DNA of 36,602 bases from Opitutales bacterium. Lineage in GTDB: Bacteria > Verrucomicrobiota > Verrucomicrobiia > Opitutales > Oceanipulchritudinaceae. Position numbers and translations under genes: made by a program. The stretch covers positions 1 through 36,602 of the forward strand of contig JAFIGG010000037.1 in assembly GCA_020831485.1 (NCBI GenBank), read 5' to 3'. The notes beneath the pieces are model-generated. The model ran no database searches. It was given only the letters and a program-made list of their open reading frames with translations, and was not told the origin of the DNA. Positions 1 through 36,602 of this stretch are shown here, piece after piece; position 1 is the first letter of the stretch; every line of letters begins with the position of its first letter.

Positions 1-466
1 GCTGACCGCGACAAATGAGGGCCCAGGCGACCGATTGGTTGTCGTCCTCCCAAGCCAAAAGTGTGTTGGCAAAGGGTTTGGACAAAATATAGCGGAGTCG
101 ATCTTCGGACAAATAGGCCGCGCCGAATCGGGTTACCATCCAATCGGTGACTTGGTGAATCCAGGCTGAATCGCACAGCTCCATGAGTCCGTCACGATCG
201 TAAACCCGACGCTTTAGTGCTGTCATCGGAGCCTGCCGCTGCAGGTAGCGGCGTTTCTTGCTCAACTGGAGCCCGGGCAGTGGCAAACGCAGGCTGCGGG
301 CCATGTAAAAGAGCGAACGCGGGTCTTCCGGCTCAGCGGAATAAGGCAGATATCCATGAGCGTAAATTGGGTCGATGGAGTCGCCAGCTTCCAGTTCGCA
401 GAAATTCCCGTAGGCGAACCGGTAGTTCGCATAGTCGACGGAGTACTCGCGACTGAAATAGCGCAT
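1..466 (-). CDS. ATE-like (arginyl-/leucyl-tRNA-protein transferase-like) GNAT-fold protein, 3' part cut off
   Basis: Reading from an ATG at 466 toward position 1 gives 155 codons without a stop, so the C-terminus lies outside the window. The N-terminal half has the pattern YAHGYLPYS, then LFYMARSLRLPL, then LSKKRRYLQRQ. This resembles the 'G-(x)-YS … CRSLR(I/V)P … S.SQRR' core of ATE-family aminoacyl-tRNA-protein transferases, which attach an amino acid to protein N-termini and have a GNAT-like fold. The CxxC cysteines of classical ATE are not visible. The start lies 28 nt after the HAD phosphatase stop, so it probably ends the six-gene leftward unit. No Shine-Dalgarno sequence is evident. 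The family call rests on motif memory only; a plain GNAT acetyltransferase is the main alternative. Confidence 0.55.
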   Translation of the reverse strand, partial: MRYFSREYSVDYANYRFAYGNFCELEAGDSIDPIYAHGYLPYSAEPEDPRSLFYMARSLRLPLPGLQLSKKRRYLQRQAPMTALKRRVYDRDGLMELCDSAWIHQVTDWMVTRFGAAYLSEDRLRYILSKPFANTLLAWEDDNQSVAWALICRGQ

Positions 467-494
467 GATGCTCAGAGCGAAAACAAAGGCCGGC

Positions 495-1091
495 CTAAAT
501 CAAGGATGGAATCAGTACCGCATCCATGCCGGCACGTTTTGCGCCTTCGACGCCGAGCGGGCTGTCTTCGATGACCAGGCAGTCTGCGGGTTCAATGCCC
601 ATTTCTTCAGCTGCTTTGAGGAACAGGTCCGGGTGTGGTTTGGCGCGGGCCACATCGTCCGCGGTCACAACCACCGGAAACAGCTCAAGCACACCGATTC
701 TGCGCAGGGTGTCGATGACATCCGGGCGCGAGCCACCGGAGGCGACGCTCAGGGCTGCACCTTTGGCCAGGCATTCGCGGGCGAATTCAATGACGGGCTC
801 CAGCCCCACTATGTCATCGAGATTGTTGTGGAAATAATCCATTTTGGCCTCGATAACAGTTTCGGGTTTCATGGCCAGTTGGTGTTCCTCATTCCAGTGA
901 ACAATGGTCTGCGACATAGACATGCCTGCCACCTGAAGGAAGTTTTCACCCTTCAGCTGGAAGGGTGCACCGGCAGTTTTCAGTCCATAATTCCAGGCAT
1001 CCAAGTGCAGAGGCATGGAGTGGGCGAGGGTGCCATCGCAGTCGAAAATGTAGGCCTTGTAGAGGCGCTCGGGACGTGGGAATTCAAACAT
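495..1091 (-). CDS. HAD-superfamily hydrolase, beta-phosphoglucomutase/phosphatase-like
   Basis: This is a 198-aa cytosolic haloacid-dehalogenase-fold phosphohydrolase that would act on a small phosphorylated metabolite, possibly a sugar phosphate. All four HAD motifs are present, numbered from the ATG at 1091: FDCDGT with nucleophile D17 and acid/base D19; S118 in SVASGG; K151 in KPHPD; and the Mg-binding pair E175-D176 in IEDSPLG. The helical cap between motifs I and II starts HSMPLHLDAWN, typical of subfamily IA YqaB/beta-PGM-like enzymes. A TTG at 1121 in the same frame would add ten residues and overlap the upstream cyclophilin stop (TTGA). I prefer the ATG because the protein then begins in the usual way for the family. 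No sugar-phosphate genes lie nearby, so the substrate is unknown. Confidence 0.85.
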   Translation of the reverse strand: MFEFPRPERLYKAYIFDCDGTLAHSMPLHLDAWNYGLKTAGAPFQLKGENFLQVAGMSMSQTIVHWNEEHQLAMKPETVIEAKMDYFHNNLDDIVGLEPVIEFARECLAKGAALSVASGGSRPDVIDTLRRIGVLELFPVVVTADDVARAKPHPDLFLKAAEEMGIEPADCLVIEDSPLGVEGAKRAGMDAVLIPSLI

Positions 1092-1117
1092 GGCGGAATC
1101 GGTTTGTGGACGCTTCC

Positions 1118-2716
1118 TCAATCCTGTTCAAAGAAGTCCGGATCGGCATACCAGGATTCGCTGTCGCTGTCCCAACGAAATACAACCCATTCACCGGTGC
1201 TACCATCCCAGCGGTGGCTAAACCATTCCTCGGTCCGGGTGTCCCAGAAAAAGCGGTTATCCGGAGTGGATTCGACCACATGATAGACCCAGGCATCGTT
1301 TTCAATACTGTAAAGCCAGGGCCAGGGCGGACGAGCGGAGGTCAGGGTGGCGGCATTGGAGCCATAGAGCCATCCCAGGATGTTGTCCTTAATGTAAACT
1401 CGATTGGAACCAATGATGCTCTGGCCATCCGGTCTCAGACGGCTGATCCAGATATTGCCCAGGGATTCATGGTAGAGGTAAGGGGAATGGATATCAAAAA
1501 AGGTGCCCATCACGCTGTGCGTGTAGAGATTGCCGGGAAAGGCCTCAATGGAGGGGTCGACGTGGCGCCCGACTTCGGGATTGTAGGCGGCGAGGCTCCA
1601 GAAGAACTCGCGTTCCTGGCCTTGGTAGGAAGCCGTAACGATCAGCGTCGCAAAACCGGTGTCTTTGCGCTGAACACTGAGGATGCCGTCGTTGTCGATG
1701 CTGATGTCGAAGCTGTCGCGGTCCGGCTCGATTGGCTCCGGAGCATCTTCGTCGTCCTCATCCACCTCTTCCTCGAAAAACCTCCAGGAGAGGCTGATTC
1801 CGTCGGTGCTTCCTTCGCTGGCACTGAAGCGCTCAAACTTCACAAAACTGCGCTGCGGATCACTTAGGTAATACATGGGCGCGAAGAATGGGATATCGGT
1901 CCAGGATGGCTGTGAATTAGTGATGCTGCCAACGATGGCGCGACCCAGGTCTGTAAGCACTTCCAAATTGCCGGATACCAGCTCCCCAAAGGAGGCATAG
2001 GCTTCTCTCGGCAGTCCGGAGTTGCTCAGATTAATGAAAAACTGACTCGTTGCTGAATCCGGTTGGCCGGTGTTCGCCATGGCCAGGGTTCCTGCAATGT
2101 TGTCAAGGTTCGGCTCCGTGGGAATGTTTGTACGGCGAACGATTCCTTGCGGAAAGTTGTGATCTTTGAACTGATATCCGCCTGCTTGCAGAACATTTGG
2201 GTTGTTGACCCGGCGGTGGATGATCGTCCGGTCGAAGTCGCCGCGCTTCACATAGCTAAGAAAATTGGCGACCGTCATCGGTGAATCTTCTGCATGGAGC
2301 TCGAAAACGACTTCGTGGTCCTCCCAGACAAAAATGTCAGGATGTGCGTCAAGAATATGGTCGTAGCTTTGTCCTTCCACGGTCCGATAGGTCCATATGG
2401 ACTGTAGATTGGGCGACTCGGTGTTCTTGATCGGGTTTCCGCTAGCATCGCCAGTGACCGCCAGGTCGATCTGGCGTACCTGGTCCAGCACCGGCGAGGT
2501 GAATTCGATGGTCAATCGAGGTCCCGGTTCCGGATAAACCTGAAAGAAATCCTTGAGGTCGAATGTCCGCACTTCGTTAAACGCGAAGTTGGTGCGGTTG
2601 TTTTGGCCGGGACGAACGTCCGGCAAATTGGTGATCGTCAGCACTTCCCCGGCCACTGGAAGGGTCGGAAGGCATGCAACGATGGAAATAAGTGCGGTTT
2701 TGGCAAGCTTGCGCAT
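1118..2716 (-). CDS. Secreted cyclophilin-type peptidyl-prolyl isomerase with Trp/Tyr-rich C-terminal module
   Basis: This 532-aa protein starts with a Sec signal peptide (basic MRKLAK, hydrophobic core, cleavage near PVAGE, residues 1-23), so it acts outside the cytoplasm. A cyclophilin domain spans roughly residues 145-330. It shows VVFELHAEDSP, the HRRV active-site Arg region, LQAGG, GTLAMANT and SQFFINL, and ends with SFGELVSG. The usual PWLDG(R/K)H tryptophan loop is replaced, so activity may be altered. After it come an Ig-like stretch with an acidic loop (around 345-365) and a C-terminal 130 residues very rich in Trp and Tyr (for example WPWLYS, DAWVYH, FFWDTR, EWFSHRW, EWVVFRW), probably a cell-surface or binding module. 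A second, cytosolic cyclophilin heads the same gene run. It is preceded by the M32 peptidase, 44 nt upstream. Confidence 0.85.
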   Translation of the reverse strand: MRKLAKTALISIVACLPTLPVAGEVLTITNLPDVRPGQNNRTNFAFNEVRTFDLKDFFQVYPEPGPRLTIEFTSPVLDQVRQIDLAVTGDASGNPIKNTESPNLQSIWTYRTVEGQSYDHILDAHPDIFVWEDHEVVFELHAEDSPMTVANFLSYVKRGDFDRTIIHRRVNNPNVLQAGGYQFKDHNFPQGIVRRTNIPTEPNLDNIAGTLAMANTGQPDSATSQFFINLSNSGLPREAYASFGELVSGNLEVLTDLGRAIVGSITNSQPSWTDIPFFAPMYYLSDPQRSFVKFERFSASEGSTDGISLSWRFFEEEVDEDDEDAPEPIEPDRDSFDISIDNDGILSVQRKDTGFATLIVTASYQGQEREFFWSLAAYNPEVGRHVDPSIEAFPGNLYTHSVMGTFFDIHSPYLYHESLGNIWISRLRPDGQSIIGSNRVYIKDNILGWLYGSNAATLTSARPPWPWLYSIENDAWVYHVVESTPDNRFFWDTRTEEWFSHRWDGSTGEWVVFRWDSDSESWYADPDFFEQD

Positions 2717-2760
2717 AGGGCTGTGGTAAAATTGGAAAACGGTGGTTTTAAGCGGAATCC

Positions 2761-4260
2761 TTATGCCCTGTAAAGGGGCAAATACCGCTCCTGCAGGTAG
2801 CGGACAAGAAAGCGCGGTGAAAGTTCCTCGCCGGAAATTTTCTGCACGAGCTCAGGAGTGCTGTGCAGGCGACCTTTGTTATGAACCTTTTGGCGCAGCC
2901 ATTCCAGGATTGGCTTACAGTCGCCGGAGGCGAGTTGTTCGTCGAGTTTCGGCAATTCCGACCTCAGTTGATACCAGAGTTGTGCGGCGATCATATTCCC
3001 GGTGCAATAGCTGGGGAAATAGCCAAAGGCACCAGTTGCCCAGTGCACATCCTGCAGGCAGCCTTCGCTGTGGTTGGCGGGTTCGAAGCCCAGGAATTTT
3101 TTCGACGCCGCGTTCCAGGCTTCCGGCAGTTCACCGGCTTTGATTTCTCCGCTAAAAAGCTGTTTTTCGAGCTCGAAGCGCAGCATTATGTGCAGGTTGT
3201 AGGTCACTTCGTCTGCATCGACCCGGATCGGCGTCAGGGCGACCCGATTGACCGTCCGGTAAAGGGTGTCGCTGTCGACCGCACTGAGCTGTTTGCTGAA
3301 AAGTTCCCGGTAGCGTGGTTCCCAGTGCTTCCAAAAGGGACGGCTTCGGCCAATCTGGTTCTCCCACAGGCGGGCCTGGGACTCGTGCACGGCCATGCCA
3401 ACGGCCTGGGCCATGGGGGTGTCGAGCCAATCTTCGGGCAAGCCTTGTTCATAGAGTCCGTGCCCTGTTTCGTGCATCGCGCTGGAGAGGGAGTCGAGGG
3501 GGTTGTCAGGATCGAAGCGGGTGGTCATTCGGCAGTCCAGAGGGTGTCCGCTGCAAAAGGGGTGAACCGCTGTATCGATGCGGCCGCGATCGAAATTGAA
3601 GCCCATGGATTTTACCACTTCCCGCAAAAAGGTTTCCTGACTATCGACAGGGAATCCGCGAAAGGTGTCCTGTGGCAGTTCAACATCAGCCCCGGTGATG
3701 GTTTCGACGAGGGGTTTTAGCTCCTTTAACAGTGGAGTGAACAGGGACTGAATTCGATCTGCAGTCATGCCAGGGTCAAAGCGGTCGATCCAGTAATCGT
3801 AGGGATCCTCAGCTTCCAGATATTCGGCCTCCAGATGCGCAAAGGTCAGCTGGCTTTTCAAGTGAGGAAGAAATTCTTCAAAATCACCGGATTTCCGGGC
3901 AGTCACCCAAGCGTGGTAGCTGCGGCTTTGCGCTTCCTCACGACGGCGGACAAAGTCAGACGGAATTCGCGTTGCCCGGTCAAAATCCTTGCGGGCTTCG
4001 CGCACTACAACCTTCTGCTCCGCACTGAGGTATGAAGCGACTTCCCCGAGCACGTCCAGGCACTCACCAATTTTAGGATCCGAGGCAGCACGGTGGGTCG
4101 CCTCACCCAGAGCTGCCTGCTGTTGAGCCCGCAACTCCGCCGAACCTTTCGGCAGGTTGACCTGCTCGTCCCATCCAATCAATGACCCGATCGAGCCCAG
4201 TTGGGCTGTGCGCTTTTCCAATTCAATCAGGGTTTCCCATGCCTCTTGCCATTTCATCAT
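2761..4260 (-). CDS. Carboxypeptidase M32 (thermostable carboxypeptidase Taq type)
   Basis: This 499-aa zinc metallocarboxypeptidase removes C-terminal residues from peptides in the cytosol. Numbered from the ATG at 4260, the zinc-binding HETGH is at 263-267, and the downstream HESQAR motif supplies the third ligand, E293. IRVDADEVTYNLH near residue 350 is also typical of M32 enzymes. Length matches the roughly 500-aa family norm. An in-frame TTG at 4302 would add 14 residues. I reject it because the ATG pair at 4260/4257 gives the usual N-terminus (MMKWQEAWETL) and the normal length. It lies in the leftward run after the MenH-like gene. It is an intracellular peptide-turnover enzyme, and I see no functional link to its neighbours beyond shared transcription. 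Confidence 0.93.
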   Translation of the reverse strand: MMKWQEAWETLIELEKRTAQLGSIGSLIGWDEQVNLPKGSAELRAQQQAALGEATHRAASDPKIGECLDVLGEVASYLSAEQKVVVREARKDFDRATRIPSDFVRRREEAQSRSYHAWVTARKSGDFEEFLPHLKSQLTFAHLEAEYLEAEDPYDYWIDRFDPGMTADRIQSLFTPLLKELKPLVETITGADVELPQDTFRGFPVDSQETFLREVVKSMGFNFDRGRIDTAVHPFCSGHPLDCRMTTRFDPDNPLDSLSSAMHETGHGLYEQGLPEDWLDTPMAQAVGMAVHESQARLWENQIGRSRPFWKHWEPRYRELFSKQLSAVDSDTLYRTVNRVALTPIRVDADEVTYNLHIMLRFELEKQLFSGEIKAGELPEAWNAASKKFLGFEPANHSEGCLQDVHWATGAFGYFPSYCTGNMIAAQLWYQLRSELPKLDEQLASGDCKPILEWLRQKVHNKGRLHSTPELVQKISGEELSPRFLVRYLQERYLPLYRA

Positions 4261-4340
4261 ATCTATTCTGCTAATAGAGTCGTGTATACTGCCAATGTTC
4301 AATCATCGAATGTGTTCGGTCCTTTCGGCGAAAAGGACCG

Positions 4341-5183
4341 CTACCTGCGTTGGTCGAGCACCTGCGTGTTGATTAAAAATTCAAGTGGTCTTTCCATGTG
4401 CAGACAGTGGCCGCAGTTCGGCAGGGAAAGATGCAGGGCATTGGGCAGGGTTTTCTCCAGGCGGTTGGCATAGTCGACGTATGTTGCGTCGCGCTGGCCG
4501 GAGAGGATCAGGGTCGGCTGATGAATCTCAGCCAGTCGATCCCAAAGCACCGGCAGCAGCCCGGGCGAGAGGGACTGGATGGCATGTGCCAATCCGATTG
4601 GGGACTGGTGTCTGCGCCGTTGTTGCCAAAAATTTAGGGTCGCGGCAGGCATGCAGTCCTGTGCGGCGATGACGGGCTGTTGCTCCCAGGAGTTTGCGAA
4701 AGCCTCGAGCCCCTTGCTGAGAATGAGTTGTGCCCAGCCTGCGTCCCGCCTGCGGCGGTCTGCGCGGATGTTTGCCGACTCAATGCCGGCCGTGCCGCTG
4801 ATCAGGATCAGGCGCTCAAAGAGGTCCGGGTAGCGCAGGGCAGCGTACAAAGCGAGGCGGGCGCCCATGGAGTAGCCGACCAATACGCGTGGATGACCGG
4901 GAAAGGCCAGAGCCGCGCGGCGGAGTCCTTCCAGTTGCCAGTTCAGGCCGTAGACTTCGCCAACCGCTGGCGCACTGCTCGCTCCATGTCCGATCCAGTC
5001 GGTAGAGACCCAGTTGCGGTCGAAGTCGCCGTTTTCAGTGCGCAGGAAATCGCAATCTTCGCCGGATCCGGCAAAGCCATGGAGGTAAAAGTAGAGCGGA
5101 GCTCCGGGCGACAAATCCCGCCAGATTCGGCCTGCGAATTGCAGCCATCCCAGATTCACATGGAATGGACCGGCGGCTGGCAT
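4341..5183 (-). CDS. menH: MenH-like alpha/beta hydrolase (SHCHC synthase-like)
   Basis: This 280-aa alpha/beta-fold hydrolase has the triad S105 (GYSMGA), D232 (SGQRD) and H259 (NCGHCLHMERP). The oxyanion region is LHGFAGSGEDC at 34-44. The segment after the nucleophile strand (GTAGIE, then RADRRRRDAGW, then FANSWEQQPV) closely follows the corresponding part of E. coli MenH as I recall it, including the Arg-rich helix and the W.QQPV motif. MenH eliminates pyruvate from SEPHCHC in menaquinone biosynthesis, so a quinone role is the best inference. No other men gene is in this window, and a related esterase cannot be excluded. It starts 6 nt after the cytosolic cyclophilin stop and is followed by the M32 peptidase, so it is almost certainly cotranscribed with both. 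Confidence 0.75.
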   Translation of the reverse strand: MPAAGPFHVNLGWLQFAGRIWRDLSPGAPLYFYLHGFAGSGEDCDFLRTENGDFDRNWVSTDWIGHGASSAPAVGEVYGLNWQLEGLRRAALAFPGHPRVLVGYSMGARLALYAALRYPDLFERLILISGTAGIESANIRADRRRRDAGWAQLILSKGLEAFANSWEQQPVIAAQDCMPAATLNFWQQRRRHQSPIGLAHAIQSLSPGLLPVLWDRLAEIHQPTLILSGQRDATYVDYANRLEKTLPNALHLSLPNCGHCLHMERPLEFLINTQVLDQRR

Positions 5184-5189
5184 TGGGAA

Positions 5190-5675
5190 TCAGGCCTCGA
5201 TGCTGGCTTTGAGGATCTTCTGTTCCTCAACCGGTTTATCGCCGGCACCTACCTTGCATTGCTCGATCTTTTCGACGACGTCGTAGCCTTCGATCACTTC
5301 GCCGAAGATCGTGTGTCGGCCATCGAGCCAGGGAGTAAGCGCCGTGGTGATGAAGAACTGGCTGCCGTTGGTGTGCGGACCCGCGTTAGCCATGGCCAGC
5401 AATCCTTTTTTGTTGAAGCCCAGCTTCGAGTCGAATTCGTCTTCGAAAGGACGGCCCCAGAGGGATTCGCCGCCCCGGCCGGTGCCGGTCGGGTCTCCAC
5501 CCTGGATCATGAAGTCCTCAATGACCCGGTGGAAAATGATGCCGTTATAGTAGCCCTTTTCGATCAGGCCACGGAAGTTTTCCACTGTTTTCGGAGCCGA
5601 CTCCGGAAAAAGCCGGAATTTAATCTGGCCTTGATTGGTCTCGAAAACTGCACACACTGTTTCTGCGTTACTCAT
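5190..5675 (-). CDS. Cytosolic cyclophilin-type peptidyl-prolyl cis-trans isomerase
   Basis: This is a compact 161-aa single-domain cyclophilin with no signal peptide, so it is a cytosolic protein-folding isomerase. The family landmarks are complete: [19 protein letters not shown] with the catalytic Arg and Gln, [17 protein letters not shown], and [11 protein letters not shown] with the cyclosporin-site Trp and His. The C-terminal KPVEEQKI is typical of bacterial PpiB-type proteins. It is the first gene of the leftward unit and diverges from gltB. The start ATG at 5675 gives a normal length, and no strong Shine-Dalgarno sequence is visible. The same unit also encodes a secreted cyclophilin (1118-2716). 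Confidence 0.95.
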
Positions 5676-5855
5676 AATAGGGTGTTCAAGTGGTCATCAT
5701 CGGATGGCAAAGTCAAGGGCGCAAATAGCTCTCCCCCTGCAATTCTGGCATAATATAAGCGTCGGATTCAGTGGAGTTAGCTTATTCTTGCAATGATTTT
5801 GCCTTTCTTCCTACTAGCCAGCTCTTTTATGTCTCATTCTGTCGAAAATAGAACC
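5676..5855. other. Divergent intergenic region between the cyclophilin unit and gltB
   Basis: This 180-bp spacer must hold the promoters for the leftward six-gene unit and for gltB. The only AT-rich core is around 5748-5758 (CATAATATAAG), which could contain a -10 box reading right. I found no convincing -35 at 16-18 bp from it. A leftward TTGACT is present without a good -10. If gltB used the upstream in-frame ATGs at 5793 or 5829, part of this region would be coding. Confidence 0.35.
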
Positions 5856-8800
5856 ATGTATAACCATTCCAAGCGTGCTCAGGGCCTCTATGACCCCTCT
5901 TTCGAACACGACGCCTGTGGCGTTGGTTTTATCGCCAACATTCACGGTAAAGCCAGTTACGAGATTCTGGACGGGGCCGTGACGGGGCTGAAAAATCTGG
6001 CCCACCGTGGGGCGATCGATGCGGACGCAGTGACGGGGGACGGCGCAGGTATCATGACTCAGATTCCATATGCCTTGATTCGTGACTTTTTGCAGGAGCA
6101 GGGCATCGCTGCGCCCAAGAATGAGGACTTGGCGGTGGGTATGTTCTTTATGCCTTTAAATCAGCCGGAGGCGCAGGAGAAGTGTAAATCTGCGGTTGAA
6201 GCGGCGGTGGCGGCCGAAGGCCTGCAATTTATCGCCTGGCGCCCGGTGCCTATCGACCACAGCTGCCTTGGACGGAAGGCAGAGAATACCCGCCCTGAAA
6301 TTTTACAGGCTATCATCGCCCGCGATGCGGAGATCACCGACGAGGCCTTCGCGCGGCGCCTTTTGCTGGTACAGAAAGTCTGCACCCGGCTCGCCGCCCA
6401 GGAAGTGCCGGACTTCTACGTGGTCAGTCTCTCGCACAAGACGGTGACCTACAAGGGCCTGCTGAACGCTCCCCAGGTGCGTAAGTTTTTTGTTGATTTC
6501 AAATCGAAGGATTACGTCACGGCCTTTGCCATTTTCCACCAGCGGTTCGCAACCAATACCTTCCCGGATTGGGCCAAGGCCCAGCCATTCCGTGTGCTCG
6601 CGCACAATGGTGAGATCAATACGATCCGCGGTAACCGCAACAACATGCACGCGCGTGAGGCTTCCAGTTCCTATGGGGTCTGGGGCGACCGCTACAAGGA
6701 CCTGATGCCAATGCTGCAGGAGGACATGTCGGACAGCGCCAGCTTCGACAATTGCCTGCAGTTGATGACCGTCGGTGGCCGATTCATTGCCGGAGGGGTA
6801 GAAATAATGCTGCCGGCAGCCTGGGAGCTGAAGCGCAACATCCCGCAGGAGCTGCGCGACTTCTACCGCTACCATGCCTTGATGATGGAACCCTGGGATG
6901 GCCCGGCCGCCATTGTCTACAGTGATGGCCGCTATGTTGGCGCTTCCCTCGATCGCAACGGCCTGAGACCTGCGCGCTATAAGGTCTACGAAGACGGCAC
7001 TGTGATTCTCGCCTCGGAAATCGGCTTGATTCCGCACAAGGGCAAAGTCCTGCAGACGGGACGGCTGGGACCGGCGAAAATGCTGCTGGTCGATATGCAG
7101 GAGCACAAACTTTACAACGACGAGCAGCTCAAGAGCCAGCTGTCGAAGGCTTTCGACTACGGCACCTGGTGCAAGGAATCGATCGTCAAGCTCGATGAGA
7201 TGGTGAAGAAGCCGGGACAGCGGAAAAAGGCGACAGTGTCCGGGAAGGCGTTGCCATCGCTGCGGGTAGCACATGGCTACGACCTGGATGAAGAGGAAGT
7301 GGTCCTGCGGCCAATGATCGAAAGTGGTAAAGAGCCGATTGCATCGATGGGCGACGATACGCCTTTGGCGGTGTTCTCACGCCGCCCGCGCCTGATCTAC
7401 AGCTATTTTAAGCAGCTCTTCGCACAGGTGACTAATCCGGCGATCGATTCGCTGCGCGAGCGCTCAGTGATGTCTCTGAAGGGTTTCATCGGCGGGCGTC
7501 TGGGGCTGTTCAATAACCTGGTTCCGGACCAGCAATACGTCGAGATGGACTCGCCGATTTTGCTCGATGAGGAATACGATGCCCTGCTGAAGGTGGAATT
7601 TCTCAAGAAGCGCACATTGAAGCTGGATACGGTTTTTCCCGTGAAGGAAGGCCCGGTCGGGCTTGAGAAAGCGCTTTTGCAGCTGCGCGAAACCGTGCGC
7701 AAAAAGGTCAAGGACCGCTCCAATCGCCTGATCGTTCTGTCCGACCGCAAAACCGATGCCGCACACGCTCCAATTCCGATGCTGTTGGCCGTCGGCGCCG
7801 TTCACTCGGAGTTGGTCGAGCGGGGCCAGCGCATTCACTGCGACATCCTCTGTGAAAGCGCCGAGGTGCGGGATGTTCACCAGGTGGTGTGCACGCTCGG
7901 CTTTGGAGCCAATGCGATCTATCCATACTTTGTCCTGGACCTGATCCGTTCGTTTGTCGCGGAAGCGGCGGACAAGGGTGAAGAAGGCAAAGCGCCCTTG
8001 TCTCTGGAGGCCGCTTTGGGGAACTACCGCAAGGCCATCGACGCGGGTATTCTCAAGGTGATGTCCAAGATGGGCATCAGCACGCTTTTCAGCTATCAGG
8101 GTGCCCGCATCTTTGAGGCTCTGGGTATCGATAATCGGGTGATGGACGAGTGCTTCCCGGGCACGCCTTCGCCGATCAGCGGCATGAGCTATGTGGATCT
8201 GGCAGAGGAGACTTTGCGCCGCCATAGCGAGGCTTATCCCGAATCGGGTTTTCCCGAACTCTGGCACGAGGGTAATCTGGTGGTGAATAAAAAGGGTGGG
8301 GAGTACCACGCCTGGAGTTCGAAGGTGGTTTCAGGTATGAATTCTTTTATCCGCAAAGGCGGCGACTACAAAGCCTATCAACCTTATCGCGATGCCAGTG
8401 ATACCCATTTGCCGGTGACCATTAAGGATTTGATGCGGCTGGATTTCAAAAAGGGTGTCAGCGTGCCTTTGGATGAGGTCGAGCCGATTGAAGATATTCG
8501 CCGCCGTTTCACCACCGCCGGCATGTCTTTGGGGGCCATTTCTCCGGAAATGCACGAGACTCTGGCCATTGCTATGAACCGGATCGGCGGGAAGTCGAAT
8601 TCCGGGGAGGGTGGCGAGGATCCAAAGCGTTTTCGTCCTTACGAAAATGGCGACAACGCCAACAGTGCGATCAAACAGGTTGCCAGCGGCCGCTTCGGTG
8701 TAACCGCGGAATACCTTGCGAATTCCAGAGAGATCGAAATCAAGGTCGCCCAAGGTGCAAAGCCCGGAGAGGGCGGGCAGCTGATGGGCTGGAAAGTCAG

Positions 8801-10412
8801 CCCGCTGATCGCCAAGCTGCGTTATAGTGTTCCCGGAGTCACCCTGATTTCGCCGCCGCCGCACCACGATATTTATTCGATTGAGGATCTGGCCCAGTTG
8901 ATTTTCGACCTCAAGGAAGTCAATCCCCGCGCCAAGGTCACTGTGAAGCTGGTGTCCTGTTCTGGAGTCGGAACAGTCGCCGCCGGCGTTGCCAAGGCCT
9001 ATGCGGACGTGATTCTTATTTCCGGTCATGATGGGGGCACCGGTGCTTCGCCAATTTCTTCCATAAAACACGCTGGCTCGCCCTGGGAAATCGGCCTCTC
9101 CGAGGCGCATCAGGTGCTGATGATCAACGACCTTCGCAGTCGGGTTACTCTGCGCACGGACGGTGGCATGAAGACTGGTCGCGACATCGTTCTTGCGACC
9201 TTGCTGGGTGCGGAGGAATTCAATTTTGGCACCTCGGCCCTGATTGCCGGTGGCTGTGCGATGTTCCGGATTTGTCACCTGAACACCTGCCCGGTCGGCG
9301 TTGCGACCCAGCGCGAGGACCTGCGGGCGAAGTTCCGCGGCAAGCCGGAATACATCATCAATTATTTCAATGCCATTGCCCAGGATGTACGCATTCTGAT
9401 GAGCAAGCTCGGCTTCCGCACAATCGATGAAATGGTTGGGCGAACGGACCACATTCACCAGCTCAGCGATCCGCACAATAAGAAGACTACCTTTGTTGAC
9501 TTCAGTCGTATCCTGCATGCTGTCGATCCCACTTGGGAACAGCCACGCATCCATACCCGTGAGCGCAATGACCGCTTTGGCAATGAAGGCAACCTTGATG
9601 ACAATGTTCTGCAGGATGCCAAGGAAACTATCGCGCACAAAAAGCCGGTGTTTGAAGCTAAGTTCAAGATCGGCAATACCTGCCGCAATGTGGGTACCAA
9701 GATTTCCGGTGAAATCGCTTACCTGCACGGGAACCAGGGCATGGAGCCCGGAACTCTGCGCCTGCAGCTCAAAGGCAGCGCCGGGCAGGGCTTTGGCACC
9801 TTCCTCGTTCAGGGCGTTCGCCTCCACCTTGTTGGTGAAGCCAACGACTACGTTGGCAAAGGCATGGCCGGCGGTGAAATTATTGTTCACCCCGATACCG
9901 ATGGCGGATTCAACTGGCATGAGAACACGATTATCGGCAACACCTGCCTCTACGGCGCGACTGGAGGTTACCTGTTCGCCGCCGGCGAAGCGGGCGAGCG
10001 CTTTGCGGTTCGCAATTCCGGTGCGACAACGGTTATCGAAGGCATGGGCGACCACGGTTGCGAATACATGACCGGAGGAACCGTCGTCAGCCTGGACCGC
10101 GTTGGCGAGAACTTCGGTGCCGGCATGAGTGGCGGCGTTGCTTTTGTTTACGATCCGGCAAATGAGCTTGAACGTTTCGTAAACATGGAAATGGTTTCGA
10201 TCGCGCGGCTTGATGATCACTCTGAGATCATTTCACTGCGCAAGTTAATAGAAACCCATCTTAAGTTAACCGGCAGCCCCCGGGCCGCTGATATTCTGAA
10301 AGATTGGGGCAAGGCTTTGAATCACTTCCAGCGTGTTGCTCCGAACACCGCGCCGGAGGTCGATCGTCCGGTCTATGCATTTGACAACGGTCTCCAGCAG
10401 ATCACCGTCTGA
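5856..10412 (+). CDS. gltB: Glutamate synthase large (alpha) subunit
   Basis: GltB makes two glutamates from glutamine and 2-oxoglutarate. The 1518-aa protein (from the ATG at 5856) starts MYNHSKRAQGLYDPSFEHDACG. C21 is the expected N-terminal nucleophile of the class II glutaminase domain (about 21-430) after propeptide removal. A central domain (about 480-780), the FMN-binding synthase domain (about 860-1190; SLGAISPEMHETLA, SNSGEGGED) and the GXGXG beta-helix (about 1270-1460) follow. The [3Fe-4S] ligands C1134, C1140 and C1145 keep the family spacing C-x5-C-x4-C. In-frame ATGs at 5793 and 5829 would add a hydrophobic stretch that does not fit a cytosolic enzyme. No gltD small subunit follows; a CysJ-like diflavin reductase begins 23 nt downstream. 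NADPH- versus ferredoxin-type cannot be told by eye. Confidence 0.97.
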   Translation: MYNHSKRAQGLYDPSFEHDACGVGFIANIHGKASYEILDGAVTGLKNLAHRGAIDADAVTGDGAGIMTQIPYALIRDFLQEQGIAAPKNEDLAVGMFFMPLNQPEAQEKCKSAVEAAVAAEGLQFIAWRPVPIDHSCLGRKAENTRPEILQAIIARDAEITDEAFARRLLLVQKVCTRLAAQEVPDFYVVSLSHKTVTYKGLLNAPQVRKFFVDFKSKDYVTAFAIFHQRFATNTFPDWAKAQPFRVLAHNGEINTIRGNRNNMHAREASSSYGVWGDRYKDLMPMLQEDMSDSASFDNCLQLMTVGGRFIAGGVEIMLPAAWELKRNIPQELRDFYRYHALMMEPWDGPAAIVYSDGRYVGASLDRNGLRPARYKVYEDGTVILASEIGLIPHKGKVLQTGRLGPAKMLLVDMQEHKLYNDEQLKSQLSKAFDYGTWCKESIVKLDEMVKKPGQRKKATVSGKALPSLRVAHGYDLDEEEVVLRPMIESGKEPIASMGDDTPLAVFSRRPRLIYSYFKQLFAQVTNPAIDSLRERSVMSLKGFIGGRLGLFNNLVPDQQYVEMDSPILLDEEYDALLKVEFLKKRTLKLDTVFPVKEGPVGLEKALLQLRETVRKKVKDRSNRLIVLSDRKTDAAHAPIPMLLAVGAVHSELVERGQRIHCDILCESAEVRDVHQVVCTLGFGANAIYPYFVLDLIRSFVAEAADKGEEGKAPLSLEAALGNYRKAIDAGILKVMSKMGISTLFSYQGARIFEALGIDNRVMDECFPGTPSPISGMSYVDLAEETLRRHSEAYPESGFPELWHEGNLVVNKKGGEYHAWSSKVVSGMNSFIRKGGDYKAYQPYRDASDTHLPVTIKDLMRLDFKKGVSVPLDEVEPIEDIRRRFTTAGMSLGAISPEMHETLAIAMNRIGGKSNSGEGGEDPKRFRPYENGDNANSAIKQVASGRFGVTAEYLANSREIEIKVAQGAKPGEGGQLMGWKVSPLIAKLRYSVPGVTLISPPPHHDIYSIEDLAQLIFDLKEVNPRAKVTVKLVSCSGVGTVAAGVAKAYADVILISGHDGGTGASPISSIKHAGSPWEIGLSEAHQVLMINDLRSRVTLRTDGGMKTGRDIVLATLLGAEEFNFGTSALIAGGCAMFRICHLNTCPVGVATQREDLRAKFRGKPEYIINYFNAIAQDVRILMSKLGFRTIDEMVGRTDHIHQLSDPHNKKTTFVDFSRILHAVDPTWEQPRIHTRERNDRFGNEGNLDDNVLQDAKETIAHKKPVFEAKFKIGNTCRNVGTKISGEIAYLHGNQGMEPGTLRLQLKGSAGQGFGTFLVQGVRLHLVGEANDYVGKGMAGGEIIVHPDTDGGFNWHENTIIGNTCLYGATGGYLFAAGEAGERFAVRNSGATTVIEGMGDHGCEYMTGGTVVSLDRVGENFGAGMSGGVAFVYDPANELERFVNMEMVSIARLDDHSEIISLRKLIETHLKLTGSPRAADILKDWGKALNHFQRVAPNTAPEVDRPVYAFDNGLQQITV

Positions 10413-10435
10413 TATTCCTGTTTGGAAAACACACC

Positions 10436-12313
10436 ATGAGCAATCCAACATTCCAACTCCCCGACAATGCACCTTTTCGTCACGAGCAAAAGGTCGCACT
10501 GGGGGCCCTTGTTCCAACTCTGAGCGCCCAGCAGGCGTCCTGGTTGAGCGGCTATTTTGCCGCCGTTGCCCAGGCCTCCGGGGATGTCGTCACGGCGGCT
10601 GCTCCCGCTCCGGCTGCTCCCGCCGCTCCGAAACCGACCGTGCCCTTGACGGTTCTGTATGGCTCGGAATCCGGTAACTCCGAGGCCTGTGCCCAGGAGG
10701 TTTTAAAGGAAGCGGTTGCCGCCGGCTTCAAGGCTGAGGCAATCGATATGGGCGATTACAATCGCGAAAAGCTGGCCAAGGAAAAGCACCTGCTGGTCGT
10801 TGTGAGCACCTGGGGCGAGGGCGATCCACCGGAAAACGCGACCGATTTTTACGAGTTTGTAATGGGCGATGCCGCGCCGAAACTGGATGGACTCAAGTTC
10901 TCGGTTTGTGCTTTGGGCGATACCAGCTATGCGGACTTCTGCGAGTGCGGAAAACAGTTCGACAAGCGTTTTGAAGAGCTGGGAGGTACCCGCATTCTTG
11001 ATCGCGTTGACTGCGATGTTGATTACGAAACACCTTTTAAGGAGTGGCTCAAGGCAGCGATGCCGAAGATGGTTGAGCTTTCCGGAGTCAAGGAAGCGAA
11101 GGCCGAAGCCGACGCTGCCGCGGTGGCCGCGATGCCCGCCGTTTCAGTCGTTTCCGAAGGTCTGGCGACCGTTCCCACTGTGGAGCCCTATGGCAAAAAG
11201 AATCCTTTCCAATCAGAGCTGAAGAACCGTATTCTGCTCAATGGCCGAGGCTCTGCGAAAGAAACCTACCACCTTGAATTCTCGCTCGAAGGCTCCGGCC
11301 TAAGCTACAAGCCCGGCGATGTTCTGGGCATGTTCCCAACCAATTGCGAAGATGTGGTTGAGGCTGTGGCGCGGTCTGCCGGTTTCCGCGGCGATGAGAT
11401 TCGCGAGGATGAAAGTGGAGAGGTTCGCTCAATCCTGGAGATCCTCGAAACAGACTACGACATCACTACGCTGAATGCGAACCTGTTAAAGAAGTACCAG
11501 CCGACGGCTAAGTCCAAGGCACTCGACGACCTGCTGAAGCCCGACCACAAGGATAAATTGTCGGCATATCTTCACGGTCGTGAACTGCGCGACATGTTTG
11601 CCGATTTTCCACCGGCCGATGTGCTTTCGATGGATCAGTTCCTGGGCCTGCTGCGCAAAATGCCACCCCGGTTGTATTCGATCGCTTCGAGCATCAAAGC
11701 CCATCCGGACGAAGTGCACCTCACAGTGGGTGTTGTGCGTTACGAGACTCATGGCATAAGCCGCAAGGGGGTTTGCTCCTCCTACATGGCGGAGCGCCTG
11801 GCGGTTGGCGATGCCGCGCCGATCTATCTGCACCACAACAAGAATTTCTTCCTGCCGGAAGATCCCAACACCCGCACAATTATGGTCGGACCGGGTACCG
11901 GTATCGCCCCTTTCCGCGCATTTATCGAGGAGCGGGCGGAGATCGGGGCGAAGGGCGACAACTGGTTGTTCTTTGGAGACCAGCACTTCAACAGCGACTT
12001 CCTCTATCAACTGGAATGGCAGGACTACATGAAAAAGGGAATCCTGTCCCGAATGGACGTGGCCTTCTCGCGCGACACCGATGAAAAGGTCTATGTCCAG
12101 CACCGCATGACGGAGCAGGCGAAGGACCTCTACACCTGGCTCGAAGAGGGTGCTTACTTCTACGTTTGTGGCGATGCCAGCCGCATGGCCAAGGATGTGC
12201 ATGAGGCCCTGATTGGCGTTTATCAGACTCAGGGCGGTTTGTCGCGTGAGGCGGCGGAGGACAAGGTCAAACAATTGCAGAAAGACAAGCGCTACCAGCG
12301 CGACGTTTACTGA
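10436..12313 (+). CDS. CysJ-like NADPH-dependent diflavin reductase (sulfite reductase flavoprotein family)
   Basis: This 625-aa soluble protein is built like the sulfite reductase flavoprotein CysJ. The N-terminal helix has QASWLSGYFAA (about 34-44), followed by an Ala/Pro linker (53-69). A flavodoxin-type FMN domain follows (about 71-210; LYGSESGNSE and STWGEGDPPENA). The FAD domain with its connecting region has RLYSIASS at 412-419. The NADPH domain has GPGTGIAPFRAF from 485 and YVCGDASRMAKDVHEAL, and the chain ends in an aromatic residue (Y625). Such proteins pass electrons from NADPH through FAD and FMN to a partner, usually the sulfite reductase hemoprotein. No cysI/sir gene is here. 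The gene sits 23 nt after gltB, so it may reduce glutamate synthase or a carrier for it. That role is inference. Confidence 0.9.
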   Translation: MSNPTFQLPDNAPFRHEQKVALGALVPTLSAQQASWLSGYFAAVAQASGDVVTAAAPAPAAPAAPKPTVPLTVLYGSESGNSEACAQEVLKEAVAAGFKAEAIDMGDYNREKLAKEKHLLVVVSTWGEGDPPENATDFYEFVMGDAAPKLDGLKFSVCALGDTSYADFCECGKQFDKRFEELGGTRILDRVDCDVDYETPFKEWLKAAMPKMVELSGVKEAKAEADAAAVAAMPAVSVVSEGLATVPTVEPYGKKNPFQSELKNRILLNGRGSAKETYHLEFSLEGSGLSYKPGDVLGMFPTNCEDVVEAVARSAGFRGDEIREDESGEVRSILEILETDYDITTLNANLLKKYQPTAKSKALDDLLKPDHKDKLSAYLHGRELRDMFADFPPADVLSMDQFLGLLRKMPPRLYSIASSIKAHPDEVHLTVGVVRYETHGISRKGVCSSYMAERLAVGDAAPIYLHHNKNFFLPEDPNTRTIMVGPGTGIAPFRAFIEERAEIGAKGDNWLFFGDQHFNSDFLYQLEWQDYMKKGILSRMDVAFSRDTDEKVYVQHRMTEQAKDLYTWLEEGAYFYVCGDASRMAKDVHEALIGVYQTQGGLSREAAEDKVKQLQKDKRYQRDVY

Positions 12314-12317
12314 GCCA

Positions 12318-13220
12318 ATGGCTATGCATCGGGAACTGGCAGCGGTGGTCCATGAACTGAAGCGTTTGCGGCGGCAGGGCGTGGATGCCATTCCGATTTC
12401 CGAGGAAACCCTTGCTCAGCTGCGCAAGCGCTTCCCAATACGGCCCCGGACAGAGCTTTCCGGGGCAGGGGGCGCCCCGCCCCCTGTTGCAGCCAGCTCA
12501 GGCCTTCCAGCCACCACAGCCAAACCCAGACCCAGTATTGCCAAGGCAAAGCCCCCTGAGCCGCAGACGCCACCGCCTCCGGTGGTAACTCTGGCGGGCG
12601 ACGATAAAAAGCCGCAATGGGAGTCGCTGAAAGAACAGGTGCTAAGTGATGCCTTTTGCCGCTCGCAGTTGAAGCCAGGGAAGAACCTCGTTTTTGGCGT
12701 TGGGTCGCTGGATGCGGATATCTTCTTTTGTGGCGAAGCCCCCGGAGCAGAAGAGGAGGAACAGTCAGAGCCCTTTGTCGGCCCAGCCGGCAAGTTGCTG
12801 ACCAAGATCATCCAGGCAATGGGTCTGAGCCGGGAGAAGGTTTACATCGGCAACATCATGAACTTTCGCCCGCCATTGCCGAGCGCGGTTGGCAATCGGC
12901 CGCCAACCCCCGAGGAAATGGCTTACTGCCTGCCTTACCTGAAGGCTCAGTTGGCCATCATTAAGCCAAAGGTCGTTGTGGCATTGGGCAAGACTGCTGT
13001 CGACGGTCTGCTCGGCCCGGATCCCAAGCGCCGCATGGGGCAGATCCGGGGTCAATGGCAGAGCTTTGAAGAAACCCCTCTGATGGCCACCTATCATCCC
13101 AGCTACCTGCTGCGAAATGAGTCCATGAAAGCCAAACGCATGGTCTGGGAAGACATGCTGCTGGTCATGGAAAAAGTCGGCCTGCCCATTTCGGAAAAAC
13201 AACAGGGGTATTTCAAGTAG
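12318..13220 (+). CDS. Family-4-like uracil-DNA glycosylase, predicted to lack the [4Fe-4S] cluster
   Basis: This 300-aa protein has a basic N-terminal helix, a Pro/Ala-rich linker (about 50-95) and a C-terminal UDG domain. The family-4 motifs are clear: CGEAPG (138-143) with [19 protein letters not shown] (179-186), VVALGKTA, and YHPSYLLR with the catalytic-loop HPS at 260-262. UDGs remove uracil from DNA in base-excision repair. Family 4 normally holds [4Fe-4S] with four cysteines. Here the only Cys residues are C114, C138 and C204. C138 is in the GEAPG strand, and the usual KCRPP cysteine is F183, so two ligands are missing. ATGs at 12318 and 12324 both fit; the first lies 4 nt after the reductase stop, so the genes are cotranscribed. 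The frame stays open further upstream inside the reductase gene, but that is only frame shadow. Confidence 0.88.
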
Positions 13221-13241
13221 CTGCAGCGGTCCCCGCAGCAG
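13221..13241 (+). terminator. Hairpin directly after the UDG stop codon
   Basis: Two paired blocks (CTGC/GCAG and GCGG/CCGC), separated by a single A·A mismatch, enclose a TCC loop. The hairpin begins at the first base after the TAG of the UDG gene. There is no T-run behind it, so it is either a weak terminator or an mRNA 3'-end stabiliser for the gltB-reductase-UDG transcript. Confidence 0.4.
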
Positions 13242-13272
13242 AACGGCGGGATAGGAAGGGGCCTGGAAATTC

Positions 13273-13293
13273 CGCGCCCTCGGGACGGGCGCG
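13273..13293. terminator. GC-rich hairpin between convergent UDG and ABC ATPase genes
   Basis: Perfect 7-bp arms CGCGCCC (13273-13279) and GGGCGCG (13287-13293) flank a 7-nt loop. It lies just beyond the stop codon of the leftward ABC ATPase gene. No U-tract follows on either strand, so function as a terminator is plausible but unproven. Confidence 0.4.
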
Positions 13294-13294
13294 C

Positions 13295-14077
13295 CTACTC
13301 GATCGCCAACAGAATCGGATACTGCGAATCCGGGACGTCGACCTTTTGAAAGGGCAGTCCGTAAGTACTTTCGAGGATTTCGGGCTCCAGGACCTTGGCG
13401 GCATCGCCTTCGGCGATGCATTGGCCGTCACGGAGCAGGACACAGTAATCGGCAAAGCGACGCGCCAGGTTGATGTCGTGCAGGACCATGATGACGGTAG
13501 TGCCCGCATCTGCTTGCTGGCGACACAGTTGGAGCACTTTGCGCTGGTGGACCAGGTCGAGGTTGTTGGCCGGTTCATCCAGTAGCCAGCAGGTTTCGGT
13601 CGGATCCTCGGCGTGCTGAATCTGGACCAGTGTGCGGGCGATTTGGACCCGCTGTTTTTCACCGCCGGACAAGGTGGTGTAGTCGCGCTGTGCGAGGTCC
13701 TTCAACTCCAGTTGCTCAAGGGCCGAGCGGGTGCGCTGCCGGTCGCTGGAACCCGCCTGTTTTCCGGAATGGGGCAGTCGGCCTAGTAAGACCACTTCCT
13801 CGGCACTGAAAGAAAAATCCAGATGGGTTTCCTGGTGGAGGAAGGCCCGGTGCCGCCCCAGCCATTGCACCGAAAGGGAATGCAGGTTCTGTTCAGACCA
13901 GAACACCTCGCCGGAACTGCTGTCCCATTCCCCTGAGAGCAGTTTGAGCAGACTTGATTTGCCGGCCCCGTTGGGTCCCAGTATAATGCTGACCTTGCCC
14001 GGTGGAAAGCACAGCGAGACATCGCTGAGAATGGCCTTCTCGCCCTTGCGCAGATGAACTTTACGGGTTGCTAGCAC
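13295..14077 (-). CDS. ABC transporter ATP-binding protein, heme/iron-complex importer type (HmuV-like)
   Basis: This 260-aa ATPase subunit would power a membrane importer. Numbered from the GTG at 14077: Walker A GPNGAGKS 34-41, Q-loop Q82, signature LSGGE 136-140, Walker B with WLLDEP 164-169, and H-loop H200 (VLHDINLA). The insertion between signature and Walker B (ARTLVQIQHAEDPTETCW) and the phrase NNLDLVHQ are typical of HmuV hemin ATPases. A GTG at 14113 would extend it by 12 residues and overlap the upstream oxidase by 32 nt. I prefer GTG 14077 because it gives the usual start (MLATRKVHL). The partner permease and binding protein are not adjacent, so the substrate is only inferred. Confidence 0.82.
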   Translation of the reverse strand: MLATRKVHLRKGEKAILSDVSLCFPPGKVSIILGPNGAGKSSLLKLLSGEWDSSSGEVFWSEQNLHSLSVQWLGRHRAFLHQETHLDFSFSAEEVVLLGRLPHSGKQAGSSDRQRTRSALEQLELKDLAQRDYTTLSGGEKQRVQIARTLVQIQHAEDPTETCWLLDEPANNLDLVHQRKVLQLCRQQADAGTTVIMVLHDINLARRFADYCVLLRDGQCIAEGDAAKVLEPEILESTYGLPFQKVDVPDSQYPILLAIE

Positions 14078-14081
14078 AGCT

Positions 14082-15554
14082 TCAATGATCCCAGGGCATG
14101 CGCACCTGCTCACGCGGGAAATCCCACACTTCGCAGGGTTGGAATTGTTTGTCCGGGTTCAGAATGCCATTTGGGTCCAGGGCATTTTTGATTGCCTGCA
14201 TGGCACGGATTTCCGCCGGCGAATGTTGCAGTTCAAGGAAGGGGCTTTTGGCCAGGCCGATGCCGTGTTCGCCGGTGATGGCTCCCCCCAGTTCAATCAC
14301 TTTTTCCATCAGCAGGCGGATGCCCTTGCGGGCCCGCTCACACTGATCAGGAGTCGAGCGGTCATACATTATGTGGACGTGGAAATTGCCGTCCATCGCA
14401 TGCCCAAAGGTGGGCGTAGCGAGCCCCGTTTCGGCCTTCAGGGCCAGGGTGTAGTCGAGCAAGGCCTGTTGTGAGCCCACTGGGACAACGATGTCTTCGT
14501 TCAGCTTGTCCGGCCCCAGTTGGAACATCGCCTGCGAGCAACCCCGGCGAATTGTCCAGAGTGTCTCGGCGGAATCGGCGCTTTCGGCGCGCAGGCAGGC
14601 GCCGCCCCCCTGGCTCAGCAAATCTTCTATCCGCTGCAGATCCAGCTTCACCGCATCCGCCGGGCCATCGACCTCGATTAGCAGCAGTGCCGGTGCCGGG
14701 TCCGAGGCGAGTGCCCGCGCCAACGGATCCGGCAGGGCCGCTAGCTTTTCCGGTGCCTGCTTTTTCCAGAAGGCGTGGGTGCAGGCCAGCGTTTGCTGGT
14801 CGAGAAACTCAAGAATGCTCGGTTGCACCCGGGCTCGAAATAAGGATTGAACCGCTGCCAGTGCCCCAGCGTCGTTGTTAAAACTCGCCACCAGCACCGC
14901 ACTGGTCGCCGGACGTGGAATCAAGCGCATCACTGCGCCGGTGATGACCCCCAACATGCCCTCGGAGCCCACCCAGAGGTCGCGGACGTTGAAACCTGAG
15001 ACGTATTTGCGCAGGTCCGCTCCCCAGCGCACAAATTCACCCGTTGGAAGGAAGCCTTCGAGGCTCAGCACATAGTCGCGGATAACCCCGTATTTGGCGC
15101 CCCGCAGTCCGCCCGCATTTGTGGCCAGGGCGCCGCCTATCGTGGCGTATTTTTTGGAGCCCGGATCCGGCGGAAAAAAGAGGCCCTCCGCTGCCGCCGC
15201 CTGATCTATGGCCTCAATCGTGACCCCCGGTTGAACATAGACCATTTGTCCAAGGGGATCGACCTGCAGTTCCTTCCAGCCCGACAAGTCGATCACCCAG
15301 CCGCCGGTCACAGGTGAGGCCGCACCGGTGGTTGCCGATCCCGCACCGCGAACCGTAACCGGCACGCGGTGTTGGTTGGCCAATTCGAGCACACAGCCCA
15401 CTGCTTCTTCGTCGACCGGTGTGATTACCGCTGAGGGCAGGCGTGACAGGCGCAGATTGTCCATCGACGCGCGGTAGCGATTGGCCTCATCGGTCCACAC
15501 CTGCCCGCTGCCCAGGCGGCGGATCAGGTCTTTGGTAGCGGCTTCGGTATTCAT
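14082..15554 (-). CDS. FAD-linked oxidase, GlcD / D-lactate dehydrogenase family
   Basis: This is a 490-aa cytosolic flavoenzyme that oxidises a 2-hydroxy acid such as glycolate or D-lactate. The PCMH-type FAD-binding domain covers about 40-215 (TVRGAGSATTGAA, QPGVTIEAID, YATIGGALATNAGGLRGAKYG). The C-terminal substrate domain has GHAMDGNFHVHI (usually GHxGDGN(I/L)H) and TGEHGIGLAKS. I start at the ATG at 15554 (MNTEAATKDLI). The frame stays open up to 15644, but that extension is hydrophobic, unlike the family, and runs into the divergent ilvE promoter region. The ABC ATPase follows directly. GlcE/GlcF-type partner subunits are not present, so it may work alone. Which hydroxy acid it uses cannot be told from sequence. 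Confidence 0.9.
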   Translation of the reverse strand: MNTEAATKDLIRRLGSGQVWTDEANRYRASMDNLRLSRLPSAVITPVDEEAVGCVLELANQHRVPVTVRGAGSATTGAASPVTGGWVIDLSGWKELQVDPLGQMVYVQPGVTIEAIDQAAAAEGLFFPPDPGSKKYATIGGALATNAGGLRGAKYGVIRDYVLSLEGFLPTGEFVRWGADLRKYVSGFNVRDLWVGSEGMLGVITGAVMRLIPRPATSAVLVASFNNDAGALAAVQSLFRARVQPSILEFLDQQTLACTHAFWKKQAPEKLAALPDPLARALASDPAPALLLIEVDGPADAVKLDLQRIEDLLSQGGGACLRAESADSAETLWTIRRGCSQAMFQLGPDKLNEDIVVPVGSQQALLDYTLALKAETGLATPTFGHAMDGNFHVHIMYDRSTPDQCERARKGIRLLMEKVIELGGAITGEHGIGLAKSPFLELQHSPAEIRAMQAIKNALDPNGILNPDKQFQPCEVWDFPREQVRMPWDH

Positions 15555-15624
15555 GGAAGGTTTCAAGATGGAAAGGGAAACCGCCTTCAGCAACAGCGAA
15601 TTTAGCGTGAAGCCCTGCAATCTC

Positions 15625-15653
15625 TTGACCATTGCTGGAATCAAGCCTTTAAA
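15625..15653 (+). promoter_or_regulatory. Sigma-70-type promoter for the class IV aminotransferase
   Basis: The -35 TTGACC (15625-15630) and -10 TTTAAA (15648-15653) are separated by 17 bp. Transcription would begin near 15660, only about four bases before the ATG at 15664, which predicts a nearly leaderless mRNA. Confidence 0.5.
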
Positions 15654-15663
15654 ACAGTCGCAT

Positions 15664-16530
15664 ATGAAAGTCTTTCTGAATGGTTCCTTTGTCGATCAAG
15701 CGGATGCGAAAATCTCGGTTTTCGACCACGGTTTGCTGTATGGAGACGGTGTGTTCGAGGGGATTCGTTTATATAAAGGCTGTGTGTTCAAGCTTGAGGA
15801 GCATCTGGAGCGCCTGGAGAAATCCGCCAAGGCCATTCTGCTGAAGATGCCCTGGAGCCGTAAAGAGATCTCGGATGCCGTTTGTGCCTCCTGTCGCGAG
15901 AATGGTCTCAAGGATGGTTACATCCGTTTGATCGTGACCCGTGGCGTCGGCAACCTGGGCCTTAGCCACAAAAATTGCAAAGACCCCCAGTTGATCATCA
16001 TCGCGGACAAAATTACCCTGTATCCGCAGGAATTTTATGACAACGGCCTGAAGATTATTACGTCTCCGACCCGCCGTATGAATCCGGCTGCCCTGCCGCC
16101 GATGGTTAAATCGCTGAATTACCTCAACAATATTCTCGCCAAGGCCGATGCTATGCAGGCGGGCTGTCTGGAAGCCATCATGCTGAACGATCAGGGCTAC
16201 GTAGCGGAGTGCACTGGCGACAATATCTTCATTCGCCATGGCGACCGCTGGATGACGCCTCCCTACCATGCAGGCGCGCTGAAAGGGATCACCCGGGGCG
16301 CGGTGCTTGAGTTGATGGCCGACATGGACATCACGGTCGATGAGGTCAACCTGACCCGTTATGAAGTCTGGACCGCAGACGAAATGTTCCTCACTGGAAC
16401 CGCCGCTGAAGTCATTCCGGTGGTCGATGTGGATGGACGTGTTATCGGAGATGGCACGCCAGGTGCTGCGACAGCAAAACTGTTGGACGCTTTCCATAAG
16501 AAAGTCTGTGTCGACGGCACCATGATTTAA
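15664..16530 (+). CDS. ilvE: Branched-chain-type class IV PLP aminotransferase
   Basis: This 288-aa fold-type IV PLP enzyme probably transfers amino groups between glutamate and branched-chain 2-oxo acids. Visible family features are FDHGLLYGDGVFEGIR (20-35), the Schiff-base lysine K149 in MVKSLNYLNN, CLEAIMLNDQGYVAECTGDNIF, and FLTGTAAEVIPV near the C-terminus. The ATG at 15664 gives the classical start (MKVFLNGSFV). The frame remains open upstream to 15481, but that part overlaps the divergent oxidase. D-amino-acid aminotransferase and aminodeoxychorismate lyase share this fold. The YGDGVFEGIR start and the length favour IlvE, but I cannot exclude a D-amino-acid enzyme. It has its own promoter, and 76 nt separate it from mcsA. 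Confidence 0.85.
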   Translation: MKVFLNGSFVDQADAKISVFDHGLLYGDGVFEGIRLYKGCVFKLEEHLERLEKSAKAILLKMPWSRKEISDAVCASCRENGLKDGYIRLIVTRGVGNLGLSHKNCKDPQLIIIADKITLYPQEFYDNGLKIITSPTRRMNPAALPPMVKSLNYLNNILAKADAMQAGCLEAIMLNDQGYVAECTGDNIFIRHGDRWMTPPYHAGALKGITRGAVLELMADMDITVDEVNLTRYEVWTADEMFLTGTAAEVIPVVDVDGRVIGDGTPGAATAKLLDAFHKKVCVDGTMI

Positions 16531-16557
16531 TCGGGTTTCCACACCCATTTGCTCCGT

Positions 16558-16582
16558 GCCTGCGATCAGGCTGGAAATTTCC
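16558..16582 (+). promoter_or_regulatory. Small hairpin plus palindrome between ilvE and mcsA
   Basis: GCCTG (16558-16562) and CAGGC (16567-16571) form a 5-bp stem with a CGAT loop. The perfect palindrome GGAAATTTCC (16573-16582) follows at once. The hairpin could be a weak ilvE terminator. The palindrome lies about 25 bp before mcsA and could be a protein-binding site for the stress operon. Neither function is demonstrated. Confidence 0.3.
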
Positions 16583-16606
16583 GTGGAAACGAAGTAGATT
16601 CAAAAT

Positions 16607-17116
16607 ATGGCGAAACCCAAAAAGTGTCAGCATTGCGACAAGCCTGCGACGATTCATTTGACGCAGATCGTGAACAACACCGTTCACAAGGTCGATTTGT
16701 GCGAAGATTGCTCGTTCAAGCACAACGTGACTGATCCAGAAGCCTTTTCTCTGGCCGACTTTCTGATTCAACCCGAAGGGATGCACAAGCTGGAGAACGC
16801 TCCGGACAACTGCCCCAGCTGTGGATTCAAACCTTCTGATTTCAAGAAGACCGGTCGCTTCGGGTGTCCGGACTGCTACGAAACTTTTCGTGAGATGATT
16901 CAGCCGATGTTGGGTAACATGCACAAAGACGTTGTTCACCGAGGCAAGGTGCCTGAAAAGGCGCTTGAGCGGGTTGGCGTGCAACGGCGGGTCGATGAAA
17001 TGGAGCGCGAACTACAGGACGCGATCTCAGAGGAAAACTACGAGGAAGCAGCACGCTTGCGCGATGCCTTGCGTGACCTCCGTGAACGGGTCGAGGCAGC
17101 GGCCAAGGCTGAATAG
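16607..17116 (+). CDS. mcsA: McsA-like zinc-finger/UVR protein, activator of McsB
   Basis: This 169-aa protein has four CxxC pairs (C7/C10, C32/C35, C69/C72, C87/C90) that would hold zinc. A C-terminal UvrB/UvrC (UVR) motif follows at about 128-162 (MERELQDAISEENYEEAARLRD). This is the layout of McsA, which binds and activates the protein-arginine kinase McsB in Firmicutes. The mcsB start is 8 nt downstream and clpC follows, so the operon context supports the call. The linker GRFGCPDCYETFREMI is also typical. No ctsR repressor gene precedes it; ilvE does. Confidence 0.92.
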   Translation: MAKPKKCQHCDKPATIHLTQIVNNTVHKVDLCEDCSFKHNVTDPEAFSLADFLIQPEGMHKLENAPDNCPSCGFKPSDFKKTGRFGCPDCYETFREMIQPMLGNMHKDVVHRGKVPEKALERVGVQRRVDEMERELQDAISEENYEEAARLRDALRDLRERVEAAAKAE

Positions 17117-17124
17117 GGCGAGTC

Positions 17125-18216
17125 ATGAGTATCCAGAACCTCATCTCCGCCAAAGCCGAATTGACCGATGGTGGCTTGCCGGCGGAACCCATCGTTTTGA
17201 GCACGCGCATTCGCCTGGCCCGCAACCTGAACGCACATCTGTTCCCCGGACGGGCTTCGAATGACGAGGCCCGTGCAACCTACAGCGATTGCGTCAGCGC
17301 ACTCGAGAAGCTGGATGCGCTCAAACAATCCTACATTCTCAACATTTCACAGATGGAAAACCTGTCGCGACAGGTTTTGGTGGAACGCCGCCTGATCAGT
17401 CGCGAATTAACCGAAGCCGGGGAGGGCGCGGGAGTGGTCATAAGCCGCAACCAACACCTCTCGGTAATGATCAACGAAGAAGATCATCTGCGGCTGCAGG
17501 TGGTTCGATCCGGTTTTAACTTCCGCAAGACCTGGGCTGAGATAAATGCGGTCGACAGCGAGCTTGAGAACCATCTCGACTACGCCTTTTCACACGATTT
17601 TGGCTACCTGACCGCTTGCCCGACCAACCTCGGCACGGGCATGCGCGCTTCGGCGATGCTGCATTTGCCCGGTCTCGTCATGGGCGAGCACATGGAAAAA
17701 GTGGTCCGCATGGTCAACCAGCTCGGGCTGGCCGTGCGCGGCTGTTTTGGCGAGGGCTCAGAGGCAACCGGCAGTATCTTCCAAATTTCCAATCAGCAAA
17801 CCCTGGGAGAGGGTGAGGACGCGATCATCAACCGACTGATCAATATCCTGCACGCCATCATTGAGCAGGAGCACAATGCACGGGAAGTATTGCTTGAGCA
17901 AAAGACCGCCACAGTCTTCGATAAAATTGGTCGTGCCTATGGCGTTTTGACGCATGCGCACATGCTCAGCTCAGAGGAAGCCATGGCCTGGTTGAGCCTT
18001 ATGCGACTCGCTGTTGACTTTGGAATGCTTCCAGACGATAGTCGCAGTTTGATAGACCGTTTGATGATGGAAACACAGCCAGGGCACATCCAGTATGCCG
18101 CGCATTCGGAAATAGAGCCGGAAAAGCGTGACGTAACCCGTGCCCGAGTTATCCGGGAACATTTGCGGGCTTTGCCCGATCTCAATTTTGATATTCGTAA
18201 ATCCGAAAAAAACTGA
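17125..18216 (+). CDS. mcsB: Protein-arginine kinase McsB (ATP:guanido phosphotransferase family)
   Basis: This 363-aa kinase phosphorylates arginine residues and so marks proteins for ClpC/ClpP degradation. Phosphagen-kinase motifs are present: VLSTRIRLARNL near residue 27 (nucleotide-binding arginines), NEEDHLRLQ around 113, and CPTNLGTGMRAS around 165 with the reactive cysteine. The C-terminal RDVTRA (335-340) matches the RDxxRA phospho-arginine-binding allosteric motif of McsB, which creatine and arginine kinases lack. This separates it from metabolic guanidino kinases. It lies between mcsA (8 nt upstream) and clpC (3 nt downstream), so coupled expression is expected. Confidence 0.95.
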   Translation: MSIQNLISAKAELTDGGLPAEPIVLSTRIRLARNLNAHLFPGRASNDEARATYSDCVSALEKLDALKQSYILNISQMENLSRQVLVERRLISRELTEAGEGAGVVISRNQHLSVMINEEDHLRLQVVRSGFNFRKTWAEINAVDSELENHLDYAFSHDFGYLTACPTNLGTGMRASAMLHLPGLVMGEHMEKVVRMVNQLGLAVRGCFGEGSEATGSIFQISNQQTLGEGEDAIINRLINILHAIIEQEHNAREVLLEQKTATVFDKIGRAYGVLTHAHMLSSEEAMAWLSLMRLAVDFGMLPDDSRSLIDRLMMETQPGHIQYAAHSEIEPEKRDVTRARVIREHLRALPDLNFDIRKSEKN

Positions 18217-18219
18217 ATT

Positions 18220-20745
18220 ATGGAACCCATGAACAATTTTACTCCGAGGGCACAGCAAGTGCTGGCGCTCGCGCGGAAGGAAGCGGACCGTTTTCACCAT
18301 AACTATGTGGGGACGGAGCACTTGTTGCTTGGGTTGATCAATTTAGGCCAAGGGGTTGCAGTGAATGTGCTGCAAAAAATGGGCCTTGATTTGGAAACCG
18401 TACGCACGGCCGTAGAGAAGCAGGTTGGCAAGGGTCCGGCAGCTAAGCCTTCCGGCAACATCCCTTACACCCCACGCGTGAAAAAGGTCCTGGCCCTCGC
18501 TGGGAAAGAAGCCAAGGCCCTGAACCACAGTTATGTGGGGACCGAGCACATCCTCCTGGGGTTGCTGCGCGAGGGCGATGGCGTTGCTGCACGTGTTTTG
18601 AAGAGCCTTGAGGTAGACATCGAGCGTTGCCGCGATGAAATACTCGCCGAGCTGGATCCAAACTTTGCCGGAGAGCCCGGAGATCCCGGTTCCGGACCCA
18701 ACCCGGCTGGAGCCGGTGGCACAGGAGCAGGCAATGTTCCTGAAGACAAACGCGAGCTGAAGACGCCCGCTCTGAAGGCTTTTGGACGGGATTTAACCGA
18801 GTTGGCGCGCAATGGAGATCTCGATCCGGTTATCGGTCGCAAGGCCGAGATCCGCCGCGTGATTCAGATTCTCTGCCGCCGGACAAAGAGCAACCCAGTC
18901 CTCATCGGTGAGGCGGGCGTCGGTAAGACAGCAATTGTAGAAGGCCTCGCATTGGAGATCTCCAATGGTCTGGTGCCGGAAATTCTGGCAGACAAGCGCC
19001 TGATCACGCTGGATTTGGCGCTGATGGTTGCCGGGACCAAATACCGTGGCCAGTTTGAGGAGCGAATCAAGGCCGTAATGGACGAGATTCGCCGAGCTGG
19101 GAATGTAATTATTTTTATCGACGAGTTGCACACAATTGTTGGTGCAGGCGCTGCTGAAGGCGCTATGGACGCGTCGAATATTTTCAAGCCTGCATTGAGC
19201 CGGGGTGAGCTTCAGTGCATTGGTGCAACCACGCTGGCGGAACACCGCAAATATATCGAGAAGGACAGTGCCCTCGACCGTCGCTTCCAGAGTGTCAAGG
19301 TGGATGCTCCGTCATTGGAAGACTCCTTGTTGATTCTGAAGGGCATTGCCCCCAAATACGAGGAGCATCATAAGGTTCAATTCACCGATGCAGCTCTGGA
19401 GCTCGCAGTTAGACTTTCCGACCGCTACATTACAGCGCGGTTTTTGCCGGACAAGGCCATTGATGTGCTTGATGAATCCGGTGCCCGCGCCCGCATCAAA
19501 TCGCTCAACCGACCACCGGAGATCGAAGACCTCGGCAAAGAGATCGAAAAAGTCTGCGGCGAGAAGGAAGAAGCGATCAGCAAGCAGCAGTTCGAAGATG
19601 CTGCCCGCTTCCGCGACCGTGAAAAGCAACTACGTGCCCAGCGTGAAGAAATGATCGAGGACTGGAAGAAGAACCGCGCTGAGACAGTGATTACGGTGGA
19701 TGAAGATGACATGCTTCAGGTCGTCAGCGACTGGACCAAGATTCCTCTCAACCGCATGGAGCAGAAGGAATCCGAAAAACTGCTGAACCTCGAAAAGGAA
19801 CTGCAGGAGGTTGTTATTGGCCAGGATGAAGCTACGGTGGCTATTTCGAAGGCTCTGCGCCGCAGTCGCGCCGACCTGAAGGACCCGCGTCGTCCAATCG
19901 GTTCATTCCTGTTCATGGGTCCGACCGGTGTCGGTAAAACTCACCTTGCCAAAAGCCTCGCTGAAATGATGTTCGGCGATTCGGATTCGATCGTTCAGAT
20001 CGACATGTCTGAGTACATGGAGAAATTTGCAGTCAGCCGCCTAATCGGTTCGCCTCCGGGCTATGTCGGTTATGAAGAGGGTGGTCAGTTGACCGAAACG
20101 GTCCGCCGCAAGCCTTACTGTGTGGTGTTGTTCGACGAGATTGAGAAGGCTCACCCGGATGTGGTGCAGATTCTGTTGCAGGTGCTCGAAGAGGGTCACT
20201 TGACGGACAGTCTGGGTCGGAGTGTGGACTTCCGCAATACGATCATTATCATGACCTCCAATGTTGGGGCGCACATCCTGCAGAGGAATCAGCACCTTGG
20301 TTTTGGTGACATTGATGATATCGATGAGAACTTTGACAAGACCAAGGGTAAGATCATGGAAGAGGCTAAGCGGGTCTTCAAACCCGAGTTCCTCAACCGG
20401 ATTAACAGTATCATTGTCTTCCACCAGTTGCAGCGCACTCACCTCCGCAAGATTATTGATATCGAGCTCAAGGGTGTCATCAAGCGTCTGGCCGACAAGC
20501 ATCTTGATCTGGTGGTGACACCTGCGGCAAAGGATTTCCTGATCGATCAGGGTTATGATGAGAAATTCGGTGCCCGCCCACTGCGTCGCAGTGTCGAACA
20601 GAACCTTGAGGATCCACTGGCAGAAGCCCTGCTGCGTGGACAGCTCAAGGAAGGCGATCCGATCAGTGTTGAGGTGAATGAGGCCGGAACCGCCCTGGAA
20701 TTCAATCAGCACAGCCCGGCAACAGGCAGCGTATCGGAAAAGTGA
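18220..20745 (+). CDS. clpC: ClpC-type AAA+ unfoldase
   Basis: This 841-aa Hsp100 ATPase unfolds substrates for the ClpP protease. It has two ClpN repeats (about 5-150), a Gly/Pro linker, D1 with Walker A GEAGVGKT at 230-237 and IIFIDELHT, and a UVR-bearing middle domain ([13 protein letters not shown]). D2 has Walker A GPTGVGKT at 567-574, and GYVGYEEGG marks its pore loop. LGF at 693-695 corresponds to the (V/I/L)GF loop that docks ClpP. The UVR middle domain identifies ClpC rather than ClpA or ClpB. The start could also be the ATG at 18229 ([10 protein letters not shown]), the more common family start. It is the last gene of the mcsA-mcsB-clpC operon. ClpP is not in the window. Confidence 0.97.
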
Positions 20746-20800
20746 TGCTTAGGGCGCGTTCTATCGCTGTTTCGCTACACCGCTTAGTCCTGCTCCCCCT

Positions 20801-22204
20801 TCAGTTCACTACGATTGTCTTCAGGTTGGTAAATGCCCGAATGCCCTCGGCGCCCAGTTCGCGGCCAAAGCCACTCTTGCCGATACCGCCGAAAGGAAGT
20901 CGTGGGTCGCTTTTGACCTGGCCATTCACGCTGCCAAATCCGGCTTGAATTTCGTCGCGAATAAGGCGTTCGGCGCGGTCGCGGTCCTTGCTGAAAATGG
21001 CCGCGCCTAAACCGTAGTCCGAGGCATTCGCAATTGCGATAGCTTCGGCTTCACTGCCCGCAATGAAAAGGCTGGCGACTGGGCCAAACAGTTCTTCACT
21101 GGCTGCCGGTGAGTCTGCAGACGGATTCAGGAGCAGGGTGGCAGGGTAGAAGAATCCATCGCCCTGGGGGATCTCTCCGCCCAGTAAGCATTGGGCACCC
21201 ATTTCGATGCTCTTAACGACCTGTCTGTGCAGGGAGTCGCGCAGATCGCTGCGCGCTATTGGTCCTAGTTTGCAGTTGGGTTTACTGGGATTCTCTGGAC
21301 GATAGGCGGCCAGTGCATCACGGAAGCGCCCCGTAAACGCTTCCGCCACCGACTCGAGCACAATCATCCGCTTGGCCCCGATGCAACTCTGACCGTTGTT
21401 GTGCAGACGGGCGCGTGCCATCGTGCTTGCTGCCAGGTCAAGGTCGGCATCCTCCAGAACGATGTAAGGGTCGCTGCCGCCCAGTTCAAGCACGCAGGGT
21501 TTTATTGAGGCCCCTGCCCAGGCCGCGATTTTTGATCCCACATTGGAGCTGCCGGTGAAAGTTACTCCCGCAATCAATGGGCTTTTGATGAGCTCGGGAA
21601 CTGCCTCATTCTGTACTGGTAAATGCACGCAGAGCTGTTGGAAATCTTCTATTCCGGCAAATACATCGCCCATGGTCGCGGCGCACAGTTGGACATTGGG
21701 CGCGTGTTTGTAAGCAAATGCATTACCAGCCAACAAGGCTGGAATACAGGCACGAATCGTCTGCCAGACTGGAAAATTCCATGGCAGAACACCCAGAATG
21801 ACTCCCAGAGGTTTGTAACAGCAATAGCTGGAAGGCGCCTCGGTGGGTATTGCGTTTGGCTGCAGAAACTGCTTCGCGTTTTCCGTGTAGAACTCTATCG
21901 TTCGGGCAGATTTTTCGATTTCGTCCAGTGATTGCTGAATAGGCTTACCCATTTCTCTGGTGATCAACATGCCCAGGAGACTTGCTTGCTCCCGGAGCTT
22001 GTCTGCCAGAGGCCGGATCCTTGTGCAGCGTTCGCCAACGCTGAGCCGGGCCCATTGTCTTTGCGCGACTGCGCTGCGTTTTAGCTGCTCAATGCCAGCC
22101 TCAATGGATTTGGCCGGAGGATTGTCGATTATCTTTCCCAGTGCGGGGTCGACGGAAGTGAAAACCCCGGCGGAAAGCTCCGCATCGGATGCTTTTGCTG
22201 TCAT
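20801..22204 (-). CDS. Aldehyde dehydrogenase, succinate-semialdehyde dehydrogenase (Sad/YneI)-like
   Basis: This 467-aa NAD(P)-dependent aldehyde dehydrogenase has catalytic C274 (NNGQSCIGAKR) and general base E240 (VLELGGSDPYIV). PWNFPVWQ and KHAPNVQLCA lie in the cofactor domain. The sequence follows E. coli Sad/YneI closely through LITREMGKP, YRPLGV-like and FGPVA segments as I recall them, so succinate semialdehyde is the best substrate guess. The ATG at 22204 has AAGGA about 11 nt upstream. The open frame to 22387 overlaps pheA and is rejected. It follows pheA by 28 nt in a leftward scpB-pheA-aldehyde dehydrogenase unit. The gene ends 55 nt from clpC, which converges on it. Confidence 0.88.
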   Translation of the reverse strand: MTAKASDAELSAGVFTSVDPALGKIIDNPPAKSIEAGIEQLKRSAVAQRQWARLSVGERCTRIRPLADKLREQASLLGMLITREMGKPIQQSLDEIEKSARTIEFYTENAKQFLQPNAIPTEAPSSYCCYKPLGVILGVLPWNFPVWQTIRACIPALLAGNAFAYKHAPNVQLCAATMGDVFAGIEDFQQLCVHLPVQNEAVPELIKSPLIAGVTFTGSSNVGSKIAAWAGASIKPCVLELGGSDPYIVLEDADLDLAASTMARARLHNNGQSCIGAKRMIVLESVAEAFTGRFRDALAAYRPENPSKPNCKLGPIARSDLRDSLHRQVVKSIEMGAQCLLGGEIPQGDGFFYPATLLLNPSADSPAASEELFGPVASLFIAGSEAEAIAIANASDYGLGAAIFSKDRDRAERLIRDEIQAGFGSVNGQVKSDPRLPFGGIGKSGFGRELGAEGIRAFTNLKTIVVN

Positions 22205-22232
22205 TTCAAAAATGTCCTTCCGGAAACTGTGA

Positions 22233-23300
22233 TCAGGTGTTCGGGTAGCTGCCAAGCAACTTGAAGAAAGGACAGGCGTCACGCAGTTCAGCAAGCGCTT
22301 CGCGTACGTCCGGTTCGTCCTGATGGCCGATGATATCAACGTAGAAATAGTAATCCCAAACCTTTCGGCGGCTCGGTCTGGATTCAATTTTACAGAGGTT
22401 GATATTGCGTGAACTGAATGGGTGTATGGCCTTCATCAAAGCCCCGGTTTCATCGCGAATTGAAAACACCAGGCTGGTCTTGTCCTGTTTGTTCCCCAGA
22501 GGCGGTGTCGGCTGTTTGCCGATAACCAGAAAGCGCGTAATGTTGTTCTGCTTGTCGACGACGTTCTCCTGCAGGATGGGCACATCATACAACTGTGCGG
22601 CAATCGAGCTGGCAATCGCCGCTGCATCCCGGTGCTCAGCGGCATAGCGAACGGCAGCAGCTGTGCTGGTTGCTTCGATCAGCTCGACTCCGGGAAGTGT
22701 ATTCGCCAGCCATTGCCGGCATTGGCCGAGTGCATTGTCCTTCGAATGGACCGTCTTGATTTCCTTAAGCGATTGCGCGTGTGAGATCAGGCAATGGGAA
22801 ATATCGAGGTGAACCTGCGCGATAATTGTCAGGTCCGTTTCTGCCAGCATGTCCAGTGCTGCGATGACGGTTCCCTGGGTGGAGTTTTCGATCGGTACAA
22901 CCCCGTAGTCGGCTTCTCCGCGCTGCACCCGGTCAAAGACATCAGGGATGGATTTGAGCGGTACGTAATCAATGCTCGAACCAAAGTTCTTCATTGCAGC
23001 CTGGTGGGTGTAAGTGCCCTCTGGCCCAAGGTAGGCGACAGTGGTCTGCTTTTCCGAAGCAATCGCAGCCGAAATGACTTCACGATATATCGCCCGGATC
23101 GCTTTATCGGTCAGCGGTCCGCCGTTGTTGGCTGCCAGTTTGCGAAAGACCTCCTCTTCCCGGCTTGGCACATAGATCGCTTTGCCTTCTTTCAGCTTTA
23201 GATGGCCGACTTGTTGAGCAAGGCGCACCCGCTCATTCAGACGGGAGATGATTTCCTTGTCGATCTGGTCGATTTGGTCACGCAGTGATTCGAGGTCCAT
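22233..23300 (-). CDS. pheA: Bifunctional chorismate mutase / prephenate dehydratase (P-protein)
   Basis: This 355-aa cytosolic enzyme converts chorismate to prephenate and then to phenylpyruvate for phenylalanine synthesis. An AroQ chorismate mutase domain occupies 1-85 (LRDQIDQIDKEIISRLNER, YVPSREEEVF). The prephenate dehydratase domain covers about 87-265 (YLGPEGTYTHQAA, PIENSTQGTV, and the catalytic TRF at 255-257). The C-terminal ACT domain has GALMKAI and ESRP (306-309), which form the phenylalanine feedback site, so allosteric inhibition is expected. Its ATG begins at the base right after the scpB stop codon, indicating translational coupling. No trp/phe attenuator-like leader is possible at that junction. 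Confidence 0.96.
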   Translation of the reverse strand: MDLESLRDQIDQIDKEIISRLNERVRLAQQVGHLKLKEGKAIYVPSREEEVFRKLAANNGGPLTDKAIRAIYREVISAAIASEKQTTVAYLGPEGTYTHQAAMKNFGSSIDYVPLKSIPDVFDRVQRGEADYGVVPIENSTQGTVIAALDMLAETDLTIIAQVHLDISHCLISHAQSLKEIKTVHSKDNALGQCRQWLANTLPGVELIEATSTAAAVRYAAEHRDAAAIASSIAAQLYDVPILQENVVDKQNNITRFLVIGKQPTPPLGNKQDKTSLVFSIRDETGALMKAIHPFSSRNINLCKIESRPSRRKVWDYYFYVDIIGHQDEPDVREALAELRDACPFFKLLGSYPNT

Positions 23301-24038
23301 TTAGTTTTCAGGTTGTTCAGTTGCCGGTTCTTCCGCAAGCCCTACGTCGCGGTCGGATACGACCTCTTCCGGCATGGTCGCTTTGCGGATCCATTCCGTT
23401 ATCTGATTGGGAGAAAGTACGTCGCTGGCAGGCAGTTCTTCCAGACTGCGAATGCCACAGAATTCGAGAAAAGTGTCGCTCGTTCCGTATTGCAAGGGCC
23501 GTCCTGGGAGTTCGGCACGGCCGATGATGAGAATCAATTCCCGTTCCAGTAGACGACTGAGTGCGCTGTCGGCGGAAACGCCGCGAATTGCTTCAATTTC
23601 GGCGCGTGTGACCGGCTGACGGTAAGCGATAATGGCGAGGGTTTCGAGCGCCGCCGGACTCAGCTTCTGCGGCCTCGGTTCTCCCCGCAGCAGGCGCACC
23701 CACTCGGCGTAATGAGGAGAGACCACAAGACGGAATCCATTCGGCCCCTCTTGCATGCGATAGACGGAGTCCTTGTCCTTCAAATCCGTTGCGATCGCAT
23801 CCATGGCGTCGCGGATCTGGGCCGATGTCAGAAGGGAGGGTACTTGCTCCATCAAGGTGCGAAAGGTTGCCTGACCATCTTCGCCCGTTGCGCTTTCACC
23901 TGCTTCATCCTCGTCTTCCTGGTCGTTTTCTGCCTGCTCGTGGTAACGGGTTATAACCGCTTGAATGTCTTTCACCGAGAGGGGCTCGTTGGTCGAAAAG
24001 AGTAGTGCGAGAAGGGTCTTTTTGAGATCGAATTCCAT
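23301..24038 (-). CDS. scpB: Segregation and condensation protein B
   Basis: ScpB is the kleisin-associated winged-helix subunit of the SMC-ScpAB condensin that compacts and separates chromosomes. The 245-aa product from the ATG at 24038 (MEFDLKKTLLALLFS) shows the typical EPLSVKDIQAVI start. PAALETLAIIAYRQPVTRAEIEAIRGV and GRAELPGRPLQYGTSDTFLEFCGI follow, the two hallmark ScpB segments. Between the first helices is an unusually acidic insert (about 40-60: QEDEDEAGE and following), and the tail is also acidic. An in-frame ATG at 24236 would overlap exbD and is rejected. scpA is not in the window; pheA follows with no gap. Confidence 0.94.
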   Translation of the reverse strand: MEFDLKKTLLALLFSTNEPLSVKDIQAVITRYHEQAENDQEDEDEAGESATGEDGQATFRTLMEQVPSLLTSAQIRDAMDAIATDLKDKDSVYRMQEGPNGFRLVVSPHYAEWVRLLRGEPRPQKLSPAALETLAIIAYRQPVTRAEIEAIRGVSADSALSRLLERELILIIGRAELPGRPLQYGTSDTFLEFCGIRSLEELPASDVLSPNQITEWIRKATMPEEVVSDRDVGLAEEPATEQPEN

Positions 24039-24197
24039 TGGACTGAGAAACGGGGAGATTGAGCGTACCGGCGGTGGAAAGGCAAACCCATTTAGCCAAA
24101 TGCTGCATTCCCCTGTCCAAATGGGGTGTAAGCTACTCGGAAATGATGACTGGCCCGGCTTGTTACAGGCATTGGCTTCTGAAACAAAGCAGAGACA
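24039..24197. other. Divergent spacer between scpB and the exbD pair
   Basis: These 159 bp should carry both divergent promoters, but no pair of boxes is convincing. The visible structure is a small hairpin, CATTT (24089-24093) and AAATG (24098-24102). In addition CCCATTT near 24087 can pair with a later AAATGGG around 24119. Either could be an operator, or chance. Confidence 0.25.
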
Positions 24198-24608
24198 ATG
24201 AGGCGTAGACGCACCCAACCCGAAGAGTCCTTCCAAATGGCTCCGATGATTGACATGGTTTTCCTTCTACTGGTCTTTTTTATGACGGTGGGAACACTGG
24301 CCCAGGATGCCCGACCTGATCTGGATCTAGCCGAATCCGCGACGGTTTCAAAACCGGATGCCCAATTGCCCAGGTCGATTTTGACGGTGGCGGGAGATCC
24401 GCAAGCACCTGACTTGTATATCGGTGCGCTGCGGGTGGATGCCGATCAGGCGGAAGCCTGGGTTCGTCGGTCGGTGGAGCAGGATCCGGCGGTCGAGTGG
24501 GAACTTCGGGTGGCTGAAGACACTCCCTACCGGCTGACCCGCAGCTGGATGGAACGCTGTACGGAGGCTGGGGTGGTGCATTTACATTTAAGCGTTTTTG
24601 AGCAATGA
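24198..24608 (+). CDS. ExbD-type proton-channel subunit, first of a tandem pair
   Basis: This is a 136-aa inner-membrane protein with a basic cytoplasmic start (MRRRR) and one transmembrane helix (about 14-34). The helix carries the ExbD/TolR motif MAPMIDMVFLLLVFF; D19 is the proton-carrying aspartate. A periplasmic domain of about 100 residues follows. ExbD/TolR proteins work with an ExbB/TolQ pentamer to turn the proton gradient into force for TonB or Tol. No ExbB homologue is adjacent in the window. The next exbD overlaps it by 4 nt (ATGA), so the two are translationally coupled and may form a heterodimer. Confidence 0.85.
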   Translation: MRRRRTQPEESFQMAPMIDMVFLLLVFFMTVGTLAQDARPDLDLAESATVSKPDAQLPRSILTVAGDPQAPDLYIGALRVDADQAEAWVRRSVEQDPAVEWELRVAEDTPYRLTRSWMERCTEAGVVHLHLSVFEQ

Positions 24609-25063
24609 GCCAGAAACGCCGTCAACGGGCTGATGACCAGCCGGATATCCCCATAGCGCCAATGATTGACTGCGTGTTCCTGCTGTTGGTCTATTTTATG
24701 GTTTCGAGCTCCCTCGACCGCGAGGAATGGGCCTTGCCGGTTGCCCTGCCAGCGAGTGCTGAAGGTCTTTCTATGGAGCTCCCGGAGGAGCAGGTTCTGG
24801 TGATTGGCGTCGACGGCAGTGTGCGAATGAACGATGCCCAGTATGATGAGCCGGACTGTGGCAAGCTGCCGCAATTGACTCAGGCCTTACTCCGTTTCCG
24901 CGAGCTTTGTGCTGCGGCTGGAGGCGAGGCGATGATCACGCTGGTTCCGGCGGAGACGGTTCCCCATCAACGTATCATTCAGGTCTTGGATGCCCTTCAA
25001 CGTTCGGGCCTCGAGCGCGTCTATTTTGGACAGGATCCTTCAGCGGCCGATTCTGCCTGGTAG
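24605..25063 (+). CDS. ExbD-type proton-channel subunit, second of a tandem pair
   Basis: This 152-aa inner-membrane protein has a charged cytoplasmic start and the motif IAPMIDCVFLLLVYFMVSS in its single transmembrane helix (about 17-37). The channel Asp is intact. A periplasmic domain ends with HQRIIQVLDALQRSGLERVYFG, the usual ExbD C-terminal (beta)-helix pattern. It starts inside the stop of the preceding exbD (ATGA). The two copies differ clearly in sequence, so this is an old pair and not a recent duplication. ExbB, TonB and a receptor are missing here and must be encoded elsewhere or upstream systems are shared. Confidence 0.87.
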   Translation: MSQKRRQRADDQPDIPIAPMIDCVFLLLVYFMVSSSLDREEWALPVALPASAEGLSMELPEEQVLVIGVDGSVRMNDAQYDEPDCGKLPQLTQALLRFRELCAAAGGEAMITLVPAETVPHQRIIQVLDALQRSGLERVYFGQDPSAADSAW

Positions 25064-25093
25064 ATTCTGTTCACGCTTGACGAAATCGGGCCG

Positions 25094-25122
25094 TTGACCT
25101 CAGCTAAAGGCGTTCATATACC
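25094..25122 (+). promoter_or_regulatory. Promoter for the GH43 gene
   Basis: The -35 TTGACC (25094-25099), 17-bp spacer and -10 TATACC (25117-25122) are followed by a short leader carrying AAGGA (25135-25139) five bases before the GTG start at 25145. The -35 is identical to that of the ilvE promoter candidate. Confidence 0.55.
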
Positions 25123-25144
25123 AACTCAAAGCTGAAGGACCATT

Positions 25145-26098
25145 GTGAATCAACTGAAACCCCTCATCGAGCAGCGTGCAGATCCTTTTATCCATCGGCA
25201 CAGCGATGGATACTACTATTTTACTGCCTCGGTGCCTGCCTACGATGGTGTCGAACTGCGTCGCGCAAAATCGATTGGAGGCCTGGCGGAGGCCAAACCG
25301 GTGATGGTCTGGAAAAAGCCGGAAAAGGGTCCCTACAGCGACCTAATCTGGGCGCCGGAGATTCACTTCAACGAAGGCGCCTGGTATGTCTATTTTGCGG
25401 CTGCTCCCAATCGTGAGATAAAGGACGGCCTGTTCCAGCACCGAATGTATGCGCTGCGCTGCAAGGATGAGGATCCACTGGCTGGAGAGTGGGAATTCAT
25501 GGGCCAGATCGAGACCGGGATGGACAGCTTCTGTCTGGATGCCACCACCTTTAAAAACAAGGGCGTCCTCTATTATGTTTGGGCGCAGAAAGAAAAGGGC
25601 ATTCCCGGAAATTCGAACCTCTATATTGCGCCAATGAAAAGCCCCTGCGAAATCGAGGGTAAGCCGGTCCGCCTGACGGTTCCTGAATTCGACTGGGAAA
25701 CGCGCGGTTTCAAGGTCAATGAGGGACCGGCGGTTTTGATTCGCCATGGCAAAGTGTTCATTAGCTATTCCGCTTCGGCAACAGATGAGAATTATTGCAT
25801 GGGTTTGCTTTGCGCGAAAACGGATGCGAACCTCCTTGATCCCAAGAGCTGGAGCAAGTCGCCAACGCCAGTGTTCACGAGCTGCTACGAACACGGCATA
25901 TATGGGCCGGGGCACAACAGCTTTACGGTTTCTGCCGACGGCGAAACAGACTTGCTGGTCTACCACGCCCGCACTTATACGGAGATTAAAGGCGACCCTC
26001 TGTGGGATCCCAACCGCCACACCTTTGTGAAACCCATTCGATGGAACGAACGCGGTATGCCGGTGTTTGGGCGTCCGTCCATCGAAGAGTCCGAATAA
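25145..26098 (+). CDS. Glycoside hydrolase family 43, probable alpha-L-arabinofuranosidase or related exo-enzyme
   Basis: This 317-aa five-bladed beta-propeller glycosidase has no signal peptide, so it would act in the cytoplasm on imported oligosaccharides. The GH43 catalytic trio is visible: base D13 in RADPFIH, pKa-modulating D132 in CLDATTF, and acid E193 in VNEGPAVL. YYYFTASVPAYDGVELRRA near the start and YGPGHNSFTVSADGETDLLVYHAR near the end are typical of GH43 subfamilies that release arabinose; xylosidase activity is the alternative. The GTG start is supported by AAGGA five bases upstream. The gene has its own promoter. Its stop lies two bases from the stop of the convergent RND gene. 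No transporter or other glycosidase is adjacent. Confidence 0.9.
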   Translation: MNQLKPLIEQRADPFIHRHSDGYYYFTASVPAYDGVELRRAKSIGGLAEAKPVMVWKKPEKGPYSDLIWAPEIHFNEGAWYVYFAAAPNREIKDGLFQHRMYALRCKDEDPLAGEWEFMGQIETGMDSFCLDATTFKNKGVLYYVWAQKEKGIPGNSNLYIAPMKSPCEIEGKPVRLTVPEFDWETRGFKVNEGPAVLIRHGKVFISYSASATDENYCMGLLCAKTDANLLDPKSWSKSPTPVFTSCYEHGIYGPGHNSFTVSADGETDLLVYHARTYTEIKGDPLWDPNRHTFVKPIRWNERGMPVFGRPSIEESE

Positions 26099-26100
26099 TT

Positions 26101-29100
26101 TCAGCTTTTGGACATATAGTATAGGACCGGCACGGCCATCCGGCTGAGCAGCAGGGAAGCAATTTCACCAAACAGCAGAGAAATAGCTAGGCCCTGGAAA
26201 ATCGGGTCGAACAGAATCACCGAAGCGGTTACAACCACTGCGAGTGCGGTGAGCAGCATTGGACGAAAGCGCACTGCACCGGCTTCAACCACCGCGTCGC
26301 GCAAGGGGCGACCATGGGCCACCCGCAGTTCGATGAAGTCGACCAGAATAATGGAGTTGCGCACGACAATGCCTGCTCCGGCCATGAATCCAATCATGCT
26401 GGTAGCCGTGAAAAAGGCACCCATTCCCCAGTGGGCTGGAAGAATTCCAATGAGCGAGAAGGGTATCGCCGCCATGACTACAAACGGAGTGACATAGCTC
26501 TTGAACCAGCCGACCATGAGCATGAAAATCAGGATAAGAACCGCAGCGAATGCAATTCCCAGATCGCGGAAGACTTCCAGTGTGATGTGCCATTCACCGT
26601 CCCATTTTATGCTGGGTTGGTGATGATCGAAGGGCTGAACCGCATTGTAAATCCCGATGGGGCCGTCGACGCCGCCGAAGTCGGCTGCGTTCAACTGGGC
26701 AATAACCCTGTTCATTTCAATGATGGAGTAGGCGGGACTTTCGGAACCACCTGCCACATCCGCCAAGACATAGGTCACCGGTTTTAGGTTTTTGCGGTAT
26801 CGATTGCGTTCGCCCAGGCTCTCTTCAATGTGAACCAGTTCCCGCAGTGGAATGAGACTACTTTCTGGCCTGTGGGGCGAGCGAATCGGCAGGTCCAGAA
26901 AAGCCTCCGGATTATTGCGGAATCCCCGTGGTAATTCAATGCGGATTGGCACATCCTCGCGCTCACTGGGTGAGTTTAGCAGGTCGATCTGGTGCCCATT
27001 GACCGCCATTGCGATCGTTTGCCCGACCAGCTGTTCGTTCAACCCATGCAGCGCTGCTTTGTCACGGTCGACCCTGTAGTGTATTTTGGGCATGAGCTCT
27101 TCGACATACCAGTCGACGTCTACGACTCCCTCGGTTTCCTCCATGATATTCCGAATGGCTCTTGCCAGCGCGAGGCGGTCCTCGTCCGTAGGGCCGTATA
27201 TTTCTGCGACCAAGGTTTGCAGTACAGGCGGGCCGGGAGGTACCTCGGCAACGGCCAGGGTGGCTCCGTGACGCTCGGCAATCTCAGCCAGTGCGGGGCG
27301 CACACGCAGGGCGATGTCGTGGCTCTGTAGTGAACGCTCATGTTTCTCGACCAGGTTGACCTGAATGTCCGCGACATTCGGGCCGCTGCGCATGAAATAG
27401 TGCCTGACCAAGCCATTAAAATTGAAGGGTGAAGCCGTTCCAACGTAGATCTGGTAATCCCGAACGGTTTCTTCGAGGGCAAGTGAATCCGCCATTTCAA
27501 TGGCTACCTTTGCAGTCTGCTCAAGCGTGGATCCTTCCGGCATGTTTAGAATCACCTGGAACTCCGACTTATTGTCGAAAGGCAACATCTTGACCGTGAC
27601 CTTGCCGAGCGGAATCAGTGCCATTGCACCTAACAGCAACAGCATCAGACCACCCAGAAAAGCCCAGCGCACGATTGGGCGATCCAACAGTGGATCCATT
27701 ATCCAGTGATAAACGCGGGTAAACCAATCGTTTGGCATTTCATCATCGGGGTCCCCGGGAGCTTCTGTGGAGGGGTCCTTGGCAGCAGCCTCTGCGGCCT
27801 TGGCCGTTTTCTCGCGAGTTTTGCGGAGGTGGCGCCCGAGTACTCGAATCGCAGCCCAAGGCGTTACAGTAAAGGCTACGATCATTGAAAAGATCATTGC
27901 GGCGCTTGCACCGACCGGAATTGGTCGCATGTAGGGCCCCATCAATCCACCCACAAAGGCCATTGGCAGGATTGCGGCAATGACAGCCCAGGTTGCCAAT
28001 ACTGTTGGATTTCCAACCTCGTCCACTGCATCCAGGGCGATCTGAACTAGAGACTTGTGGCGGCTCGACGGAAGCCGTACGTGACGAACGATGTTTTCGA
28101 CGACGACGATTGCATCATCGACCAGGATGCCGATCGAAAAGATCAGCGCGAACAGGGTGATCCGGTTTAAAGTGTAGCCGTAGAGGTAGAAGACCAGAAG
28201 AGTCAGGGCCAGTGTTGAGGGGATGGCGAGCAGGACCACTATCGACTCCCGCCAGCCCAGGAAAAACAGAATAAGCAGAGCGACTCCAAAAATCGCAATG
28301 CCCATGTGGAGAAGGAGTTCGTCCGACTTTTCTTTGGCCGTGAATCCGTAGTCGCGGGTGACGGTCAGGTTTACATCCTCCGGCAGGAGTCTGCCTTCGA
28401 GGCTTGCCAGCTTGTCCATGACACTGTCGACAACGTGGATCGCGTTTGTGCCCGGGCGTTTGGCGAAGCTCAGTGTGACCGCTGCTTCGCGCTCTTGCAG
28501 TCCACCACCGTAGCCGAAAAGGACGTAGTCCGTGGCTTCCTCGGGGCCGTCATAAATGCTTGCGATGTCGCGCAGGTAAACGACACCACCGGGACTCGCC
28601 GATACAACCACCGATTCCAACTCTGCGGCATTGCGGATGAAATCGCCGGTTTCGATCAGGAATTCAGAATTAGCGAAGGGCAGTGAACCCGCCTGAATCC
28701 GATGGTTGGCGCTCTGGAGCATGGGCACCAGCTCCTGCAGGCTGAGATTGTGCGCAGCCAGGGCGCTTGGATCCAACTCAACCCTGAGTGCACGGCGCTG
28801 TCCGCCGATGATCATGCCCTCGGCAATGTTGGGCAGACTCTTTATTTCGTCCGCAAGGTCGGCGGCGAGGCGTCTGAGATTGAAATGATCCTGGGTCTTA
28901 CTGTGGAGCGTGAGTGACAGGATGGGTACATCATCAATTGTGCGCGGTTTGACCAAGGGATGACTGACCCCTTGAGGGATTCGGTCGAAATTGGCCCTTA
29001 GCTTTTCATTTAAACGGATCAGTGCATCTTCGATCTGGGTGCCGACTTCAAAGCGGACAATGGTCATGCTGCCGCCCGGAGAAGATGTCGAATAGATGTA

Positions 29101-29403
29101 TTCGACATCGGGGATTTCCCACAGCAACTGTTCCATCGGTCGGGTGGCGCGGTTCTCGACTTCTTCCGCACTGCGTCCTGGCATGCTGACGAGCACGTCG
29201 ATCATCGGCACTTTGATCTGCGGTTCTTCTTCGCGAGGCAGCATGACCACGGCGAAGGCGCCCAGCAAAATGGATGCAATGATGGCGACCAGTGTCAGCT
29301 TGGAGTCGATGAACAGAGCGGCCAGTTTACCGGCAAAGCCGTATTGCTTCGTGTCCTCCGTGCCTTGCGGAGCGGATGGGTTGTTGGGTTGTTGATGGGC
29401 CAT
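26101..29403 (-). CDS. RND efflux permease, hydrophobe/amphiphile (HAE) type
   Basis: This 1100-aa inner-membrane proton/substrate antiporter is the pump subunit of a tripartite exporter. It starts with a cytoplasmic Pro/Gln-rich tail (1-25) and then shows the RND pattern of TM1, a large periplasmic loop ([23 protein letters not shown]), TM2-6, and a second repeat from about 580. The TM4 proton relay is a double Asp, D429-D430 ([13 protein letters not shown]). This fits HAE pumps rather than the DFGxxxDG of heavy-metal pumps. A charged Ala/Lys-rich cytoplasmic insert lies near 535-560 between the halves. It is the last gene of the ArsR-facing operon, 2 nt after the MFP stop. The substrate is not predictable. 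Confidence 0.95.
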
Positions 29404-29405
29404 GA

Positions 29406-30464
29406 TCAGTTGCTCGTCGTTACTGGTTGACCGCTGCGGAGTGAGGCTGAGGGGTTGAGCACCAGGACTTCGCCGCCCGCAAGTCCAGCCAGGATTTCGA
29501 CGTGCTCACCGTCGGTATTGCCAAGACGCACCAGGCGCATGCGTGCCTGTCCTTCTTCGATAATGAAAACCTGATCCATTTGGCCAAAACGGCGGATTGC
29601 CGCTGTCGGGATCTGAACGAGATCCCGGGAGCTGAGAGGCAGGTGCAGACGGGCAAATGCGCCCGGGCTCAAGTCTGCTTCCTGCTCAAGCTTAAAGCGG
29701 GCTTGCAGGGTTCGACTTTGTGGGTCAGCACGGTTGGAAATCTCAGTCAGCACGGCTGTGATTGTTTGACTGCCGACCTTTACCGTGAACTTCTGTCCAG
29801 TCTGAATGTCTGGACGCAGCGATTGGGGGAGTGCAGCTTCGATTTCGACGGATCCCCCGGCGTCCAACTCAAGCAGGGGATATCCTGGGCTCGCGAGCTC
29901 TCCTGTTTCAACATAGAGTCGGCTGATAGATCCGGCGAAGGGTGCCCGAATCTCTTTTTTTGCAAGCATGGCCTCTGCTTCCAGATACTGTGCTCGACTG
30001 GCAGCGACACGATCCTCGAGGGCCTGAATTCCGACGTTTGTGGCCGCGCCGCGATCCAGCAATGCCTTTTCCCGTTCGTGGTCTCTTCGGGCCTGATCGT
30101 AGGCGACCCGAGCCTGTTCGACCCGTGCTTCAATCTCGGGCGCGTGCAAGCGAAGTAGAATCTCTCCGGCGTCCACCTGCTGCCCGAGCTGCAGGTTTTG
30201 GTGTTCAATCCGGCCCATGATTTCCGCCGCAATTCGGCTTTGGGTTTGGCTCCTGACTGAAGCTGGGATTTCGATGACATGTGGAACCGAAATGCGTTCA
30301 ACCGACAGGGTTTTTAACGGATTCGGGTAGGGCTCGTGTGTTGCAGAGCTGCTTTGGCCATCGCTGCAGCCCGCGATTCCCAGAAGCAATCCCAGAGAGA
30401 CTGTCAGGGCTTTCCAGCGGTTTTGATACGCTGCAGTGGAAATGGAGGTGCTAATAGCTTTCAT
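29406..30464 (-). CDS. RND periplasmic adaptor (membrane fusion protein), lipoprotein
   Basis: This 352-aa adaptor links the RND pump to TolC. The N-terminal lipobox LGIAGC puts the lipidated cysteine at C33, so it is anchored to the inner membrane. A biotinyl-lipoyl half ([29 protein letters not shown]) comes before a coiled-coil hairpin (about 110-165, rich in Ala/Arg/Glu). The second lipoyl half ([19 protein letters not shown]), a beta-barrel and a membrane-proximal domain follow ([18 protein letters not shown]). It lies between tolC (1-nt gap) and the permease (2-nt gap), so the three subunits are almost certainly translated together. Length is normal for the family. Confidence 0.94.
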
Positions 30465-30465
30465 G

Positions 30466-31809
30466 TCAGTGGGATGCGAAGGTTGAAGAGGTCAGGGGAA
30501 TTCCGGAAGCGCGGTACCATTGGGCCACGGCCATTTGTTCACTAAAGCGGGCAACGGACTGCCTTACGCGGGCTTCGGTGAGTCGGCTTTCAGCGGTCAA
30601 CAGCTCAGTGACGAGCAGGTCTCCGGCTTCAAAGCGGGCGCGACTGATGGACGCGCTTTCCTCTGCCTGTGCCAGCATGCGTTCGGTCGTCGCCAATTGT
30701 TTACGGGCCAATTCGTGATTCAGCCGGGCTTCCTCAAGTTGAAGCTCAAGTTGAAGCTCCAGCTTGCGTTCCTGCGCACGCGCTTCGGAACGTTCGGCCA
30801 ATGACTGGCGGACCCGATTGGCGCTGAGGTGGCCGTCGAAAAGGTCCCATTGCATGCGTAGACCGGCCATCCAGCTGTCACCATCACCACTGCGCCGCCA
30901 GCCGCGGTCGTATTGGTAGCTGGCGAAAGCATCAAGCCGGGGTCGGCGCTGGCCCCTTTGGCCATCGACGGCAGCATCGGCAGCAGCGACGCGTTCCGCC
31001 ATTGCAAGTTGCTCTGCCCTGAGCCGTTGGGCGTCGTCAGGCGGAGGCAGCGGTTGTGGATTACGGGTAACTGTAAGGGCATGGTTCGGCGAAAAGCCCA
31101 GGGTTACGCGTAGCATGCGTTCGGCAAGCTTCAGCTGATGTTCGGCACTCAACAATTGATTTTCGATTTCTGCGACACGCAGTTCCAGGTCTAGCACGGT
31201 GTGTTTTAGCAGATCTCCCCGTTCATAACGTGCCTGGGCCGATCTCAGCGAGCCTTTGACCGCAATCTGCGCAGATTCGATTGCCCGCAGATACTCCCGG
31301 GCTTGCAGAACCTGATAGTAGGCACGTACCACGGCCAGACTGAGTGCTTCAAAAGCAGCCTCCTGGTCGAGTTCAACGGCCCTTTGATTGGCATTTGCGG
31401 CGGCGCGTTGGGCGGTTGGCGAGCCGCCTGCATAAAGGTTGTAGCCGACCGTAGCAGTCGCATTGAAATGGTCCAATTGCCCGGGGCGATTGAAATCAAT
31501 CGTCTGGTCAAAAGTTCCCGTGTTGAGAATGCTGCCAAATCCCATCATTGGCTGATTGGTTTGATGGTAGCCAGCCTCAACTTGGAGATGCGGGTACCAG
31601 GCGGCCCGGGACTGGTCGGCCAGAGCGTGTGCTGCTTCGACCCGGCTGCGCAGGATCTCGGCGTCCGGACTGTCCCTGCGAATCGAATCAATTGCACGTT
31701 CCAACGTCCACTCTTCGGCTTGCAGTGGTATTACTCCAATTAGAAGCACAAGAATCAAAGATCGCCTTCCAGACTGAAGACTAGTGAACCAGGATTTTAG
31801 AAAATTCAT
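30466..31809 (-). CDS. TolC-family outer-membrane efflux channel
   Basis: This 447-aa outer-membrane protein completes the tripartite pump. From the ATG at 31809 a signal peptide covers about 1-31 (hydrophobic ILVLLIGVIPLQA, cleavage before EEW). Two OEP repeats follow: long alpha-helical coiled coils separated by beta segments such as WYPHLQVEAGYHQTN and LDAFASYQYDRGW. Typical TolC-family features are the AWYP and RPRLDAFASY openings of each repeat and RARFEAGDLLVTELLTAES near the end. The open frame to 31932 overlaps the DUF6132 gene and lacks a signal sequence at its start, so it is rejected. The gene lies 20 nt after the DUF6132 stop and 1 nt before the adaptor. Confidence 0.92.
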   Translation of the reverse strand: MNFLKSWFTSLQSGRRSLILVLLIGVIPLQAEEWTLERAIDSIRRDSPDAEILRSRVEAAHALADQSRAAWYPHLQVEAGYHQTNQPMMGFGSILNTGTFDQTIDFNRPGQLDHFNATATVGYNLYAGGSPTAQRAAANANQRAVELDQEAAFEALSLAVVRAYYQVLQAREYLRAIESAQIAVKGSLRSAQARYERGDLLKHTVLDLELRVAEIENQLLSAEHQLKLAERMLRVTLGFSPNHALTVTRNPQPLPPPDDAQRLRAEQLAMAERVAAADAAVDGQRGQRRPRLDAFASYQYDRGWRRSGDGDSWMAGLRMQWDLFDGHLSANRVRQSLAERSEARAQERKLELQLELQLEEARLNHELARKQLATTERMLAQAEESASISRARFEAGDLLVTELLTAESRLTEARVRQSVARFSEQMAVAQWYRASGIPLTSSTFASH

Positions 31810-31829
31810 GATCGAGAAATATCGCTGAA

Positions 31830-32012
31830 TTAGGATTTGAGCGCGGTCAGACCGAAGAGAAGGCCAATGAACCCACCGTAGAGGGCCCCTCTCCACCAGG
31901 TGGCGGTGAGGGGGCAGGTGCCTGAGCTGCACTGACCCCAGTAGCCAAGCCCCGCGCCCAGCACAGCGCCTATGGCAACTGCCAGAAATATACGGGATAT
32001 TGAATCAGCCAT
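31830..32012 (-). CDS. Small DUF6132-like membrane protein
   Basis: This is a 60-aa protein with two transmembrane segments (about 7-24 and 41-57) joined by a loop with CSSGTCPLT, where C28 and C33 lie close together. The CxxxxCPLT loop between two helices matches what I know of DUF6132. This family is of unknown function and often sits next to sulfur- or redox-related genes. The ATG at 32012 has AGGA about 9 nt upstream and starts inside the end of the DUF2892 gene (8-nt overlap), so the two are coupled. An in-frame start at 32045 would add 11 residues without a better signal. Confidence 0.7.
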   Translation of the reverse strand: MADSISRIFLAVAIGAVLGAGLGYWGQCSSGTCPLTATWWRGALYGGFIGLLFGLTALKS

Positions 32013-32241
32013 GCTTTGAATCCTGGGTTTGATGGACGTTTCCACAGCTGCCTGCTTCGATTAGGCCCGTGCGTTTGGCGATGATTTCAGCTGGACAGAA
32101 TCTGGTAAACGCCGACTGTATAAGGTTGATGGCGACGAAGCATGTCAGCAGCAGCCACCAGGCGCTGAACAAGAGGGTTAGGGCAACACTGATTAGAATC
32201 ATGGTGCCTGCGAGAATACGGATAAAGGGTTCTGCTTTCAT
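32005..32241 (-). CDS. DUF2892 (YgaP-like transmembrane) protein
   Basis: This 78-aa inner-membrane protein opens with MKAEPFIRILAGTMILIS and has two helices (about 8-25 and 28-45). They end in NLIQSAFTRFCPAEII, the DUF2892 signature, also seen as the membrane part of the E. coli rhodanese YgaP. Cysteines are C34, C49 and C66. No rhodanese domain is attached here. It is the first gene of the export operon, 53 bp from the divergent arsR, and overlaps the next gene by 8 nt. In other bacteria DUF2892 proteins are often controlled by ArsR-family sulfur sensors. A role in handling reactive sulfur is inference. Confidence 0.82.
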   Translation of the reverse strand: MKAEPFIRILAGTMILISVALTLLFSAWWLLLTCFVAINLIQSAFTRFCPAEIIAKRTGLIEAGSCGNVHQTQDSKHG

Positions 32242-32242
32242 A

Positions 32243-32270
32243 TTGACAACTGGGTTTAAGTTTGTATGAC
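32243..32270 (+). promoter_or_regulatory. arsR promoter (rightward)
   Basis: A perfect -35 TTGACA (32243-32248) is followed, 16 bp on, by the -10 TATGAC (32265-32270). The predicted start is near 32277, about 17 nt before the arsR ATG. The -10 lies in the left half of the shared palindrome, which predicts autoregulation. Confidence 0.6.
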
Positions 32271-32282
32271 TAAATACGCATA
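32265..32282. promoter_or_regulatory. Probable ArsR operator palindrome
   Basis: TATGACTAAATACGCATA is an imperfect inverted repeat: TATG--TA--TA--CATA, 12 of 18 positions symmetric. It overlaps the -10 boxes of both opposed promoters, so one bound dimer could shut off both transcripts. Length and symmetry suit ArsR/SmtB-type dimers. Confidence 0.55.
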
Positions 32283-32300
32283 TAGTAATTGAGATGTCAA
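32271..32300 (-). promoter_or_regulatory. Promoter of the DUF2892-DUF6132-TolC-MFP-RND operon (leftward)
   Basis: On the minus strand a perfect -35 TTGACA (32300-32295) precedes the -10 TATTTA (32276-32271) by 18 bp. The predicted start is near 32264, giving a leader of about 23 nt. The -35 lies inside the first codons of arsR, and the -10 is in the centre of the shared palindrome. Confidence 0.5.
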
Positions 32301-32647
32301 GCAATGATAATGAAATAAAGGTCAAGAGGACCTTGTCGGACGAAGCGTTGGAATTGGTTGCACGGCGTTTTGGCGTGTTGTCTGAGCCGATGCGGCTGCG
32401 ATTGCTGCATCATTTGCTGGATGGCGAAAAGAATGTCACTGCATTGGTGGAGGCGACTGGGGCGGGTCAGGCGAATATTTCGAGGCATTTGCAGAATCTG
32501 GCACAGGCTGGGTTTGTCAGCCGGAGGCGTGATGGCTTACAGGTTTATTACAGCATTGCGGACGAAGAAGTGTTCAAGCTTTGCGATATTGTTTGCGGCA
32601 GTTTGGAAAAACAGTTGTCAGCACAATCGAAAGTTTTCCCGCGCTGA
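32294..32647 (+). CDS. ArsR-family winged-helix repressor
   Basis: This 117-aa dimeric DNA-binding protein has the ArsR pattern RRFGVLSEPMRLRLLHHLLDGEKNVTALVE, then the recognition helix QANISRHLQNLAQAGFVSRRRDG and a wing (LQVYYSIAD). The C-terminal helix holds C97 and C101 in KLCDIVCGS, a plausible sensing pair. The alpha-2 position that is cysteine in the BigR/SqrR persulfide sensors is histidine here (LLHHL), so canonical dithiol sensing as in those proteins is not possible. The metal-binding ELCVCDL motif of ArsR/SmtB alpha-3 is absent. It faces the efflux operon across a shared promoter region and probably represses it and itself. The XylR-like gene follows on the same strand. Confidence 0.9.
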   Translation: MSSNDNEIKVKRTLSDEALELVARRFGVLSEPMRLRLLHHLLDGEKNVTALVEATGAGQANISRHLQNLAQAGFVSRRRDGLQVYYSIADEEVFKLCDIVCGSLEKQLSAQSKVFPR

Positions 32648-32679
32648 CCCAGGGTGTAGGGGAGTCTGCCCAGTTTGTC

Positions 32680-33882
32680 GTGAACTTACAAGCCAATAGA
32701 GGAAGCCATTCGGATAGGAAAGGAATTCCTCGGATCGTCTTGTTGATCGAATCCTCACGTGGGTCCGGCCGCAGCCTGATTCAGGGCATAGCCGAGTATC
32801 TGAGGGGGCATGGCCCTTGGTCCTTCTACTGGGAACCCCGGGGCATGGAGACCGCATTGCCGGTCCTGCGGGAAATGGATGTGGACGGCATCATTCTGCG
32901 CGATACTGACATGCTCGACCATGTCCTTTCTTTGAAAATCCCCGCGATTGTGGTGGGTCATCACCGCAGTGAGGTGCCTAATTTCATCAATGTGATCACC
33001 GATTCCCCAAACATTGGCAAGATGGGGGCGCAGCATTTGATAGGCTGCGGCTTTCGTCACTTTGCCTTTTGTGGTTTGGAGTCGCTGTCGTGGTCCGATC
33101 AGCGCCGCACGGCCTTTAGCGACTGTATCCGGCAATCCGGGTTTGGTGAAGTCTTCTCTTATTCACTGAGTTTGCATCCCCACCACAATCCGGCGAATAC
33201 CCGGCAGTGGGAATCCGAGCGGCAACAGATGGCGGAATGGTTGAAAAAGTTGCCGAAGCCGTTGGGCCTGATGGCCTGCAATGACGACTGTGGTGCGGAG
33301 GTCATGGAAGCCTGCAAGTTGGCCAACTTGCAGATCCCCGATACGGTTGGGGTTCTGGGTGCCGACAATGATGAAATCGTTTGCGGGCTGGCGGATCCCC
33401 CCATGTCGAGCATTGTGCTGAATTTTGAAAAGGCCGGATTTGAATCGGCACGCATCCTCGATGCCCTGATCCGCAACAGAGATGCCGGCTCGCGGCGGAT
33501 TGATGTGGTGTCTTCCCATGTCGTTGCGAGGCGTTCCACTGATTTTGTTGCCACTGAAGACGCCAATGTAGCCCGCGCACTCCAGTTTATCCGGGATGAG
33601 GCAGTCCGTGGTCTTTCGGTGATGGAGGTTGCGGAGCACGCAGGAGTGTCGCGGCGAGCTTTGGAGCGTCGATTCCGCAGCTTGCTGGGGAGGTCTGTAC
33701 TGAAAGAGATTCGCCGGGTGCGGGCGGAGCACATCGCCAATTTGTTGGTGGAAACTCACATGCCCATAGGAGAAATTGCCGAATTAATGGGGTTTTCGGA
33801 TCCCCAGCACATATCCCGCTATTTCAAGGCGGTTAAGGAGATGAGTCCACAGGCCTATCGGAAAGCGTATTTGGAACGCTGA
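32680..33882 (+). CDS. XylR-like transcriptional regulator (LacI-type sugar sensor + AraC HTH)
   Basis: This is a regulator of about 400 aa. Its N-terminal periplasmic-binding-protein-like sensor (about 15-290; RIVLLIESSRGSGRSLIQGIAEY, VDGIILR, GVLGADNDEIVCGLADPPMSSI) is joined to a C-terminal AraC DNA-binding domain (about 300-400; LSVMEVAEHAGVSRRALERRFRS, MPIGEIAELMGFSDPQHISRYFK). This is the XylR architecture, normally an activator of pentose genes that binds sugar directly. The length matches E. coli XylR (392 aa). There is no ATG near the domain start. I chose the GTG at 32680, 32 nt after arsR. The frame is open back to an ATG at 32581 inside arsR. No xyl/ara genes adjoin; a GH43 gene is 6.6 kb away. 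Confidence 0.88.
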   Translation: MNLQANRGSHSDRKGIPRIVLLIESSRGSGRSLIQGIAEYLRGHGPWSFYWEPRGMETALPVLREMDVDGIILRDTDMLDHVLSLKIPAIVVGHHRSEVPNFINVITDSPNIGKMGAQHLIGCGFRHFAFCGLESLSWSDQRRTAFSDCIRQSGFGEVFSYSLSLHPHHNPANTRQWESERQQMAEWLKKLPKPLGLMACNDDCGAEVMEACKLANLQIPDTVGVLGADNDEIVCGLADPPMSSIVLNFEKAGFESARILDALIRNRDAGSRRIDVVSSHVVARRSTDFVATEDANVARALQFIRDEAVRGLSVMEVAEHAGVSRRALERRFRSLLGRSVLKEIRRVRAEHIANLLVETHMPIGEIAELMGFSDPQHISRYFKAVKEMSPQAYRKAYLER

Positions 33883-34047
33883 GGAGATGTCGCAAATTGG
33901 TTACTTGTTTGCGTGAAGTGGTGTGGACCTTTGAGTCCGTTTAGGGCATACTCCGGGCACCAAAAGACCCACTATCTAAACCAGACTCTGGTAAGATTCT
34001 GTCATCCAACCTACCAATCTCTGGAGTCTCCCAGCTCCGAGAGCAAT
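33883..34047. other. Spacer after the XylR-like gene with small inverted repeats
   Basis: No gene is supported here. CGCAAA (33891-33896) pairs with TTTGCG (33908-33913) across an 11-nt loop, just after the stop codon. CTCTGGAG (34019-34026) pairs with CTCCGAGAG (34035-34043) with one bulged G. Both are weak hairpins that may stabilise or terminate the XylR transcript ahead of the stronger terminator. Confidence 0.35.
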
Positions 34048-34080
34048 AAACACACCGCCAATACCCCGGGCGGTGTGTTT
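34048..34080. terminator. Bidirectional rho-independent-like terminator between convergent regulators
   Basis: Perfect 12-bp arms AAACACACCGCC (34048-34059) and GGCGGTGTGTTT (34069-34080) enclose a 9-nt loop. Each arm carries an A-run or T-run end, so the hairpin has T-rich tails in both directions (TTTCGTTT rightward, TTTATTG leftward). It lies between the XylR-like gene (plus) and the histidine kinase (minus). Confidence 0.85.
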
Positions 34081-34102
34081 CGTTTAGCGGGGTGGCGCAC
34101 CA

Positions 34103-36289
34103 CTACAGCCACTTGTTGATCGTCTGCAGGAGCTTCTCTGGCTTCAAAGGCTTGCTGAGGTAGTCATTCATGCCTTTGGCCTTGAACTTTTCAGCGTCAC
34201 CGATCATCGCGTAGGCTGTCAAAGCAATGATGGGGATTTCCGGTTTTCCGGAACGTATCTGTTCCTCCCGGATTTTACCGGTCGCTTCCATCCCGTCCAT
34301 TTTGGGCATTTTGATGTCCATCAGGACAATGTCGTAGGTCGCATGCTTTAGTGCCCGCAGAACTTCTTCACCGTTGCTGACCATATCTACCCGGGCTCCC
34401 ATTCTTTCGAGCATCAGCGCCAGCACGCGCTGGCTGATCAGATTGTCTTCAGCCAGCAATATATGCGCCTCCCGCTTCAGGCGTTTGCTGCCATTGTTCG
34501 CTTCAGGTGCTTCGGCAGGGTCCGTTTCGGAGTCGACACCAGGTAAAGCGAAAGGCAATTCGAACCAGAATGTGGAGCCTTCACTGCTTCCACTGATGAC
34601 TCCGATTTCGCCGCCCATTCGCTCAACCAGTTGCTTGCAAATAGCCAGGCCAAGGCCTGTGCCGCCGTGCTGCCGGGTTGTGGTCGTGTCGAGCTGGGAA
34701 AAGGTCTTGAACAACCGATTCTGCTTGTCGGACGGAATGCCCGGGCCTTCATCGACAACGGATATCCGCAGCCGCACAATATCCTCACTCCGTGTCAGTA
34801 ACTCAACAGAAGTGCGAACCGTTCCAGTTTCCATGAATTTGATAGCATTGTCCGTCAGATTGGTCAGGATTTGACGAACACGTCCAGCGTCTCCCCTGAG
34901 CATTTGCGGGATTTCTTCATCGATAGTGTGGACCAATTGAATGCCTTTTTTCCGGGCAGGAATTTCCAACAAAGCCTGCAAGTCGCTCAACAATTCGGCA
35001 AAGCTGAAGTCAATGGACTGAAGCTGAATCTTGCCTGCCTCAATCCTTGAAAAGTCCAAAATTTCATTGACCAGATTCAGTAGATGATCAGCGCATTCCT
35101 GGACGGTTTCAGCGTATTCAGTTTGCTCCTCTGACAGTTCAGTATCCAGCAGAAGATTGCTCATGCCGACAATGCCATTCATGGGCGTGCGGATCTCATG
35201 GCTCATGTTCGCCAGAAATTGACTTTTAGCCCCATTCGCCAAAGCCGCCTCGGTTGCATGCTGATTCGCTTCTTCAATGGCTTCACGCAAACGTTGGTTT
35301 GTGCGCAGGAGTCGCTCCTCCATTGTTTTTCGTTGGGTGATGTCGATGTGCGATCCCGCTACAATCAGTGGATTGCCCGATGGGCCCCTCTCGTAGATAC
35401 GTCCGCGGTCCAATACCCAGATCCAGTGTCCGTCCTTGTGACGGCGCCTGAATTCACATTCGTAAAACTCTAGTTCGCCTGTCAGGTGCTTTTCCAGCAT
35501 GGCTTTGGCCGTTTCCAAATCGTCAGGATGGAGCGACTGTTCCCAGGTCTGAATCGATATTGGCTCTAGTTCGGAAAGGCGCGATCCTACCATTTCCGCC
35601 CAGCGATCGTTCAAATTCAGTTTTCCTGTTGAGACCTCCCATTCCCATGTTGCCGCTCCGGTGCCTTCGATCAATGCAGACAGGCGTCGTTCGTTGTCTT
35701 TGATCGCCTGGTCCGCCTGGTCTCGCCGCAGTCGGCCAATAAGGAGCATGCCCAGAATAACGGTGCCGATTGGGTAGATAACAATGACCGGCAGCGCGAC
35801 AACTTCCAAAACCATCAGGCCTCGCTCCCAGCCGAGCGTGAACATCAACAGCAGCATGACAATGTGAACGACAACTCCCAGCAGGTAGAGTTGTTTCCAG
35901 CTCAGGTTTTCTGGCTTTTTGCTGCAAATATGGCGGGCGCCCATGCCGATCAGCCCTGAGCTGAGGATTGTGAAAACACCGGTCCAAGCTGCTGCGCCGC
36001 CTTCGTAGAGTCGATAAACAGCCGTCATAAGCATCAGCATCGCCGTAGGGACCAGTCCAAAGAAGAGGCCACTGATGGCGAGCAGGACGGATCTTGTGTC
36101 GAAAATAATGCCCGCCTGAAAAGTGTAGGGAACCAGCATGATTCCGATGCCGATCAATCCCAGGCTGAATCCGAGTATCAGCTGTCGCCACGAGCGCCGG
36201 CCCGCTGGGTAGTAGCTGATAAACAGGTCGTAGATCAAAACGGCGGCCAGCAGGAGGGCTATGTTGTGGAGGATGGCAACAGAAACCAT
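34103..36289 (-). CDS. Hybrid sensor histidine kinase (5TMR-LYT, PAS, HisKA, HATPase, REC)
   Basis: This 728-aa membrane kinase has a 5TM-LYT-type sensor (about 1-195). It has six hydrophobic helices and the family motif [24 protein letters not shown]_3 domain follows (about 205-325; [22 protein letters not shown]), then a coiled coil, HisKA with phospho-acceptor H364 ([13 protein letters not shown]), and HATPase ([22 protein letters not shown]). The C-terminal receiver has D658 ([12 protein letters not shown]) and the K of LSKPLKP. It would phosphorylate itself and pass phosphate to its own receiver; the onward HPt/regulator partner is not in the window. The ATG at 36289 is the only start that keeps the first helix. 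It converges on the XylR-like gene across the terminator. Confidence 0.95.
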
Positions 36290-36296
36290 GATGTGT

Positions 36297-36310
36297 AGGG
36301 GCTTGCCCCT
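36297..36310. promoter_or_regulatory. Palindrome just upstream of the histidine kinase start
   Basis: AGGGGCTTGCCCCT has 6-bp GC-rich arms around two bases and lies 7 bp before the kinase ATG, where a ribosome would bind. It could be an operator or an RNA hairpin that limits translation. No sequence-based evidence decides between them. Confidence 0.35.
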
Positions 36311-36478
36311 CTGAATTCACTGAGAAGATTTTCGTAAAGCAATGCACTTTTGGCAAGATCGATATATTGCTGGGAGAAAGAAGAAATTTCATCCCGAATT
36401 TTTGAGTAAAGCAGAAATGTTGCCGAATTGTAACCTAATCGCCCTTGCCAAACAGTGGTCTGTCTTTTTTAAAGGGCT

Positions 36479-36602
36479 ATGGCAGAAAATAACCCGAATC
36501 CTACATCTTTGAATCGCCGTGGTTTTCTTAAGCTGGGGGCACTTTCATCTCTGGCCCTGGGTTCCGGGGTCGGTTTGTCCAGCGCTGGCGCCGCAGCCCA
36601 AA
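36479..36602 (+). CDS. Tat-exported protein, 5' end only
   Basis: The open frame begins at the ATG at 36479, with AAGGG two bases upstream, and runs off the window after 41 codons. It starts MAENNPNPTSLNRRGFLKLG. The twin-arginine motif NRRGFLK is followed by a hydrophobic stretch (LGALSSLALGSGVGL) and an Ala-rich region where a signal peptidase would cut. This is a Tat signal, so the mature part is a protein exported in folded form, often a cofactor enzyme such as an oxidoreductase, or a sulfatase-like hydrolase. The mature domain is outside the window, so no family can be named. It diverges from the kinase with 189 bp between them. Confidence 0.75.
   Translation, partial: MAENNPNPTSLNRRGFLKLGALSSLALGSGVGLSSAGAAAQ

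Follow-up and report, generated by a model that had tools for sequence, protein, structure and literature searches.

Family 4 uracil-DNA glycosylases (UDGs) remove uracil from both single- and double-stranded DNA and normally contain a [4Fe-4S] cluster held by four cysteines. They carry the motif A GE(A/G)PG, and their motif B is given as HPAAVL in sections of PMC10359453. According to the same sections, UdgX is defined by GEQPG together with a KRRIH loop and reportedly contains a [4Fe-4S] cluster, and family 5 has GLAPA as its motif A. The roles of the [4Fe-4S] cluster in DNA glycosylases are debated, and excerpts of PMC9266487 name structural support, a DNA-binding switch and DNA-mediated redox signalling. 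As far as excerpts of PMC5295032 go, disruption of the cluster in family-4 and family-5 UDGs lowers activity without abolishing it, and the family-5 enzyme becomes less stable. In the titles and abstracts of open-licence papers we found no report of a natural cluster-free family-4 UDG, which we take as weak evidence. MutY belongs to another fold superfamily (HhH-GPD), and Trasvina-Arenas is said to have reported in 2016 MutY homologues, also DNA glycosylases, without the [4Fe-4S] cluster.

We examined a UDG gene in a window of 36,602 nucleotides (the whole stretch of DNA that was analysed) from an Opitutales bacterium. The gene occupies 12318..13220 on the plus strand, as do all of its parts given below, and encodes a family-4-type UDG of 300 residues without a full cluster site. 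Translation more likely starts at Met3 (12324) than at the first ATG (12318), because many relatives among the matches listed begin at the equivalent of MHRELAAV. The protein scores 157.9 bits with TIGR00758 (UDG family 4, cut-off 125.3) and matches PF03167 at 2e-37. It does not reach the cut-off of TIGR03914 (UdgX, 126.7 against 189.95) and is also below the cut-off of the archaeal type-4 model.

Among solved structures, T. maritima TM0511 and T. thermophilus UDGa are its nearest relatives. An AlphaFold2 model built from 77 sequences (mean pLDDT 92.1) superimposes on TM0511 (1vk2) with a Z score of 27.9 and an rmsd of 1.6 over 187 aligned residues. The overlaid stretch, residues 94–289, includes the metal-site region, and the UDG domain is placed from this superposition at residues 97–290 (12606..13187). 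The predicted fold is that of family 4 (Z 25–28 with TM0511, UDGa and S. tokodaii UDG), and it is equally recognizable in M. smegmatis UdgX (Z about 25–27). BdiUNG from Bradyrhizobium diazoefficiens shares the superfamily fold, with only 14–15% identity and a Z of 14.0. The original prediction stated that GEAPG and HPS are retained, and both can be read in the translation and alignment, at residues 139–143 (12732..12746) and 260–262 (13095..13103), respectively. From residue 260 onward, HPSYLLR has the same letters as TM0511, and the RP..NR.P..E loop is likewise of the family 4 type. In contrast, the GEQPG and KRRIH signatures of UdgX are absent, and GEAPG differs from the GLAPA of family 5 (UDGb). 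Like the window protein, UdgX has lost cysteine 3 of the cluster site, with a His aligned there. Second copies in three genomes of the order of the window (L267, L268 and L269) score above the UdgX model cut-off and also have His at site 3.

The window protein departs from family 4 in three respects. It lacks two of the four cluster cysteines, has a longer loop between sites 3 and 4 (a feature shared with four-cysteine relatives of the class), and carries in addition an N-terminal helix–linker and a C-terminal Q-x-x-Y-F tail. Because the four cysteines are not all present, we class it as a cluster-poor lineage of family-4 descent rather than as a standard member. We regard it as a genuine variant, ancient and widespread, of an enzyme family already known, belonging to family 4 by descent and not by cofactor.

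Only three cysteines, C114, C138 and C204, occur in the window protein. When it is aligned with TM0511 and UDGa, the four columns that hold the cluster cysteines in these enzymes read D111 (12648..12650), C114 (12657..12659), F183 (12864..12866) and C204 (12927..12929). Cysteine 1 is replaced by an aspartate and cysteine 3, that of KCRPP, by an aromatic residue, with cysteines 2 and 4 kept. C138 (12729–12731), immediately before motif A (FFCGEAPG), lies outside the cluster columns. The alignment therefore bears out the expectation that C114 and C204 are the only possible ligands, that the KCRPP cysteine corresponds to F183, and that the N-terminal CxxC has a single cysteine.

In a first set of 140 loci, cysteine 3 was replaced, mostly by Trp, in most relatives. 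The class was then sampled further, and 269 of 270 loci yielded a readable homologue; L160, where no matching ORF was found, was dropped. After 16 duplicate sets had been merged and seven rows with gaps at the sites dropped (L081, --CC; L265 and L270, --WC; L266, --WA; L267–L269, --HC), 247 rows entered the tree. The 246 compared rows leave out L142, which is the window again, and divide into 112 with CCCC, including the two solved proteins and one duplicate pair that was not merged (L133 and L197), and 134 without cysteine 3. The rows are a sample of the genomes with a match, among the matches listed, and represent the phylum plus the two solved proteins; relatives were placed by kinship labels and named loci. 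Counts at single positions are given over 135 cluster-poor rows, in which the window is counted twice (as WIN and L142). By this count, 95 of 135 cluster-poor rows have a cysteine at position 138, against 0 of 112 four-cysteine rows.

The loss of cysteine 3 is shared throughout the close relatives. It is absent from all 46 other rows from genomes of the order of the window and from all 46 rows of loci named Opitutales or Puniceicoccales (92 other rows of the order together), and likewise from the four named Akkermansiaceae rows. The 14 rows of the same family read CCWC (8), DCYC (4) and DCWC (2). The homologue alignment, which had been proposed as a check, thus returned no relative with all four cysteines among these 14 or among the 92; the four-cysteine rows other than the two solved proteins belong to other families of the class or to other parts of the phylum. 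The idea of a cluster-free subfamily holds for the missing cysteine 3, which is general, but not for the missing cysteine 1, which 8 of the 14 same-family rows retain. The canonical four-cysteine cluster does appear impossible in this subfamily, and the four-cysteine rows lie outside the main cluster-poor clade; however, 62 of the 134 rows still have three cysteines, and a modified cluster or another metal could therefore persist in some of them.

The residue found at site 3 in the 134 rows is Trp in 101, Phe in 19, Tyr in 13 and His in 1. Since 133 of the 134 rows have one of the three aromatic residues there, chance or a sequencing error is unlikely. That the window merely shows recent decay, an error or a wrong alignment is hardly credible to us, even though the assembly is a draft of 142 contigs and no relative read combines Phe at site 3 with Asp at site 1. 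D-C-Y-C occurs in four genomes of the same family and D-C-W-C in another two, the sites align beside the conserved RP..NRPPT..E, and cysteine 3 is missing in 14/14 same-family and 92/92 Opitutales/Puniceicoccales rows. An error or one-off loss is rejected, as the loss is common to the relatives.

The number of losses depends on the tree. The FastTree tree of 247 rows places the loss of cysteine 3 on one branch (support 88), and masking more trait columns gives two changes at this site. A careful tree of 84 rows, which excludes L142, L234, L264, rows shorter than 150 residues and rows above an identity limit, gives three changes, and a single change is found in 0 of 200 bootstrap trees. The main cluster-poor clade contains 131 rows in the FastTree tree (support 87) and 49 in the 84-row tree (93/92), and unites Opitutales rows with Verrucomicrobiales rows. 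Additional losses, in L186 with L203 and in L258, are doubtful. Because the trees give one, two or three changes, we claim that one main loss, plus up to two small parallel ones, would describe the history of this site. An independent loss of all four cysteines in Akkermansiaceae was also considered and is rejected; most of these rows keep cysteine 4 and share the main clade.

We propose that in an ancestor of Opitutales and Verrucomicrobiales the cysteine of KCRPP was replaced by an aromatic residue, which probably occupies the vacated space of the cluster. The filled space would keep the DNA-contacting loop between sites 3 and 4 (F183-RPP...NRPPT..E-C204) folded. Every cluster-poor row has R194, P196 and E200 in this loop, and 134 of 135 (window counted twice) have R184. 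With the cluster gone, the other ligands would no longer be needed as a set and could decay separately. Three cysteines are kept in 62 of the 134 cluster-poor rows, two in 44 (including the window), one in 19 and none in 9. Within these rows, the FastTree tree requires at minimum 12 changes for cysteine 1, 5 for cysteine 2 and 7 for cysteine 4. In many lineages cysteine 1 has become Asp, Asn, Ser, His or Trp; in the window it is D111, whose likely partner is Y203 (12924..12926). An Asp at position 111 goes with Tyr at 203 in 34 of 36 rows, and a Cys at 111 with Phe at 203 in 61 of 66 (window counted twice). This covariation suggests that positions 111 and 203 may touch, from few independent changes: two pairs when only well-supported branches are used and eight on all branches. 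Two other positions differ between the groups. R121 is found in 112/112 four-cysteine rows, whereas the 135 cluster-poor rows (window counted twice) have mostly Gly (78) or Arg (27); K182 is found in 111/112, against Asn in 94 and Lys in 36 of the same 135.

The retained cysteines speak against a site entirely free of a cluster: three in 62/134 rows, and cysteines 2 and 4 both present in 103/134, are more than would be expected if they had no role. The site might therefore still bind metal, as a [3Fe-4S] or an open-iron [4Fe-4S] cluster in CCWC proteins, or as Zn or Fe held by D111, C114, C204 and a further residue. The candidate for the latter is position 117, which is Gln117 in the window and His in 70 of 135 cluster-poor rows (window counted twice), compared with Leu in 111/112 four-cysteine rows. 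Cysteines 1, 2 and 4 are all present in 61 CCWC rows, and Asp, which can ligate clusters, is the commonest substitute for cysteine 1 (36 of 135, same count). UdgX, with its His at site 3, provides a reported precedent for a [4Fe-4S] cluster (sections of PMC10359453). Nevertheless, many rows have Asn, Gln, Arg, Leu or Met at position 117, and His117 does not track cysteine 1 in the few independent pairs. Moreover, cysteines 2 and 4 are each lost alone in several rows (CCWG, CCWS, CFYC, SFWC), and at the positions considered the window offers three candidate ligands at most. We therefore consider continued metal binding at this site unlikely, although the three-cysteine rows could still bind something. 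Two narrower proposals are affected by the same observations: His117 as an obligate replacement ligand is not supported, since it is variable and does not follow cysteine 1, and neither is an obligate C114–C204 pair, each member of which is lost without the other.

Catalysis, in the mechanism that we favor of an aromatic residue replacing the cluster, would continue through an unchanged pocket formed by G139, E140, F153, N179 and H260, whose roles we take from the family. F153 of PFVG (12774..12776) is presumably the uracil-stacking position, and N179 (12852..12854) is taken to be the uracil-recognition position. The full set of five occurs in 118 of 134 cluster-poor rows and in 109 of 112 four-cysteine rows. 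At least one of them is altered in the other 16 cluster-poor rows; in the window all five are unchanged. One genus (family code f23) has a divergent second copy (L259, L261, L262 and L263) that has no cluster cysteines and in which the pocket reads T-D-L-H-N instead of G-E-F-N-H, and judging from these residues it is probably not a standard UDG.

Such altered pockets, the four T-D-L-H-N copies among them, raise the question of whether the window protein could have a UDG fold without uracil excision, acting as a DNA-binding or specialized protein in the manner of UdgX or Brig1. Proteins of the UDG superfamily with other targets do exist, as excerpts of PMC11078745 describe for Brig1. This explanation seems improbable for the window, where the pocket is intact as in 118/134 rows, the UdgX cut-off is missed, and PADLOC gave no hit for the protein at E 0.001 with a 2023 library that predates Brig1.

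The genome also argues against it. The gene is the sole PF03167 gene found in the genome of the window (96.8% complete, draft of 142 contigs). Family-1 Ung (TIGR00628) had no match anywhere in this genome, and none for the window protein at E 0.001. Consequently, no known UDG would remain if the activity had been lost, although another UDG could be missed at 96.8% completeness. In G005, a genome of the same family that is 98% complete, the sole PF03167 match is a weak one (E 4.3e-9), which indicates that the UDG gene can be dispensable, and several same-family genomes have a second, weaker PF03167 match. Within the family, then, this enzyme can be accompanied by another or be missing.

Two SufB/D-type genes are present in the genome of the window, together with a gene for a MutY-like protein. 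This protein scores highest with TIGR01084, at 270.1 bits against a cut-off of 286.5 that it does not reach, and has four cysteines in the arrangement C-x6-C-x2-C-x5-C. The organism thus can make clusters, and another of its glycosylases probably contains one; the loss therefore seems confined to the UDG enzyme. Taking pocket conservation, genome context and the literature on cluster disruption together, we favor an active enzyme in which the packing role of the cluster has been replaced. We infer, with a probability of about 0.77, that the window protein is an active UDG that descends from family 4 and functions in the absence of a [4Fe-4S] cluster.

The clade that lost the cluster naturally and its four-cysteine relatives in the class form a set of matched proteins for testing the role of the cluster, against a cellular background in which SUF and a four-cysteine MutY-like protein are retained. 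If signaling were indispensable for the UDG enzyme, whole families should not have lost the cluster. It is also conceivable, as a speculation to which we attach a low likelihood, that CCCC, CCWC, DCWC, WAFC and none form a graded series. CCWC proteins would then carry a labile, open-sited or three-iron cluster through which uracil repair senses oxygen or redox state, and lineages like that of the window would have an aromatic plug and a D111–Y203 contact instead.

The Nth protein in the genome of the window (L271:1345-2043, minus strand) scores above the TIGR01083 cut-off and has its cysteines spaced as C-x5-C-x6-C-x2-C, and those of L279, L284 and L287 read C-x4-C-x4-C-x2-C (the motif is unreadable in several other loci). 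The usual spacing is C-x6-C-x2-C-x5-C. The cluster site of Nth thus seems, from the spacing of these motifs, to be rearranged in the order of the window.

A cysJ-type sulfite reductase flavoprotein gene (10436–12313) ends 4 nt upstream of the first ATG of the UDG gene, and this short distance suggests that the two are co-transcribed. A conserved operon with cysJ is rejected: at E 1e-10 and within the flanks, neither cysJ nor the downstream ABC gene lies beside the UDG gene in 80 named loci. Weak ABC matches (26–29% identity) occur near the UDG gene in three other loci (L123, L128 and L136).

The N-terminal extension begins with predicted helices at residues 2–19 and 29–38 (12321..12431), followed by a Pro/Ala-rich linker at residues 39–96 (12432..12605). 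The linker has low pLDDT, about 51–65 for residues 41–70, and a Pro plus Ala fraction of 0.43 over residues 43–95. The basic helix and Pro-rich linker of about 100 residues in the original prediction correspond to an extension of about 95 residues in total, of which the linker alone accounts for only about 55. Nor are they peculiar to cluster-poor proteins. The helices are conserved in the cluster-poor rows, and an N-terminal profile made from these rows also matches 29 of the 50 four-cysteine class relatives with enough upstream sequence (3 of 23 in the rest of the phylum), and Pro/Ala-rich linkers occur among cluster-poor and four-cysteine proteins alike.

At the other end, a conserved tail of 13 residues (13179..13217) carries a Q-x-x-(Y/F)-F motif, which to us resembles, in its letters only, a beta-clamp-binding motif. 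With His accepted for Gln, it is present in 134/134 cluster-poor rows. It is found in 67 of 86 four-cysteine rows of the class, where some fetched stretches end with the match, and in 0 of 24 rows from the phylum outside the class.
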